The translations under genes and the position numbers were made by a program. Positions 1 to 64,000 of a stretch of 64,000 nt of DNA are shown piece after piece; within the stretch, counting starts at the first letter, position 1, and every line of letters begins with the position of its first letter. The stretch spans positions 1 through 64,000 of the forward strand of contig CALULH010000005.1 of the NCBI GenBank assembly GCA_944321435.1, in the 5' to 3' direction. The stretch is from an uncultured Coriobacteriaceae bacterium (GTDB lineage Bacteria > Actinomycetota > Coriobacteriia > Coriobacteriales > Coriobacteriaceae). The notes below the pieces were generated by a model. The model worked only from the letters and a program-made list of their open reading frames with translations. It was not told where the DNA came from and did not search any database.

Positions 1-117
1 CGATACGCGGAGGGCGCCGCCGCTGCTAGGCCCCCGTTTTCACTGCCGCGTCAGCCCACACAAACACCCGAAGAGCCCATTTTTGTTTGAAAATGTCCTA
101 TGCAAAGGAGGGTCTAG

Positions 118-741
118 ATGCCTAAGTCCGAAATCAAGAAACCCATTAACGGTGAATGGATGAGGAGCGTTATCAATCGCCGCGGCTATTCCCTCTACTC
201 TCTTGGCAGGCTGATCAATCAAGGCGGAATCGGAAAGGACATCAGGACTATTCGACGCGCTGTCTCCGAGAATAAGATCACTCCCCAGCTTCTTGACCTC
301 ATCGCCCGCGCAGTCAACGTCCATCCCGACTTCCTTGCCGGCAAGTACTGCTGGACGCTTGAGCTCCCCGTCATGGACTACGAGGGCGTTAGGGACTACT
401 GGCTCGAGAACTACCTGAATCCTGATCACTTTCCCTATATCCTTGCCGAGCAGCAGAAGCTCGGGTCCTATCGACAGCTGCTCAACACGCTGCTCATGCA
501 CGGTGTGACCAAGGAAGACTTCCTTGAGAAAAGTCGACCCGATCGCGACAAGATGGCAGACCAGCTGGACCTCGCCGTCACTGGGGTTCTGAAGCAGTGG
601 TTCCCCTCTTGCTACCGAGGCGACGCCGTCGACTACGCCGAAGCGATGGAGTGGCGTGACGAAAGGGATGTCTACGAGGCCATGCTGGAATACCTCGAAG
701 AGAGGGGCATCGTGAAGGTCGATTACCCCGGCGAGAACTAG
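118..741 (+). CDS. Hypothetical protein with XRE-like N-terminal helix-turn-helix
   Basis: 207-residue protein of unknown function. Residues 13-75 look like a helix-turn-helix of the XRE type: a helix around RSVINRRGYS, a recognition-like helix around IRTIRRAVSE, then LLDLIARAVNVHPDFLAGKY, a tail often seen in small DNA-binding proteins. The remaining 130 residues are rich in Trp, Tyr and acidic residues and resemble nothing I recognise. The start is secure: AAAGGAGGG at 104-112 sits just upstream of ATG 118. A good terminator follows at 765-800, so it is a single-gene unit. It could be phage-encoded or belong to the host next to the element. Confidence 0.7.
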   Translation: MPKSEIKKPINGEWMRSVINRRGYSLYSLGRLINQGGIGKDIRTIRRAVSENKITPQLLDLIARAVNVHPDFLAGKYCWTLELPVMDYEGVRDYWLENYLNPDHFPYILAEQQKLGSYRQLLNTLLMHGVTKEDFLEKSRPDRDKMADQLDLAVTGVLKQWFPSCYRGDAVDYAEAMEWRDERDVYEAMLEYLEERGIVKVDYPGEN

Positions 742-764
742 GCTCCCAACAGGTGCCCCAACCC

Positions 765-800
765 AAGCGCGGCGTCACATCTCCGACGCCGCGCTTTTTT
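765..800 (+). terminator. Rho-independent terminator after the 118-741 gene
   Basis: A 12-bp perfect stem (AAGCGCGGCGTC / GACGCCGCGCTT) with an 8-nt loop, followed by a run of T. It lies 24 nt after the stop codon and separates the HTH gene from the lysis cassette. Confidence 0.9.
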
Positions 801-845
801 GTTACCCCGAGTCCCTACTGTGAACTCTTTTGTGAAGTGACGGAA

Positions 846-909
846 GTCGACGCTTCTCAACATATCAGCAGCTAAACATGACCGTTTGTGACCACGGTCG
901 ACACTTCTC
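846..909 (+). repeat. Direct repeat GTCGAC[G/A]CTTCTC upstream of the lysis cassette
   Basis: GTCGACGCTTCTC (846-858) recurs as GTCGACACTTCTC (897-909), 51 bp apart. Both copies lie between the terminator at 800 and the first lysis gene at 950. The position suits a regulator-binding or late-promoter region, but no clear -35/-10 pair is visible, so the role is unknown. Confidence 0.45.
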
Positions 910-949
910 CCAGAAGGGCGGGGCGCTCCCGTCCAGGGAGGAGGCGCAC

Positions 950-1165
950 ATGGAGTCGGTTATCGCGGCGCTCGTGACGGGGGTGCTGACCCTCGCCGGG
1001 GTGCTCGTGTCCAACTCGCGCAGCCGCGCGGTCATGGAGGTCAAGATCGACAACCTGACGCGGCAGGTCGAGAAGCACAACCGCATGGTCGAGCGCACTT
1101 ACGCCCTGGAGCAGGACGTCGCCGTCGTGAAGGCGGAGATCGAGAATCTGCGGAAGGGGCAATGA
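950..1165 (+). CDS. XhlA-like (hemolysin XhlA / phage lysis accessory) protein
   Basis: 71-residue protein. Residues 3-22 form one hydrophobic segment (IAALVTGVLTLAGVLV), followed by a short basic stretch and a heptad-like amphipathic helix (VKIDNLTRQVEKHNRMVERT...DVAVVKAEIENL). This matches XhlA/phage_XhlA accessory lysis proteins, although here the membrane segment is N-terminal. The start at 950 is chosen over an upstream ATG at 878 because GGGAGGAGG lies 8-16 nt before it. The stop overlaps the next start (ATGA), indicating translational coupling with the holin. Confidence 0.6.
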   Translation: MESVIAALVTGVLTLAGVLVSNSRSRAVMEVKIDNLTRQVEKHNRMVERTYALEQDVAVVKAEIENLRKGQ

Positions 1166-1389
1166 TGGAGACATTCCTGACGTCCAACGAGTGGCCGTGG
1201 CGCCTGGCAAGGACCATCGTGCAGGGCGTGCTCGGCGTGGTCGTGGCCAACGTGGACATGCTGGTGGGCTGCGCGGTTCTGGAGCCCGAGTGGCGCGCGG
1301 TCGTGGTGGCGCTCGTGATGGCAGTGCTCACGCCCGTCATGGCGGAGCTCGGCGCGGCGCTGCCGTCGGGCGGTGGTTCCGATGAGTGA
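1162..1389 (+). CDS. Phage holin-like small membrane protein
   Basis: 75 residues with two probable membrane spans (about 18-38 and 44-65) joined by a short turn, and a small polar C-terminus. This is the usual class II holin arrangement. It sits between an XhlA-like gene and an amidase, as holins do, and would form the membrane lesion that releases the endolysin. The start overlaps the previous stop (ATG at 1162; a second ATG at 1165 is equally usable). Holins diverge strongly, so the call rests on topology and context more than on sequence. Confidence 0.65.
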   Translation: MMETFLTSNEWPWRLARTIVQGVLGVVVANVDMLVGCAVLEPEWRAVVVALVMAVLTPVMAELGAALPSGGGSDE

Positions 1390-1522
1390 GTGCGAGTTCG
1401 CGAGCGAGGAGGAGCGCTGGGAGGCGCTGCGCGGCGAGGGCGTCGAGGCGGCCGCGCCGGACGGCTGGGAGCCCGACGAGGGCGAGGACGACGGCTTCGA
1501 GGAGGTGCCCGATGGCGTATAG
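1382..1522 (+). CDS. Small acidic ORF in the lysis cassette
   Basis: 46-codon frame that overlaps the end of the holin gene (ATG 1382) and runs 11 nt into the endolysin gene. The peptide is strongly acidic (MSECEFASEEERW...PDEGEDDGFEEVPDGV) with no membrane segment. It sits exactly in the gap between two real genes with overlaps at both ends, as coupled phage genes do, and its tail carries the GGAGG that serves the endolysin start. No function is known to me; it may be translated mainly for coupling. Confidence 0.45.
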   Translation: MSECEFASEEERWEALRGEGVEAAAPDGWEPDEGEDDGFEEVPDGV

Positions 1523-2456
1523 CATCCTGTTCAAGCAGTGCGGAAGCGATCATATGACGCGCGGGCGCTCCCGCGCGATCGACCGCATCGTGGTCCACTA
1601 TACGGGCACCACGGCGAGCGCGCGCAACAACGCGACGTACTTCTCGCGCAACGAGGGCCAGGGGGCGAGCGCCCATTATTTCGTGGATGGCATCTCCCCG
1701 GAGATCTATCAGAGCGTCGCCGAGGGTGACACCGCCTGGCACGCGGGCAACTGGGACATGAACTGCCGTGCGATCGGCATCGAGGTGGTCTCAGCCGGCG
1801 AGGACTACAGCGGGACGGAGATCACCAAGCTTGCCTGGCTGGTGCAGAAGCTCATGGCAAAGTACGGCATCGGCGCCTCCGGGGTCATCCGCCACTACGA
1901 CGTGACGGGCAAGCTGTGCCCCGCGCCCTACGTGGCGTCGTCCAAGTGGGCGGCGCTCAGGGCGGCGATCACGGGCGGCTCGGCACCCGGCGGGACGGCG
2001 GGCGCCGCCCCCAGCGGGACCGTCTCCGAGCTCGCGCGACGCGTCATCGCCGGCGAGTTCGGCAACGGGGAGGCGCGTCGCGCGGCGCTGGGAAGCCGCT
2101 ACTCGGAGGTGCAGGCGGAGGTTAACCGCATCCTGGCGGGAGGCTCGAGCGCACCCGCCACCCAGGCCCCTGCCGCCGACGACGTGGACGACCTCGCGCG
2201 CCGCGTGATCGCAGGCGAGTTCGGCAACGGCGAGGCGCGGAGGGCCGCGCTGGGCGACCGCTACGCCGAGGTCCAGGCGCGCGTGAACGAGATGCTGGGC
2301 GCCGGGTGCTCCGGCGGGACGTCCGGCGGCGCCGACGTCGAGGCGCTGGCGCGGGCCGTCATACGCGGCGAGTACGGAAACGGCGAGGAGCGCAGGCGCC
2401 GGCTGGGGTCGCTCTACGACGCCGTGCAGGCCCGCGTGAACGAGATCCTGTCGTGA
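1512..2456 (+). CDS. Phage endolysin: N-acetylmuramoyl-L-alanine amidase with three CW_7 repeats
   Basis: 314 residues. Residues 20-155 are an Amidase_2 (PGRP-like) zinc amidase that cuts the bond between N-acetylmuramic acid and L-alanine. The ligand motifs are visible: HYTG near 28 and RHYDVTGKLCP near 130. Residues ~170-314 hold three tandem copies of the ~40-residue Cpl-7 wall-binding repeat (CW_7), each with the core LARRVIAGEFGNGEARR or a close variant followed by Y..VQA.VN..L. The start at 1512 has GGAGG 10 nt upstream and excludes an Arg-rich frame extension. There is no signal peptide, so release needs the neighbouring holin. The last codon overlaps the next small gene. Confidence 0.92.
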   Translation: MAYSILFKQCGSDHMTRGRSRAIDRIVVHYTGTTASARNNATYFSRNEGQGASAHYFVDGISPEIYQSVAEGDTAWHAGNWDMNCRAIGIEVVSAGEDYSGTEITKLAWLVQKLMAKYGIGASGVIRHYDVTGKLCPAPYVASSKWAALRAAITGGSAPGGTAGAAPSGTVSELARRVIAGEFGNGEARRAALGSRYSEVQAEVNRILAGGSSAPATQAPAADDVDDLARRVIAGEFGNGEARRAALGDRYAEVQARVNEMLGAGCSGGTSGGADVEALARAVIRGEYGNGEERRRRLGSLYDAVQARVNEILS

Positions 2457-2578
2457 TCTCGCGGGAGGACGCCCGCTGGGGGCTCGCCGTGGCGCTCTCG
2501 GTCGTGCTCATCGTCGCCGTGCTGCCGCTCGTGCCGGTCATGTGGCTGGCGGGCAGGCTGGGCGACCGGATCGGGTGA
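2453..2578 (+). CDS. Small single-span membrane protein, last gene of the lysis cassette
   Basis: 41 residues from a GTG that overlaps the endolysin stop (GTGA). Sequence pattern: short polar N-terminus (ISREDARW), a hydrophobic segment (LAVALSVVLIVAVLPLVPVM), then a basic tail. It may be a second holin or antiholin-like subunit, or a pinholin. The assignment rests on size, topology and coupling only. Confidence 0.5.
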   Translation: MISREDARWGLAVALSVVLIVAVLPLVPVMWLAGRLGDRIG

Positions 2579-2603
2579 GCCGGGCCCCGCGAGGGCCCCT
2601 TCG

Positions 2604-3653
2604 TCACGGGTTGCAGTTGCCGCAGGGGTCGTAGCCCTGGGCGATGACGTCGTCTCGCGTGTCGGTCACGGTCTGCTTGTTCTTCTCGCTCATGCGGTCC
2701 ACGGAGCTGCACTCCGGGTAGTGGAACTTCCTCGTGTTGGTGTTGAGGACGTAGGTGCGCTCCTCCGACGGCTGGGCGGGTTCGGGGTCCTGCGGGAGGG
2801 CGCTCTCCTCGCGCCAGCTCTCCCCGGTGGCGTAGTCGATGCCGACGCCCGGCTGCACGTTGTAGCAGAAGACGTTGAAGGCGACGCCCATGCCGGCGTC
2901 GTCGAGCGAGCGCGCCTCCATGTGGACGCCCCGGCAGACGAGCTCGTCGCCGACGAAGACGGGCTCGACGCGGTAGAGGACGCGCCCTCCCGTGCGGTCC
3001 ACGTAGTCGGCGACCTCGTTCTCGAAGGGGAGCATGCCCTCCGTGTTCATGTAGCGGGTGCCGGTGACGAGGTTCTCCTCGTTGGCGTTCTCGGCCGTGA
3101 GCTGCCAGCCGATGAGGTGGCAGCGGTTGTAGAGGTAGCGTCCGTCAACGAGGTCGTCGTAGCGCACGGTGTGCCAGCCCGTCGGCCTGACCATGCCGAT
3201 GGACCCGCGCTCCTCGCCCTCGGCGGGCATGGTCGAGGGGCTCACGACGGCGATCGCGGCGCCGCAGCGGCCGAGGTGGTCGAGGGGCGCGTAGGACTCG
3301 CTGGCGGCGGGGAGGTCGTCCTCGCCGATGGTGGGGGCGTTGCCGTTGACCGTGGCGTAGGGGCTGCCGTCGTAGGCGGGGAGCTGTGAGGGGTCGAGGG
3401 CGGCGGGGGCGGGCTGGACGGTGGGTTCCTCGGGGGCGGGGTCTTCCTCCCCGGCCTGGGGCCCCTCTTCGTCAGCGGCGCCCTCGGGGGCGGCGGCCAC
3501 GGCCTCCTGGCTCTCCTGCGCGGGCGCCTGGGGGCTCGGGGCGTCGTCGGAGCACGCGGGGAGCGCCGCGAGGGAAATCGCCACGAGGATGGCGAGCGCG
3601 AGGGCCCTGGCCCTGCCGATGGCGCTGCGGTCGGGTTTGGCGGCGTCTCTCAT
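2604..3653 (-). CDS. DNA/RNA non-specific endonuclease, predicted lipoprotein
   Basis: 349 residues. A basic N-terminus plus hydrophobic stretch ends in LPAC, a lipobox-like site near residue 33. A Pro/Ala/Glu-rich linker runs to about residue 100. The nuclease core follows, resembling the streptococcal EndA / Endonuclease_NS_2 family: YNRCHLIGWQLT supplies the catalytic His in an RCHLIG variant of the usual DRGH motif, and an Asn-rich segment (NEENLVTGTRYMN) follows. The last ~45 residues (HYPECSSV...CGNC) form a small cysteine pair domain seen at the end of several secreted nucleases. Its place at a phage-like end suggests a moron or a surface nuclease. AGGAG precedes the start. Confidence 0.82.
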   Translation of the reverse strand: MRDAAKPDRSAIGRARALALAILVAISLAALPACSDDAPSPQAPAQESQEAVAAAPEGAADEEGPQAGEEDPAPEEPTVQPAPAALDPSQLPAYDGSPYATVNGNAPTIGEDDLPAASESYAPLDHLGRCGAAIAVVSPSTMPAEGEERGSIGMVRPTGWHTVRYDDLVDGRYLYNRCHLIGWQLTAENANEENLVTGTRYMNTEGMLPFENEVADYVDRTGGRVLYRVEPVFVGDELVCRGVHMEARSLDDAGMGVAFNVFCYNVQPGVGIDYATGESWREESALPQDPEPAQPSEERTYVLNTNTRKFHYPECSSVDRMSEKNKQTVTDTRDDVIAQGYDPCGNCNP

Positions 3654-3756
3654 CCGGTGCTCCTCTCGTCGCGGCGTGACAAGATTATCCGCCAGATTGG
3701 GCCGCCTTGCGAGCGTTCGCGCATGTCGCGCGCTTCACAAAGGGGTACACAAGGGA

Positions 3757-3789
3757 GAGGCCCGCGCCCCTGAGCGGGGCGCGGGCCTC
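3757..3789 (-). terminator. Strong hairpin downstream of the 3796-4116 gene
   Basis: A 14-bp perfect stem (GAGGCCCGCGCCCC against its complement) with a 5-nt loop lies 6 nt past the stop codon of the minus-strand gene. The T-run on that strand is weak, so it may act as an inefficient terminator or a 3' stabiliser. Confidence 0.65.
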
Positions 3790-3795
3790 CCAGGG

Positions 3796-4116
3796 CTAGC
3801 TCCTGCGGCGCGGGCCGTCGGTGAGCGTCGGGAAGTCGCGGTGACGGGGCCCGTCCACGAGCACCTCGTACCACCACTCCCGGCTCCTCGGGCCGTCCGC
3901 CGCGAGGTCGTCGATCAGGCGGGTCTGGGTGACCTCGTCGAGCTCCGCGAACTCGTCCCGCATCGCGTTCTCGATGGCGGAGGAGCTCGCGATCATGTCG
4001 TGCAGGATCTGCTTCTTCTCCTCGAGGGTGAAGCTCTCGGGCGAGATGTCCATGAGCTCCGCCATGAAGTAGGCGTGGTCCTCGGCTTCCTCGAGTGCCT
4101 TCCAGTCGGTTGCCAT
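3796..4116 (-). CDS. Hypothetical protein, 106 aa
   Basis: Soluble, acidic, mostly helical protein (ALEEAEDHAYFMAELMDISP...) with no signal or membrane segment. GGAGAA lies upstream of ATG 4116. The C-terminus turns Arg-rich (DGPRHRDF...DGPRRRS), with DGPR occurring three times. I recognise no family. Its place beside the nuclease lipoprotein and before the proposed attachment site suggests it belongs to the phage-like element. Confidence 0.6.
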   Translation of the reverse strand: MATDWKALEEAEDHAYFMAELMDISPESFTLEEKKQILHDMIASSSAIENAMRDEFAELDEVTQTRLIDDLAADGPRSREWWYEVLVDGPRHRDFPTLTDGPRRRS

Positions 4117-4163
4117 AGGGGTTCTCCTCTCCCTCTGGAACCGTCTCTCCCGGGGTCTGGGTC

Positions 4164-4184
4164 GGTACGAATTCCGGTACGAAT
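4164..4184 (+). repeat. Tandem 9-bp repeat GGTACGAAT, 12-bp period
   Basis: GGTACGAAT occurs at 4164-4172 and again at 4176-4184. Short tandem repeats like this next to an attachment site are typical of integrase arm-type sites or operators. That reading is inference; no integrase is present in the window to match it. Confidence 0.5.
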
Positions 4185-4294
4185 GAGCCTGATCGGAGCG
4201 TTTCGAAGCGTTCTGGAATGTCGCTCCTGATTTTGAAAACAGCTATATCTACCTGCGATAATGTTGTTTTCTGTTGTCAGGCGTTCTAAACCGT

Positions 4295-4417
4295 TTATAC
4301 CCCCTCAGTCTCCCATTTTGACACCGCCTGGCGACTCACCCCCAGCAGCATAGCCAACTGCTCTTGCGTCATGTTGTGAGCACGACGCAGGTGTGACAGG
4401 TTTTCCGAGAAGCTCAT
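4295..4417 (-). pseudogene. Truncated XRE-family regulator (40 codons), possible prophage attachment site
   Basis: The frame starts at ATG 4417 after AAAGGAG and a 7-bp hairpin (GGGGCTA/TAGCCCC, 4438-4454). It reads as a textbook XRE helix-turn-helix (MSFSENLSHLRRAHNMTQEQ, then LGVSRQAVSKWE) and stops three residues after the invariant SKWE. Family members normally continue for another 25 residues or more (usually to a motif like YPDMDKL). Loss at this point fits integration or deletion within the gene. A functional micro-HTH cannot be excluded. Confidence 0.75.
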
Positions 4418-4482
4418 AGGATCACGCTCCTTTGATCGGGGCTATCGTAGCCCCAACCATGCGGTAGCGAGCCCCGCAACGC

Positions 4483-4553
4483 CACCACCTTCCGGTTGCG
4501 TTTTGGTTGCACCCGTGCGCCAGAAGACAAGCCTGCACGCTCTTCTCGCCTTC
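4483..4553 (-). repeat. Weak member of the 29-30 bp phased repeat family
   Basis: On the minus strand GGCGAGAAGAGCGTGCAGG is followed after 29 bp by GGCGCACGGGTGCAACC, the same layout as the strong arrays at 24.5, 58.6 and 62.7 kb. On the plus strand further right, GGCAAAGGC occurs twice (around 4604 and 4622). The match is too degraded to be sure. The rest of 4418-4681 shows no gene. Confidence 0.35.
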
Positions 4554-4681
4554 ACCGCGCTTGCTCGCAAGCCGGGCACACGATTCCGCAAGAGCCTCTG
4601 CGCCGGCAAAGGCCTTACGCTGGCAAAGGCGTCCCGTGTCGCCCGTCAACGCAGGCAAGCGAAAGCCGTCGCCCGCCTCGG

Positions 4682-6310
4682 TTAATGCCCTGCCTCGGCG
4701 AGAAGGGCACTGGCGTGCTCCAGGCTCGCCTCCGACTGGTCGCCGGAGAGCATGCGGGCTATCTCGGCCACGCGGGCGTCCCCCCTGACCTCGTGGAGCT
4801 CCGTCACCGGGCGCTCGTCCTTGCTGCGCGCGACCACGTAATGCGTGGCGGCGGCAACAGCCACCTGCGCCAGGTGGGTGACCACGATGACTTGGTGCGT
4901 GCGCGCCAGATCCGCGAGCACCGCGGCCAGCGAGCGCGCCGTAGCGCCACCCACGCCGGCATCGACCTCGTCGAAGACCAGGGTATCGGCTGCATCGGCC
5001 TCGCCCAGCACCACCTTTACCGACAGCATCACGCGCGACAGCTCGCCGCCCGAGGCTATCTTGCGCAGCGGGCGCGGCGTGAGGCCCGAGCCGCTGCGGT
5101 AGAGAAGCTCGTAGGCGCTGGGCCCGTCGACGGTCCACTTTGCGCGCGGAAGGGGCTTGGCGCTCCACACCAGCTCTGCGCTGCCCATCTCCAACCGCGC
5201 CATCTGACGCGACACCGCGCGGCAGAAAGCCGGCGCGGCGCCGTTGCGGGCGCGGTCGAGCGCCTTGGCAGCTGCGGCCAGGCCCTTCTCGGCCTCGTCC
5301 ACGGCGGCGCGGGCGCGCTTCTCGTGCTCAGCGGCGTCATCCACCATGGAGAGCAGCTCCTGCGCGGCGTCGCGCGCGGCGAACACGTCCTCCATGCGCG
5401 GCCCGAAGCTGCGGATCAGGCCGTTCAGGGCGCCCAGGCGATCCTGCATGCGCGCGAGCTCGGCCGGATCGAAGTCCACGGAATCCTGATAGCTCCGCAG
5501 GTCGACGGTCGCGTCCTCCATGATGATGGCGGCCTCGGCAAGCGCGTCGGCGAACTCCCCCAGCTTGGCATCGACCGTGCGCAGGCGCGAGAGCTCGGCG
5601 ATAGCGCCGTTGACGCCGTCGAGCGCGCCGCCCTCAGCCGCAAGCGCCTCGTGCGCGGCGTAGGCGCAGGAAACGAGCGCCTCGGCGTGCTCGGCGCGCG
5701 GTAGCGTCTGTTCGAGATCCTCGAGCTCGCCTGGCTGCGGGTCAACCTCGGCGATGCGCTCCAAGGTGAAGCGCGCCTCCTCCAGCCGCGCGCCCTTGGT
5801 GCGGCCCGCCTCCATCACACGGTCGAGCTCCTTCTGCGCGGCGCGCGCCGCGGCCAGGCAGCCGCGGTACCGCTCCAGCGCCGGCGCCACCTTGTCCGCG
5901 GCCCAGGAGTCGATCATGGCAACATGATTGGCGGCGTTCAGCAGACGCTGGTGCTCGTGCTGGCCGCAGAGGTCGATGGTGGCGCCCACGCGCTCCGCAA
6001 GCTCCCGGACGCTGGCCACATGCCCGTTGATGCTCACGCGGCTGCGCCCGTCGGCGCCCACGCGGCGGCGCACGGCAAGCCCCTCCACGTCGTCGGGCGA
6101 GGTGTAGACGCGCCCCTCAACCGTAAGGTGCTCCTCGCCTTCGCGCACCTGACTCGCCTCGGCGCGCTCCCCCATCAAAAGCTTGAGAGCTGACAGAAGC
6201 GCGGTCTTGCCGGCGCCCGTCTCGCCCGTGAGCACGGTGAGGCCGCGCCCGGGCGTGAGCGTCGCCTGGGCGATAAGCGCCACGTTCTCTACCTGGATCT
6301 CATCGATCAT
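4682..6310 (-). CDS. recN: DNA repair protein RecN
   Basis: 542 residues, an SMC-like ATPase acting in double-strand break repair. The N-terminal ATPase half has the Walker A TGETGAGKTALL near residue 30 and starts with the family signature IDEIQVENVALI. A long coiled-coil arm occupies about 150-380. The C-terminal half has the signature SGGELSRVMLSVK, then Walker B TLVFDEVDAGVGG and the switch His in VVTHLAQVA. ATG 6310 is chosen because the family begins there; it overlaps the nadK stop by 11 nt. tlyA, nadK and recN form a coupled cluster conserved in many Gram-positives. Confidence 0.95.
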   Translation of the reverse strand: MIDEIQVENVALIAQATLTPGRGLTVLTGETGAGKTALLSALKLLMGERAEASQVREGEEHLTVEGRVYTSPDDVEGLAVRRRVGADGRSRVSINGHVASVRELAERVGATIDLCGQHEHQRLLNAANHVAMIDSWAADKVAPALERYRGCLAAARAAQKELDRVMEAGRTKGARLEEARFTLERIAEVDPQPGELEDLEQTLPRAEHAEALVSCAYAAHEALAAEGGALDGVNGAIAELSRLRTVDAKLGEFADALAEAAIIMEDATVDLRSYQDSVDFDPAELARMQDRLGALNGLIRSFGPRMEDVFAARDAAQELLSMVDDAAEHEKRARAAVDEAEKGLAAAAKALDRARNGAAPAFCRAVSRQMARLEMGSAELVWSAKPLPRAKWTVDGPSAYELLYRSGSGLTPRPLRKIASGGELSRVMLSVKVVLGEADAADTLVFDEVDAGVGGATARSLAAVLADLARTHQVIVVTHLAQVAVAAATHYVVARSKDERPVTELHEVRGDARVAEIARMLSGDQSEASLEHASALLAEAGH

Positions 6311-7283
6311 CGCGTCGCACCCCGTAAAACACCCGCGACACCGAGGAGTAGAAGCTCTCGGGGCCGTAATCCAAAAGAAGCACGTCGGCCCGGCCGCGGC
6401 GCACCAGCACCCGGGCGATGTCGCCGTGCGTGTCGATAACCTGGCCGTCCACCTGCACGCTGGCGTGCGCCGGGCGGTCGTAGTCGAGCGCAAGCTCCAC
6501 CACGTCGGAGGGCGAGGTCAGAAACGCCCGCGCCTGGATGGTGTGCGGTGCGATGGGCACGCACACCATGCCCGCATAGTCGGGGCTCACGATGGGGCCG
6601 CCAGCCGAGAGCGCGTACCCTGTGGAGCCCGTGGCGGTGGAGACCACGATCCCGTCGCCGCGCAGCTTGTCGATGCGATGCCCGGACACGGTGATCTCGA
6701 CCTCGATCATCTCGCCGAGCGCTCCGCGCGTGAGCGCCAGGTCGTTCAGGGCCGATACCACGACGGGCGCGGGCTCGCCCCCTGCAGCCGCGGAAAGGGC
6801 CCCATCCGCGCCAGTTGCGCGTGCGGGGTCGGGAACGATCTCCGCCTCGAGCGTGGCGCGCCGGCTCACATGCATCTCGCCGGCGAGCGCATCGCCCACC
6901 ACGTCGAGGATGTTGACGTCGGCAGGGTTGGCCGCTGTGAGAAAACCCAGATGACCGTAAGAAAGCCCCAAGATGGGGATCTCGCGCGGGCCCACGATGC
7001 GCGCCGCGCGCAGAAGCGTGCCGTCCCCGCCGAGGGATATCACCAGCTCGACGCTGTCCAGCAGGGCCGGGGTGAGCGCGGGGGGCTTGGGGGCGAGCGC
7101 CGCAGCCGGGCGGGTGGACGCTCCCCCCGCACCGGCGGAGCGCGGCCCGGGCGCCTCGGCGTCGGCGCGCCCGTCCGGCGCCCACGTGGCCGTATACCCC
7201 TGGCGCTTAAGCCAGGTCTCCAGCATGAGGGCGTCCTGCACGGCCTCGACCCGGCTGCAGTTCACCACCAGAAGCACGTTCAT
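6300..7283 (-). CDS. nadK: NAD kinase
   Basis: 327 residues; phosphorylates NAD to NADP using ATP or polyphosphate. The family motif GGDGTLLRAAR is present, with the downstream NDLALTRG (NE/D motif) and TGSTGYALSAGGPI regions intact. It starts MNVLLVVNCSR at ATG 7283, overlapping the tlyA stop (ATGA). Two Ala/Pro/Gly-rich insertions (around residues 45-70 and 165-185) make it longer than usual; they look like low-complexity loops typical of high-GC genomes. Confidence 0.93.
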   Translation of the reverse strand: MNVLLVVNCSRVEAVQDALMLETWLKRQGYTATWAPDGRADAEAPGPRSAGAGGASTRPAAALAPKPPALTPALLDSVELVISLGGDGTLLRAARIVGPREIPILGLSYGHLGFLTAANPADVNILDVVGDALAGEMHVSRRATLEAEIVPDPARATGADGALSAAAGGEPAPVVVSALNDLALTRGALGEMIEVEITVSGHRIDKLRGDGIVVSTATGSTGYALSAGGPIVSPDYAGMVCVPIAPHTIQARAFLTSPSDVVELALDYDRPAHASVQVDGQVIDTHGDIARVLVRRGRADVLLLDYGPESFYSSVSRVFYGVRRDDR

Positions 7284-8092
7284 GAGATCCGCCCATCCGT
7301 CAAAGACTCCGCCTGGGCGCGCGCCGACGCGGCCGCCTCCGCGAGGCCCGCAGGATCGGCCTCGTCGCGGCATCCCAGGAGGAAAAACTCCCTGTTGCCC
7401 TTTGTACCCGTAATGGGCGAGGCGCACACCGCCCGCGGCGTGAGGCCATGCGCCGCGAACAGGTCCACGACGTCCTCAAGCACCCGCCGGTGCACCGCCG
7501 GGTCGCGCACGATGCCCCCCGCGCCCACCTCGGAGGCGGGCGCTTCGAACTGCGGCTTCACAAGCGTGAGGAAGCGGCCCTTCTCGCCCAGCGCCTCCAA
7601 GGTCGCCGGCAGGATGGTGCGGACGCTCGTGAACGAGACGTCGCACACCGCCAGGTCGAAGCAGGCGCGGTAGCCCTTCTCCGGCAGGTCGCAGACGTTG
7701 GTGCGCTCCAGCAGGGTCACCCGGTCGTCGTTGCGCAGGCTCCAGTCGAACTGCGCCCGCCCCACGTCGACGGAAGTCACATGGGCCGCGCCGCGTTTGA
7801 GCAAGCAATCGGTGAAGCCCCCGGACGAGCAGCCGATGTCCAGGCAGGCAAGCCCCGCGGGGTCAACCCCGCAGGCGTCGAGCGCGCCCGCGAGCTTCAC
7901 GCCGCCGCGGCTCACATAGGGCTGCCGCCCCTTCACATGCAACGGCAGCCCCGGCTTGACCTGCGTGCCGGGGGACGAGAAGCGCTCGCCCCCGGACGAG
8001 ACGAGGCCCGCCATGACGCAGCGCGCCGCATCATCCTGTGTGGGGCAAAGCCCCTGAGCCACCAACTCGGCATCCAAGCGCACGCGCCTCAT
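7280..8092 (-). CDS. tlyA: TlyA-family rRNA (cytidine-2'-O)-methyltransferase
   Basis: 270 residues. The N-terminal S4 RNA-binding domain (LVAQGLCPTQDDAARCVMAG) is followed by PYVSRGGVKLAGAL and a Rossmann methyltransferase with LDIGCSSGGFTDCLL as the SAM-binding motif I. KPQFEA and the C-terminal SPITGTKGNREFF are also family hallmarks. It methylates 16S/23S rRNA cytidines, which in other bacteria sensitises to capreomycin. AAAGGAGG is upstream of ATG 8092. Confidence 0.93.
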   Translation of the reverse strand: MRRVRLDAELVAQGLCPTQDDAARCVMAGLVSSGGERFSSPGTQVKPGLPLHVKGRQPYVSRGGVKLAGALDACGVDPAGLACLDIGCSSGGFTDCLLKRGAAHVTSVDVGRAQFDWSLRNDDRVTLLERTNVCDLPEKGYRACFDLAVCDVSFTSVRTILPATLEALGEKGRFLTLVKPQFEAPASEVGAGGIVRDPAVHRRVLEDVVDLFAAHGLTPRAVCASPITGTKGNREFFLLGCRDEADPAGLAEAAASARAQAESLTDGRIS

Positions 8093-8203
8093 GCGGCGGC
8101 CTCCTTTCCCGATCTCGCGCCGGAACGAGAAAGGGGACGCGCCCCCATCGCGCGCGAAGCGTGACGGGAAACGCGCCCCCTTGCACTCTCGGTCGTGACG
8201 CTG

Positions 8204-8485
8204 TCAGCTGCTCGCGCCACCTGCGTCCTTGTCGGACCCGCCCGCGTCGGGCGCAGAGGCGTCCTCGTCTGCGGCCTTCTGGCCGTTAAGGCGCGCCTCC
8301 TCGGCCGGGCTGAACTCCATGGTGTCGACCAGCTCCACCGCCTTGGAGCCGAGCTCTATAGCCTCGTCGAAGAGGTCGAGCGAGCGCTCGAGCGAGGTAT
8401 CCTTTGACCGCACGGTGGAGATGATCTCGTCCAGGCGGTCCGTAATGTCCTCGAAATGGCGGATGTTCTTAGTCTCCCCTGCCAT
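8204..8485 (-). CDS. xseB: Exodeoxyribonuclease VII small subunit
   Basis: 93 residues. The core FEDITDRLDEIISTVRSKDTSLERSLDLFDEAIEL matches XseB, a helical hairpin protein that assembles in many copies on one XseA to degrade single-stranded DNA. A Gly/Ala/Asp-rich tail follows. It starts 5 nt after the nusB stop, so the two are coupled. The large subunit gene xseA, usually adjacent, is not in this window. Confidence 0.88.
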   Translation of the reverse strand: MAGETKNIRHFEDITDRLDEIISTVRSKDTSLERSLDLFDEAIELGSKAVELVDTMEFSPAEEARLNGQKAADEDASAPDAGGSDKDAGGASS

Positions 8486-8490
8486 GGCCC

Positions 8491-9012
8491 CTAGGCTTCC
8501 GTCTCGTCGAGAACCACGGGCTCGGCCTCGGGTGCCTCGCCCGCCGCCTGCGCGGCGGCGTCGGCAGCCGCCTGCTCGACTGCGGCGGTCGTGAGGCCGG
8601 TCTTGTCGCGCGCGATGCGGCCCAGAACGCCGTTTACGAAGCGGGCGCTCTCATCGGTGCCGTACGCCTTGGCGATCTCGACCGCCTCGTTGATGGCCAC
8701 GGCGACGCTGGGCAGGTCCTCTACGCTGGTCATCTCGTAGACGGCCAGGCGCAGCAGGTTGCGGTCGGTGCCGGGCATGCGCGCCAACGTCCAGTTCTCG
8801 GAGGCCGCCTCCAACTTGGCGTCGATGGCATCGCGCACGGCATAGCAGCCGCGCGCGAGCTCAACGGCGTAGGAGTCCAAGGGGCCCTTGGAGAGCAGGT
8901 ACTCCCCCGCCAGAACCTCGTCGACGGTCTGGTCGAGAACCTCGGCCTGGAAGAGCAGTTGCAGCGCCTGGCTGCGGGCGAGCGTGCGCCCGCGCTCTAC
9001 ATGCAAACCCAC
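8491..9012 (-). CDS. nusB: Transcription antitermination factor NusB
   Basis: 173 residues with the all-helical NusB fold: ARSQALQLLFQAEV at the N-terminus, LRLAVYEMTSVEDLPSVAVAINEAVEIAK and the signature SARFVNGVLGRI at the end. It binds boxA RNA with NusE for rRNA antitermination. It starts at a GTG (9012) two nt after the asp23 stop, with AAGGAG overlapping that stop. An Ala/Glu-rich 30-residue tail is lineage-specific. Confidence 0.92.
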   Translation of the reverse strand: MGLHVERGRTLARSQALQLLFQAEVLDQTVDEVLAGEYLLSKGPLDSYAVELARGCYAVRDAIDAKLEAASENWTLARMPGTDRNLLRLAVYEMTSVEDLPSVAVAINEAVEIAKAYGTDESARFVNGVLGRIARDKTGLTTAAVEQAAADAAAQAAGEAPEAEPVVLDETEA

Positions 9013-9014
9013 GG

Positions 9015-9374
9015 TTACTCCTTGGGGAAGACGAGGCCGTCGATGCAGATGTCGATCTGGGCCACCTCGACGCCGATCTGCGCGTCGATGGCCTGGGCGA
9101 CCGCCTCGCGCACGGCGGCGGCGAGCTTCTTGAAGGGGTACCCGAAGAACACCACCAGGCGCACGGTAAGCTTAAGCGCGTTGCCGTCGACCTCGGCCTC
9201 GACCGCGGGCGCCTGCTGGGGCGTGCGCGCCGAGAGCATGGACACCAGGTTGGTGGCGAGGTCCTTCACGCCGACGGTGGCCACGCCGTCGACGCTTTCC
9301 GCTGCGCGGGAGACGATGGCGGCGATGACCTCTTGAGAGATGCCGATGCCGTCGATCCTGATTTCCTGAGCCAT
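9015..9374 (-). CDS. Asp23/Gls24 family envelope stress response protein
   Basis: 119 residues of the Asp23/Gls24 (AmaP partner) family, small alpha/beta proteins tied to envelope homeostasis. Visible signature: GISQEVIAAIVSRAAESVDGV, a central LKLTVRLVVFFGYPF, and VREAVAQAIDAQIGVEVAQIDICIDG. It sits first in a coupled asp23-nusB-xseB run, a common arrangement in Firmicutes and Coriobacteriia. AGGAG precedes ATG 9374. Confidence 0.88.
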   Translation of the reverse strand: MAQEIRIDGIGISQEVIAAIVSRAAESVDGVATVGVKDLATNLVSMLSARTPQQAPAVEAEVDGNALKLTVRLVVFFGYPFKKLAAAVREAVAQAIDAQIGVEVAQIDICIDGLVFPKE

Positions 9375-9449
9375 ACGCGTATCTCCTATCAGCTCATTGC
9401 GAACGTCTTAGCCTACCGCGAACGCCTGGTTCTTGCAAGCTCCGTCCCT

Positions 9450-10805
9450 TTACGCCAGATACTCCGGCATGTGGGTGGGGATGAAGTCGGTGTAGACGAT
9501 GCCCGCCGCGTAATCGGGGTTGCGGACCACGGCACGATGGAACGGCAACGTGGTCTTGATGCCCTCGATCTGGAACTCGTCGAGCGCGCGCTTGGCGCGA
9601 GCCAGCGCCTGCTCGCGCGTGGGGCCCCACACGATGAGCTTGGCGACGAGCGAGTCGTAGGTCGGCGGGATCTTGTAGCCCTCGTACACGTGGGTGTCCA
9701 CGCGCACGCCAGGGCCGCCCGGAAGCCGCAGGCGCGTGATGGTGCCCGGGCACGGCCGGAACGCATGCTCGGGATCCTCGGCGTTGATGCGGAACTCGAA
9801 GGCGTGCCCGTCAGGCGTGTCGATGCCGCCGTCCGGGATGGTCATGGGCTCGCCCGAGGCGATGCGCAGCTGCTCGCACACCAGGTCGGTGCGGGTGATC
9901 TCCTCGGTCACCGGATGCTCGACCTGGATACGCGTGTTCATCTCCATGAAGTAGAAGCTGCCGTCCTCGTCGAGCAGGAACTCGATGGTGCCGGCGTTGG
10001 TGTAGCCGGTGGCGCGCACGGCGCGCACGGCCGTCTCGCACATCTGATGGCGCAGCCCAGGCGTAAGCGCCGGGCTCGGAGCCTCCTCGCACAGCTTCTG
10101 GTGGCGGCGCTGCACGGAGCAGTCGCGCTCGCAGACCGCGGCGGCATGCCCGAAGGCGTCGGCCATGACCTGGACCTCGACGTGGCGCGGGCGCAGGATC
10201 AGCTTCTCGAGGTACACCTCGTCGTTGCCGAAGGCCACGCGTGCCTCGGAGCGGGCTGCGTCGAACTCGTGGGCGAGGTCGGCCGGGTCATGAACCTCGC
10301 GCATGCCCTTGCCGCCACCGCCGGCGCTCGCCTTGATGAGAACGGGGTAACCCACCTCGTCGGCGAACTTGGCCGCGTCCTCAACGGTCTCCACCGGGCC
10401 GTCCGAGCCCGGGACGGTGGGGACGCCGGCCGCCTTCATGGTCTGCTTGGCGTTGGACTTCTCGCCCATCTTGTCGATAACGTCGGGATCCGGGCCGATG
10501 AACACCAGGCCGTTCTCCTTGCACTTGCGCGCGAACTCGGCGTTCTCGGAGAGGAATCCATAACCGGGGTGCACGGCCTCGCAGCCATGGCTCGTGGCTG
10601 CGCCGATAAGGCGCGGGATGTCCAGGTAGGACTTGGCGGAGGGGGCGGGGCCGATGCAAACCTTGTCGTCGGCCTCCTGAACCGCGGCGGTCTCGGCGTC
10701 TGCCGTGGAGTAGGCTACGCACGAGGTGATGCCGAGGTCCTTGCAGGCCCGCACAACGCGCAGCGCGATCTCGCCGCGGTTGGCGATAAGCACTTTGGAA
10801 AGCAT
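9450..10805 (-). CDS. accC: Biotin carboxylase (AccC-type)
   Basis: 451 residues. It starts MLSKVLIANRGEIALRVVRA, the classic biotin carboxylase opening, and carries the ATP-grasp Gly-rich loop KASAGGGGKGMR, the carboxylase motif ERDCSVQRRHQKL and the catalytic MNTRIQVEHPVTE. It carboxylates the biotin of a carrier protein with ATP and bicarbonate. It lies 15 nt after the carboxyltransferase/BCCP fusion and completes a biotin-dependent carboxylase with it. accA/accD are not nearby, so fatty-acid acetyl-CoA carboxylase is the less likely role unless BC is shared. Confidence 0.93.
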   Translation of the reverse strand: MLSKVLIANRGEIALRVVRACKDLGITSCVAYSTADAETAAVQEADDKVCIGPAPSAKSYLDIPRLIGAATSHGCEAVHPGYGFLSENAEFARKCKENGLVFIGPDPDVIDKMGEKSNAKQTMKAAGVPTVPGSDGPVETVEDAAKFADEVGYPVLIKASAGGGGKGMREVHDPADLAHEFDAARSEARVAFGNDEVYLEKLILRPRHVEVQVMADAFGHAAAVCERDCSVQRRHQKLCEEAPSPALTPGLRHQMCETAVRAVRATGYTNAGTIEFLLDEDGSFYFMEMNTRIQVEHPVTEEITRTDLVCEQLRIASGEPMTIPDGGIDTPDGHAFEFRINAEDPEHAFRPCPGTITRLRLPGGPGVRVDTHVYEGYKIPPTYDSLVAKLIVWGPTREQALARAKRALDEFQIEGIKTTLPFHRAVVRNPDYAAGIVYTDFIPTHMPEYLA

Positions 10806-10820
10806 GGGTATCGCGCTCCC

Positions 10821-11294
10821 TTACGCAACCGGCTCGTAGTAGAACAGAGGCTCGTCGAACTCGACGGGCTCGCCGTCAACGCCGCAGATCTCGCGGATGA
10901 TGCCGCTCTCCTCGGCGGTTATCTCGTTCATAAGCTTCATCGCCTCGACGATGCAGACGGTCTGGCCGGCGTTGACGCGGTCGCCGAGCTTGACGAAGGG
11001 CGCGGCGTCGGGCGCAGCGGCCTGGTAGAAGGTGCCGACCATGGGGCAGGTGATGGCCTTCCAGGTGGCCGGGCGCTCAGCGGGCGCGGCGGCAGCGGCG
11101 GGCGCGGCCGGAGCCTCGGCGGGAGCGGCGGCGGGAGCCGGTGCGGGAGCGGCGACGGGGGCCGGGGCGGGCGCGGGGGCCACGGCCACGGGCTTGCGCA
11201 GGGTGACCTCGCCAGAGCCCTCCTTGATGGTGACCTCGGCCACCGAGCTGTCGTCCAGGGCCTCGATGAGCTCGCGAATCTGATCAACGTTCAT
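10821..11294 (-). CDS. Possible internally initiated free biotin carboxyl carrier protein
   Basis: Inside the fusion gene, ATG 11294 is preceded at 11303-11308 by AGGAGG with 8-nt spacing, an ideal ribosome binding site. Translation from here gives 157 residues that begin exactly where free AccB proteins begin. This is either the relic of a gene fusion by stop-codon loss or a working internal start that makes extra carrier subunits. Whether it is used cannot be told from sequence. Confidence 0.5.
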   Translation of the reverse strand: MNVDQIRELIEALDDSSVAEVTIKEGSGEVTLRKPVAVAPAPAPAPVAAPAPAPAAAPAEAPAAPAAAAAPAERPATWKAITCPMVGTFYQAAAPDAAPFVKLGDRVNAGQTVCIVEAMKLMNEITAEESGIIREICGVDGEPVEFDEPLFYYEPVA

Positions 11295-12704
11295 TTCGAT
11301 TTCCTCCTCGTTGGAATCGGACTCAGGAACGGTAAGGGGGTCGGTAATGGATTTGAGCGTGCCGGCGCGACGACGCTCAAGCAGGCTGCGCGCCTCGTTG
11401 GGGAACAGCGCGTAGGAGAGGACGTCCTCCTCGCTCTCGGCCAGGTCGCCGATCTCGGCAGCGCAGTCGGCATAGCTCTTGAGCTGGCTGGAGCGCGCCT
11501 GCTCGCAAACATCGCGCGGATCGGTGTCGCCGAAGACCTTGTGCAGGATCTCCTCGTCCACCGGCGCGGGGGTCTTGCCGTAGGCGCCGGCCAGGTAATC
11601 GCGCATTTCCTTGGAGATGATGCTCCACGGCTTGCCGGTCAGCACGTTCATGACTGCCTGCGTGCCCACGATCTGGCTCATAGGGGTCACGAGCGGCGGG
11701 TAGCCCACGGCCTTGCGGACGCGCGGGATCTCGGCAACGACCTCGGGCAGGCGCTCGTGCATGTTCTGCAGGTCGAGCTGGCCCACCAGGTTGGACATCA
11801 TGCCGCCGGGGATCTGATGCTTGTAGATGCGCATGTGGGTCAGCGTGGTGATGCCGCGCTGATGGTGGCCCTTCTTGCGCACGGCGTCCCAGTAGTCGGC
11901 GATCTCGAAGAGCAGGTCGAGGTCGAGCCCGGTGTCGAAGGGCGAGCCGGCGAACGAGGACACGGTCATCTCGACTGCCGGCTGCGAGTTGCCGAAGGCC
12001 AGCGGCGCGTGCGCGCAGTCGATGATCTCAGCGCCCTCCTCGGCGCCGCGCAGGTAGTTGGCGGACGCCATGCCGCCGATGAAGTGGCAGTGCATGTGCA
12101 CCGGCAACCCGATCTCGGTGCGCAGGGCGCTCACGAGCTGGGCGGCGCGGTACGGCACCAAAAGGCCCGCCATGTCCTTGATGCACAGCGAGTCGGCGCC
12201 CAGATCGGCCAGCTCCCGCGCATAGGCGAGGTAGGACCCGAGCGTGTGCACGGGGCTCCTCGTGTAGGAAATAGCTGGCTCGAAATGCGCGCCGACTTTC
12301 TTGATGGCCGCAGCGCAGTCGCGGATGTTGTCGATGTCGTTCAGCGCGTCGAACACGCGGAAGACCTCGATGCCGTTCTCATGCGCCTTCTCGATGAACT
12401 TCTCGACCACGTCGGGAGCGTAGTGGTGGTACCCCACCAGGTTCTGCCCGCGGACCAGCATGGCAAGCGGCGTATTGGGGCACGCCGCCTTGATGAGCCG
12501 CAGACGCTCCCACGGGTCCTCGTCCAGGAAACGCAGACACGAGTCGAACGTCGCACCACCCCACGCCTCGATCGCCCAGTAGCCGACCTCGTCCATTTTC
12601 GGCAAGATGGGCAGCATCTCCGCGGTGGTCATGCGCGTCGCCCACAGCGACTGCTGGCCATCGCGGATCGTGGTGTCCATGATGCGGAGACGGTTCTCAG
12701 CCAT
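10821..12704 (-). CDS. Fused carboxyltransferase (PycB/OadA-type) and biotin carrier protein
   Basis: 627 residues. Residues 1-300 are a TIM-barrel carboxyltransferase: IMDTTIRDGQQS, the carboxylated-lysine motif CIKDMAG, and metal ligands in HMHCHFIGG, which replaces the usual HTHDTSG. A conserved helical domain runs to about 455. From Met471 the sequence is a complete AccB-like carrier (MNVDQIRELIEALDDSSVAE), with an Ala/Pro linker and the biotinylation site EAMKLMNE (Lys ~590). With AccC it most likely makes two-subunit pyruvate carboxylase feeding oxaloacetate; methylmalonyl- or oxaloacetate-type chemistry is possible. No sodium-pump subunit is present. GAGGAGG precedes the start. Confidence 0.88.
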   Translation of the reverse strand: MAENRLRIMDTTIRDGQQSLWATRMTTAEMLPILPKMDEVGYWAIEAWGGATFDSCLRFLDEDPWERLRLIKAACPNTPLAMLVRGQNLVGYHHYAPDVVEKFIEKAHENGIEVFRVFDALNDIDNIRDCAAAIKKVGAHFEPAISYTRSPVHTLGSYLAYARELADLGADSLCIKDMAGLLVPYRAAQLVSALRTEIGLPVHMHCHFIGGMASANYLRGAEEGAEIIDCAHAPLAFGNSQPAVEMTVSSFAGSPFDTGLDLDLLFEIADYWDAVRKKGHHQRGITTLTHMRIYKHQIPGGMMSNLVGQLDLQNMHERLPEVVAEIPRVRKAVGYPPLVTPMSQIVGTQAVMNVLTGKPWSIISKEMRDYLAGAYGKTPAPVDEEILHKVFGDTDPRDVCEQARSSQLKSYADCAAEIGDLAESEEDVLSYALFPNEARSLLERRRAGTLKSITDPLTVPESDSNEEEIEMNVDQIRELIEALDDSSVAEVTIKEGSGEVTLRKPVAVAPAPAPAPVAAPAPAPAAAPAEAPAAPAAAAAPAERPATWKAITCPMVGTFYQAAAPDAAPFVKLGDRVNAGQTVCIVEAMKLMNEITAEESGIIREICGVDGEPVEFDEPLFYYEPVA

Positions 12705-12935
12705 AAGCCCTGCCTCCTCTCGTTGCGGTTATCCAAGCCGCCTCTGCGGCCTGAATCAGACTGCCATCCAATATACCCCAAGCGGGGCGGGCGCGCGCGG
12801 GCTCCTTCCGCTTGGGGCCGCTTGTCTTCCGCGAACGGCCCGGGCGGCAGAGGCGTATGCCGAGAAGCGCGGGGACGCCTCCGACGATATACCCGTACAC
12901 GTGGTGTAACGTTTTGCCGAGAAGGACCGCGGCAT

Positions 12936-12961
12936 GAAAAAGGGCCGCCGAAGCGGCCCCC
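12936..12961 (-). terminator. Rho-independent terminator after efp
   Basis: On the minus strand: GGGCCGC-type 7-bp stem with a UUCG tetraloop followed by TTTTTC. It lies about 25 nt after the efp stop and separates efp from the carboxylase operon. Confidence 0.9.
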
Positions 12962-12986
12962 TCGCTCGCTGCGTTGTCGGCGCGGA

Positions 12987-13550
12987 CTAGACGCGCTGGA
13001 CGAACTTGCCGTCGCGCGTGTCGACCTTGATCTTGTCGCCCTGGTTGAGGTACATGGGGACCTGGATCACGGCGCCGGTCTCCACGGTGGCAGGCTTGGT
13101 GGAGCCCTGGACGGTGTCGCCCTTGAAGCCGGGCTCGGTCTCGGTGATCTCGACCTCGATGAACATGGGCGGGTTCACGCCGAGCAGCTCGCCGTTGGCG
13201 TAGAGCAGCTGGCAGACGTCGGTCTCCTTCATGAACTTGGCGTTGTCGCCGATGAAGTCGGCCGGAACCTCGATCTGCTCGTAGGTGCCGTTGTCCATGA
13301 AGTAGAACAGGTCGCCGTCGTTGTAGAGGTACTGCATCTCGCGGGTGCGCATCTCGATCTGCTCGAACTTGGAGCCGGCGTTGCAGGTGAGCTCGTTCAC
13401 GCGGCCGGTCTTGAGGTCCTTGATCTTGTAGCGGACGAAGGCGCCGCCCTTGCCGGGCTTGACGTGCTGGAACTCGACCAGGGTGTAGTACTTGCCCTTG
13501 ATCTCCAGGCCGATGCCGTTCTTGAACTCCGCCGTGCTGATGGTTGCCAT
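12987..13550 (-). CDS. efp: Elongation factor P
   Basis: 187 residues; relieves ribosome stalling at polyproline. All three beta domains are present: KOW-like N-terminus with the modification loop VKPGKGGA (Lys ~32), the middle domain, and the C-terminal signature GDTVQGSTKPATVETG. It starts at ATG 13550 with AGGAGAAAGG upstream, not at longer in-frame extensions. A promoter is visible at 13632-13659. Monocistronic. No lysine-modifying enzyme is nearby. Confidence 0.95.
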   Translation of the reverse strand: MATISTAEFKNGIGLEIKGKYYTLVEFQHVKPGKGGAFVRYKIKDLKTGRVNELTCNAGSKFEQIEMRTREMQYLYNDGDLFYFMDNGTYEQIEVPADFIGDNAKFMKETDVCQLLYANGELLGVNPPMFIEVEITETEPGFKGDTVQGSTKPATVETGAVIQVPMYLNQGDKIKVDTRDGKFVQRV

Positions 13551-13631
13551 GAAGTGCCTTTCTCCTCTGCGCGCAGCGCCGGCCCTCCCTGTGGGACGAC
13601 CTGGCGCGCGCCTGAAATCACAGCCTGAGCC

Positions 13632-13659
13632 ATTATACGCGCATGCGCTGACCACGCAA
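13632..13659 (-). promoter_or_regulatory. Sigma-70-type promoter of efp
   Basis: On the minus strand TTGCGT and TATAAT are separated by 16 bp, 80-110 nt upstream of the efp start codon. This is one of the few consensus -10 boxes in the window and fits a strongly expressed gene. Confidence 0.7.
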
Positions 13660-13803
13660 AAGGCTGCGCGGGGATTCCACACGCAGGGGGGGCGCAAGTG
13701 CAGGGGGGACGCCCCCGCCGGGGAGCGCACGGGTCACCTCGTCGCACCGACCGGCGCGCGGCCGGCCCGCCGTGCGCCGGATTGCGCGGCGACCGGGGGC
13801 GGG

Positions 13804-14505
13804 TTAGAGCCCCTGGCGCAGGGCTTGGGCTATGTAGGGGTTTGCGGCGAGCTCGCGGTCCAGGGTGGTGGAGGGGCCGTGGCCCACCAGGCAGAGCGTG
13901 TCGGCCGGAAGCGTCCGCGCAAGCTTTCCCAGCGACGCCAGCAGCGCACCGGCATCGCCGCCGGCAAGGTCGGTGCGACCGGCCGAACCTGGGAAGAGCG
14001 TATCTCCCACGAAGGCCACGTGCCCCGCCGCGCACGCACAGAACAGCACAACGCCGCCGGGCGTGTGGCCGGGCGTCCCGATAACCTGCAGAGTCACCTC
14101 GCCGAACGCCACGGCATCGCCTTCGCGCAGCATGCGGTCGGGCGCCGGGGCGTCGGCGTCGTACCCAAAGCTGTGCGAGCTGTTGGCCCGGGCGCTCTGG
14201 GCGCGCTCGGCGTCAATCTCGGAGATGAGGTACGGAGGCCGAGCGCCGCAGGCCGCCTCGCATGCGTCGAGCACGCCCTCCACGCCGCCCACATGGTCTC
14301 CGTGGCCGTGCGTGGAGATCACCGCCGCCAGGCGCGCGCCCGGGTGCTTCTCGGCAAAACGGGCGTAGACCTGCGCGCCCTCCCCGCCCGGATCCACGAT
14401 CACGGCCTCGTCGCCGGACACGGCGATGTAGGTGTTGGTCTGCAAGGGGCAGGTGTTCACCACGTCGACGGCAAGCGGGCCGCCGGGAGTCAGATCAAGC
14501 TGCAT
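13804..14505 (-). CDS. MBL-fold metallo-hydrolase (glyoxalase II-like)
   Basis: 233 residues of the metallo-beta-lactamase fold: STHGHGDHVGG (HxHxDH), GTPGHTPGG, FVGDTLF and a closing GHG. This GloB-like subgroup includes hydroxyacylglutathione hydrolases and other thioesterases; the substrate here is not predictable. It starts at ATG 14505 behind AAAGGAAAGG and lies 136 nt after rel, possibly in the same transcript. Confidence 0.85.
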   Translation of the reverse strand: MQLDLTPGGPLAVDVVNTCPLQTNTYIAVSGDEAVIVDPGGEGAQVYARFAEKHPGARLAAVISTHGHGDHVGGVEGVLDACEAACGARPPYLISEIDAERAQSARANSSHSFGYDADAPAPDRMLREGDAVAFGEVTLQVIGTPGHTPGGVVLFCACAAGHVAFVGDTLFPGSAGRTDLAGGDAGALLASLGKLARTLPADTLCLVGHGPSTTLDRELAANPYIAQALRQGL

Positions 14506-14641
14506 GCCTTTCCTTTCACTCAAGCCGGTATCGGCCCCGATTATCCCCCATCGGCCCCGAAAGAAAACACTGGGAAGCCCAGGGGGTGCCGCCGGGCGCC
14601 GCGCCGCCGAGGCAAGTCGGGCGCGCATCACCCGGGCCAGG

Positions 14642-17005
14642 CTACCGCCGGCGCTTGGACACCGCTCCCTCGCCGGGCATGAGGCGACGGGCGTCGTAGA
14701 CCCCCGGAACGCGCGTGACGGCCTCCAGGAGCGGGTCGAGCGCGCTGGCGTCCGAGATCTCCACCAGGAAGCGCAGCTCGGCGATGCCATCGCGGTCGAC
14801 CGTGGTGGAGGAGGAGGCGATGTTGCCCGCCGCATCGGCGATGGCGTTGGCTACGTCCACGAGCATGCCGATGCGGTCGAGCCCCTCGACCACGATCTCC
14901 ACCTGGAAGAGTGCGTCGGAGGAAGTGTCCCACTCGACCTCGATCATGCGCTCGGGGTTCTCCATGAGCCCCTTCACGTTAGGGCAGTCGGCGCGGTGCA
15001 CGGAGACGCCGCGGCCGCGCGTGATGAAGCCCACGATGTCGTCGCCCGGGACGGGGCTGCAGCAATGCGCCAAACGCACGAGAACGTCGTCGGTGGTGCC
15101 TTTCACCACTACGCCGGAGCTGGTGCGGCGGCGCGGCTTGCGGTTGGAGCCGCGCGGGTGGACGTTGACGCCGAAGAGCGCCAGCGGCGCGCCGTCCTGG
15201 CCGGCAACCTCGGCGGGAGCCGGCTCGAGGATGTGCTGCACCTTGTTGGCAACCTGCTTGGACGGCACCTTGCCCGCCCCCACGGCGGCGAAGAGGTCCT
15301 CGATCTGCTTGAAGTTGAGCTGCTCGGCAACTTGGGCGAGGGCGCGCGTCGAGCGCTGCGTCGAGATGCCGAACCCGCGCTTGCGCAGCTCCTTGGAAAG
15401 CGCGTCGCGCCCGGCGATGGCGTCGTCGTTCTTGGTGACCGCGCTGAAGTAGCGGCGGATCTTGGAGCGCGCCGACGGGGTCTTGACGATGCCCAGCCAG
15501 TCGCGCGAGGGCTTGGCGTTCTTGTTGGTGAGGATCTCCACGCGGTCGCCCATGGCGAGCTCGTGCGTGAGGGGCGCCACTACCCCGTTGACCTTGGCCC
15601 CCACGCAGTGGTTGCCCACCTCGGTGTGCACCGCGTAGGCGAAGTCCAGCGGGGTGGAGCCGGCGCGCAGGCTCATGACCTCGCCCTTGGGGGTGAAGAC
15701 GAAGATCTCGCTGTCGTACAGGTCGACCTTGAGGGAGTGCAGGAACTCCTTGGGATCGTCGATGTCGTCCGCCGCCGCCCAGTCGAGCGAGCGCTTCAGC
15801 AGGTTGATCTGCTCGTCCAAGCGCTGAGCGTCGGTTGACTTGCGGGCGCTGGATCCCCCCGACTTCTTGTAGAGCCAATGCGCCGCGATGCCGTACTCGG
15901 CCTGCTCGTGCATCTCGCGCGTGCGGATCTGGATCTCCAGCGGGCGCGCGGCGGGGCCGATGACCGTGGTGTGCAGGCTCTGGTAGTTGTTGAGCTTGGG
16001 CGTGGCGATGTAGTCCTTGAAGCGGCCGGGCATGGGGTGCCACAGGCTGTGGACTGCGCCCAGCACGCTGTAGCAGTCGCGCACGCTCTGCGTGATGACG
16101 CGCAGAGCGATAAGGTCGAAGATCTCGGAGAACTCCTTGCCCTTGCGCTTCATCTTCTGGTAGATGGACCAGTAGTGCTTGGGGCGCCCGTTGATGGAGA
16201 AGCCCGTGAGACCGACGTCCTCGAGCTCGTCGGAGAGCGTCTTGATGGTCTCGTTGAGGTAGCGCTCGCGCGCCTCGCGGCTCTCGGCCACCATGCGCGA
16301 GATGCGCTGGTAGGCCTCGGGCTCCAAGTAGAAGAAGGAGAGGTCCTCGAGCTCCCATTTGATGGAGGAGATGCCCAGGCGGTCGGCGAGCGGCGCGTAC
16401 ACGTCCATGGTCTCGCGCGCTTTGAAGAGGCGCCGGTCGGGAGGCAGCGCGGCGAGCGTGCGCATGTTGTGCAGGCGGTCGGCCAGCTTGACGATAACCA
16501 CGCGGATATCCTTGGACATCGCCAGGAACATCTTGCGGAGGTTCAGCGCCTGCTTCTCGTCCATGGAGGTCACCTGGATGTTGGTGAGCTTGGTGACGCC
16601 GTCCACGAGCTCCGCCACGGTGTCGCCGAACTCGCGCCCCACGTCCTTGAGCGACGTGTCGGTGTCCTCGACGGTGTCGTGCAGGAGCGCCGCGCACACC
16701 ACATCCGAGTCCATGGAGAGGTCGGCCAGGATGGTCGCCACCTCCACGGGATGGTTGATGTAGAGCTCGCCGGAACGGCGGCGCTGGCAGCTGTGCTTCT
16801 CGGCCGCAAAGCAGTAGGCGCGCTCGACCTTGGCGCAGTCCTCCGGCGACATGTAGCGCGTGCACACCTCGTAGAGGATGGGGTAGGTCTCGGCGGAGAT
16901 CTCCTGCGGGACCTCGTCGGCGCGGGTGTAGTGGTGCATCTCGGAGAACGGAAAAAGCTGGCCGTGCACATCCCGCACGGGCTTCCCTTGGGCCGTATCC
17001 GCCAT
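14642..17005 (-). CDS. rel: Bifunctional (p)ppGpp synthetase/hydrolase
   Basis: 787 residues, the long RelA/SpoT homologue. Domains in order: HD hydrolase with HDTVEDTD (about 95-105), synthetase with GRFKDYIATPK, the RXKD form typical of bifunctional Rel, and YQSLHTTVIGP; TGS (VFTPKGEVMSLRAGSTP); a conserved Cys/zinc-finger region (VRLAHCCSPVPGD); and a C-terminal ACT domain (VEIVVEGLDRIGMLVD). Both active sites look intact. It controls the stringent response. ATG 17005 lies 28 nt after recJ, so the two are probably one transcript. Confidence 0.95.
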   Translation of the reverse strand: MADTAQGKPVRDVHGQLFPFSEMHHYTRADEVPQEISAETYPILYEVCTRYMSPEDCAKVERAYCFAAEKHSCQRRRSGELYINHPVEVATILADLSMDSDVVCAALLHDTVEDTDTSLKDVGREFGDTVAELVDGVTKLTNIQVTSMDEKQALNLRKMFLAMSKDIRVVIVKLADRLHNMRTLAALPPDRRLFKARETMDVYAPLADRLGISSIKWELEDLSFFYLEPEAYQRISRMVAESREARERYLNETIKTLSDELEDVGLTGFSINGRPKHYWSIYQKMKRKGKEFSEIFDLIALRVITQSVRDCYSVLGAVHSLWHPMPGRFKDYIATPKLNNYQSLHTTVIGPAARPLEIQIRTREMHEQAEYGIAAHWLYKKSGGSSARKSTDAQRLDEQINLLKRSLDWAAADDIDDPKEFLHSLKVDLYDSEIFVFTPKGEVMSLRAGSTPLDFAYAVHTEVGNHCVGAKVNGVVAPLTHELAMGDRVEILTNKNAKPSRDWLGIVKTPSARSKIRRYFSAVTKNDDAIAGRDALSKELRKRGFGISTQRSTRALAQVAEQLNFKQIEDLFAAVGAGKVPSKQVANKVQHILEPAPAEVAGQDGAPLALFGVNVHPRGSNRKPRRRTSSGVVVKGTTDDVLVRLAHCCSPVPGDDIVGFITRGRGVSVHRADCPNVKGLMENPERMIEVEWDTSSDALFQVEIVVEGLDRIGMLVDVANAIADAAGNIASSSTTVDRDGIAELRFLVEISDASALDPLLEAVTRVPGVYDARRLMPGEGAVSKRRR

Positions 17006-17033
17006 ACCTCTCCCCTCCCCGCCGGCGCGCCGG

Positions 17034-20000
17034 CTACTCGTCCGGCGTGATGGGCCGGTTGATCCGTCTGAGCATATCCTCCGCCGAGGCGCCGAGGGCC
17101 CAGTCCTTGAACGCCTCGAACGCGCGGCGGGCGCGTATCCCCTCAAGATAGCGTATTGACTCATCCAGTTCTACCTTACCGGGGTGCTCGGTCATAGCGA
17201 TACGGCGCAAATCTCCCTGACCTGTAACATGCGCGAAACCGAGCTCCGCGAAAATGGCGATCCCCGCGCCCACGGCCTGCTCCGCCACGGGGGTGCGCAT
17301 GTCGATCGCCAGGCACATGCTGGCGATGTCGCGGTCGGTTGCCTGGAAGCTCGGCTCGCCGGTCTCGGTGCGGTGGCGACGCCACATGGTTTGGAGCGCG
17401 CGGTAGAGCGTCACGAGCTCCGGGCGCGTGGGCGCCGCGCCGGAGAGGATGCGCTCGTTGATGCGCGCATCGCGCGCCGAGTACAGCAAGTGAATCTGCG
17501 CGGGCGCCCCGTCTCGGCCCGCGCGGCCGCTCATCTGGTTGAACTCGACCGCGCCGAAGGGCATGTGGTAGAGCACCACGTGGCGGATGTCGGGCAGGTT
17601 CACCCCCTCGCCGAAGGCGGAGGTGGACACGATGCAGCTGATCTCCCCCGAGCGGAACGCGCCCTCCACCTCGTCGCGGGTGGAGCGCTCCAGGCCGGCG
17701 TTGTAGAAGGCGATGCGCCCGCCGAGCTCCGGCACGCGGTGGCGCAGCATGCGCGCCAAGTCGACGGACTGCTTGCGGGAGTTCACGTAGACGATGCTCT
17801 TCTCGCCGGTGGCCACGAGCGAAACCAGCCGGTTCTCGCGACAGGGAAGCTCGCGCTCATCCACCACCTCGAGGTTCTCGCGGCAGGCGCGATCGGTTAC
17901 CAGGGTGTCTATGCCGAGCAGCCGCGCGATCTCGTCGGCGACGTCCGGCGCGGCCGTGGCGGTGACGGCGAGGACCCGGGGCCGTCCCAGCTCCGCGAGC
18001 ACGCGGGGCAGCTCGGCGTAGGCGCTGCGATGCCCTCCCTTCGTCTGCCCGGCATGATGCGCCTCGTCCACCACCACGAACCCCACGCGGCTCGCGCTGG
18101 CGAAGCGCCCGCTGTGGATGGCGAGGAACTCGGGCGTGGTGAGCACCACGTCGACCGTGCCCGCGGCGAGGCCGGAGAGGATCTCCTCGCGCGCCTCGCG
18201 CGGGGTCTCGCCGGTGAGGACGCGCGCGGTAAGCCCGATGCGCGCAAGGTCGGACGCGAGGTGCAGCGCCTGGTCGGCCACAAGGGCGCGCAGAGGGTAC
18301 ACGAGCACGCTCGCCCGGCCGTTCCTGATTGCCTCGCGGGCGGCGTGAATATGGAAGATGAGCGACTTCCCGCGGCCCGTCGCCATGACGCAGAGGACGT
18401 TCTCGCCCGCTGCCAGGGCGTCGAGGGCCGAGCGCTGAGCCGGATGGAGCGCCCCGTCGCCGATGAAGAGGCGGCAGAGCCGCTCGGTGAGCTCCTCGGG
18501 CGCGCAGGAGGCGAGCTCGGCGCGGCGGGCGGCGGCGTCCTTGTCGCACGGGCAGGCGGAGACCTCGGCATCGATGCAGCAGTCCGCTTGGGAGTAGAGC
18601 TCCTCCAGGAGCTCGGGGTCCTCAGGCGCGGCCGCGGGTGCAGGGCGGCCGTCGCGCGTGAGGCCGTCGCGCAGCAGGATGTCCTTCACCATGAGCTTGG
18701 TCTTGACGCGGCCCTGCCATCTTTCGGCCACCGCCTCGAACACGAGGTCGACGGCGCCGTCGTAGGACGCCACGCGGTCGATGTCGGGCACGCGGAACAT
18801 GATGGCGGGGACGCTGGTGCGCCCGTCGGTGGCGAGGAAGCGCAGATGGTCGCCGGTCTTGCCAACCGGGGCCCTGTCGGTCATGGTCACGCCGGTGACC
18901 GCGAGAAGCGGCACCTTGTTGCCCTGCCCGTAGGGCTCGAGCACCGCCATGCTCTCCACCGTGGGCGTGTCGAGCTCGTCGAGCGCCACGACGCCCGCCA
19001 CTTCGGCGGTGTCCTCGAAGTCCTCGGCGGGCACCTGCGCAAGAACCTGCTCCAGGCGCTCGCGCAGCGCGTCGAGCTTGTCGACCGCGCAGGTGACGCC
19101 CACCGCCCCCGCGTGCCCGCCGAAGCGCACGAGCAGATCCGAGCACTTCTCGACCGCCTCGAAGAGGTTGACCTTGCCCACTGAGCGGCCCGAGCCGTGC
19201 GCCACGCCGTCGGCGATGGTGAACAGCAGCGCCGGCACGTGGAAGCGGTTGACCAGGCGCGAGGCGACGATGCCCTTCACGCCCTCGTGCCAGCCCTCGC
19301 CGCCGACGAGCACCACGCGGCCGCCATCGTAGGACTTCCCGGCAAGCTCCATCGCCTCGTCGGTGAGCTCCGCCTCGATGCGGCGGCGCTCCTGGTTGAT
19401 CTCCTCCAGCTGGGCGGCCAGGCGGCCGGCCTCAATGGGATCTTGGGCAAGGAGCAGGTCGAGCGCGAGCGCCGGATCGGTCATGCGACCGGCGGCGTTC
19501 AGGCGCGGGATGAGCGAGAAGGACAGGCTGTCGGCCGACACCTGGGACAAATCGGTGCCCGTAACGGCGGCCAGCGCCACGAAGCCGGGGCGCTGGGTGG
19601 CGCGCATCATGCGGATGCCGTCCGCCACGAGGGCGCGGTTCTCCGGGGTGAGGGTCATCATGTCCGACACGGTGCCGAGGGCGGCAACCTCGGTGTAGCG
19701 CCGCCAGAGGTCCGGGGCGCCGCGGCGGCGGCCCAGCTCGTGCACGAGCTTGAGGGCGACCCCCGCGCCCGCGAGCTCGCGGCTGGGGCTCTCGGCGACG
19801 AGCTTGGGATCCGCGACGGGAACGCCCTCGGGCACCAGGTCCGCGGGCTCGTGATGGTCGGTTACGACGATGTCGATCCCGCGGTCCGCGAGGAAGGAGA
19901 TCTCGTTCTTGGCGGCGATGCCGTTGTCGACGGTGATGACAAGGCCCGGCGCGCAGGCGGCGACCACGCGGTCGAGCGCCTGCTGCGAAATGCCGTAACC

Positions 20001-20372
20001 CTCGTCGAAGCGATGCGGGATGAAGGGGGCGACCCGTCCGCCGAGCGCGCGCAGGGCCTCGGTGAGCAGGCAGGTCGAGGTGATTCCGTCCACGTCGAAA
20101 TCGCCGAACACGGCGATCTGCTCGCCGGCGTCGAGCGCCCGCTCGACGCGGTCGGCAACGGCGCGCAGGCCGGGGATGATGGCGGGATCGGCCCAGTCGC
20201 GCTCAAGCGAGGGGGTGAGGAAGTGCCGAGCCTGCTCTACCGAGGTGATGCCGTGCGCGACCATGACGCGCGCGACGAGGGGCGCCACGTCGAGGGCGCA
20301 GGCGAGCTTGTCTTCTAGTGCGGGGTTGGCAGGAACGACCTGCCAACGATGGCTGGTGGAAAGTGACGACAT
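17034..20372 (-). CDS. recJ: RecJ exonuclease fused to a RecQ-type superfamily 2 helicase
   Basis: 1112 residues, twice the normal RecJ length. Residues 1-570 are a complete RecJ 5'-3' single-strand exonuclease: GDFDVDG (90-96), TVDNG (147-151), TDHHE (171-175), and the DHHA1 motif GGHAGAVG (418-425). A Cys-containing linker follows (CCIDAEVSACPC). Residues 635-1000 are a DExH helicase: ATGRGKS (664-670), VVVDEAHH (766-773), VTATA (803-807), TSAFGEGVNLPD and QMSGRAGRDG (946-955), the last two RecQ-like. RecQ and RecJ cooperate as separate proteins in E. coli recombination. All motifs are present, so both halves may be active. Confidence 0.93.
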   Translation of the reverse strand: MSSLSTSHRWQVVPANPALEDKLACALDVAPLVARVMVAHGITSVEQARHFLTPSLERDWADPAIIPGLRAVADRVERALDAGEQIAVFGDFDVDGITSTCLLTEALRALGGRVAPFIPHRFDEGYGISQQALDRVVAACAPGLVITVDNGIAAKNEISFLADRGIDIVVTDHHEPADLVPEGVPVADPKLVAESPSRELAGAGVALKLVHELGRRRGAPDLWRRYTEVAALGTVSDMMTLTPENRALVADGIRMMRATQRPGFVALAAVTGTDLSQVSADSLSFSLIPRLNAAGRMTDPALALDLLLAQDPIEAGRLAAQLEEINQERRRIEAELTDEAMELAGKSYDGGRVVLVGGEGWHEGVKGIVASRLVNRFHVPALLFTIADGVAHGSGRSVGKVNLFEAVEKCSDLLVRFGGHAGAVGVTCAVDKLDALRERLEQVLAQVPAEDFEDTAEVAGVVALDELDTPTVESMAVLEPYGQGNKVPLLAVTGVTMTDRAPVGKTGDHLRFLATDGRTSVPAIMFRVPDIDRVASYDGAVDLVFEAVAERWQGRVKTKLMVKDILLRDGLTRDGRPAPAAAPEDPELLEELYSQADCCIDAEVSACPCDKDAAARRAELASCAPEELTERLCRLFIGDGALHPAQRSALDALAAGENVLCVMATGRGKSLIFHIHAAREAIRNGRASVLVYPLRALVADQALHLASDLARIGLTARVLTGETPREAREEILSGLAAGTVDVVLTTPEFLAIHSGRFASASRVGFVVVDEAHHAGQTKGGHRSAYAELPRVLAELGRPRVLAVTATAAPDVADEIARLLGIDTLVTDRACRENLEVVDERELPCRENRLVSLVATGEKSIVYVNSRKQSVDLARMLRHRVPELGGRIAFYNAGLERSTRDEVEGAFRSGEISCIVSTSAFGEGVNLPDIRHVVLYHMPFGAVEFNQMSGRAGRDGAPAQIHLLYSARDARINERILSGAAPTRPELVTLYRALQTMWRRHRTETGEPSFQATDRDIASMCLAIDMRTPVAEQAVGAGIAIFAELGFAHVTGQGDLRRIAMTEHPGKVELDESIRYLEGIRARRAFEAFKDWALGASAEDMLRRINRPITPDE

Positions 20373-20429
20373 CGGTGTTGTCCTATCGGGTGGGCCCGCT
20401 GCGGCGGGCCGTGCGTTTGTACGCCAGCC

Positions 20430-20435
20430 ATTATA
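20430..20435 (-). promoter_or_regulatory. Likely -10 box of the recJ-rel transcript
   Basis: On the minus strand TATAAT lies within TTATATAATGG, 58 nt upstream of the recJ start. No convincing -35 is visible. The rest of the 20373-20656 gap is GC-rich, with one 8-bp GGCCCCGC/GCGGGGCC stem (20497-20529) that may end the HD-hydrolase transcript. Confidence 0.5.
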
Positions 20436-20656
20436 TAACGTTGTGCGGACACGCCCCCGCGCCCCGCCGCCCGCATCGCCGGGCCCTACCGTTTACGGCC
20501 CCGCATGCGCCGCTCGGAGGAGCGGGGCCGTTCTGGGTCGTCTCGGCGCCCGGCCCGGATCGGCCGCGCGTCGAAGCGCCCAAAACGCCGCCCCGCCATA
20601 GCAAGCTCGGCCCCATGCGGCGCCGTGGTTCTCGCCCCGCGTAGGACGGACGGGCC

Positions 20657-21256
20657 TTACGCTGCGGAAAAGGCGTCCTTATCGGGCGCAAAGCTCTGCA
20701 TAGCCTTGATAGTGCGGTCGAAAAGCTCGTTGAGCTCCCAGCCAAGCATCTCGGCGCCCTGCCGTATGACGTCGCGGCTGCAACCGGCCGCGAAGCTCTT
20801 GTCCTTGAACTTCTTCTTCAGGGACTTGACCGAGAAGTCCATGACGCTCTTGCTGGGGCGCATCTTGACCGCCGCGCCGATAAGGCCGGTAAGCTCGTCG
20901 GTTGCGTAGAGCACCTTCTCCATGGCGAGCTCGGGCGCGGGCAGGCCGGGGTTAACGGAGCTGGCATGGCTTTGGATGGCGCGGATGAGCTCGGGCGTAC
21001 CGCCAGCCTCCTCGAGAAGCGCCTTGGCGTAGACGGTGTGGTTTGCCGGGTCGTCGGCGTGCTCCTCCCAGTCCAGGTCGTGCAGCAGCCCGACCGTGCC
21101 CCAGAACTCCTCGTTCTCGGGGTCGATGTCGCGGGCGAAATAGCGTATCACGCCCTCCACGGTCTCCCCGTGAGTGATGTGGAACGGGTCTGCGTTGTGG
21201 GCTTTCAGCAGCGCGAGCGCGTCGTCGCGCGCGATGCCGGCGGTAAGGGTTGCCAT
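20657..21256 (-). CDS. HD-domain hydrolase (HDIG-type)
   Basis: 199 residues. The metal-binding HD motifs are visible: ITHGETVEGVIRYFA early, GLLHDLDWEEHADDP (HD) and a later NHTVY / IQSHAS. This subgroup, often annotated HDIG/YedJ-like hydrolase, acts on phosphorylated substrates that are not known. It starts at ATG 21256 with GAGGAGG upstream. Monocistronic between recJ and xerD. Confidence 0.82.
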   Translation of the reverse strand: MATLTAGIARDDALALLKAHNADPFHITHGETVEGVIRYFARDIDPENEEFWGTVGLLHDLDWEEHADDPANHTVYAKALLEEAGGTPELIRAIQSHASSVNPGLPAPELAMEKVLYATDELTGLIGAAVKMRPSKSVMDFSVKSLKKKFKDKSFAAGCSRDVIRQGAEMLGWELNELFDRTIKAMQSFAPDKDAFSAA

Positions 21257-21487
21257 GGTCTCCTCCTCTGCGCGGATTGATGCGGCCTCATTCTGGCACG
21301 GCGGGAGAATGGGCGCTCGCCAGAAACGAAGGCGAAACGCAACGGGGCGGGCGGCGCGGAGCGCTGCGGCCCCGAGCGTCCATGCCGGGGCGGTCGCGGC
21401 GCCGCTTTTGGGGGCACCGACCAAAGGCGCCGCGCCGACGGCTCCCCCGAGTAGGCGGCGGCCGCGGCGGCGGGGCAACGCGCCTTC

Positions 21488-22417
21488 CTAGGCGCGCGGA
21501 TGCGCGGCGAGGTAGGTTTCGCGCAGCTGAGTACGGTCGACGTGCGTGTAGATCTGTGTGGTGGATATGCTCGCATGCCCCAGGATCTCCTGCAGGACGC
21601 GCAGGTCCGCACCGCCGGCCAGCATGTGCGTGGCGAACGTGTGGCGCAGCGTATGCGGGTGCAGGCCCTCGACGCCCGCCAGGCGCCCGTACTTCTCGCA
21701 CAGGGCATGCACCGCCTGACGGCTGATGCGGCCCCCGTTCTTGTTGAGAAAGACGGCCGAGCCCGGCGCGGCGCGGCGCGCATGGGAGGCAAGCTCCGCA
21801 CGGGCCCCGGAAAGGTAGCCCTCGAGCGCCCGCCGGGCCGACCCGGCGATGGGCACGAGGCGCTCCTTCGACCCCTTGCCGGTCACGCGCAGAAACCCCT
21901 CGCCCAAGAACAGATCGCGTGTGTCCAGCCCGCACAGCTCGCTCACGCGCAGGCCGCAGCCGTAGAGGACCTCGAGCACCGCGTGGTCGCGCTCGCCCAG
22001 GGCACCCGGGGGAAAGGGTTGGTCGAGAAGGGCGGAGACCGTCTCGTGCGGCAGGTAGTCGGGCAGGCGCTCCTCCTTCTTGGGCAGGCGCACCGCCGCC
22101 GTGGGGTGGTTGCGGGTCAGCCCCTCGGACACCAGGAAGCGATGGAAGCCCTTGACGGCCGAGAGCGCCCGCTCGATGGAGGAGGACGCGTACCCGTCCG
22201 CACGGCGCGCCGCCGCGAAGGACTCGACGTCGGCGCGCGTTACGTCATCCGGGTCGACGACGCCGCGGCCAGCCAGGTGCGAGAGGTACGCGCGCAGGTC
22301 GCGCGCGTAGGCAGCCGTGGTGTTCTCGGAAAGCCCCCGTTCCACGCGCAGGTAGTCAAGGTAGTCGGCGCAGGCGCGACCGAGCCTCCCGGCCGGGCGC
22401 CCCCGCGGGACGGCCAA
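21488..22417 (-). CDS. xerD: Tyrosine recombinase XerD-like
   Basis: 309 residues when read from TTG 22417. N-terminal SAM-like core-binding domain ([19 protein letters not shown]), then the catalytic domain with R of [15 protein letters not shown] in [16 protein letters not shown] in [29 protein letters not shown] with the nucleophile Tyr. It resolves chromosome dimers with XerC at dif. No ATG is in frame near the expected start; TTG at 22417 is the best candidate and gives the usual family length. Gene order pyrG-xerD argues for a housekeeping role, not a phage integrase. Confidence 0.9.
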
Positions 22418-22524
22418 GAGCGCACCGCCCTCATCCCGCGGGGACGGCGCGCCCTTATCGCCCGCCGGAGGAAGATCCGGACCGGCGGGACGTATCTGCT
22501 TCCGGGGTACGCGGCGCAAGACTC

Positions 22525-24449
<1,925 letters not shown>

Positions 24450-24539
24450 GGGCGAGAAACGCGTTTATACGACCGGGTTGGGCGAATAGCGCATTCATAC
24501 GACAATGACGGGCAAGAAACACGGGGATACGAGCTCGCG
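24450..24539 (+). repeat. 30-bp phased repeat, plus-oriented arm (3 units)
   Basis: Three contiguous 30-bp units start at 24450, 24480 and 24510. Each opens GGGCGAGAA (or GGGCGAATA, GGGCAAGAA) and has ATACGA at positions 18-23: GGGCGAGAAACGCGTTTATA, GGGCGAATAGCGCATTCATA, GGGCAAGAAACACGGGGATA. There are no spacers between units, so it is not a CRISPR array. Confidence 0.8.
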
Positions 24540-24630
24540 TTTACGTTAGCAGGATATTTTTCACTTGCACAAACGTTTTATCAAGCTGTGCAACCACATC
24601 CATATGCGTTAAGTGCAGCTTCGCCCGAAA

Positions 24631-24720
24631 GCTATGCTCGTACGAATGCCTTTCTCGCCCACGCGGCGCGTATAAACACCGTTTTCGCCCACGCGCTTCG
24701 TATCAAAGCGCTTCTCGCCC
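24631..24720 (-). repeat. 30-bp phased repeat, minus-oriented arm (3 units)
   Basis: Three contiguous 30-bp units read on the minus strand from 24720, 24690 and 24660: GGGCGAGAAGCGCTTTGATA, GGGCGAAAACGGTGTTTATA, GGGCGAGAAAGGCATTCGTA. A fourth, shifted unit begins GGGCGAAGCTGCACTT near 24626. The arm faces the plus-oriented arm at 24450-24539 across 91 bp. Confidence 0.8.
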
Positions 24721-24791
24721 ACCAATAGCACGCCGCAACACCGGCAACCATCATCGTGAGTCATCACAGCCGCATCGTGCCGCATCCGATA

Positions 24792-25402
24792 GGCTATGAT
24801 CGGGATGAGGCAGGACGTAACGATCATCACCGCGGCGCCCTCGATAAGTTGGTTTACCTGATCCAACAGCTCGTCGGTAATGCTTGAAATACGACCAGCT
24901 TGGCACTTAGACGACCAAGAACCGAGGCCATTGAAGAACGCCCGAACAGACAAAGGGAGAGCGCGAGACACACAAGAGCGACCGGAATTAAGCCGCCGAA
25001 GGCAACAAGGCCAAAGATGGTAAGCAGGTACTTCTCAAGATAGATGACGGCAAGAACAATCATACAATTGGTGCTGAGATCCATGAGTTTCTCAGCGATC
25101 GGCGCACCCGCATCGTCCGGAATCAGAGAAATTGAAGCCGATGCAGCAGTTGAAGCCGCAACAAGCCCGAGTACGTTTGCCTTTTTCTCGTCGAGGGTTT
25201 GGATGTAAGGCGCGTACGTTTCAGGAGTAGAGAAGTAACTCCGCAACGGAAAAAACGAAGCGAGCGCAAAGGCTACGAGCAACACAATCGAAAAAAGACG
25301 GGCTGTTTGAAATGCCCGAATGGCCCTTGTGCCGTTTTCTCCATCATAATCTCCTATAACAGTTGCAAAATCACCTGTTTTTTTCACACGAATCTCCCGC
25401 AT
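24792..25402 (-). pseudogene. Disrupted multi-span membrane protein
   Basis: The frame from ATG 25402 (GGGAGG upstream) reads MREIRVKKTGDFATVIGDYD, then hydrophobic spans near 40-60, 105-130 and 135-155, and ends early at 24854. A second frame carries on the protein sense: ISSITDELLDQVNQLIEGAA followed by a final hydrophobic helix ending at about 24792. The switch lies near 24880-24895. A frameshift, probably with loss of a central periplasmic region, is the simplest explanation. Past 24792 the second frame only reads through the repeat arm. The family is not named here. Confidence 0.65.
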
Positions 25403-25456
25403 AAAGAACCTCCCCGCCCGTCTTTGCCGCACGGCAAAACATCTCTACGCTTTTTG

Positions 25457-26517
25457 TCAGCTCGATTCGCAAAGCTCGTCGCCCGAATCCTTGTTGTCGA
25501 AAACAATTTCGGAGTCCGGCTTTGCCGGAGGCAACCCCGCGAGATGCTCCCTAAGCCGACCAGCCTCCGCATTAAGGCTGATGAACGTCATACCACCAGA
25601 AATGACACCGCCAAGGACCGGCACAACCTTGCTTGCCGCCTTGCCCACGCTCTGCTTTGTTACGCCGACACCGATAAAACGCAAAGTACTTTTCAGCGGG
25701 CCGTACCACATCGTTTTCGTCAGGGCCATCGAGGCGACGCGCTTCTCTATCGAGGGGGCAACTACTTTTGCAGCAAAACGCCCAATGCTTGAGATGCGCC
25801 CGCGATGCCAAGCATCACGCCGAAGAACGATCCAAGCAAGGCAAGCGTCTCATCGTCAACCTCTTTGCAATCTTCAAGAAATGACGACCAACCATATAGA
25901 TAGGCGAGTTTTTGCATGATGCGAAACGCGTGGGCGTAGTACTGGGTCAGATCCGCAGGAATCGTTCCAAGCAAAGCAAAGCCACCAGGAAGCCCCGCAG
26001 CAAATGAAAGGGCAGTGGACTTTCTTGTTTCAAACGCAATCGTCTCTCTTGCGATCTCATCAAGGATCTCTTCGGAAATATCCGCCTCAGCAGGACGCGT
26101 CTCAATTGCCGCGCGTATCACGCCCCCTGAAATACCCTTCTTTCGTAGCTCGGCCTCCAGGTACCGGCCACGATCAACGCGAACGCCGCGAAGTCGGAGA
26201 AGCTCTTTCAGAAAGGCGATCGCATAGTCAACCGCCTCCTCGTCCTGATCCTCGACTGCCCCTTTTATTTCCTGTTCGCGAGATTTAAAAATACCCTCAA
26301 ACGCACCGGACGCCATTTCAAAAGCCCCGTTTGCCGCGTTCCCCGCAAAGTCCGCAGCCGAGGACAACGCCCCGCTTGCCCCCTCTGAAGCCTTGGAGAA
26401 AGAATCCTCCGCAATCTTCCCCACCTGTGAAAGAAGACCGCCAAAAGCGGCCTCTGGCTTTTGTTCTGACCTCTCGCTGCGTGCGCCGTCCTTTGATATT
26501 GGTCCTGTGGCAGACAT
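25457..26517 (-). pseudogene. EcsC-family protein split by a frameshift
   Basis: Frame one (26517-25762, 251 aa) has an Ala/Ser-rich N-terminus and the EcsC core: FLKELLRLRGVRVDRGRYLE, GGFALLGTIPADLTQYYAHA, YLYGWSSF. It stops after GASQALGVLLQK. Frame two takes over within about 10 nt (25779-25787) and encodes the missing end: VAPSIEKRVASMALTKTMWY, ITK-like VTKQSVGKAASKVVPVLGG, VISGGMTF. Together they make one full EcsC protein of about 350 residues. EcsC proteins are membrane-associated and of uncertain role. A sequencing error is the main alternative. Confidence 0.75.
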
Positions 26518-26620
26518 CGATACCGCCCCTTCGCGCTGATTCGCCTACACTGCGCTTCCTCAGAGTTACATCAACTTCATTATGCTCTCTACAGAGAGCC
26601 ATCACCCATCATAGCGCACG

Positions 26621-26634
26621 TACGCTTAGGCGTA
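26621..26634 (+). promoter_or_regulatory. Palindrome TACGC-TTAG-GCGTA over the XRE start codon
   Basis: A 5-bp inverted repeat with a 4-nt centre ends on the A of the start codon of the XRE gene. The site is well placed for autorepression and for control of the divergent EcsC gene. No strong Shine-Dalgarno is seen before this ATG. Confidence 0.4.
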
Positions 26635-26849
26635 TGGATAACGCACGCGAAAAGAGGAGCTTAGGCTCCAGGATACAGGCGGCGCGGGCCGAACGCGGGG
26701 TTTCGCAACGGCAACTTGCGCTTATGACCGGCATCAGCCGCTCCTACCTCTGGAAGATCGAGGCGGGAGCGGCCGATGTCGGCATTGACGTGCTGATAAA
26801 GATCGCCCGGGCGCTGGATGTCGCCGTGCGCGACCTTATCGACTTCTAG
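26634..26849 (+). CDS. XRE-family transcriptional regulator, 71 aa
   Basis: A single helix-turn-helix domain: LGSRIQAARAERGVSQRQLA, recognition helix TGISRSYLWKIEAG, then VGIDVLIKIARALDVAVRDL. No effector domain follows. It is divergently transcribed from the EcsC-family pseudogene and convergent with the lipoprotein operon, ending 3 nt from the lipoprotein stop. It may act as a local repressor of the island. Confidence 0.85.
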   Translation: MDNAREKRSLGSRIQAARAERGVSQRQLALMTGISRSYLWKIEAGAADVGIDVLIKIARALDVAVRDLIDF

Positions 26850-26852
26850 GCG

Positions 26853-27944
26853 TCACTGACCAATCTCGGCAAGCTTGCTCACAATACGGGCGTTCACTTC
26901 GGCGTAATACGCGTAATAAGCCGTTGACAAGCTGCTCTCATCGATTGAATCCAGCGCGCCCATGGTTTCTGAGTAGCGTGACATCATATCCGCATACTGG
27001 GATAACATCTCGGACGACGTGGGGTCAGCCTGATAGGCCTTCATGAAGTCAATGTACTCGTTGAAGAAGGCCTCATAGCTGTCCATGGTTTGCTTGAAAT
27101 CAGCGGAAACGCTGCTCGCGGCCCCCGACCCCGCATCACCCGCGTCGCTCTCGGTTGAAGCACCGGACGATGAAGTGCTCTGATCATCGCTCGCCTTCTC
27201 AGACGAGGATCCTCCGTCCTTCTCGATGCTCACAACGGGATCCCGAAAGATCTCGTCCATGGTGAATTCATCGCTGTATTGGGCACCGTATGCTTCAGAG
27301 GCAATGCCGTAGACATCCGATCTCGCATCTGAAATGGCCCGGTACACATCGGACCGCGCGTCTGAAAGGGCTTTGTACTCATCGGACATCGCATTTGAGA
27401 CCGTGCTGTAGTCTTCAACGTCAAGCGCGTCCTTCAAGACGCCGTCATAATACGCATCGTACGCATCATCAAAAGCGTCTTCGTAAATCGCATCGTAATA
27501 GTCATCGTACGCGTCATCGTAGATAGCATCTCGATAATTATCGATCGCATCGCTAACGGCTTCGTCATCGGAAAGGTCAACCGTGTCGATCACTGTCTGA
27601 AAGTAGGTCTTGCTTGCCTCAAGCGTGCGCTCGCCCAGCGCCTCGGTTTCGCTGACCGTCAGGTCATACCAATCGCGCACCTGCTGGACATGTTCCGTGT
27701 ATTGGGCGAAGGTATCCCCGACTTCGCCGAACATTTTCGACTGCTCATCGTAGAGCTTCTGAGCGGTGCTATTGAAGTCGCTCTGCATGCTCTGCAGCAC
27801 TTCTTCGGGGGTGCCTGCTTGAGCCACTGCCCGCTGATTCTCGGAACTCGCGTCCGGCGCAGCAGCCTGCTGATTCCCCCCGTTGCATCCTGCCAGGGCG
27901 AGCATCAGACACGCCGCTACCACTCCCGCCATGCTTCTTCTCAT
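26853..27944 (-). CDS. Lipoprotein with Asp/Tyr-rich repeats
   Basis: 363 residues. Signal peptide with lipobox LALAGC, then a helical extracellular protein. Two repeat blocks stand out: D/Y-rich repeats around residues 150-185 (AIYDDAYDDYYDAIYEDAFD) and tandem ALSDARSDVYRAISDARSDVYG near 210-235. A Ser/Asp/Gly-rich linker follows at about 255-300, then a final helical segment. I know no function. It is the last gene of a three-gene operon with a membrane protein and a MerR-like regulator; spacing to the membrane protein gene is 11 nt. AAGGAGGG precedes the start. Confidence 0.75.
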   Translation of the reverse strand: MRRSMAGVVAACLMLALAGCNGGNQQAAAPDASSENQRAVAQAGTPEEVLQSMQSDFNSTAQKLYDEQSKMFGEVGDTFAQYTEHVQQVRDWYDLTVSETEALGERTLEASKTYFQTVIDTVDLSDDEAVSDAIDNYRDAIYDDAYDDYYDAIYEDAFDDAYDAYYDGVLKDALDVEDYSTVSNAMSDEYKALSDARSDVYRAISDARSDVYGIASEAYGAQYSDEFTMDEIFRDPVVSIEKDGGSSSEKASDDQSTSSSGASTESDAGDAGSGAASSVSADFKQTMDSYEAFFNEYIDFMKAYQADPTSSEMLSQYADMMSRYSETMGALDSIDESSLSTAYYAYYAEVNARIVSKLAEIGQ

Positions 27945-27955
27945 GATGGCCCTCC

Positions 27956-28531
27956 TTATTCGTTGCCTTGTGCAGGCGCCTGCGTCTTTGCCTTGTGCTT
28001 CGCCACAGCGAGGACGATGGCGACTATGATGAGAATCGCGGCCGCGGGAACGAACAGCTCCGAGGCGACGCCCCAATCATGGGTGCCGTTGGGAAGAACC
28101 CCGCGGTCGGAGAAATCCCAACGCAGGACGCAGAGCACGCCGCACCCGAGAAGGCCGAACACCCCCGCAGGGACAGCCTTGCCCAGCACTGCAAACAGCA
28201 ATGCCGAACCCGCGCATGCCAACCCCGCGTACGTAATAGGAGCGTAAATCTCGAAGATGCCGCTCAACCCCAGCTCTCCGGCCATGCCGTATACATGGGC
28301 GTATTCCATGAGCGAAAGGTCCGCGGCATCGGACACCGTCAGCCCCGCGTCCTCCACATACCAGGCATTCGGCACTCGCGCCGCTGCGGCGCGGTACGCT
28401 GCATCCGCCGAAGCCCATGGCAGGAAGAACACAGCAACCAGCACCGCTGCGGCAAGCACCAGCACGACACGCGCGCCCAGCAGAACGCGCACCTCCCCGA
28501 GCCCCGAGCGCTCGGCTTTCATCCCTTCCAT
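27956..28531 (-). CDS. Four-span membrane protein of unknown function
   Basis: 191 residues. Predicted spans: about 15-40 (VLVLAAAVLVAVFFLPWA), 90-112 (ITYAGLACAGSALLFAVLG), 115-133 and 158-178, with an extracellular loop of about 45 residues between the first two and a basic tail inside. ATG 28531 has GAAGGG upstream; the upstream stop is 1 nt away, so it is coupled to the MerR-like gene. The three genes probably form one envelope-associated unit. Confidence 0.7.
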   Translation of the reverse strand: MEGMKAERSGLGEVRVLLGARVVLVLAAAVLVAVFFLPWASADAAYRAAAARVPNAWYVEDAGLTVSDAADLSLMEYAHVYGMAGELGLSGIFEIYAPITYAGLACAGSALLFAVLGKAVPAGVFGLLGCGVLCVLRWDFSDRGVLPNGTHDWGVASELFVPAAAILIIVAIVLAVAKHKAKTQAPAQGNE

Positions 28532-28532
28532 A

Positions 28533-29435
28533 TCACCCTTCCCTTCGCTTGGCGCATGCGCGCACTTCCTCCGCACAAGCCGTGGCCGCCGACGAGAGGA
28601 GCTTGAACGAGCCCTTTCCATAAACAAGCTCGATGGGAACGCCGTTCTCAGGCTCGGACAGAACGCGAGCGAGAGCGCAGACAACCAGATCGGCAGCGCG
28701 ATTCTCGCCCTGCTCCCGGGCACCTTCTGCGGCGCAGCTCTCGTCCCGACGCCGGCCATCTTCTTCCGCGTGCTTCTCGCCCGCCCGCTCCGCGACGCCT
28801 TGGGCGAACCGACGGACGAGCCGGCGCGCCGAACGCTGCGCGCGGGGCGCGTCGCCATCCCCCAGCAGAGCGCCAACGCGCTCCGATTGCAACCGCGCGC
28901 CCTCGCCCGCCTCGCCGCTCAAGACCGCCACCAGCGCCGTCCGCGCCCGCTGCAGGCGCGCGCCGATCTTCTCGGCTAGAGCTGGATCGACATCGAGCTC
29001 ATCGGCCGTGCGCGCCACGGCGTGGCGAAGGCTCCGACCCAGCGCCTCGTCAACGATGGCCCGCAGGCGCTCGGCGGGCAGCTCGCGCGCCGCATGCCCC
29101 AAAACGTCGATCGCCTCGCTCCGCGCGTCGAGCCGCACCCGCTCGGCCTGCAAAAGCTCCGCCTTCCGAGCGACGCGCTTCCCAAACGCCTCGTCATCCT
29201 CCCATAGCTCGAACACCGCCGGCTCCACCTCAGCCAGTGCAAACCCGGCACGCGTAAGCTGTCGTACCAGGTAAAACGCGAGCAGGTCGCCCTCGTCGAA
29301 CCGCGAGTAGCCAGGCTTGGCTATGGCGGTTCGCCAGAACCCCAGGCCGTCCGCAGCGGTGTTCTGGTTGCATAGATCCTGTATGGCATGGCGCGTGAGC
29401 CCCGTAAGCCGCTCCACTTCCGACCGTTTCCACAT
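28533..29435 (-). CDS. MerR-like transcriptional regulator
   Basis: 300 residues. The N-terminal winged helix-turn-helix MWKRSEVERLTGLTRHAIQD is MerR-like, followed by a wing with GYSRFDEGDLLAFYLVRQLT. The rest is Ala/Arg/Glu-rich helix with no metal-binding cysteines in the usual places. It ends with KGSFKLLSSAATACAEEVR. GAGGAGG precedes ATG 29435. As the first gene of the lipoprotein operon it probably controls it; the signal is unknown. Confidence 0.72.
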   Translation of the reverse strand: MWKRSEVERLTGLTRHAIQDLCNQNTAADGLGFWRTAIAKPGYSRFDEGDLLAFYLVRQLTRAGFALAEVEPAVFELWEDDEAFGKRVARKAELLQAERVRLDARSEAIDVLGHAARELPAERLRAIVDEALGRSLRHAVARTADELDVDPALAEKIGARLQRARTALVAVLSGEAGEGARLQSERVGALLGDGDAPRAQRSARRLVRRFAQGVAERAGEKHAEEDGRRRDESCAAEGAREQGENRAADLVVCALARVLSEPENGVPIELVYGKGSFKLLSSAATACAEEVRACAKRREG

Positions 29436-29764
29436 GGGCGCCTCCTCTCTTTTCCATGCTGAACCGCCCGGCAACCGGGCGGCAAGGGCATGGCCCGCCG
29501 AGCCCGGAGGTGTTGCGCGGCCCGCAGCCGCCTCAACCCTAAGCTGCGGCGCGCGGAACGGCTTTCCCTGCAATTCCATGAGTCTCCTTTCTCGCAAGCA
29601 ACCACCCAATGAGCGGGCCCTTCATGAAAGGCGATGTAATTGTTGCGAGACGGGCACCGCGCTTCCTCAGTTGGCACCGGAATTTTGAAATTCTGGGAAA
29701 CAGCAGCCGTGCGCAGGGCACGGCAAAAACAGGAAAGCATTGCCACGCCGCCGAGCGCAGCGAA

Positions 29765-29830
29765 TGGACGAAACGAAGGGCTTTTCTGATTTCACACACA
29801 TCGATGGACGAAACGGACCTTTTTTCTGAT
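29765..29830 (+). repeat. 66-bp element, left copy (two related 25-bp units)
   Basis: Two related units separated by 13 variable nt: one ends GAAGGGCTTTTCTGATTT, the other GGACCTTTTTTCTGAT; both open GGACGAAACG. Copy two is inverted at 29942-30007: the first 28 positions differ at 2 sites, the last 25 at 3, and the central 13 are unrelated. Confidence 0.85.
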
Positions 29831-29941
29831 CTTAGCCAACGTAAACTTCTAAAAAGGCGCCAGAGCGGCAGAAAATGACTCCACGATTCATAGCGTTATG
29901 AGGCGTAACGGCCAGCTGAGACCCCGGCAAGGCTGACACGC

Positions 29942-30007
29942 ATCAGAAAAAAGGTCGATTTTGTCCGCACCGCATCGACAAATCAGAAAAGCCCTTCGCT
30001 TCGTCCG
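29942..30007 (-). repeat. 66-bp element, right copy (inverted)
   Basis: Reverse complement of the element at 29765-29830 with the same two-unit layout and same length. The copies are 111 bp apart. In the corresponding frame both would encode TKRRAFLI...DLFSD, but with no start or ribosome binding site. Confidence 0.85.
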
Positions 30008-30074
30008 GGAAATCAACGTGGCGTGCCGACGACGACCACCACCCGGTGTAAGCGCCCGCATGCCTTGAGCCGCG

Positions 30075-31874
30075 TCACCAGATCTGCGCGTAGACCTCGT
30101 ATGTCGCGTAATCCGGAACGTTGTACAGGGGGACCTGGAAGGATGCTTCCCGCCCTTCCTGAGGCGCGTCGACAAAAGTCGAGCTGCCGTAGACGAGATC
30201 CCCCGCATCATTGCGCAAGACAACGGACACGGCAACCATACCGCTGGCAGCAAGCGAATCGTCCCAGGCGCTGCCGTCGGCAAGGGCCACCTCTCCCGTG
30301 CAGGTCATGCCGCCAAAGCCGTCGGGCACCAGCGCGGTGTTCCCCACGGCAAAAGACGTCCCCGCACCTTCCTGGGTGTGGATGTTATAGAGCTCGGGCT
30401 CGTGCACCGTGAACTCAACCGTTGCTGGTTCCGTACCGTTTCCCGCCTGCCCGCCAAAGTACGTGGTAGCACCCGGATATGCGGCGACGAGCACCTGATC
30501 GTCCGAGAAGAGCACCGAACCGTCAGCCGAACGGCCGGTGATAGTGACCGCGGGAAAATCTACGCGCATGTCGGCGCTGGGATTCCTAAGGCCGAAGGCG
30601 TACATCACGTAGCCTCCCTCCGCAGACCAACCGGTTTCCGTGAGTTCAAGCTGCGCGGTGGGCGCCTGGTCCTGGCGCCCAAGGCCCGAGAAATCAGCGT
30701 CCGCGGCATCAAGCAGCTCGGCAAGGACGTCCTCGTGAGTGTCGGCCGCGTTTGCGGCAGCGTCGGCCGTACCTTTTGCCGAAGCGGGAGCGCTGTCCGT
30801 CGATCCGTTGAACGCGAGCCATGCAACGGCTGCGCCCGCGATCAGCACTGCAGCTATCGCGAGAGCGATAAGGACGCGCACGCGGGAAAGGGGCGCTTTG
30901 CCGCCGGGTGCGCAAGGCTGGGAAGCAGCCACGCCGGCGACGGCTCGGCGCGCGGAAGGCCCCTCGGAAGAAGGCGAGCCCGCTGCCGCGAGCGCGGGGT
31001 TTCCCCCGACAGGGACGTTTTCCGCGGGGTCCGCGCCTGGCGCGGCACATCGGACACCTGTTTGGACAAGGGTCCCGCTGCCCGCAGCATCGGCCTCGGC
31101 CATAGCCGCAACCAGCGCATCCGACAGCTCCAGCGCCGTTTGGTAACGGGCGCTGGGCTCGAAGGCGCAGGCGCGGCCGATCACCGCGCGCAGCGCAGGC
31201 GGCACCACGGCGGCATCGGCCATCGCAACGGCAAAGCCCTCCTCGTCCGGATGGACGCCGGCAAGCGCGAAGGCCAACGTGCGGCCGATGGCGTATAGGT
31301 CGGACCGGACGTCGGCCTGCGCAAACCCATACTGCTCGGGCGCGGCAAACCCCCAGGTGCCAAAATGCTCTTGATCCGGATCGGGCAGGCCGGCGGACGC
31401 GCGCTCGGTCGCCATGATGCGCGCATTGCCCAGGTCGATTAGGCGCGCCCCGTCATTTGCTAGAACCACGTTGCCCGGCGCGATATCGCCGTGGACCACC
31501 CCGCGCGCGTGCAGGGCAGCAGCCGCGACGCACACGTCGGCCGCCATGCGCGCGGCCTCGTCCAACGGCATGCGCCCGCACTCGGACACGACCTCCCCAA
31601 GAGTAGGCCCCGCCACGTAGTCGCACACCACCACGAACTCGTCGGGCGTCTCGTAGGTGGCACGCACCTGCGGCAGACGGTCGCAATGGCAATCCGCCAA
31701 CGCCGCCCAGACGGCGCGCCTCGCCTGCGCGGCGGGGATGCGCTTGCGTACAAAGGGCCCCGCGCCGTCGATGGTCACGAGCTCGGTCACGCCGGCCGCC
31801 CCCTCGGCCAGCACGCGGCTGACCCGGTACGCATCGTCAATGCTCATGGCATGCATGACCTGGTCGTCGTTCAC
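30075..31874 (-). CDS. Membrane-anchored serine/threonine protein kinase, divergent
   Basis: 599 residues from GTG 31874, chosen for GAAAGGTGG upstream. Residues 20-260 are a kinase domain: Lys in VRKRIP (~44), catalytic loop HGDIAPGNVV (128-137; HGD in place of HRD), DLG for DFG (147-149), and an APE-like AAPEQYGF segment. The usual Gly-rich loop is not clear. A Gly/Pro/Ala linker and one membrane span (about 333-355) lead to a roughly 240-residue extracellular region with two beta-rich, DUF4352-like halves (VDFPAVTITGRSADGSVLF). It is 136 nt downstream of an XRE gene, apparently its partner. Confidence 0.82.
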   Translation of the reverse strand: MNDDQVMHAMSIDDAYRVSRVLAEGAAGVTELVTIDGAGPFVRKRIPAAQARRAVWAALADCHCDRLPQVRATYETPDEFVVVCDYVAGPTLGEVVSECGRMPLDEAARMAADVCVAAAALHARGVVHGDIAPGNVVLANDGARLIDLGNARIMATERASAGLPDPDQEHFGTWGFAAPEQYGFAQADVRSDLYAIGRTLAFALAGVHPDEEGFAVAMADAAVVPPALRAVIGRACAFEPSARYQTALELSDALVAAMAEADAAGSGTLVQTGVRCAAPGADPAENVPVGGNPALAAAGSPSSEGPSARRAVAGVAASQPCAPGGKAPLSRVRVLIALAIAAVLIAGAAVAWLAFNGSTDSAPASAKGTADAAANAADTHEDVLAELLDAADADFSGLGRQDQAPTAQLELTETGWSAEGGYVMYAFGLRNPSADMRVDFPAVTITGRSADGSVLFSDDQVLVAAYPGATTYFGGQAGNGTEPATVEFTVHEPELYNIHTQEGAGTSFAVGNTALVPDGFGGMTCTGEVALADGSAWDDSLAASGMVAVSVVLRNDAGDLVYGSSTFVDAPQEGREASFQVPLYNVPDYATYEVYAQIW

Positions 31875-32010
31875 TGCGCCGAGCCCACCTTTCGCTCCGT
31901 TCCTCACGGGCTATTGTAGCGCCGGACAGGCACCTCCCGCCGCGACGCCGATATGCCGGCGCGGGCGCACCCCGTCACCGGTACCTCGCCGCAGCCATCC
32001 TGAAGCGCCC

Positions 32011-32445
32011 TTACGCATCAACTGGCAGCAAGGTCCTCTCTCCCAGACGGAACAGCTCATCGTCGCATTCCGCGCGGGTCATGCCCTGCTGGATGCACCA
32101 TATGATGACGGCGTCGCGCCGCACCTTGGGCCAAAGCTCCGCCACGCCGGCCAGACGCAGTAGGCGCTGCGCCTCGCGCAGGCCACACCGCAGGCCGAAC
32201 GCCAACATGATGGCATGGTCGCGCCCGGGCCTGCTCTTGCCGGAAAACACGTCGTAAACCACCGTGCCGGCCACGCCCGACCCGCGCACCACGTCGGCGC
32301 GGCGCATGCCGCGTCGGTCGATAAGCTCGGACAGGTAGTCGGGGAGCCCGCGGTCCAGCGTCTCCCCCTGCGCCAAGTACGCCTCCGGGCACGGCGCCGC
32401 CAGCAGGCGCTTGAGCAGGTCCTCGGTCAGCCGCTCCTTGTGCAC
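32011..32445 (-). CDS. XRE-like regulator paired with the kinase
   Basis: 144 residues from GTG 32445 (GGAGG upstream). N-terminus LTEDLLKRLLAAPCPEAYLA, then an HTH: GMRRADVVRGSGVAGTVVYD with SGKSRPGRD, and a conserved C-terminal half (MLAFGLRCGLREAQRLLRLA, LWPKVRRDAVIIWCIQQGMT). Similar proteins commonly precede kinase genes in gut Actinobacteria and Clostridia, to my recollection. It probably senses kinase activity or regulates it; a kinase substrate role is inference only. Confidence 0.75.
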   Translation of the reverse strand: MHKERLTEDLLKRLLAAPCPEAYLAQGETLDRGLPDYLSELIDRRGMRRADVVRGSGVAGTVVYDVFSGKSRPGRDHAIMLAFGLRCGLREAQRLLRLAGVAELWPKVRRDAVIIWCIQQGMTRAECDDELFRLGERTLLPVDA

Positions 32446-32825
32446 GGTTTCCTCCTCCGCATGACGGGCGCACGCTTGCACGGCCGATGGTAGCACAGGG
32501 CGCAGCGCATGGGCGAGAAGTCCGCCTGCACGAGCACGCCGCTCGCTCCGGGCATGCGCGCCAATTCGGTTCTCGCCCGCCGTCCTCGTGCAAACGAGGC
32601 CCTCGTTCTAGGCTCCCCTGGGCGCGGAAACGACCGCGCCGCACCGTCTCGCACGGACGCTTCGCGCAGCATCGCGCGAATCGCTTTGGTTTTCCCTCTG
32701 TGCAGAGCCGATTCTGATGCGATCTGTGCGATCGGGCGAGCCGCCTATGGCACAATGAGGGACGTCAACTCGTGGAAACAGGAGCGGCCCGCCGACGGCC
32801 GCGACCGGGAAGAAAGGCATCGCCC
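32446..32825. other. 380-bp divergent intergenic region with weak repeat units
   Basis: Separates the XRE/kinase operon from the DUF1846 gene. Near 32513 there is GGGCGAGAAGTCCGCCTGCA and, facing it at 32565-32575, an inverted copy of GGGCGAGAA. The pair resembles degraded arms of the 30-bp repeat family. No gene or clear promoter was found. Confidence 0.4.
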
Positions 32826-34307
32826 ATGCGCCAGGGATTCGACAACGACAAGTACATCGAGCTGCAGGCCGCTCACATCAAGGAGCGCATCGCGCAGTTC
32901 GGCGGCAAGCTGTACCTGGAGTTCGGCGGCAAGCTCTTCGACGACTACCATGCCAGCCGCGTGCTGCCCGGCTTTGCCCCCGACAGCAAGTTCCGCATGC
33001 TCAAGAGCCTGGGCGACGAGGTCGAGGTCATCATAGCCATCAACGCCAACGACATCGAGAAGAACAAGGCGCGCGGCGACCTGGGCATCACCTACGACGA
33101 GGACGTGCTGCGCTTGGCCGACATCTTCCGTACCAACGGCATGGCCGTGGCCGCCGTGGTGCTCACCCAGTACGCAGGGCAGCCCGCCGCCGACGCGTTC
33201 CGCCGCCGCCTGGCCATGCTGGGCGTGGCCTGCAAGCTGCACTACCCCATCGAGGGCTACCCGCACGATGTGGACGCCATCGTGTCGGACGAGGGATACG
33301 GCCGCAACGAGTTCGTGGAGACCACGCGCCCGCTCGTCGTGGTGACGGCGCCCGGCCCCGGATCGGGCAAGCTGGCCACCTGCCTGTCCCAGCTTTACCG
33401 CGAGCATGAGCGCGGCGTAGCGGCCGGTTACGCCAAGTTCGAGACCTTCCCCGTGTGGAACCTTCCGCTCAAGCACCCGGTGAACATAGCCTACGAGGCG
33501 GCAACCGTGGACCTGGACGACTCCAACATCATCGACTCGTTCCACCTGGAGGCGTACGGGAAGACCACCGTCAACTACAACCGCGACGTGGAGGCCTTCC
33601 CCGTGGTGCGGGCGCTCATGGAGAAGATCCTGGGCGAGAGCCCCTACCAAAGCCCCACCGACATGGGCGTCAACATGGTGGGCTTTGCCATATCCGACGA
33701 TGATGCGTGCCGCGAGGCGGCGAGCATGGAGATCGTGCGGCGCTACTTCACGGCAGCGGTGCAAGTCAAGCGTACGGGCACCGGCCAGGACCACGTGGAC
33801 AAGCTCAAGCTCATCATGAAGAAGGCGGGGGTCGACAAGGACTTCTCGCCGGCGCGGTCTGCGGCTCTCCTAAAGGAGGAGACCACCGGCGCGCCCGTGG
33901 GCGCCATGGTCCTTCCGGACGGACGGGTGGTGACGGGCAAGACGTCCGCGCGCCTGGGCGCCGCAAGCTCGCTTCTGATGAACGCGCTCAAGGCGGTGGC
34001 CGGCGTCGACCTGGAGCTGGAGGTTATCAGCAACGACGCCATCGAGCCCATCAGCCGTCTCAAGCTTGAGCATCTGGGCAGCCACAACCCGCGCCTGCAT
34101 CCGGATGAGACCCTCATCGCGTTGTCCATCACCTCGGCGACGAGCGAGGTGGCCGCACGCGTACTGGACGCCCTGCCCAAGCTTCGCGGCTGCGACGCGT
34201 TCTTCTCGGTCATCATCTCCTCGACGGACGAGGCCCTGTTGAAGAAGCTCGGCATCAACGTGTGCTGCGAGCCCAAGTTCGAGCGCGCCGGCTATTACCA
34301 CAAATAG
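32826..34307 (+). CDS. DUF1846 family protein
   Basis: 493 residues, nearly full-length DUF1846: FDNDKYIELQAAHIKERIAQ at the N-terminus, YLEFGGKLFDDYHASRVLPG, and a P-loop-like APGPGSGKLATCLSQLYRE near 180-200. The family is widespread in Firmicutes and Actinobacteria; structures show an ATPase-like and a phosphoribosyl/ketol-like region but no proven reaction. The start is taken at MRQGFDNDKY with AAGAAAGG upstream. A terminator follows at 34424. Monocistronic. Confidence 0.9.
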   Translation: MRQGFDNDKYIELQAAHIKERIAQFGGKLYLEFGGKLFDDYHASRVLPGFAPDSKFRMLKSLGDEVEVIIAINANDIEKNKARGDLGITYDEDVLRLADIFRTNGMAVAAVVLTQYAGQPAADAFRRRLAMLGVACKLHYPIEGYPHDVDAIVSDEGYGRNEFVETTRPLVVVTAPGPGSGKLATCLSQLYREHERGVAAGYAKFETFPVWNLPLKHPVNIAYEAATVDLDDSNIIDSFHLEAYGKTTVNYNRDVEAFPVVRALMEKILGESPYQSPTDMGVNMVGFAISDDDACREAASMEIVRRYFTAAVQVKRTGTGQDHVDKLKLIMKKAGVDKDFSPARSAALLKEETTGAPVGAMVLPDGRVVTGKTSARLGAASSLLMNALKAVAGVDLELEVISNDAIEPISRLKLEHLGSHNPRLHPDETLIALSITSATSEVAARVLDALPKLRGCDAFFSVIISSTDEALLKKLGINVCCEPKFERAGYYHK

Positions 34308-34423
34308 GGCGGATCCCGGCGGGGGCGGGGTCAAGCGCCTGAAGCGCGTGCCCCGCGAGTCACTTCCGACGCATAACCCCGCCTCCCCTGCGCTTTGCTT
34401 TTGATACATGCGCTGATGGATGA

Positions 34424-34467
34424 GAAGAGCGCGCCGGCTGTTTGAGGCAGCTGGCGCGCTCTTCTTT
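34424..34467 (+). terminator. Terminator after the DUF1846 gene
   Basis: A 16-bp stem with one mismatch (GAAGAGCGCGCCGGCT / AGCTGGCGCGCTCTTC), 9-nt loop, then TTT. It lies between convergent genes and may serve both. Confidence 0.8.
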
Positions 34468-34482
34468 AAGGACATGCCCCCT

Positions 34483-36654
34483 TTACTCCTGTCCCTCATA
34501 AGACGGGAGCTGTTCGGCGGGCTCCAGGGCGTCGATCTCCGCCAGCCAGAGGGCCGCGCTGGCGTCTGAGGGCATGCGCCAGTCACCGCGGGGGCTGAGC
34601 GTCACCGAACCCACCTTGGGACCGTCGGGCAGGCAGCTGCGCTTGAACTGCTGCGCGAAGAAGCGGCGGTAGAACGTGCGCAGCCACGCCCACACGGTGC
34701 GCGTATCGTAAGCCGCTCCCTCCCCCGCGGCAGGCGCGGCGCCCGCCGCGGGACGCGCGGGCTCGGCAAAGGCGCGGCACGCCATGCGGTAGATCTTGCC
34801 GGGCGCAAAGCCGAAGCGCAGCAGGTGGTAGAGGAAGAAATCGTGCAGCTCGTAAGGCCCCACCAGATCCTCGGTCCTCTGGGCAATCTGGCCGTCGCCG
34901 GTAGGCGGCAGCAGCTCGGGCGATACGGGCGTGTCCAGGATGTCCAGCAGCGTTGCGGCCGTGGCGCCGCCGAAAACATCGGCCGCGTAGCGCACCAGGT
35001 GACGCACCAGGGTTTTGGGCACGCTGGCGTTCACGGCGTACATGCTCATATGGTCGCCGTTGTAGGTGGCCCAGCCCAGCGCGAGCTCCGACAAGTCGCC
35101 CGTGCCGATGACCATGCCGCCCAACTGGTTGGCAAGGTCCATGAGTATCTGGGTGCGCTCGCGCGCCTGGCTGTTCTCGTAGGTCACGTCCGTCACGGCC
35201 GGGTCGTGCCCGATGTCCGAGAAATGCTGCTCTACGGCCTTGTGGATGGACACCTCGCGAAAGTCCGTGCCCAGCTGCTCGGCCAAGGTCTGCGCGTTCG
35301 ACTTGGTGCGCGCCGTAGTGCCGAAGCCCGGCATAGAGACGGCCGTGATACCCGTGCGGGGCAGCCCCAGCGCGTCGAAGGCGCGCACGGTCACGAGCAG
35401 CGCCAACGTCGAGTCCAGGCCGCCGGACAGGCCGATCACCGCATGGCGGCCCCCGGTATGCGCAAGGCGGGTTTTAAGGCCGGTCGCCTGCAGGTTGAAG
35501 ATGGTCTCGCAGCGAGCGGCTCGATCGGCAGCATCGGCCGGCACGAAGGGCATGCGCGGCGCCACGCGGTCGACTGCGAGCGCCGAGCGCATGAGGCGCG
35601 CGGCGGGTTCGGGCTCCTGCTCGGAGGCGCGCACCTCATCCGCCTCCTGCTCATCAACCTCGGCCCATCCGTTGTACACGGTGGCTGTGGCGATGCCGGG
35701 CGCGCATAGCAGCTCGGGAGGAAGCGCCCGGTAGCTGAAGCCCACGCAGAATACGCGCTCCGGATCCAAACCCTCGCGCTGCCAGGTGGTAGAGCGTCGG
35801 CGCTCGGCCATCAAACGGTCCAGGTCAACGTCGGCTGCAGCCATCTTGCGCGAGAACAACGGCGTCTGGGCGAGAAGCGCGCCGTTCTCGGCCACGAGGT
35901 TCTCCCCCGCGAAGACCAGGTCGGTGGTTGACTCCCCCTCGCCGGCGTCGGCGTAGGCGTACGCGCAGTACAAGCGCGCCGACTGCTGCGCCACCAGCTG
36001 GCGGCGGTAATCGGCCTTGCCGATGATCTCGTCGGAAGCCGAGAGGTTGAGGACCACCGTGGCCCCGCCCGTCACGGCCATCTCGACCGATGGCGGCTGC
36101 GGGACCCAGAGGTCCTCGCAGACCTCGACGCCCACGGCGACATCGGCCATGCCGGCGTCCTCGCAGCGGTAAACCATCCGCGCCCCCAGCGGCACCTGCT
36201 GCCCGGCGTAGCGCACCCACGCCACGCGGTCGGGCGCCGGGGCAAACCAGCGACGCTCGTAAAACTCTCCGTACGTGGGCAGATTGCGCTTGGCGGTGAG
36301 GCCCAAGAGCCGCCCTGCGCAGCACACGGCCGCGCAGTTGTAAACGTTCTCGGCATAGGCTACGGGCAAGCCGACGGCGAAGAGGACGGGCAGCCTGCGC
36401 GTCTCGTCGAGGATGCGCGCCAGCTCAGCCTCGCACGCGGCGAGAAGCGCGCGGTCATGGAAGAGGTCCGCGCAGGTGTAGCCCGTAAGGCAGAGCTCCG
36501 GGAGCGCAAGAGCGCCGACGCCGGATTCCGCCGCCGCGCGCACGCAGGCGAGAACGGCCCGCGCGTTGCCCGCCACATCGGCCACGCGGATAGGGGGCGT
36601 CGCCGCCGCCACGCGGTAAAAACCGTCGTTTGCCGTATCCCAGGACGCGCCCAT
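34483..36654 (-). CDS. nadE: Glutamine-dependent NAD+ synthetase
   Basis: 723 residues with both domains. The N-terminal nitrilase-like glutaminase has Glu in ALPELCLTGYTC, Lys in AKRNLPTYGEF and nucleophile Cys in GVEVCEDLW. The C-terminal NAD synthetase has the ATP-pyrophosphatase P-loop LSGGLDSTLALLV near 405, GTGDLSELALGW and a lid region. It amidates deamido-NAD. GGAGG precedes ATG 36654. Full length and intact. Confidence 0.95.
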   Translation of the reverse strand: MGASWDTANDGFYRVAAATPPIRVADVAGNARAVLACVRAAAESGVGALALPELCLTGYTCADLFHDRALLAACEAELARILDETRRLPVLFAVGLPVAYAENVYNCAAVCCAGRLLGLTAKRNLPTYGEFYERRWFAPAPDRVAWVRYAGQQVPLGARMVYRCEDAGMADVAVGVEVCEDLWVPQPPSVEMAVTGGATVVLNLSASDEIIGKADYRRQLVAQQSARLYCAYAYADAGEGESTTDLVFAGENLVAENGALLAQTPLFSRKMAAADVDLDRLMAERRRSTTWQREGLDPERVFCVGFSYRALPPELLCAPGIATATVYNGWAEVDEQEADEVRASEQEPEPAARLMRSALAVDRVAPRMPFVPADAADRAARCETIFNLQATGLKTRLAHTGGRHAVIGLSGGLDSTLALLVTVRAFDALGLPRTGITAVSMPGFGTTARTKSNAQTLAEQLGTDFREVSIHKAVEQHFSDIGHDPAVTDVTYENSQARERTQILMDLANQLGGMVIGTGDLSELALGWATYNGDHMSMYAVNASVPKTLVRHLVRYAADVFGGATAATLLDILDTPVSPELLPPTGDGQIAQRTEDLVGPYELHDFFLYHLLRFGFAPGKIYRMACRAFAEPARPAAGAAPAAGEGAAYDTRTVWAWLRTFYRRFFAQQFKRSCLPDGPKVGSVTLSPRGDWRMPSDASAALWLAEIDALEPAEQLPSYEGQE

Positions 36655-36750
36655 AGCGCCACCTCCGCTGCTCGGGTTCTCAATCCCCTACACTCTAGCA
36701 GATGCGCCGAGGCATGCCCGCGCGGGAAGCGGGTGCGGCAGCCGCCTTGC

Positions 36751-37332
36751 TCAGCACGCCACGTCAGTCTTGCCGATCATGATGTTCAGGATCTCCACGT
36801 CGGTGGGCCTCATGCCGACGCGCCCCACGTAGCCCATGCTCGCGATGGTCTCCTCCACCGTGTCCTGCACCAAGCCCTCGCCGGCATGGAACCCGCGGCC
36901 CGCCATGGCCATCTCGTAGCCTAAGACGGCAGCATCCACCGCTGCGGAGATCTTTGCCGCGCAGCTCGATTTGGCGCCGTCGCACACGATCCCGCCGACG
37001 TTGCCCAGGGTGTTCACGATGGTGGTGCCGATCTGTTCGTAGGTGCCGCCCGCCATCCAGCAGATGGCCGCGCCAGCGCCCGCCGCAGCGCATACCACGC
37101 CGCAGAAAGCCGAGAGGCTTCCGATATAGCTCTTGAGGTGCACGGTGGTGAGGTCGGAGACGATAAGCGCGCGCAGGAGCCTTTCACGATCCACGCCCCA
37201 TGCCTCGGCGTACTCGAGCACGGGCATGGACGCGGTGATGCCCTGGTTGCCCGATCCCGAGTTGATGACCACCGGAAGCGCGCAGCCGCTCATACGGGCG
37301 TCGGACCCGGCGGCTGCACGGGCGCGGGCATC
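36751..37332 (-). pseudogene. C-terminal remnant of a CyuA/UPF0597 L-cysteine desulfidase-like gene
   Basis: About 190 of the family's roughly 430 residues remain. Recognisable are DARARAAAGSDARMSGCALP, the iron-sulfur enzyme signature NSGSGNQGITAS, DLTTVHLKSYIG and the end SMGYVGRVGMRPTDVEIL. Homology begins in frame directly after the TAG stop of the neighbouring HAD gene, before any start codon. The first Met (37293) is internal to the family and has no good ribosome binding site. A deletion removed the N-terminal half including one or more cluster ligands, so it should be inactive. Confidence 0.8.
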
Positions 37333-38091
37333 CTATCCGCGGGTGCCCTTCTCGTCCTCTTCAGCGCGCCGCTCGAAAAGCTCCGCCACCGCGTCGAGGT
37401 TGTCGGCGAACTCCCTCATGCTGCCGTTCCACAGCGCCCGATCCTGGACGCCGGCCCCCACGTAAGCGGTGGCGAGCCCCAGGCCCTCGACGAAGTCGCG
37501 CTTGGGGTCGTTGCCCACCATAAGGGTCTCGGACGGATCCAAGCCAAGCGCCCCCAGGCTCTCGCGGTAGTAGCGCGCATCGGGCTTGCAGCGGGTCGAG
37601 TTCTCCATGGTGGTGACCAGCTCGAACGGCAGATCCGTGAGCCCGCCCCAGGCCATTCGCGTGCGGATGCACGCCTCTGAGAAGCTGGGGTTGGTGAGCA
37701 GCGCAACCCGGTACCCGCGGTCGAGCGCCTTCTCGACCGCCTCGCGCCCGCCCTCGCGCGGGCGCGCGTTGACCAGGCGGTCGTTGCGGGTGGGAAGCAC
37801 GGTCTGCTCGTAGCAGGCAAAGGCGTCGGCGATGACGGGATCCGCCAGCGGGACCCCGCAGCGGCGCTCGATCTCCGCGTCGAAATAGGCGCGGTTGGTG
37901 AGATCGTCAGTGCGCTTGGCGTCGAACATGGCAAGGTAAGCGACGGAGAACGGCGTGAAAAGCCCCAGGGGGCTGCGGCGCGCGATGGACGCAAGCAAGT
38001 TGACCTCGTCGCGAAGGAACACCCAGCAGAACGCGCTCAGGTTGATGCTGAGCAGCGTGTCGTCCATGTCGAACACGATGGCTTTGAGCAC
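37333..38091 (-). CDS. HAD-family hydrolase
   Basis: 252 residues. Motif I VFDMDDTLLSI, motif II LLTNPSF, motif III Lys in TRCKPDARYY and motif IV VGNDPKRDFVEGL, with a helical cap between I and II. It probably dephosphorylates a small metabolite of unknown identity. GTG 38091 is preferred over the upstream TTG because AAAGG lies 7 nt before it. The cyuA remnant follows in the same frame with nothing between, so the last few codons may have been reshaped by that deletion. Confidence 0.85.
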   Translation of the reverse strand: MLKAIVFDMDDTLLSINLSAFCWVFLRDEVNLLASIARRSPLGLFTPFSVAYLAMFDAKRTDDLTNRAYFDAEIERRCGVPLADPVIADAFACYEQTVLPTRNDRLVNARPREGGREAVEKALDRGYRVALLTNPSFSEACIRTRMAWGGLTDLPFELVTTMENSTRCKPDARYYRESLGALGLDPSETLMVGNDPKRDFVEGLGLATAYVGAGVQDRALWNGSMREFADNLDAVAELFERRAEEDEKGTRG

Positions 38092-38246
38092 AGGGCCCCT
38101 TTCCAACCGCAGGCGCAGCGTCCCGACCGGCGCGCGTCCGCTCCTTTTTGCGAAAGCCGGAGACGAGCCCCGGCATGCTCTCCATTATGACCGCGCGCGC
38201 AAGCGCGTATGCACATGAAGCACTTGAGAAACACTGAAGATGCCTT

Positions 38247-38269
38247 GCGCGCCCGAGGCGCGGGCGCGC
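38247..38269 (-). terminator. GC-rich hairpin after aroB
   Basis: A 9-bp perfect stem (GCGCGCCCG / CGGGCGCGC) with 5-nt loop lies 10 nt beyond the aroB stop. There is no T-run, so termination is plausible but not certain. Confidence 0.5.
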
Positions 38270-38278
38270 GCCCGTTCG

Positions 38279-39415
38279 CTAGGCCCTGTCCTCCCCGGCC
38301 GCTTCCTCGGCGAGAAGCTCAGCGCGACTGGCCAGGTAAGCCGCCGCATGCTCGCGCAGCAGGTCGTCCTCGACCGAGGTGAGGCGCACCATGCCCGGGT
38401 TCTTGGGCAGCGAGAGCAGAAAGCGGTTGGAGCGCGCAAAGCGCGCCGCCTTGAGCGCCTCCACGAAGTCGTCGACCTCAAGCGAGAAGGGAAGCTCCTC
38501 GATCCCCAGGGCGTCCAGGCGGTCATCCTGCTCGAAGACCACCTCGACGTCGAGTCCGCACGCGGCCGTGGCCAAACGGCTCTCGAACCGCATGCCCTCG
38601 GCCAGGAGGCGCCAAGCGGGTACGTCGTCGCCCAGGCAGGCGCGCAGGGCGCGCGCGGTCACGCGGCCGTATCCCAGCGCCGCGCGGGCCGACGGGCTCG
38701 ACGCCTTCAGGATATCGCGCCGGGCGGTCTGCGCGCCGCACAGCTCGTCGGAGAGCGCATTGCTGGCCGCGTCGGCAATAAGCGGCAGCGAGCGCCCCAG
38801 GCGATCCCAGGCGTTGCGGCTGCCGGCGAGCGAGGACTGCACCATAAGGGCGTAGCCCAGCTTGATGCCGTCCGGATCGGCGTCCTCGGAGCGCACCAAG
38901 TCGAGGTCGCAGACCACGAGCGCGGGAGCCGCCGTAAGGGAAAGCGCCGCAGGCTCGTCCTCCGTGCCAAGCGGGCGCATGGAGGTGGCGCAGGTCACCA
39001 TGGCGTCGAGCGTGGTGGGGAGCAGAATAGCCGACGCCCCTCCCTGCCATAGATGCGCGCAGAACGAGGCGACGGAAAGCAGGTCGGCCGCGCCGAAGGC
39101 GACCAGCACGTCGTCCGCCGTGAGCTGGGCGGACGCCATAACGCCGAAGACGCGCTCGGCGCACGCAAGCGTGGGCGCCAGCTCCCCTGCGTCCAACACG
39201 GCCTCGGTCACCGCAAAGCCCGTATCCGCAAGCGAGCGGCGCACGGTTTGACGTCGCTCGGGGTCCGCGGCGGCCTCGGCCACCAGCACGGCGCGCTTGG
39301 GCTGGCCCACCACGTGCTTGAACATGCTGGGAAGCTCGTCGAAGGCGGCCGCCCCCAGGCGGAAGTCAGTGGTACGGCCACCGGGATGGTTGATCAGAAG
39401 TCGGCGGATCCTCAC
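38279..39415 (-). CDS. 3-dehydroquinate synthase-like protein lacking the active site
   Basis: 378 residues with an AroB-like fold and position next to aroK. The scaffold is recognisable (SMFKHVVGQPKRAVLVAEAA, DVLVAFGAADLLSVASFCAH, ILLPTTLDAMV), but key residues are gone: the NAD loop GGGxxxD reads FGAADLL, the DSSVGGKT segment reads TCATSMRPL, the AEVIK metal-ligand segment reads YALMVQS, the GHTxGH segment reads GYGRVTA, and HGEA reads LAEG. It should not bind zinc or NAD normally. It starts at GTG 39415, overlapping the aroK stop. Either a non-catalytic partner or a repurposed protein. Confidence 0.75.
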   Translation of the reverse strand: MRIRRLLINHPGGRTTDFRLGAAAFDELPSMFKHVVGQPKRAVLVAEAAADPERRQTVRRSLADTGFAVTEAVLDAGELAPTLACAERVFGVMASAQLTADDVLVAFGAADLLSVASFCAHLWQGGASAILLPTTLDAMVTCATSMRPLGTEDEPAALSLTAAPALVVCDLDLVRSEDADPDGIKLGYALMVQSSLAGSRNAWDRLGRSLPLIADAASNALSDELCGAQTARRDILKASSPSARAALGYGRVTARALRACLGDDVPAWRLLAEGMRFESRLATAACGLDVEVVFEQDDRLDALGIEELPFSLEVDDFVEALKAARFARSNRFLLSLPKNPGMVRLTSVEDDLLREHAAAYLASRAELLAEEAAGEDRA

Positions 39416-39948
39416 AGCAAACCACGCTCCAGCAAAAGCTCGGCGACACGGTAGAGTACGTCTTCAAACGACGTGCCGCGAATGTCAACGGTTATGTCGG
39501 CCGCCTGCTCGTAGAGCGGGCGGCGATGCTCGAGCAGCCTCGCGGCATGCTCGGGCGATCGAAAGTCGGGCCGAGTGTCCGCCCGGCAGATCTGGCGCAG
39601 CGAATCGTCGATGTCCAGCTCAAGATACACGCATGTGCCCATCGCGCGCATCAGCTCGATGTTGGCGGGCGTCTCGATGATGCCGCCGCCGCAGGACACC
39701 AGAAGGCTGCGGTCCCGCTTCAGACCGCGCAGCGCCTCGGTCTCCAGCGCACGAAAGGCGTCCTCTCCCCGCTCGTGGAAGAGCTGCGTCACGCTGCGTC
39801 CTGCCCGACGCTCAACCAGGCGGTCAGTGTCGACGTAGCGCCGGTGGAAGAGCCGCCCCAGGTTTCGGGCCAAGGTCGACTTGCCCGCCCCCAAAAAGCC
39901 GATGAAGAACACGTGGTCGCAGCCGTGTTTGACGCAGCAGGTGCCCAC
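39412..39948 (-). CDS. aroK: Shikimate kinase-like protein
   Basis: 178 residues with all kinase motifs intact: Walker A FLGAGKSTLARN, DTDRLVE, GEDAFRALE, the CGGGII turn and RRPLYEQAAD. Family role is phosphorylation of shikimate. It starts at GTG 39948 (AGGAG upstream), 4 nt after yqeG, and overlaps the aroB-like gene. Because that neighbour looks dead as an enzyme, the true substrate here should be tested. Confidence 0.85.
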   Translation of the reverse strand: MGTCCVKHGCDHVFFIGFLGAGKSTLARNLGRLFHRRYVDTDRLVERRAGRSVTQLFHERGEDAFRALETEALRGLKRDRSLLVSCGGGIIETPANIELMRAMGTCVYLELDIDDSLRQICRADTRPDFRSPEHAARLLEHRRPLYEQAADITVDIRGTSFEDVLYRVAELLLERGLL

Positions 39949-39952
39949 GGCC

Positions 39953-40459
39953 CTACTCCTCCACGGGCACGTTGCGCAGGGCGCGACGCTCGAAGATGCG
40001 GAAGATCTGCGTGTACCATAGGTCCTGGGTGGCCTGCGGCCTCACCAGGATCACGTCCACCCCGGCCAGGTTGCCGGCCGCCACGTCGGTGTAGAGCTGA
40101 TCGCCCACCATCACGGCCTCGCTCGCCGACACGCCCAGGCGCCTGAGCGCCGCGGAGAGCGCGAAGGGCGCCGGCTTCATGGCGCGGGCGATAACCTCGA
40201 TCCCCAGCTCGGCGGCACTGGCGCGGACCTCGGCGGCATGCCAGTTGTTGGAGACCATGCACAGCTTGAAGCCGCGCGCGCGGGCCTCGTCCAGCCAGGA
40301 GACGACCGCCGCGGGCGGGCGATTGGTGTCGCGGGGAACCAAGGTGTTGTCGCGATCGAGCAGCAGGGCGCGCTTGCCCTGGGCGGCGAGGGCGGCAAGG
40401 TCGATCTTGTCCACGGACGCCACGTAGCGCGTCGGCTTGAACAGGCTCATATCGCTCAC
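39953..40459 (-). CDS. yqeG: YqeG family HAD IIIA-type phosphatase
   Basis: 168 residues. HAD motif I ALLLDRDNTLVPRDT, motif II MVSNNW, motif III Lys in RAMKPAPF and motif IV VMVGDQLYTDV. YqeG proteins are small phosphatases often found near ribosome-assembly or shikimate genes; one relative is mitochondrial PTPMT-like phosphatidylglycerophosphatase GEP4. The GTG at 40459 overlaps the mltG stop (GTGA); ATG 40450 with AGGTGAG is the alternative start. Confidence 0.88.
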   Translation of the reverse strand: MSDMSLFKPTRYVASVDKIDLAALAAQGKRALLLDRDNTLVPRDTNRPPAAVVSWLDEARARGFKLCMVSNNWHAAEVRASAAELGIEVIARAMKPAPFALSAALRRLGVSASEAVMVGDQLYTDVAAGNLAGVDVILVRPQATQDLWYTQIFRIFERRALRNVPVEE

Positions 40460-41712
40460 CTGTTTTCCTCGATGGCCTGCAGATGCTCGTCGTAGGTGGC
40501 CGAGAAGTACTCGTTGTCCTGCGTGATGAAGAAGTACAGGTAGTCGGTCTCGGCCGGGTTCAGCGCAGCCTCGATCGAAGCTGCGGAGGGGGTGCAGATG
40601 GGCGTGGGCGTAAGGCCCTGGTTGAGGTAGGTGTTGTAAGGGCTCTCGGTCTCAAGGTCGGCTGCGGTGACCTCGCCGCCGGTGACGTACATCATGGTCG
40701 CGTCGCTCTGGAGCGCCATGCCCTGGGCCAGGCGGTTGTAGAAGGTCGACGACACCTTGGGGCGCTGCTCGGAGGTTATGGCCTCGCGCTCGATGATGGA
40801 CGCCATGGTGATGATGTCGTAATCGGACATCGTGACCCCGTAGCGGCTCTGGATGGCGGCCTCCGCCGACGCGAAGTCGAACTGCGCGACCTCGACCTCG
40901 TACTGATCGAGCATCGTGCGGATCACATCGTCGGCCGTCAGCTGGGCGTCGCGTCCGAACGTGTAGGTCTTGGGGGTGAGGAAGCCCTCGAGCGAGTCGT
41001 TGGCCGCATCCGCCAGGAAGGCGTAGTCGGATGCGTAGTTGGACGCCTTTGCCTGAGCCGTGAAATCGTCCGCCGGGATGCCCAGGGCCTCTTCCACCGC
41101 GGCAGCCGTCTGGCTGACCGTGAGCCCCTCGGCAACCGTGAGGCGCAATCCCTCGACATTGGGGCCCTCGACCAGCTGGCGCACAACGTCCTCGGCACCC
41201 ATATGCGTGGTGAGCGCGTAGTCACCGGGCTTGATCTGGGAGGCGGCGTCGAGCTGCCCCACGGCGGCGTAGTAATCGCGCGGGTTGTCGACCACGTGGT
41301 TCTCGGAGAGCAGCTGGGCTATGTCGTCTCCCGAAGCGCCCTCGGGAATGGTGAGCTCGACCGCCTGCCCGTCAGCCACGTTGTCGATAAGCCCCAGCCG
41401 ATCCCCCACGACCGGCCACACGACGAACCAGCCGACAAGGGCGAGCAACGCCACGACCGCGAGGGCCGCAACGCACCCCGTCATGCCGCGGCGCCGGTCG
41501 GCGCGGCGGCGCTGCGCGCTTTGGGTGCGCATGCGCGCCCCAGCGGGTTGGACCGGACGGGACGAGGGGGCGGCCGGCGGGCGACGGTGCGCCCCGGTCC
41601 GCTGCGCCCCGCGGAACCGCGTGCCGGAACCCGCGCTCTGGCCTGCGACCTGGCGGGGGCGGTGCGAGGAGCGCTGAGGCGTGCGGCTGTGCCGCGGGGT
41701 GTTAGTGCTCAT
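40456..41712 (-). CDS. mltG: Endolytic murein transglycosylase MltG (YceG)
   Basis: 418 residues. A Pro/Arg/Ser-rich cytoplasmic N-terminus of about 75 residues is followed by one membrane span (VAALAVVALLALVGWFVVWP), a LysM-like region (ELTIPEGASGDDIAQLLSEN) and the YceG catalytic domain with the conserved Glu in MASIIEREA and the end motif YNTYLNQGLTPTPI. It cuts nascent glycan strands during synthesis. It starts at ATG 41712, overlapping the ruvX stop by 11 nt, a conserved ruvX-mltG pair. Confidence 0.93.
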   Translation of the reverse strand: MSTNTPRHSRTPQRSSHRPRQVAGQSAGSGTRFRGAQRTGAHRRPPAAPSSRPVQPAGARMRTQSAQRRRADRRRGMTGCVAALAVVALLALVGWFVVWPVVGDRLGLIDNVADGQAVELTIPEGASGDDIAQLLSENHVVDNPRDYYAAVGQLDAASQIKPGDYALTTHMGAEDVVRQLVEGPNVEGLRLTVAEGLTVSQTAAAVEEALGIPADDFTAQAKASNYASDYAFLADAANDSLEGFLTPKTYTFGRDAQLTADDVIRTMLDQYEVEVAQFDFASAEAAIQSRYGVTMSDYDIITMASIIEREAITSEQRPKVSSTFYNRLAQGMALQSDATMMYVTGGEVTAADLETESPYNTYLNQGLTPTPICTPSAASIEAALNPAETDYLYFFITQDNEYFSATYDEHLQAIEENR

Positions 41713-42133
41713 CTGAATCCTCCCGGGTATGGGCGTCGAGCCACGCCTGCAGGAACAGCGAGGCGGCGACCATGTCCACCTTGCCGCGCATCTTCTTCTC
41801 GGACAGGCCCTCCGCGCGCAGGATTCGCTTGGCCTCCGCGGACGACAGGCGCTCGTCGGCAAAGGCGAGCGGCAGGCCCAGGCGATCGGCGATGGCCCGC
41901 GCCTGCTCGGCCACGCGCTCGGCTTGGGCGCCGTCCTCGCCTGCCAGCGTCTGCGGGCGGCCGCAGACCAGCACCTCGGGCTCGTAGTCCTCCACGATGC
42001 GCATGAAGCTGCGGGCGCACGAGGCGACCTCGGCTGCCGGCAGCACCTTCACGGGCATCGCCACCCGGCCGGTGCGGTCGGATACGGCGATGCCGATGCG
42101 GACCTGCCCTATGTCGAGCGCGAGCGCGACCAT
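41702..42133 (-). CDS. ruvX: RuvX/YqgF RNase H-fold nuclease
   Basis: 143 residues. Typical start ALALDIGQVRIGIAVSD, with VLVCGRPQTLAG and FADERLSSAEAKR, and the acidic DMVAASLFLQAWLD end. Implicated in 16S pre-rRNA 5' processing; first predicted as a Holliday-junction resolvase. It lies 6 nt after alaS, so alaS-ruvX-mltG-yqeG-aroK-aroB look like one transcript. Confidence 0.92.
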   Translation of the reverse strand: MVALALDIGQVRIGIAVSDRTGRVAMPVKVLPAAEVASCARSFMRIVEDYEPEVLVCGRPQTLAGEDGAQAERVAEQARAIADRLGLPLAFADERLSSAEAKRILRAEGLSEKKMRGKVDMVAASLFLQAWLDAHTREDSDEH

Positions 42134-42139
42134 GGGCCC

Positions 42140-44800
42140 TTAGGCGCCCAGCAGCTGCTTGGCAGCGGCCAGGGCGTCGGGAATGCCGGCGGCGTTCTTA
42201 CCGCCAGCCTGCGCCATGTTGGGGCGGCCGCCACCGCCGCCGCCGACCATCGGCGCGATCTGCTTGATAACGTCGCCCGCTTTGAAGCCGGCGGCAACGG
42301 CGTCGTCGGTGCCCGCGGCGATGAGGGCGGGCGTGCCCTTGCCCGTCACCGTGGCCAGCACGCAGGCAGCGGGGCCCGCGACCTTCTCGCGCACGGTATC
42401 CCAGACGTTGCGCAGGTCGGCAGCCTCAAGGCCCTCGAGCTGGGCGATAACCACGCGGTAGCCCGCCGGAACCTCGACGGCGCCCTCGATGGCCTTGGCG
42501 ATGGCGTCGGAGGAGCCGCCGGTGAGCGCCGCCTTGAGCTTGTCGGACGTGGCCTTGAGCTCGTGGTGCAGGGCGTCGACACGCGCGGGGACCTCGTCGG
42601 GGGCGCACTTGAGCGCTGCGGCGGCCTGGGCCAGCAGCGCGGCGCGCTCCTCGAGCCAGGCCACGGCGCCCTCGCTCGCCAGCGCCTCGATGCGGCGCAC
42701 GTTGGAGCCCGTGGAGGACTCGGAGACGATCTTGAACAGGCCGATCTCGGCGGTGTTGCGGGCGTGCGTGCCACCGCAGAGCTCGCGCGAGAAGGGCTTG
42801 TCCTCCTCGCCCACCGACACCACGCGCACTACGTCGCCGTACTTTTCGCCGAACAGCGCCACCGCGCCGGAGGCGCGGGCCTCGTCGATGCCCATGACGC
42901 GGGTCACGACGGGCTTCGCGGCGAAGATCTCGCGGCTGACGATGGCCTCCACCTGCGCGATCTGCTCGGGGGTCAGGGCCTCGAAGTGGGTGAAGTCAAA
43001 GCGCAGGCGGTCGGGCGTCACAAGGGATCCGGCCTGGTTGACATGATCGCCCAGAACCTCCTTGAGGGCGGCGTCCAAGAGGTGCGTGGCGGTGTGGTTG
43101 CGGCGCAGCAGCGCGCGGCGGTGATGGTCCACGGCAGCCGTCACCACATCGCCCTCGGCGATCTCGCCGGAGCTCACGTGCGCCGTATGCGCATAGAGGC
43201 CGTTGTGCGCCTGGGTGTCGGAGACGAAGAGCTTGCAGCCGTCTGCGGCGAGCGTGCCGCCGTCGCCCTGCTGACCGCCCATCTCGGCGTAGAAGGGCGT
43301 GCGGTCGAGCACGACCTCAACGTCCTGGCCGGCCGTGGCGCGCGAGACGCGCTCGCCGTCGACCACGAGGGCCGCCACGCGGGCGCCGGCCAGCTCCTCC
43401 TCGTCGTAGCCGGTAAACACGGTGGCCGCCAGCGCGTCGGAAAGCTCGGTCCACACATCGTTGAAAGAGCCCCAGGCGTCGCCCTTGACGTTGGCGCGGG
43501 CGCGCTCGCGCTGCTCGTCCATCGCGCGGTTGAAACCCTCGGTGTCGACCTCGTGGCCGGCACCCTCGGCGATCTCGATGGTGAGGTCGATGGGGAAGCC
43601 GAAGGTGTCGTGCAGCATGAAGGCGACGTCCCCGGAAAGGGCCTCGCTCTCGCCGAGCTTGGAAAGGGCGTCGTCCAGATAGGTGCGGCCGTTGTCCAGA
43701 GTGGCCGAGAAGCGCTCCTCCTCGGCGTTGACGATGCCCTTGACCAGGGCGACGTTCTTGGTGAGCTCGGGGTAGGCGGAGCCCATGAGATCGTTCACGC
43801 GGTCGATGAAGCGCGCGAGGAAGGGCTCGGTCACGCCCAGCAGGCGCCCGTGGAAGACGGCGCGGCGGAGCAGGCGGCGCAGCACGTAGCCGCGCCCCTC
43901 GTTGCCCGGCAGGATGCCGTCGGAGATCATGAAGTCAACCGAGCGCGCATGGTCGGCGATGATGCGCAGGGAGCGGCTGGCGCCGGCGTAGTCGTCGCTC
44001 ACGTAGGCGGCGCCGGAGATCTCCTCCCCCAGGCCGATGAGGCCCTGCATGACGTCGGAGTCGAAGAAGGAGGTCTTCCCCTGCATGATGGCGCTCATGC
44101 GCTCCAGGCCCATGCCGGTGTCGAGGTTGCGGTGCGGCAGCTCGGGCATGGAGCCGTCCTCCTGGCGGTCGAACTGAGTGAACACCAGGTTCCAGTACTC
44201 CAGAAAGCGGTCGCAGTCGCAGCCGGGCTTGCAGTCGGGACGGCCGCAGCCCACCTCGGGGCCCATGTCGTAGTAGATCTCGGAGCAGGGGCCGCAGGGG
44301 CCGGTGGGGCCGGCGGCCCAGAAGTTGTCCTCCTCGCCCAGGCGGGAGATGTGGTCCTCGGCAACGCCCAGCTCACGCCAGATGCCGTAGGTCTCGTCGT
44401 CATCGGTGAAGACGGTGAAGTGCAGGCGGTCCATCGGCAGGCCGAAGACCTGGGTGGAGAGCTCCAAGGCCCACGCGCAGGCCTGGCGCTTGGACACGCC
44501 GCCGAAGGAGAAGTTGCCGAGCATCTCGAAGAAGCTGGCATGACGCCCGTCGGAGCCGATGATGTCGATGTCGTTGGTGCGCACGCACTTCTGACACGAC
44601 GTGGCGCCGATCTCGTGCATCGTCTTCTTGCCCTGGTAGTACTGCTTGAACTGGTTCATGCCGGCGTTCGCGAGCAGAAGCGAGGGATCGTCGGGGATGA
44701 GCGACGAGCTGGGGAAGACCTTGCAGCCGCGCTCCTCGAAGAACTTCAGGAACGTGGAGCGGATCTCCGCAGAGCTCATCGGTTTGATGTCAGCAGGCAT
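42140..44800 (-). CDS. alaS: Alanine--tRNA ligase
   Basis: 886 residues. The class II core opens FLKFFEERGCKVFPSSSLIP, with motif 2 around HASFFEMLGNFSFG and motif 3 later. The editing domain has HNHTATHLLDAAL and the zinc motif CGGTHARNTAEIG. The C-Ala tail ends in a Gly-rich GGGGGGRPNMAQAGG. It starts at ATG 44800 with GAGGAG just upstream. A -10 box is visible at 44867. Confidence 0.96.
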   Translation of the reverse strand: MPADIKPMSSAEIRSTFLKFFEERGCKVFPSSSLIPDDPSLLLANAGMNQFKQYYQGKKTMHEIGATSCQKCVRTNDIDIIGSDGRHASFFEMLGNFSFGGVSKRQACAWALELSTQVFGLPMDRLHFTVFTDDDETYGIWRELGVAEDHISRLGEEDNFWAAGPTGPCGPCSEIYYDMGPEVGCGRPDCKPGCDCDRFLEYWNLVFTQFDRQEDGSMPELPHRNLDTGMGLERMSAIMQGKTSFFDSDVMQGLIGLGEEISGAAYVSDDYAGASRSLRIIADHARSVDFMISDGILPGNEGRGYVLRRLLRRAVFHGRLLGVTEPFLARFIDRVNDLMGSAYPELTKNVALVKGIVNAEEERFSATLDNGRTYLDDALSKLGESEALSGDVAFMLHDTFGFPIDLTIEIAEGAGHEVDTEGFNRAMDEQRERARANVKGDAWGSFNDVWTELSDALAATVFTGYDEEELAGARVAALVVDGERVSRATAGQDVEVVLDRTPFYAEMGGQQGDGGTLAADGCKLFVSDTQAHNGLYAHTAHVSSGEIAEGDVVTAAVDHHRRALLRRNHTATHLLDAALKEVLGDHVNQAGSLVTPDRLRFDFTHFEALTPEQIAQVEAIVSREIFAAKPVVTRVMGIDEARASGAVALFGEKYGDVVRVVSVGEEDKPFSRELCGGTHARNTAEIGLFKIVSESSTGSNVRRIEALASEGAVAWLEERAALLAQAAAALKCAPDEVPARVDALHHELKATSDKLKAALTGGSSDAIAKAIEGAVEVPAGYRVVIAQLEGLEAADLRNVWDTVREKVAGPAACVLATVTGKGTPALIAAGTDDAVAAGFKAGDVIKQIAPMVGGGGGGRPNMAQAGGKNAAGIPDALAAAKQLLGA

Positions 44801-44866
44801 AATGCTCCTCATGGTTCGGCCCCGGCTTTTGGGCACGGCGGGCCTGGCTCGATTTCACAGCCCTTA

Positions 44867-44872
44867 ATTATA
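44867..44872 (-). promoter_or_regulatory. Likely -10 box of the alaS operon
   Basis: TATAAT on the minus strand within GGCTATAATTAAGG, 66 nt before the alaS start. The -35 is not clear. There is no T-box antiterminator motif in the leader. Confidence 0.5.
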
Positions 44873-44963
44873 GCCCATGAGGATACGACGGCGCGACCAC
44901 CCTGTGTACCTGCACCGTTTCACAACAGACAGGAGGGTCGGCGGCATGCCGGGGGACGGGGCG

Positions 44964-46400
44964 TTAGGCGCCGTCCGCGTCGTCGCGCTTCTCGCCCTTG
45001 TCGTCTTGATGGACCTCGGGCACACGGTCCTTGAGGTTCAGGCGCCACACGCCGCCGGGGCCCTGGGTCATGCCCGGGAACACCGACCATACCAAGGTAT
45101 CGTCGGGATCGGGCTTGGGAGCCGCCTGCGCGTCGGGGACGGACTCCTGGGAGACGAGCTCGGAATCGGCTGCGAAGGTGTCGTCGCCCAGCGCGTCGAA
45201 GGCCGAGACGGGCCTGCCGGCCACGTCCAGGTACGGGGTGCCTTGGAAGATGGCCCCCTCGTAGGAGACGAGCTGGCGGCCGGTGCGGCTCTCGAAGTAG
45301 TAGATGAACAGGCCCTTGAGCGCCGCGGAGAGCGGGATGGCGATCACCATTCCCAAAGGTCCGAGCAGCGCCGACCCGATGACGATGGCGGTGAGGCTCA
45401 TGACCGGGTGCACGGACACCGTGGACTGCATGACCTTGGGCGAGATAACGTTGTCGGTGATGTTCTGCGCCACCACGGTGACGGCGAGCGTCCAAAGCGC
45501 CATGATGGGATCCACGAACAGCGCGATGACGGTGGCAATGGCGGCCGAGATCCAGGGGCCCACCACGGGGATGAGGTGCATCACCCCGGTGAGCACGCCC
45601 ATGAGGATGGCGTACGGATGCCCCACGAGCACGAGCCCAACGCCCGCCAGGACGCCGTTGATGACCGAGGTGATGCAGGTGCTGCGCATGTAGCCGCCGA
45701 CGGAGCGCGACAGCACGGCGATCATGAAGCGGTAGTCGTCCTCCTTGTCCTCCCCCAGGATAGTGCAGATCTCGTTGTGGATGCGCGGGTAATCGCGCGC
45801 CAACCAGTACGCGAGCACCAGGCCGAGGAAGCAGATGAAGAGCGTGGAGGCGAAGTTGGAGATGAAGGGCATGATGCCCTCGCCGATATCGCCGGCGACG
45901 TTGCCCACGTAGTCGGTGGCGACCCCGCGCAGCGACGTGAACGCGGCGTCGAGCTGCGCGCGCAGCTCGGAGTCGGCAAGCGCGTTGAACTGGCCCGCCA
46001 GGTCGTTCGCCCACTTCTGCAGGCTGAGCAGGTTGCTGGGCAGGCGGTTCAGGATCTCCATGATCTGCTCGAAAAACGTGGGCAGGATGAAGGTGAAGAC
46101 CAGCACGATGACGGCCACCACCACGATGAGGCCGACGATGGCCCCGGCGCCGCGCGGCACGTGGTGGCGCTCCAGCCAGTTGACGATGGGCGCCGCCACG
46201 AAGGCCACCAACGAGCCCACGGCGAGAAACTCGATCACCGGGGCGAGAATGCCCAGCACGTTAAGAACCGCTGCGGCGATGACGATGGCCCCCACCGCGA
46301 TCCACACGCGCATGAACCATTGCTTGGCGCTTCCATGCCGGCCGACCGCCCCGCCGGGCGCGGCGGTCGGTTGGGCTTGGTTGTGTCCGGACTCAAGCAC
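44964..46400 (-). CDS. AI-2E family transporter / PerM-like permease
   Basis: 478 residues. Seven or eight membrane spans: two near 33-75, one near 85-110, then a long amphipathic section (115-180), and a C-terminal cluster with the signature HLIPVVGPWISAAIATVIAL and NVISPKVMQSTVSVHPVMSL. The family (UPF0118) exports small molecules or acts as ion exchanger; the substrate is unknown. A roughly 110-residue acidic tail extends beyond the family core. GTG 46400 with AGGAG upstream; 15 nt after the sigma factor gene. Confidence 0.88.
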   Translation of the reverse strand: MLESGHNQAQPTAAPGGAVGRHGSAKQWFMRVWIAVGAIVIAAAVLNVLGILAPVIEFLAVGSLVAFVAAPIVNWLERHHVPRGAGAIVGLIVVVAVIVLVFTFILPTFFEQIMEILNRLPSNLLSLQKWANDLAGQFNALADSELRAQLDAAFTSLRGVATDYVGNVAGDIGEGIMPFISNFASTLFICFLGLVLAYWLARDYPRIHNEICTILGEDKEDDYRFMIAVLSRSVGGYMRSTCITSVINGVLAGVGLVLVGHPYAILMGVLTGVMHLIPVVGPWISAAIATVIALFVDPIMALWTLAVTVVAQNITDNVISPKVMQSTVSVHPVMSLTAIVIGSALLGPLGMVIAIPLSAALKGLFIYYFESRTGRQLVSYEGAIFQGTPYLDVAGRPVSAFDALGDDTFAADSELVSQESVPDAQAAPKPDPDDTLVWSVFPGMTQGPGGVWRLNLKDRVPEVHQDDKGEKRDDADGA

Positions 46401-46415
46401 GGGCGCTCCTTTGCG

Positions 46416-47204
46416 TCACTTCTTGGCCATCACGCCATCGGGGTCGATCTTGTCCTGGATCTTCTTGAGCGTGCGCCGCAGAAGGCGCGACACCTGGACC
46501 TGCGAGATCCCCAGGCGCTCGGCGATCTCGATCTGGGTCATGCCCTGCAGGAAGCGCAGCTCGATGACCTCGCGCTCGCGGGGCGAGAAGCTCTTGAGCG
46601 CCTCCTCGATGACCAGGCGGTCGTCGGTGAAGGCGAGGGCGTTGTCCTCGGTGGCGTAGCGGTCGATAACCGAGGGGGCGTCGTCGGCGTCCGGATTGCC
46701 GGACCCCTCGAGCGGCACCGAACTGTAGGCGCTGGAGGATTCCATAGCCTCGAGAACCTCGTCGACGCTGGCGTCCAGGTACGCAGCGATCTCCTCGATT
46801 TTGGGGGATCGCTGAAGCTCGGTGGTGAGGATGTCGGTCGCCTGGTTGACCTTGGCGGACAGCTCCTGCAGGCGGCGCGGCACGCGCACGCTCCAGCCCT
46901 TGTCGCGGAAGTGGCGCTTGATCTCGCCCAAGATGGTGGGCGTGGCGTAGGTGGTGAACTCCAAGCCGCGGCTGGGGTCGAAGCGGTCGATGGCTTTGAG
47001 CAGGCCCAGGTAACCCACCTGGACCAGGTCGTCAAGAGGCTCGCCGCGGTTCTTGAACTTGTTGGCCAGGAACCGCACGAGGTTCATGTGGGACATGACG
47101 AGCTTCTCGCGCGCGTCCATGTCGCCGTTCTCCTTGTAGCGGCGGAACAGCTCGTGAGTGCGCTCCTTGTCCCAAGCCGTCTTTCCGTTGGAAGATTCTG
47201 CCAT
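46416..47204 (-). CDS. SigB/SigF-type alternative sigma factor
   Basis: 262 residues. Region 2 has VMSHMNLVRFLANKFKNRGE and the polymerase-binding DDLVQVGYLGLLKAIDRFDP, with FTTYATPTILGEIKRHFRDK. Region 3 has LSAKVNQATDILTTELQRSP, and region 4 carries EREVIELRFLQGMTQIEIAE and the HTH LGISQVQVSRLLRR. This is the stress-response SigB/F/G subgroup, with no region 1. It follows the rsbW-like gene by 2 nt and is presumably held inactive by it. Confidence 0.93.
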   Translation of the reverse strand: MAESSNGKTAWDKERTHELFRRYKENGDMDAREKLVMSHMNLVRFLANKFKNRGEPLDDLVQVGYLGLLKAIDRFDPSRGLEFTTYATPTILGEIKRHFRDKGWSVRVPRRLQELSAKVNQATDILTTELQRSPKIEEIAAYLDASVDEVLEAMESSSAYSSVPLEGSGNPDADDAPSVIDRYATEDNALAFTDDRLVIEEALKSFSPREREVIELRFLQGMTQIEIAERLGISQVQVSRLLRRTLKKIQDKIDPDGVMAKK

Positions 47205-47206
47205 GG

Positions 47207-47584
47207 CTACACATCCGCTCGCAGCTCGAGATACAGGGTCGAGGGGTGCTCGCGCTTCTCGTACACGTCGCAGACGCTGGCCAGGATGAGGTCGGTGTAG
47301 ACGGCGGTGGGATCGGCGTCCCCGGCGGTGTCGAAGGCGACCTCCCCCAGCTCGAAGCTCATGGCAACCAGATCGTCGGCCACGGTGAACACGATGTCGA
47401 GAAGCTCGCCGGGCTCGGTGGCGCACGCGTAGATGAAGGCCTCCTCGGCGGCCATGCGCACGTCTTCGATCTTGTCGACCGACAGGTCGGCGAGCGTGCC
47501 GACGTTGGCGGCGGTCATGCGCACGAGGCGCGCGTACACCGGGCGAGCGGGCACCGAGAGGGTTACGGGATGGGTTTCAGCCAT
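47207..47584 (-). CDS. RsbW-like anti-sigma factor / serine kinase
   Basis: 125 residues of the GHKL-type RsbW/SpoIIAB family: ARPVYARLVRMTAANVGTLA and DLSVDKIEDVRMAAEEAFIY with the N-box acidic residues. The later Gly-rich ATP-lid is shortened (VAFDTAGDADP). It should bind and inhibit the adjacent sigma factor and phosphorylate an RsbV-like antagonist. No rsbV gene is in the window. Coupled to the sigma gene. Confidence 0.85.
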   Translation of the reverse strand: MAETHPVTLSVPARPVYARLVRMTAANVGTLADLSVDKIEDVRMAAEEAFIYACATEPGELLDIVFTVADDLVAMSFELGEVAFDTAGDADPTAVYTDLILASVCDVYEKREHPSTLYLELRADV

Positions 47585-47599
47585 AATCGGGCTCCTTTG

Positions 47600-48208
47600 C
47601 TACTGCGCGTTGCTCTCGGCGTTGCTATCGGTATCGGACGGGTCGGCGGAAGCTGGGGCTTCGGCGGAAGCGGGCTCGGCGCCGTAGGTGAAGTAGCGCT
47701 TGGCAGGCGCCTCGGCCTCTTTCTCCGGAGCGTCGTCGGCCTCGTCTGCCGCGGCGTCAAGGGGCTGTGCGGCGGGGGCCGGGTTCTCGAGCGCCTTGGG
47801 CGCATCGGCTTTGGCCTTGCCGCCGAACAGGCGCGACACCGCGCCCGAGGCGGACTCGACCGCGCCCGACACGGCGTTGGAAGCGCCCGCGGCGGCGCCG
47901 GTGACGTCGGAGACGTCGCGCAGGACGCCGTTGACCTCGATCAGGTCGTTGGTAAGCGCCTCGATGGCCACGCCCGCCTGGTCGACCAGGGGGCTCAGGC
48001 GCTTGGCCGCAGGGGCAAGGTCGTCGGCGATGCCGTCGAGTTTGGCGATGGTGGGACGGGCCTCGGCCACCGTGTCGTTGAGCGCGGAGATGGTCTCGTC
48101 CAGCTTGTCGGCCGAAGAGCGCGCGCGGCGCACGGTGAGCGCCACCTCCACGATCGCCCAGATGGCCGCCACCGCTAGAACGATGAGCGCGACAGTCAGA
48201 ATATCCAT
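47600..48208 (-). CDS. DUF948-like membrane-anchored coiled-coil protein
   Basis: 202 residues. One N-terminal membrane span (ILTVALIVLAVAAIWAIVEV), then a helical segment typical of DUF948 (ADKLDETISALNDTVAEARP), and a long Ala/Glu/Asp-rich tail. ATG 48208 has GGAGGG upstream. It is 15 nt upstream of the anti-sigma gene, so DUF948-rsbW-sigB-perM read as one stress/envelope operon. Confidence 0.78.
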   Translation of the reverse strand: MDILTVALIVLAVAAIWAIVEVALTVRRARSSADKLDETISALNDTVAEARPTIAKLDGIADDLAPAAKRLSPLVDQAGVAIEALTNDLIEVNGVLRDVSDVTGAAAGASNAVSGAVESASGAVSRLFGGKAKADAPKALENPAPAAQPLDAAADEADDAPEKEAEAPAKRYFTYGAEPASAEAPASADPSDTDSNAESNAQ

Positions 48209-48441
48209 AGTGCCCTCCAGCACGTCTCGGAGCGCCGCAGCAGGCGCCGTCGTTACCCCGTGCCCGGCAGCCCTGGGGGCGGCAGCGGGCCAGATTCTTT
48301 ACATTCTACCCCGTTGCCCGTGCTTGAACCGTATAGGAACCCGGTGCCATCGGCCTTCCTTATACGCAACCCGGGCAGCGGACCGAGCAGACACCCGCCG
48401 AATCGTCAGGGCGCAGGGAAGAAGGGACCCCTCGGCGCCGC

Positions 48442-49836
48442 CTATGCCCCGTCCCCAGGCTCGGGAGCCGCGTCGGGGCCGCGGCCCGTGCGGTCCCGGT
48501 AGCTCCGCTCATAGCGGAACTGCTCCCAACCGCGGCCCGCGGGCTTCCAAAACGCACCGCGCTCCAAACCTTCGGGCAGATAGCGCTGCTCCACCCAGCC
48601 GGCCGGGTAGTCATGCGGGTAAAGGTAGGGGCCGTAGGCATCCGAGCCGGGGCGATGCCGGTCGCGCAGGTGGTTGGGCACCGCGCGCTGGCCGCCTGTG
48701 CGCACGTCCTCCAAGGCTGCGTCGATGGCGGCCTCGGCGGCGTTGGACTTGGGCGCCAGCGCGTTGTAGATGGCGGCCTGCGCCAGGTTGATGCGGCACT
48801 CCGGATAGCCGATGACCTCGGCGGCCTTGAAGGCGGCCTCCGCCACGAGCAAGGCCTGCGGATCGGCGTTGCCGATGTCCTCAGACGCGGCGATCATGAT
48901 GCGCCGCGCGATGAACTTGGGGTCCTCCCCCGCGTCGATCATGCGGGCGAGCCAGTAGACCGCGGCGTCCGGGTCGGAGCCGCGCATGGACTTGATGAAG
49001 GCGGAGATCACGTCGTAGTGCATGTCCCCGTTCTTGTCGTAGGAGAGGCCCGCGCGGGGGTTTGCAGCCTCCACGTCCGCCGCGGTGAGCGGGATGCGCT
49101 TCTCGCCCGCCGGAGCGTGAGCATCACCTGCGGGGACCGGAACCGGCTCGTGATCCTCGGCCATCTGACTGGCGAGCTCCAGCGAGGTGAGCGCGGCGCG
49201 GGCGTCGCCTGCGGCCAGAAGGCAGATGGAGCGCACGGCGTCCGCGTCCGCCCAGAACCGACCGGCAAGCCCCTGCGGGGACTCCAGCGCGCGGTAGACG
49301 AGCTGGGCCACGTCCTTGTCGGGAAGTAGCTCAAGCTCCACGATGCGCGAGCGGGAAAGCAGCGCCGAGTTGACCTCGAAGTAGGGGTTTTCCGTGGTGG
49401 CGCCGACGAGCACCACCGTGCGGTCCTCCACCGCGTGGAGCAGGGCGTCCTGCTGCGAGCGGCTGAAGCGGTGGATCTCGTCGATGAAGAGGATGGTGCG
49501 GCGGTCGAAGGTGAGCAGCCGGTGCTTGGCGGCGTCGATCTCGCGCCGCAGGTCCTTGACCGAGCCGGTGACGGCGGAGACCTCAACGAACTCGCTGCGC
49601 GTGTGGGTGGCTATGATGTGCGCGAGCGTGGTCTTGCCCGTGCCGGCCGGGCCGTAGAGGATGACGCTTGAGAGCGCGTCATGGTCGATGGCGCGACGGA
49701 GCCACGAGCCGGGCCCCACCGCCTTTTGCTGGCCCACGTAGTCGTCCAAAGAGTCGGGGCGCATGCGCACCGCCAACGGCGCGTTGGAGCGGGTTTTCTG
49801 GGCCTCTATGTGCGAGAACAGCGAATCAGTATCCAT
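48442..49836 (-). CDS. rarA: Replication-associated recombination protein A (RarA/MgsA)
   Basis: 464 residues. AAA+ clamp-loader-like ATPase: PLAVRMRPDSLDDYVGQQKA, Walker A ILYGPAGTGKTTLAHI, Walker B LFIDEIHRF, sensor ATTENPYFEVNSALLSRSRI, and the tetramerisation tail SFIKSMRGSDPDAAVYWLAR with YNALAPKSN and PNHLRDRHRPGSDAYGPYLY. It acts at stalled forks. No Shine-Dalgarno is seen at either Met; ATG 49836 fits the family start and lies 7 nt after a TAGAAT -10-like box, so leaderless translation is possible. Confidence 0.92.
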   Translation of the reverse strand: MDTDSLFSHIEAQKTRSNAPLAVRMRPDSLDDYVGQQKAVGPGSWLRRAIDHDALSSVILYGPAGTGKTTLAHIIATHTRSEFVEVSAVTGSVKDLRREIDAAKHRLLTFDRRTILFIDEIHRFSRSQQDALLHAVEDRTVVLVGATTENPYFEVNSALLSRSRIVELELLPDKDVAQLVYRALESPQGLAGRFWADADAVRSICLLAAGDARAALTSLELASQMAEDHEPVPVPAGDAHAPAGEKRIPLTAADVEAANPRAGLSYDKNGDMHYDVISAFIKSMRGSDPDAAVYWLARMIDAGEDPKFIARRIMIAASEDIGNADPQALLVAEAAFKAAEVIGYPECRINLAQAAIYNALAPKSNAAEAAIDAALEDVRTGGQRAVPNHLRDRHRPGSDAYGPYLYPHDYPAGWVEQRYLPEGLERGAFWKPAGRGWEQFRYERSYRDRTGRGPDAAPEPGDGA

Positions 49837-49917
49837 GGAACCCATTCTAGCATAGGATGCGAACATGTGTGCGTTAAGCTACCAACGCTCTTGCGCTCTT
49901 GCTTTGTCGCCGAGGGA

Positions 49918-49992
49918 GCCTTGCCAGGGGGGACGGGTACGTTTGGCAGAAGCGTGGCTTCTGCCAAACGTACCCGTCCCCCCTGGCAAGGC
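49918..49992. repeat. Perfect 35-bp palindrome between dgt and rarA
   Basis: Left arm 49918-49952, 5-nt loop CGTGG, right arm 49958-49992, with no mismatch. The arm includes GGGGGGACGGGTACGTTTGG. The repeat begins 8 nt past the dgt stop. It is far longer than a normal terminator and lacks a T-run. Confidence 0.95.
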
Positions 49993-49999
49993 CCGCCCC

Positions 50000-51202
50000 T
50001 CAGCGGATGTAGGTCCTGCGGGGGAAAGTCATATCTGGGAAGAGGCGCTCGGCAAGCTCCATGAAGTAGCCGTCGGTCATGCTGGCTATGTAGTCCACCA
50101 CCGTCTGGTCAAGGTCGTGCTGCCAGTCGTAGGTCTTGCCGTAGAAGGCAAGCGCCCGCTCCACCCGCCTGATATGGTGGCGGAAGATGTAGCTTGTCTC
50201 ATCCCCGGCCTCAAGGTCCGCCAGCAGCCGCTCGTACATGCGCCGGAAGGCGGGCTCTATGGCGTCGGCGCACTCCCCCTCCACAGCGGGCGCGCGGTAG
50301 ATCTTCTCGTAGTTCTCGCGCTTAGCCCGGGCGAGCTCCGCAAAGCAGGCCTCGCCCATCTCGATGCGCGGCTTGCCGTAGCTGTGGGAGACGATGTCCA
50401 CCGTGGCGCGGCTGAGGATCCACGCGTTGTAACCGCCGCCCAGGCCGTCGGCGAACTCCGAGCCGTCCACCAGGCCCGCCTCGATGGCGTCCTGGCGGTC
50501 GCGCCCCACGTAGGCGATGATGTCGGCGATGCGCACCACGCAGCCCTCGAGCGTTGCGGGGCGCAGGTGCTTGATAGCCTCGTGGCCCTGCGTGTAACAG
50601 GCCTCCAAAACGCGATCGAACTCCGGGAAGCCGGTCATGCCGGAGAGCTCGAAGACGCGCTGCTCGTACTCGCCGTTGTGGCAGAGCGCGCCATCGAGCA
50701 CCTGTAGGCTCATGTTGCGGCCTGAGAGCTGCTCGAGCACGCGTACCGAATGCACGTTGTGATTGAAGTGCCGCCCGGTGCGAGCGTGGTAGACGGCGTG
50801 CAGGCAGCGCTCGCCGGCGTGGCCGAAGGGCGTGTGGCCCAGGTCGTGCGAAAGCGCAATGGCCTCGATGAGGTCGGTGTTGAGACCGAGCGCGTAGCCT
50901 ATGTCGCGCGCCACGCGGGAGACGAGCTGCACGTGCAGGCCGCGGCGGGACAGGTCGTCGTTACTGCGGAAGGAGAAGACCTGCGTCTTGCCGGTGAGGC
51001 GGCTGTAGGCGGGCGTGTGGATGACCTTCTCGATGTCGCGCACGAAGGCCGGGCGCCACACGCTGGCACGGTCGGACGGACGGTCCTCGCGGCGGATGCA
51101 GGCGCTGTCGGAGCAGCGGTAGGGGCTCTGCCAACCGGCTGCGCGGTCGCGCTCCATGCGGGCGGCCAGCGCGGGCTCAAGGTCGGAGGGTAGGTCGATC
51201 AT
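50000..51202 (-). CDS. dgt: dGTP triphosphohydrolase-like HD protein
   Basis: 400 residues. HD phosphohydrolase with the motif ALSHDLGHTPFGHAGE, preceded by RLTGKTQVFSFRSNDDLSRR, which is typical of the dGTPase branch, and HVQLVSRVARDIGYALGLN. A later VRIADIIAYVGRDRQDAIEA supplies the last metal ligand. Hydrolyses dNTPs to nucleosides and triphosphate. AGGAGCTTCT precedes ATG 51202. Long hairpins lie on both sides of the gene. Confidence 0.9.
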   Translation of the reverse strand: MIDLPSDLEPALAARMERDRAAGWQSPYRCSDSACIRREDRPSDRASVWRPAFVRDIEKVIHTPAYSRLTGKTQVFSFRSNDDLSRRGLHVQLVSRVARDIGYALGLNTDLIEAIALSHDLGHTPFGHAGERCLHAVYHARTGRHFNHNVHSVRVLEQLSGRNMSLQVLDGALCHNGEYEQRVFELSGMTGFPEFDRVLEACYTQGHEAIKHLRPATLEGCVVRIADIIAYVGRDRQDAIEAGLVDGSEFADGLGGGYNAWILSRATVDIVSHSYGKPRIEMGEACFAELARAKRENYEKIYRAPAVEGECADAIEPAFRRMYERLLADLEAGDETSYIFRHHIRRVERALAFYGKTYDWQHDLDQTVVDYIASMTDGYFMELAERLFPDMTFPRRTYIR

Positions 51203-51319
51203 AGAAGCTCCTCACCAGATAGGTGACTTGCTGCCCAGTATACCTGTTGGGCGCGAAGAACGTACGAGCGCGTGCGCCGCATCCCTCTGGGCATGGCCCG
51301 ACGGTGCGAGCGCCACGGC

Positions 51320-51405
51320 CCGGGGACCCGGGTATATCATCCCGTGCTCAAACATTCTCGCTTCGCTACGAAACTGCGCGCGGGACGATATGCCCGGGTC
51401 CCCGG
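51320..51405. repeat. 25-bp inverted repeat upstream of dgt
   Basis: Arms 51320-51344 and 51381-51405 (CCGGGGACCCGGGTATATCA and its partner) pair over 25 bp with two positions that allow G:U in one strand. The loop is 36 nt. It lies between dgt and the prepilin peptidase gene, in a 238-bp gap with no gene. Confidence 0.85.
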
Positions 51406-51440
51406 ACACGTCAACAGGGCTGCGTTGCGCAAGAGCGCGC

Positions 51441-51863
51441 TTACTGTTGCGCAAGGCAGATGATCGCCAAAGCTCCGACGACAAAGGGAATGCACGGGAG
51501 GGTGCGCCGGCGCATCAGGGCGCCGGTGACGGCCAGAGCAAGAAAGCCCAGCAGGAAGGCCGCGGGGCCGGCCAGCGGGTAGGCTAACGTGAGCGGCGCG
51601 GCGAACTTGACGTCGCCCATGCCGATGCCGGAGACGCCCGTTGCTGCGCGGAAAGCAACGTCTGAGACGAGAAGCACCGCCGCAAAGCCGATCGCCCAGG
51701 CAAAGCGCGCGGGCGCCGTCAGCCCAGCCGCCGCGACAAGCGCGCACGCCGTGACCGCAAGCGCCAGAGACAGGCGGTTTGGCAGGATGCGCTCCCGCAG
51801 GTCGAAGACGCACGCCGCCGCCATGAGCCCCCAGAAGAGCGCCAAGGCAGCGGCGGCAACCAT
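51441..51863 (-). CDS. Prepilin peptidase, A24 family (peptidase domain only)
   Basis: 140 residues, four or more membrane spans. The two catalytic Asp are in place: FDLRERILPN (~19) and GIGMGDVKF (~79). The N-terminal zinc/methyltransferase domain of full-length PilD is missing, as in archaeal and Tad-type peptidases. It begins 2 nt after the ATP-grasp stop with GGAGGGG overlapping it. No pilin or secretion genes are in the window. Confidence 0.85.
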   Translation of the reverse strand: MVAAAALALFWGLMAAACVFDLRERILPNRLSLALAVTACALVAAAGLTAPARFAWAIGFAAVLLVSDVAFRAATGVSGIGMGDVKFAAPLTLAYPLAGPAAFLLGFLALAVTGALMRRRTLPCIPFVVGALAIICLAQQ

Positions 51864-51865
51864 GA

Positions 51866-53347
51866 TTACCCCTCCGCCACGAGGCAGGACATCATGAGGC
51901 GGCCGGTGAACTCGCCGATGGTGGCGTTGCGCCCGCAGCGCGTGAACACGCCGGCAAAGCGCCCGTTGAAGAGGTAGAGCCCCTCCATGTTCATGTACGG
52001 CGCGAGCCCCGTGCCGGCATCCGGGTCGCCGGGCAGGTTGGCCGTGGCGTAGGGGCGCACGTACTCCTGCACCACGCCCCCGCCCGCGCGCGTCTGCTCC
52101 AGCACCTGCCGCCACTCCGCGTCCGTGCAGTCGACGCCGGCCACCACGCCCATGGAGTTGTAGCCGTCGCGCGGCTTGGCGATCCAGGCGCACCTGTCGG
52201 CAAAGGGGGCAAGGTCGCCCCCCTCCTCCAACATGTACGTGGCCGGCACGTGCTCCTTCACGAAGGCCAGCTCGTCAGCGGTAAGGAAGGTGGCGGCTAT
52301 AGGGTCGTGCAGAACGGAGAAGACCGTCTTGGTGGCCGTCGGCCACGTGCGGAACCCGCCGATGATGGGCACGCGGCCCTCCTGCGCGGCGCGCATGAAG
52401 GCCTCCACGCCCGGGCAGGGCTTCTCCAGAAGCTCGCTGATGACTACGCGGCGCCACACGCAGTCGATAACGCCTTGACCGTCGCGTAGGACACCGCCCT
52501 CGTATGTGAGGTCGCGAATGTCGGTGAAGCGCATGCGGATACCGCGCTCGGCGAAGAGCTCGATGAACTCCGCCACCTCGTCGGCGGAGATGCTCTCGGC
52601 GTAGTCCACCACGGCGATCTCCGGTTTCTCGACCGCGCCCGGCACTTGCCGGTAGCAGTCCATGAGCGCATCGGCGCAGGCCCCCAGTACGTCGAACACC
52701 GCCACCTGGTGCGCCGTCGCGAACCGCTTGCCCGCGTCGGTCAGGGCGCAGGCGCGCGTGGTCTCCACCGTGTTGAGCATGCCGGCAGAACCATCGGTGT
52801 TGAGCTCGCAGAATTTGAAAGCCCCCGTGCGCTCGTCCAGGAAAATATCCACGCGCGCGATGGGGATCTGCTGCTCGTAGGGCAGCGGAACGAGCGTGGC
52901 CGCCTCCACCTCCGGTGTGAAGCCGAACTTGGCGCGCAGCTCCGGGTCCTCCACGTAGCGGCGCGTAAGCTTGTCCATGATGGCGCCCATGGTCTCGGCC
53001 GCCCAGGCAAGGTGCCGCGCATCATCGGGCGAGAAGATCTTGGGCACCGCGGCCCAGGGCATGGGTGCCCCGTGGTAAAGCGAGCGCGTGCCCGCCAGAT
53101 AGGCCTGGGCGCGCTCGCGTCCGGCGACATCGCCGTTGAGCTCTTCGACAAGGCGCGCGTACTCGCCCTCCAGCGCCACGGAATCCATAGGGCCGCCGTT
53201 GCGCTTCTCGCGCGCCGTGAGCATGGCGCGCTCCACCTGCGCTAGGCCCGCCGCCGCATCCTTGCGCGAAGGCGCCGCACAGCCGTCCCGCCCCGCTCCA
53301 AGCACCGATGTGCCGGCGGTTCTCGTGTTCACGCTCTCCATACTCAT
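51866..53347 (-). CDS. ATP-grasp protein of the glutathionylspermidine synthase-like group
   Basis: 493 residues. Recognisable ATP-grasp parts: LDERTGAFKFCELNTDGSAG (metal/ATP site with CELNTD), AIVDY-like EIAVVDYAESISADE, KPRDGYNSMGVV (Gly-rich loop) and GGGVVQEYVRPY. The family joins a carboxylate to an amine with ATP; the substrates here are unknown. The start is ATG 53347 with GGAGG 6 nt upstream. Coupled to the prepilin peptidase gene, though no functional link is obvious. Confidence 0.82.
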   Translation of the reverse strand: MSMESVNTRTAGTSVLGAGRDGCAAPSRKDAAAGLAQVERAMLTAREKRNGGPMDSVALEGEYARLVEELNGDVAGRERAQAYLAGTRSLYHGAPMPWAAVPKIFSPDDARHLAWAAETMGAIMDKLTRRYVEDPELRAKFGFTPEVEAATLVPLPYEQQIPIARVDIFLDERTGAFKFCELNTDGSAGMLNTVETTRACALTDAGKRFATAHQVAVFDVLGACADALMDCYRQVPGAVEKPEIAVVDYAESISADEVAEFIELFAERGIRMRFTDIRDLTYEGGVLRDGQGVIDCVWRRVVISELLEKPCPGVEAFMRAAQEGRVPIIGGFRTWPTATKTVFSVLHDPIAATFLTADELAFVKEHVPATYMLEEGGDLAPFADRCAWIAKPRDGYNSMGVVAGVDCTDAEWRQVLEQTRAGGGVVQEYVRPYATANLPGDPDAGTGLAPYMNMEGLYLFNGRFAGVFTRCGRNATIGEFTGRLMMSCLVAEG

Positions 53348-53868
53348 GCGCATCCTCCGCACCCTGCGCGCGGCGGACGCCCCGCCGCGCGCGCTTCTCG
53401 TCCTTCTCGCCCCACCCCGCCCGCAGCCGCGCGAGGCCGACCGTGTCCGTGCTCCCGTTATACCCCAAGCGCGCTTCTCGGCGGCGCGAGAACCGCAGAG
53501 CACCCCGCTATGCCGGCGCCATTGACAGAGTTTCGACGAACGGGAAACGCTGTATGCACTTAGCTGAGCGCCCCCGCAGGCAAACCGATGCGCGTATACG
53601 CCTTTGCCGAATACTATGCAAAACGGCCCTCCACGCCGTCGAAACTCTAACGCCTGAGTTTCGACGGAGGAGGGGGCAAACGCAAGAAGGAGGGACCCCG
53701 AGATCGGCTCAAGCGGCACGGAGCGGAGACGCGCCCTTTGCCTTAATCAATTCTCAAGCAAGGCAGAGCAAACCTGAGCGGACGCGCGCGTTAAAATGAG
53801 AGCGGCCCGCCATGCGGCGGGAACCGGAAAGCCACTGCCGAAACCACGACAGAGAAGAGCGATACCAC
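53348..53868. other. 521-bp intergenic region with GAGTTTCGACG repeats, no gene seen
   Basis: GAGTTTCGACG appears at about 53527 and again within a hairpin at 53636-53667. Around 53392-53415 the plus strand has two close TTCTCG[C/T]CC motifs, perhaps decayed repeat units. The divergent promoters of the ATP-grasp and 53869 genes must be here; none is clear. Confidence 0.5.
53636..53667. repeat. 12-bp hairpin CCGTCGAAACTC / GAGTTTCGACGG
   Basis: Perfect 12-bp arms (53636-53647, 53656-53667) with an 8-nt loop TAACGCCT; flanking CCCTCC and GGAGG extend it loosely. A third copy of GAGTTTCGACG lies about 110 bp to the left, so this may be a regulator site repeated three times. Confidence 0.6.
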
Positions 53869-54225
53869 ATGACTGCTGCCGAAATCACCAACCAAGAGCC
53901 GCCGGTCATCGAGAGCGCAAGCGCCTCGACCGCCTGCCAGACAAGCCCCTCCAAAACGCCCTACCTCATCACCGGCATCACGTTGGCCGTCATCACGCTC
54001 ATTATCGCGGGCATCGCCGCGCTGGTAGTGCTCGGCGTGGACGCGTACGCGCGATCGGGCGGGTCGATAACCTACGACCTGTACGATGAGCTGGATGACT
54101 ACGGATACGGCAACGGCTGGGATTATTACGGCCACAACGGGAACGACGGCAGCTGGCACGATTACTGGGATAACAGCTACGACGGCCTGGGCGACGCAGG
54201 CGCCATCGCGCGGGCGGACGCGTAG
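53869..54225 (+). CDS. Single-span membrane protein with Asp/Tyr/Gly-rich tail
   Basis: 118 residues. A cytoplasmic N-terminus of 35 residues is followed by one span (LITGITLAVITLIIAGIAAL, about 40-60) and an outside tail rich in Asp, Tyr, Trp, Gly and Asn (YDELDDYGYGNGWDYYGHNG). The sequence gives no known family. AGAAGAG lies upstream of ATG 53869, and a strong terminator follows at 54323. It is the only plus-strand gene between 34.3 kb and the end. Confidence 0.7.
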   Translation: MTAAEITNQEPPVIESASASTACQTSPSKTPYLITGITLAVITLIIAGIAALVVLGVDAYARSGGSITYDLYDELDDYGYGNGWDYYGHNGNDGSWHDYWDNSYDGLGDAGAIARADA

Positions 54226-54322
54226 ACGCGCCGACGGCCGGCCCTCCTTTTCTAGCGCGCTGGGAACGGAGGGCCCGTAAGGCTGAGCCAACGATCCCCG
54301 CGCTTCATCCCCCGCTCGGCAC

Positions 54323-54359
54323 CGGGGCGCAACGGAGAGCCGTTGCGCCCCGTTTTTTT
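54323..54359 (+). terminator. Rho-independent terminator after the 53869 gene
   Basis: A 13-bp perfect stem (CGGGGCGCAACGG and complement), GNRA-like AGAG loop and seven T. It stands between convergent genes. Confidence 0.93.
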
Positions 54360-54386
54360 GTGCGCAGGCGGCATCGCCGCAGCGCG

Positions 54387-54959
54387 CTATCCCAAAAACG
54401 CCTTGAGGCCTATGAGGATGAGGACCACGCCGCCGGCGATCTGCGCATGGGCTCCGAAATGCTCCCCCAGCTTGCGCCCGATGATGAGCACCGCAAAGCA
54501 GCAGGCAAACGTGGTGAGCCCGATCATCCCGCCGTAGAGCGCGATATCGGCATGCGCCGCAGCCAGGGATACGCCCACGATGAACGCGTCGATGGAGGTG
54601 GCGATCCCCTCCATGAAGATGGTCCCCCAGCTCAGGGCCGTAGACGAGCAGGCCTCGGGCTCGCGCAGCTCCTTCACGGCCTCCCAGATCATCTTGCCGC
54701 CCACAAAGCCGAGAATCACCAGGGAAACGATACCGGCATACGCCTCGATGTAGCCGGCGACGAGCGTGCCCCCGAAAAACCCGGCAACGGGCATGCCCGC
54801 CTGGAAAAGCGCGAAGCAGATGGGCATGGCGAGCTTCTTGGACCGCGGCATGGTGGGCTCGCACAGCACGTTGGACAAGGCAACGGCCATGGCGTCCATG
54901 GAGAGCGCAAGCCCCAACAGCAGGGCCTCAACCACGGCGGCTGAGGTAAGAGAAAGCAT
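54387..54959 (-). CDS. mntP: Manganese efflux pump MntP
   Basis: 190 residues, six spans. Two DUF204 repeats show the acidic transport motifs: LGLALSMDAMAVALSN in the first half and GIATSIDAFIVGVSLA in the second. Exports Mn2+. GGGAGG precedes ATG 54959. The 228-bp leader has no yybP-ykoY Mn riboswitch I can recognise. Confidence 0.92.
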   Translation of the reverse strand: MLSLTSAAVVEALLLGLALSMDAMAVALSNVLCEPTMPRSKKLAMPICFALFQAGMPVAGFFGGTLVAGYIEAYAGIVSLVILGFVGGKMIWEAVKELREPEACSSTALSWGTIFMEGIATSIDAFIVGVSLAAAHADIALYGGMIGLTTFACCFAVLIIGRKLGEHFGAHAQIAGGVVLILIGLKAFLG

Positions 54960-55187
54960 GGAAAGTCCTCCCAGGGTCTGCAATGCAGCGCGGACGGGGC
55001 GCGGCGAAACGCCCCGGTGCGCCGGGAAAGCGAACGTGAACCGCATGCGCGGCGGACACGGCCAAGATGCCGGGCCGCCTCGCATGCGTGCGAAGGCGCG
55101 GCGACGTGCGGGAACGATCCGCGCGAGACGCGCGCGTCGTTGTTGTGGGCGGCGGCGCGCCGCGCACCCGTCCCAACGCGCAGCCTA

Positions 55188-56321
55188 TCAGGGCTCGGGA
55201 GGGTTGCAGAACAAGCGCAGCGCCTGATCCAGGCTGTCCACGATGTCGAGGGGGTCGTCGACCCCGGCGAAAAGCCGCAGGTACTGCGCCTCATCCCCCT
55301 TGGGAGCGGAAATGCGCGTGAGAGGGCCGCCCGCCGGCGCTTGGCGATGGGCGGCACGGCATACGGAGAGGAAGCGACCGGCCGCGCCCCGTGCCAGCTC
55401 GAAGTCAACCGCGGGACCGCCGCCGTGCAGGAGCACGTTGGCCGCCTGCGCGTGATCGGGATGCTGGGGCAACCCCGGGTAATGGACGCGCGCCACCGAC
55501 GGATGGCAGCGCAGGTACTCCGCGAGCGCCCGGGCATGGTCCATGTGCCGCTGCATGCGCTCGGGCAGCGTATCCAACCCCTGGGCGATAAGGTCGGCCT
55601 CGGCGTCGGTCAGGCCGTCCGCACAGCCCGCCGCGTGCAGCTGCTCCGCGCATGCGCCGAGCAGGCGGTACGCCGCATCGGCCAGAGGATCGGCCGGGCG
55701 CTTGCGGCTGGCATGCGAGAAGGGCGCACCCGCCACCACGAGCTTGTCGGGAAGCGCGCCCGCGCCCAGGCGGTCGAGCGCCTCGAAGGAGAAGTGCGCC
55801 CCGAGCTTGAGCGGCTCGCACCCGAAGCACGACGGCACCGTGTTGTCGACTATCAGGAAGGCCCCCGCCTCGCGCGCCGCCGCGGCAAGCGCCCTCAGGT
55901 CGGGAACGCGCAAGCCAAAACAGCCTATGCTGTTGACCAGCCAGAACGTGCGCGACCCGTGAGCCGCGGGGTCGGCCGCGGGATCCGTGGGACGTGCGGC
56001 GGCCGTAGCAGAAGCCCTTCTCCCCCGCTGCTGGGCAATGTTCGGCGACATGCCGGCATCGCCCGCATCATAGGCCCCCATAGCCTTCTGAAACGCCTGC
56101 GGCGAGGGCTGGTCGACAAAAAAGAGAGACTCCCGGGGGAATCTCTCCGCAAAAGCCTCGGCGAAGTCGTCCGCACAGACGATGAGGCGGTCTTGGGGCC
56201 GTACGAGGCCCAGCTGGCGCAGGGCGTCGGGCACATGGCGCGCCCGCAGGAAGACTGCGGCGCGAGCTGACGCAGCGGCGGCGTAACGCGCCGCAAGCTC
56301 GATCTCCCGTGCGCTGGACAT
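55188..56321 (-). CDS. Cys/Met-metabolism PLP-fold protein lacking the Schiff-base lysine
   Basis: 377 residues, a cystathionine-gamma-synthase/methionine-gamma-lyase relative. The PLP-pyridine Asp is kept (FLIVDNTVPSCFG), as are HPSVARVHYPGLPQHPDHA and the C-terminal RISAPKGDEAQYLRL. At the site of the usual SATKYxGGH the sequence is FEALDRLGAG, with no lysine. It also carries a low-complexity insert at about 105-130. It may be a non-enzymatic relative or use another residue. ATG 56321 has GGAGGG upstream. Confidence 0.72.
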   Translation of the reverse strand: MSSAREIELAARYAAAASARAAVFLRARHVPDALRQLGLVRPQDRLIVCADDFAEAFAERFPRESLFFVDQPSPQAFQKAMGAYDAGDAGMSPNIAQQRGRRASATAAARPTDPAADPAAHGSRTFWLVNSIGCFGLRVPDLRALAAAAREAGAFLIVDNTVPSCFGCEPLKLGAHFSFEALDRLGAGALPDKLVVAGAPFSHASRKRPADPLADAAYRLLGACAEQLHAAGCADGLTDAEADLIAQGLDTLPERMQRHMDHARALAEYLRCHPSVARVHYPGLPQHPDHAQAANVLLHGGGPAVDFELARGAAGRFLSVCRAAHRQAPAGGPLTRISAPKGDEAQYLRLFAGVDDPLDIVDSLDQALRLFCNPPEP

Positions 56322-56408
56322 GGTCGCCCTCCCCCGCGATCCCACCTGCTGATGAACGTCCGATGCTTATACCCGGCGCGGCGCGCCTTCAACGCGCAGC
56401 GCCGCGCG

Positions 56409-56441
56409 AAAGGCCGGACCCGCAACCGCGCGCCCGGCCTT
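56409..56441 (-). terminator. Hairpin after thrS
   Basis: An 8-bp stem (AAGGCCGG / CCGGCCTT) followed by TTC on the minus strand, about 24 nt past the thrS stop. It is a plausible terminator before the PLP gene. Confidence 0.6.
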
Positions 56442-56464
56442 GCAACACAGTCCTAGAGCGACTC

Positions 56465-58225
56465 CTAGCGGCGCTCGGCGATCTCGGCGCGCACGTCGGC
56501 GATGAAGTCCTCGATGTCGCGCGTTACAGTCTCGTTCGAACGGTCGCGCACGGAGATGTTCTGCGCCTCGACCTCTTTCTCGCCGAGGATCAGCATGTAC
56601 GGCGGGCGATCGATGCTGCGCGCCTCGCGGATCTTGTAGCCGATCTTCTCGTCACGCTCGTCCAGAACCGCGCGGATACCCGCGGCCTCGAGGCGCTCGG
56701 TGACGGAGCGCGCGTAGTCGCGGCTCTTCTCGGACACGGGCAGCACCTTGACCTGGCAGGGAGCGAGCCACGTGGGGAACTTGCCGGCGTAATGCTCGAT
56801 CAGGATGCCGATGAAGCGCTCGATGGAGCCGAACGCCACGCGATGCAGCATGATGGGGCGCTTCTTGGAGCCGTCGGCGTCGGTGTACTCCAGATCGAAG
56901 TTTTGCGGCATCTGGAAGTCCAGCTGCACGGTGCCGCACTGCCACGTGCGTCCCAGCGAGTCCTCCAGGTGGAAGTCGATCTTGGGTCCGTAGAAGGCGC
57001 CGTCGCCCTCATTGATGACGTAGTCCTTGCCCAGGCGCTTCAGGGCCTCGACCAGGCCCGCCTCCGCGCGCTCCCAGTCCTCATCTGAGCCCATGGAGTC
57101 GTCGGGGCGCGTGGAGAGCTCGAGGTGGTAGGTGAACCCGAACTTCTGGTACACGGAGTCGATGAGGTTCACCACGCCCACGATCTCGTCCGTGAGCTGG
57201 TCGGGGCGCACGAAGAGGTGGGCGTCGTCCTGGTTGAAGCAGCGCACGCGGAAAAGGCCGTGCAGCGCGCCGCGAAGCTCGTGGCGGTGCACCAGGCCGA
57301 TCTCGCCGGCGCGGATGGGCAGCTCGCGGTAGCTATGCGGGTGCGCCTTGTACACCAGCACGCCGCCGGGGCAGTTCATGGGCTTGATGCAGTACTCCTC
57401 GCCGTCGATCTCGGTGGAGTACATGTTGTCCTTGTAGTGATCCCAATGGCCGGAGGTCTTCCAAAGCTGCTTGTTCATGATGAGCGGCGTGGAGATCTCG
57501 ACGTAGCCCGCCTTGTGGTGGATCTCGCGCCAGTAATCCAGCAGCTCGTTCTTGAGGATCATGCCGTTGGGAAGGAAGAACGGGAAGCCCGGGGCCTCGT
57601 CGCGCATCATGAAGAGGTCCATCTCGCGGCCGATCTTGCGATGGTCGCGCTTCTTGGCCTCCTCGAGCATCTTCAGGTGCTGCTCGAGCTCGTCCTTGGT
57701 GGCAAAGGCCGTGCCGTTGACGCGCACGAGCATCTTGTTGTTGCTGTCGGCCTTCCAGTACGCGCCCGAGACGCCCGTGAGCTTGAAGGCCTTGAGGGCC
57801 TTGGTGTAGGTGAGGTGCGGGCCGACGCACATGTCGATGTACTCGCCCTGCTGGTAGAACGTGATGCGGGCGTCCTCGGGCAGGTCGCCGATATGCTCGA
57901 CCTTGTACTTCTCGCCCCGCTCCTCCATAAGCGCGATGGCCTCCGCGCGCGGCAGCTCGAAGACGGAGAACTTGAGGTTCTCCTTCACGATCTTTCTCAT
58001 CTCGGCCTCGATGGCGGGCAGATCGTCCTCGGAGAGGGTCTTATCGCCCAGGTCGACGTCGTAGTAGAAGCCGTTGTCGGTAGCCGGGCCGTAGGCAAAA
58101 TCAGCCTCGGGATACAGGCGCTTGATGGCCTGCGCCATGATATGGGCAGCGCTGTGGCGGACGACGTGGGTCACCTCGTCGGCCGGGCAGTCGGCTACGT
58201 GACCGTCGTTGTACAGGACCTTCAT
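56465..58225 (-). CDS. thrS: Threonine--tRNA ligase without TGS domain
   Basis: 586 residues against about 640 usual. It starts just before the editing domain (HVVRHSAAHIMAQAIKRLYP); the N-terminal TGS domain is absent. Editing motifs HxxxH and the later CVGPHLTYT are present. The catalytic core has NCPGGVLVYKAH, LPIRAGEIGLVHRHELRGAL and motif 3 MLHRVAFGSIERFIGILIEH. The C-terminal anticodon domain is intact. GAGG precedes ATG 58225. No T-box in the leader. Confidence 0.94.
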   Translation of the reverse strand: MKVLYNDGHVADCPADEVTHVVRHSAAHIMAQAIKRLYPEADFAYGPATDNGFYYDVDLGDKTLSEDDLPAIEAEMRKIVKENLKFSVFELPRAEAIALMEERGEKYKVEHIGDLPEDARITFYQQGEYIDMCVGPHLTYTKALKAFKLTGVSGAYWKADSNNKMLVRVNGTAFATKDELEQHLKMLEEAKKRDHRKIGREMDLFMMRDEAPGFPFFLPNGMILKNELLDYWREIHHKAGYVEISTPLIMNKQLWKTSGHWDHYKDNMYSTEIDGEEYCIKPMNCPGGVLVYKAHPHSYRELPIRAGEIGLVHRHELRGALHGLFRVRCFNQDDAHLFVRPDQLTDEIVGVVNLIDSVYQKFGFTYHLELSTRPDDSMGSDEDWERAEAGLVEALKRLGKDYVINEGDGAFYGPKIDFHLEDSLGRTWQCGTVQLDFQMPQNFDLEYTDADGSKKRPIMLHRVAFGSIERFIGILIEHYAGKFPTWLAPCQVKVLPVSEKSRDYARSVTERLEAAGIRAVLDERDEKIGYKIREARSIDRPPYMLILGEKEVEAQNISVRDRSNETVTRDIEDFIADVRAEIAERR

Positions 58226-58590
58226 GGAAACCTCTTTCTATGGGCTGCGCGGTTGCAAACGCAGGATGCGGCGGGCAAAGAGACGGCCCACGCAATGGAC
58301 AAGAAAAAAGCCCGCACGCCACGGCGTGGCGACGAGCGATATACGGCGCCTGTCTCTGACCTGCCGGCCATGAGCGATGGACAGACGCCTAGATAGTCTG
58401 CGTTCGGGCGCTATGTGCGAGCATCCGCGGCATGTGAGAACCCTTCCGTTTCAGGTGTCTTCTGTTTTACCACGCCGGAGGCGCGCGGTCTAGAGCGAAG
58501 ACGCTCGGTAACATCCCTGCCACGCAGGTTCCATACGGGCGAGCAAAGCGAGATGCGAAGCCCCGGCATGACATACCCGCGCGCCCGAAC
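58226..58590. other. thrS leader region, no gene seen
   Basis: On the minus strand the leader has a CGCCACGCCGTGGCG stem-like stretch followed by TGCGGGCTTTTTTC near 58300. This could be an attenuator or simply a T-run. No leader peptide rich in Thr codons was found. Confidence 0.35.
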
Positions 58591-58678
58591 GCCTTGCCCC
58601 GCATGCGCCTTGCATCGGCCGGCGGTTCTGCATGCAGTCATTATCGTCTGGCGGCTCTGCATGCAATCGCTATCGGGT
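58591..58678 (-). repeat. 29-bp phased repeat, minus-oriented arm (3 units)
   Basis: Read on the plus strand, GGCGGTTCTGCATGCAGTC (58621) and GGCGGCTCTGCATGCAATC (58650) are 29 bp apart. A third, more diverged unit with CGCATGCGC lies at about 58591-58620. The core is TGCATGCA. The arm is opposite in orientation to the 58700 arm. Confidence 0.7.
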
Positions 58679-58699
58679 AGACGCCCGTTTTGGCTCCCA

Positions 58700-58806
58700 G
58701 CCGAACGGGAATGCATGCGGAACTTCTTGGCAAACAGAGATGCATGCGGAACTCCTTGGCGAACGGGGACGCATGCGGAAGTTCCCCGGAAGGCGCAAGC
58801 TGACGC
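58700..58806 (+). repeat. 29-bp phased repeat, plus-oriented arm (3 units plus end)
   Basis: ATGCATGCGGAAC (58711), ATGCATGCGGAAC (58740) and ACGCATGCGGAAG (58769) recur at an exact 29-bp period, each preceded by CGAACGGGA, CAAACAGAG or CGAACGGGG. The arm ends GCGCAAGCTGACGCG near 58805, the same end as the array at 62.85 kb. Confidence 0.8.
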
Positions 58807-58814
58807 GCCCGCAT

Positions 58815-58842
58815 GAAAAGGCCCCCGCCGAAGCGAGGGCCC
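58815..58842 (-). terminator. Terminator after the zinc-ribbon gene
   Basis: On the minus strand a 9-bp stem with one G:U and a TTCG loop followed by TTTT, 27 nt past the stop at 58869. Confidence 0.85.
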
Positions 58843-58868
58843 GAGTCGCCTTGGACGAACGCCGCCCG

Positions 58869-59300
58869 CTACTGGATGTGCGTGCGGCAGTACGGGCAGA
58901 CCTTCCAGTGCGCGTCCAGCGGACGGTGGCAGCTGGGGCAGACGTTGCGCACCTGCGTGTTGCACACCGGGCACACCACGAAATCCTTCTCGATGGTGGT
59001 GCCGCAGTTGGGGCACGTGCCGTACTCGTTCAGCTGGTGCTCGCGCAGGGCCATGTCCAGCATCTGCTCCTCGCGGTCGGCGATGTAGGAGTTGGGGCGC
59101 AGCACCACGTACACCAAAAGCCCGATGAACGGAATGATGGAGACGATGCCCCAAACCCAGAACGGCTCGGCGCCGCGACGCTTAGCGTCGATGAACACGT
59201 ACACCACCGAGAGCACCCACAGCGCGACGATGAAGCCCACGAACACGTAGGCAACGGCCATGAGCTGCGGGGACATCAGTTCTTGCAGAAGGGAAGCCAT
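58869..59300 (-). CDS. Membrane protein with double zinc-ribbon tail
   Basis: 143 residues. Two spans (about 14-37 and 48-67, the second VWGIVSIIPFIGLLVYVVLR), then a helix and a cytoplasmic tail with four CxxC pairs: CPNCGTT, CPVCNTQ, CPSCHRP, CPYCRTH, i.e. two zinc ribbons. The layout resembles PLDc_N plus DZR proteins; the role is unknown. GAAAGG precedes ATG 59300. Monocistronic with its own terminator. Confidence 0.82.
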   Translation of the reverse strand: MASLLQELMSPQLMAVAYVFVGFIVALWVLSVVYVFIDAKRRGAEPFWVWGIVSIIPFIGLLVYVVLRPNSYIADREEQMLDMALREHQLNEYGTCPNCGTTIEKDFVVCPVCNTQVRNVCPSCHRPLDAHWKVCPYCRTHIQ

Positions 59301-59419
59301 GTCTTGGTGCCTTTCAGACAGTTGGGCGAGAACCTCGCTTAAACGATCGGATCCATACTACACCGTCTTTTCAGCCGAGCCAACGTGCCGCCCGTTTCCA
59401 CAAAGAAAAGTGAAGGCAG

Positions 59420-59448
59420 CCGGGGCGGGCGCGTTGGGCCCGCCCCGG
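59420..59448 (-). terminator. GC hairpin after bglA
   Basis: A 10-bp perfect stem (CCGGGGCGGG / CCCGCCCCGG) with a 9-nt loop, 8 nt past the bglA stop. There is no immediate T-run on the minus strand. Confidence 0.5.
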
Positions 59449-59455
59449 GAATCGG

Positions 59456-61804
<2,349 letters not shown>

Positions 61805-61836
61805 TTAAGCCCGCCGCGGCGGGCGGACGCCCCCCG

Positions 61837-62619
61837 TCAGCGCCGATCGCGCGGCTCGGGGTTGATCCAGCACTGCGTGATGGGAACCTGGCGCAGGCCG
61901 AGCTTTCGCTGCAAGCGCTGCGAGGCGGTGTTCGCCGGGTCCACGTGGCAGTACGCCCGGCGTCCCTCCGCGCGGAAGCGGTTGATGAGCGCGCCCTCAA
62001 GCTCCCCGGCAAAGCCACGGCGGCGGAAGGCCGGGAAGACCTCGAGCATGCCCATGGTCGCCTCGTCATGCTCGCCGATGAAGCCCACGAGCTCCCCGGA
62101 GGCGTCGAAGCCGCCGTAGATCCACCCGCAGTCCAAATGGTCGTACACGTCCTGCTCGTCGATGAGGTGGTACCGCTCGAGGATCACCGGCGCATGGGCG
62201 CGCGTCAGGCGTCGGATACGCAGGCACCCCGCCGTGCGCACGGGCTCGCTCTTCTCGTACACCCAGAGCTGATACGGGTAGACCGCACCTCCCGGCACCA
62301 GCGCCTCGGCGTAGCGCGCGTCCGCCAGCGCGACCGTGGGCTCCCCCGCCACCAACGGGGCCATGCGCCGCGCGGCCTCCTCGCTGCTCGGCGCGACGAA
62401 GGGCACCGCGTTGCGCGTCATGTCCAGGAGCACGCCGTCAACGCCCGCGTAGCGCACGGTGGCGCGCCCGAGACGCAGGGGCTCCCGCAGATACCACAGC
62501 CAGCCGGGGCGCTCGGCATCCCACGCGCCGAGCAGCGCGATGGCTTGGGCGATAAGATCGGCTGGCGCGCCGCCTCCGTTGCCGCCGGGCCGCCGTGATT
62601 CCAGATGCTCCGCGCTCAT
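61837..62619 (-). CDS. GNAT-family N-acetyltransferase
   Basis: 260 residues. The C-terminal half (about 130-250) is a GNAT domain of the FR47 type: GELVGFIGEHDEATMGMLEV, acetyl-CoA loop FPAFRRRGFAGELEGALINR, and VDPANTASQRLQRKLGLRQV. The N-terminal 120 residues are a second, decayed GNAT-like half. Substrate unknown. GGGAG precedes ATG 62619. Confidence 0.85.
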   Translation of the reverse strand: MSAEHLESRRPGGNGGGAPADLIAQAIALLGAWDAERPGWLWYLREPLRLGRATVRYAGVDGVLLDMTRNAVPFVAPSSEEAARRMAPLVAGEPTVALADARYAEALVPGGAVYPYQLWVYEKSEPVRTAGCLRIRRLTRAHAPVILERYHLIDEQDVYDHLDCGWIYGGFDASGELVGFIGEHDEATMGMLEVFPAFRRRGFAGELEGALINRFRAEGRRAYCHVDPANTASQRLQRKLGLRQVPITQCWINPEPRDRR

Positions 62620-62696
62620 GCCGCGCTCCCTCCCACATGGTTTTTGCGGGACAGTATAGCGAGGCGCAACGCTCCGGAAAAGGCGCGACGGCACGG

Positions 62697-62853
62697 ACGC
62701 CCTTCTCGCCCGCCGATGTATTGCATGCATTCCCGTTCACCAGGCACGGTTGCATGCAAAACGTATCGCCAGGACGCCGGAAGCTGCCTCCTGGCGAACG
62801 AACGTACATGCAACGCTCCCACGCGAACAGCTTTGCACGCGGAAGCTGACGGG
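62697..62853. repeat. 29-bp phased repeat locus with opposed arms
   Basis: Left arm, minus-oriented: TGCATGCA at 62722 and 62751 (29 bp apart) and a GGGCGAGAAGGGC unit at 62697-62710. Right arm, plus-oriented: GGCGAACGAACGTACATGCA (62793) and GCGAACAGCTTTGCACGCGG (62822), preceded by a decayed unit near 62775. It ends GCGGAAGCTGACGGG at 62839-62853, beside the GH32 stop codon. Confidence 0.75.
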
Positions 62854-62854
62854 A

Positions 62855-64000
62855 CTACTGCGCGGGGGCGTTGAGCGGCCAGAACCGAATGGCCGCCCGA
62901 GGGGCCTCGACGTTCAGGGCGTGGCGCTTGGGGTAGTAGCGCGTGGTGAGGGCCGCGGCGCCGTCGTTCAGGAAGACCTCGACGCTCGACGCGTCGGCTA
63001 CCACGCGCACGGATTCCAGGCGCGCAACGGGCACCGCGCGCTCGGTACGGCCGCAGCCAACGCCCGTGCGGGCGGTGTCGGCAAAGCGCATGGCAAACAC
63101 GCCGGACTCGGCATCGTAGCGCAGCTCCAGCTCGTCGGCGATCAGCGCGAGGAAGGACTCCAGGCCGGGGCAGGAAGCGGCCGCCGCGTCGGAGCTGTCC
63201 TTCTCGCCCGGCAAGTCCGCCTCCCCCGCCGTAACCTCAAGGTCAAAGAGGCGCGCCGCCGCACCGTCGACGGAGAAGACGCCGTCGGCGCGCTGCTCGG
63301 CGGTGCGCCAAGCGAGGAGCTCGTGCACGGGAAGGGTGCGCACCTGGCCGTCCGCGCCCACCGAGACCTCGCGCGGCACGGTGAGGGCGTGCTGCCAGCC
63401 CCGCGCGACCGTGGGGTCGTTGCCGTACGCGGGCTCGTCGGGGATGCCCATCCAGCCGATGAGGATGCGGCGGCCGTCCTCGGACAGGAAGCTCTGGGGG
63501 GCGTAGAAGTCAAAGCCCCAATCCCAAAGGCAAAACTCCCCGAGCTCGCAAGCGCCGGCGATATCGCCCGTCACCGGAAAATAACCGGACTGGTAAACGT
63601 TGAGCGCGTCGTAGGGGGCGCCGGTCAGCCCCTGCGGGGAGACGGAGAGGAGCTTGGCCTGCGCGCCCGCGCCGCCGGCCGGCAGCTCGAAGTAGTCGGG
63701 GCACTCCCACATGTAGCCGAAGCGCTCCCGCGTGCTCACGCGGTTCACCAGCCGCCAGGCGCGCGCGTCCGCGCTGGCGTACACCAGGACCTCGCCGGCG
63801 TCGCCGCCGTGGTCTTGGGACTCGGGAAGGTCCCCGCGCCGCCGCGCGCCGAGCACCATGAGGTAGGGGCCCGCGCCGCGCTCGGCCGCCTCGTCCGCCG
63901 CCGCGCCGGAAAGCCGCCATACCTTGGGGTCGCGCACGTGCAGGGTGTCGTCGGCGGGATAGTCGGCGTTGGTCAGCAGCACGCGCTTGCGGCGGAGAAG
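62855..64000 (-). CDS. Sucrose-6-phosphate hydrolase, GH32 (3' part; runs off the window)
   Basis: The last about 380 residues are in the window; the frame stays open to position 64000, so the N-terminus with the nucleophile motif NDPNG lies outside. Visible: transition-state Asp in HVRDPKVW, acid/base Glu in WECPDYFEL, GFDFYAPQSF and the beta-sandwich domain VEVFLNDGAAALTTRYYP. It cleaves sucrose-6-P or fructo-oligosaccharides, usually downstream of a PTS. An in-frame GTG at 63982 is internal, not the start. Confidence 0.9.
   Translation of the reverse strand, partial: LLRRKRVLLTNADYPADDTLHVRDPKVWRLSGAAADEAAERGAGPYLMVLGARRRGDLPESQDHGGDAGEVLVYASADARAWRLVNRVSTRERFGYMWECPDYFELPAGGAGAQAKLLSVSPQGLTGAPYDALNVYQSGYFPVTGDIAGACELGEFCLWDWGFDFYAPQSFLSEDGRRILIGWMGIPDEPAYGNDPTVARGWQHALTVPREVSVGADGQVRTLPVHELLAWRTAEQRADGVFSVDGAAARLFDLEVTAGEADLPGEKDSSDAAAASCPGLESFLALIADELELRYDAESGVFAMRFADTARTGVGCGRTERAVPVARLESVRVVADASSVEVFLNDGAAALTTRYYPKRHALNVEAPRAAIRFWPLNAPAQ

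Follow-up and report, generated by a model that had tools for sequence, protein, structure and literature searches.

A repeat array is located upstream of the CTP synthase gene pyrG in the analyzed window (the whole stretch of 64,000 nucleotides), and we interpret it, with a probability of roughly 0.6, as one non-autonomous copy within a dispersed system of two components, a Vsr-like nuclease gene and scattered cognate arrays. The first component would be a ~360-aa protein with a C-terminal nuclease domain of the Vsr/EDxHD type, encoded by a gene that is flanked by arrays, and the second would be the further arrays scattered between genes. The pairing of the protein with these sites we infer from their linkage and from the joint presence of the gene and the arrays.

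The pyrG array is composed of two opposed arms, each formed by three contiguous 30-bp units. The left arm (24450..24539, plus strand) has units starting at 24450, 24480, and 24510 (matrix scores of 37.8, 33.6, and 28.7 bits), and the right arm (24631..24720, minus strand) contains units at 24691-24720, 24661-24690, and 24631-24660 (34.8, 30.9, and 33.7 bits); the arms are separated by 91 bp (24540-24630). The six units, their coordinates and strands, and the 91-bp gap had been reported in a sequence-only reading of this DNA and were matched exactly on re-examination. In a scan of the window with a matrix built from these six units, they score between 28.7 and 37.8 bits and the runner-up position 17.2, and an isolated weak unit-like match without an array is found at 59324..59353 (plus strand). 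The inner unit of the right arm takes part in a degenerate 38-bp near-palindrome around TCGTACGA (24623..24660), in which it overlaps a weak opposite unit by 8 bp. The core between the conserved blocks has a length of 105 bp (24533..24637). The pyrG gene (22525..24195, minus strand) lies 255 bp from the array, and on the other side a neighboring ORF of 192 aa (24854..25432, minus strand) has its 3' end toward the array. The orthologous array of a congener is likewise located upstream of pyrG. The repeats had no match in Rfam, viral contigs, phages, or plasmids. The earlier judgment that they are not CRISPR is upheld, as the units are contiguous and degenerate, the arms are opposed, and the neighbors examined include no cas gene.

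Further arrays of the same kind were identified in the genome to which the window belongs, that of a gut bacterium (G000; 2.30 Mb, 26 contigs), and in the congener (G002), the assemblies being draft and MAG and G002 being sampled around pattern matches only. Across 115 units, the conserved block extends over ~23 bp (GGGCGARAANCGCRYTCATACGA), followed by about six free bases and a T at position 30; the conserved unit start and the ATACGA block that had been described are real, but they belong to a conserved part longer than was claimed. A genome-wide search of G000 with a two-unit pattern yielded 86 matches at three mismatches (vs 7 for the reversed control) and 69 at two mismatches (vs 0). The arrays mapped in this way number 18 in G000 and 19 in the sampled part of G002, all of them intergenic. 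The lack of additional copies had been named in advance as a refutation of the repeat family; the 18 intergenic loci with opposed arms in G000 dispose of it. All 36 complete arrays of the two genomes are convergent, with the left arm on the plus and the right arm on the minus strand, and each arm holds between 2 and 13 units; in 26 of the 36, one inner unit forms half of a 38-bp palindrome. The inner edge of the arrays is the conserved one, the outer units decaying gradually and varying in number, and at the single empty site that was examined closely neither a clean target-site duplication nor a sharp outer boundary was seen. Among 60 relatives, a pattern search found exact units in G000 and G002 only.

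The G000 arrays adjoin genes of unrelated function, including pyrG, purF/purM, hypF/hypC, dnaK, secA, and a SpoU methylase gene. A common regulon was rejected, as 20 neighbors proved to be functionally unrelated by Pfam, and closeness to parS/ori was not supported, the arrays not being centered on the parS cluster (G000 C7:61 kb). Arrays are kept at several orthologous loci (pyrG, purF-purM, hypF-hypC, and the tsaD region), the positions being shared only partly. At about eight G000 loci (e.g., L010, L011, L012, L014, and L021) the arrays have a common core, ACATACCCC.ATGCGT...GATAAGCACATAATGCGTGC, and this type looks as if it had spread recently within G000. An isolated strong single unit (33 bits) without an array is located between two genes at G000 C3:139021; as a pointer to a regulator gene it was rejected, no such gene being indicated. 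The purF-purM gap of two other genomes (L072 in G007 and L078 in G010) contains a different repeat, with inverted GGACGCGTTCC/GGGTCA-like words, at the place of the G000/G002 array, and in L154 (G090 C15:32.4 kb) tandem 30-bp GTCGAAAACCATCCAGCTAGTCGAAGCTAA copies precede a small ORF, and an opposed arm was not seen there. The ABC transporter genes of G000 (C3:59.2-61.8 kb) and those of G002 (C7, right of 91994) are ~99% identical, compared with ~80% for neighboring genes, and were thus probably transferred recently.

The start-to-start distance between the inner units of the two arms is quantized, with values of 27, 37, 47, 78, 101, 112, 121, 131, 141, 152, and 174 bp across four species. In G000 and G002 it amounts to 78, 120-122, 129-133, 141-144, 151-152, or 174-175 bp, and for the 36 arrays of these genomes the best period between 5 and 40 bp is 10.50 bp (R = 0.80, Rayleigh ~1e-10). 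The pitch of B-DNA is 10.5 bp. Ten arrays from the two remaining species (G001 and G003), which have different unit sequences and took no part in defining the phase, agree in phase with the prediction made from G000/G002 (V = 0.87, p ~5e-5), and a scan of all 46 arrays over periods of 4-40 bp again peaks at 10.50 bp. When each of the 21 lengths enters only a single time, R is 0.78, a value that 0 of 3000 random sets match at any period. Several orthologous pairs of G000 and G002 arrays retain a similar length with diverged cores (132/130, 174/175, and the pyrG array itself, with 121 bp in the window and 122 bp in G002 despite a different core sequence), and others differ by approximately whole turns (133/122, 152/122, and 152/121). 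Relative to its flanking genes, the hypF-hypC array of G000 (L016, C10:83.7 kb) has the opposite orientation to that of G002 (L031, C2:51.3 kb) and nonetheless keeps its inner distance of 174/175; the switch could be explained by, among other things, an inversion between the arms. The sequence-only reading had suggested a protein-binding array in which the 30-bp period places the conserved blocks on one side of the helix. A phased array that resembles a protein-binding site is supported, but neighboring units within an arm do not lie exactly on one face, since 30 bp corresponds to 2.86 turns of B-DNA; the strong phasing is that between the two arms, the inner distance of which steps by 10.5 bp.

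In G001 and G003, which belong to the same genus, the layout and the helical phase are kept and the unit sequences have drifted. A lag scan that presupposed no motif revealed convergent arrays of 30-bp period in G001, their box 2 being altered to CGATCCTA, and a pattern with box 1 alone fixed detected arrays genome-wide in G001 and at one place in G003. The inner distances are 27, 37, 37, 37, 47, 101, and 132 bp in G001, and 112, 48, and 133 bp in G003, the latter values being corrected by 2 to allow for a frame shift of one base. Some of the G001 arms, being just 27-47 bp apart, are almost without a core, which shows that some arrays can do without a long one.

Two of the G000 arrays lie 2 kb apart around a single ORF (C3:54.8-55.9 kb, outside the window), and a gene of ~360 codons is located between two arrays in all four species. 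The site of this gene is characterized by SRAP/response-regulator genes in G000 and G002 and by rpsI-nagB in G001 and G003; its presence with flanking arrays at two different chromosomal places indicates that gene and arrays were moved or kept as a module. Full-length orthologs (E <= 1e-75) occur in only 4 of the 60 genomes, the next best match reaching 1e-32 over the C-terminal half, and these four genomes are the four that have arrays. The three other orthologs share 73, 46, and 41% identity with the G000 protein; the G003 gene is intact, its TGA being the terminal stop. In an alignment of 22 family members, D271, E282, Y283, H289, D298, and R301 are invariant in the C-terminal domain, and the predicted acidic and histidine catalytic residues of the Vsr/EDxHD superfamily (D271, E282, H289, and D298) are thereby conserved. 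Pfam matches in these members are limited to MTES_1575 (PF18741; restriction endonuclease, Vsr fold; 13/22), DUF559 (8/22), and DUF2726, with no match to a Y1/HUH transposase; no AbiEi match was obtained in Pfam or NCBIfam. The closest solved structures, both weak matches, are 3hrl (endonuclease-like) and 3r3p (mobile intron protein).

In a sample of the phylum, full-length members were found only in Coriobacteriales, mostly matches to the C-terminal domain being found elsewhere, and several Coriobacteriales genomes have 7-10 family matches each. An unbiased scan of gene-oriented loci detected inverted multi-copy repeats beside 9-10 of 26 distant members and at 2 of the 27 loci used as controls (p = 0.02 and 0.009); the repeat periods are 31, 38, 41, 50, and 51 bp, and several of the repeats occur on both sides of the gene. 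The G000 paralog at C3:166.3 kb had no adjoining repeats in a simple scan. Two of the paralog-linked motifs, independent in sequence and from other families of Coriobacteriales, were searched through their whole genomes. In G038, GATCYGGGTTTTCGAGAGG builds more convergent 31-bp arrays, with an inner distance of 110 in the complete ones of common layout (the longer L211 being an exception), and in G048, GTGTACACGATGCG builds dispersed convergent pairs 94-95 bp apart. Such same-plan layouts with unrelated sequences at related genes point to a type of dispersed repeat system that is as yet undescribed, and we found no earlier description of one in the open-access literature.

Of 69 cores, 27 have a CGCAGGT (AAAMCGCAGGTMA-type) or CCWGGTA-like motif no more than 8 bp from the exact midpoint, compared with a mean of 7.8 for rotated cores and with none of 2000 rotations reaching 27; the motif was spotted by eye before testing, and the rotation test overstates independence, since cores within one family are related. 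The motif is common to several cognate families with unrelated arms. Most of the G000/G002 cores have no CGCAGGT-type center. That of the window array also has none and contains instead, near its midpoint, a GATAAAACG motif (24574..24582, minus strand) of a second central class, which is also present in some G001 and G003 arrays; its G002 ortholog carries the CGCAGGT-type center as ACAGGTAAA. CCWGG is the context in which Vsr acts, so that, given the Vsr-like domain of the protein, the midpoint is a candidate for the place at which it acts. The core as a promoter or a fixed gene was rejected, no single core being conserved. An unbiased motif search of the cores returned a different, clade-specific motif, CTTCTCG. 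Further inverted repeats surround the midpoint in the cores of L197-L202 (G048; CTTCTCG..CGAGAAG) and of L205-L209 (G038; CTCGGCAT..ATGCCGAG), and a sequence upstream of nagB at L148 and L160, CCTTACCTGCGGAAATAATGG, is similar to the midpoint motif of the arrays but has no arms.

Under the two-component reading, the protein or its multimer would bind the asymmetric 23-bp unit, the units being set head to tail and pointing inward, and the two arms would be brought together across the short core. Synapsis of this type would keep the inter-arm distance in helical register and leave the core sequence free to drift. Paralogs have their own arm sequences and often a common midpoint motif, which suggests that the arms may provide specificity and the midpoint may be where the nuclease domain acts, with the conserved domain possibly cleaving there. 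The protein might also drive the spread and turnover of arrays, as has been proposed for RAYT transposases on REPs. On the other side, only about one-third of the distant paralog loci have multi-copy inverted repeats in the unbiased scan, and the decaying outer units are unlike ordinary transposon ends, both of which count against the preferred reading. The empty site with neither a clean duplication nor a sharp boundary, the cores that lack a CGCAGGT-type center (the window array included), and the almost coreless G001 arrays also weigh against it. More tentatively, and at somewhat less than even odds, the arrays may represent a new class of mobile, self-propagating system in Coriobacteriales, in which each paralog would recognize its own arrays, synapse their arms, cut a shared CGCAGGT/CCWGGTA-type midpoint, and spread and homogenize the arrays, with site and protein co-evolving species by species.

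The strongest alternative, which we consider unlikely, is that the arrays are operator or titration sites of an autoregulated, antitoxin- or repressor-like DNA-binding protein, those flanking the gene being its operators and the dispersed ones buffering its level or controlling neighboring genes by loops. The position of the gene between arrays in all four species would fit, as would the helical phasing, which is typical of looping regulators, and the uneven distribution of the arrays, which are concentrated in one portion of the genome (C3 has 8 of the 18 G000 arrays). However, the dispersed arrays adjoin unrelated housekeeping genes, and some of them (L010, L011, and the second array of L009) lie between convergent gene ends, where no promoter is expected; the central motif and the invariant nuclease residues would be superfluous for an operator. 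About half as probable is a role in chromosome architecture, with the arrays serving as anchors for a nucleoid protein by which the chromosome would be bridged or looped, as at matS/MatP or BIME/gyrase sites. Such a role is favored by ~18 dispersed intergenic sites, the long persistence of several loci, and a geometry suitable for looping; nevertheless, the unit sequences vary between species of one genus and are missing from the rest of the family, the positions are only partly shared and not centered on the parS cluster, and the product of the linked gene is nuclease-like and has many paralogs. Slightly less probable still is a genome-defense device, i.e., a nuclease that recognizes non-self DNA and is sequestered or licensed by the arrays. 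The predicted Vsr-like nuclease fold and the 7-10 full-length paralogs per genome are in line with it, but PADLOC gave only marginal matches (two models, one member each, E ~0.01-0.03), no viral contig, phage, or plasmid with an array was found, and the genes stand alone among housekeeping genes.

A true REP/RAYT system with a HUH transposase, or an ordinary MITE, is very improbable. In REP/RAYT systems, the gene lies between repeats, inverted pairs are dispersed, and protein and repeat diverge together (PMC2817692); the REP-rayt-REP layout and the co-evolving sequences convey the same idea as the arrays. The likeness includes the gene flanked on both sides in the four orthologs and the dispersal of the repeats, seen also for the G038 and G048 paralogs. 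The array-linked protein, however, is Vsr/DUF559-like, without a Y1/HUH transposase match, and the arrays consist of 23-bp units in 30-31 bp tandem arms rather than of hairpins with a tetranucleotide head, five of the six window units folding not clearly better than shuffled sequences; a helically phased inter-arm distance and a central motif distinguish them further. The array system works like REP/RAYT without being a member, as the transposase and hairpin repeats were tested and are absent. BIMEs, MITEs, and the multi-site ends of the Tn7/Mu type likewise have inverted arms of repeated protein sites, whereas the arrays vary in unit number, appear to lack fixed outer ends, showed no clean target-site duplication at the one empty site compared, and conserve the inner edge rather than the outer. 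A decayed 10-residue repeat protein, raised in the sequence-only reading, or mere chance has a negligible probability and is rejected: 30 bp do equal ten codons and ORFs cross the arms, but the arms lie on opposite strands at 36 loci, the inter-arm distances are quantized, and the arrays are intergenic and conserved across species.

The closest biochemical parallel to the two-component reading is provided by the EDxHD homing endonucleases, of which I-Bth0305I dimerizes on a target almost 60 bp long (PMC3943268). The array-linked protein has a weak fold relationship to this group (3r3p), and in both a nuclease domain would be coupled to recognition of a long site; unlike I-Bth0305I, the array-linked gene is outside an intron and among many copies of its putative target, and the putative targets, as arrays of several units, are scattered over the chromosome. 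The C-terminal domain places the protein with the DUF559/MTES_1575 orphan nuclease-like proteins of Actinomycetota, from which the full-length coriobacterial members differ in having an N-terminal half of their own. No description of repeats linked to DUF559/MTES_1575 proteins was found in the open-access literature.

A large family of orphan nuclease-like proteins is thus linked to what appear to be its own DNA sites, which makes its function directly testable. The system would be a second solution, unrelated to REP/RAYT, to the problem of spreading repeats in compact bacterial genomes. The quantized inter-arm distances allow the helical pitch of DNA within a protein-DNA complex to be read from the genome itself, and the unit sequences, which drift between species, provide natural protein/site pairs for studying how specificity changes.
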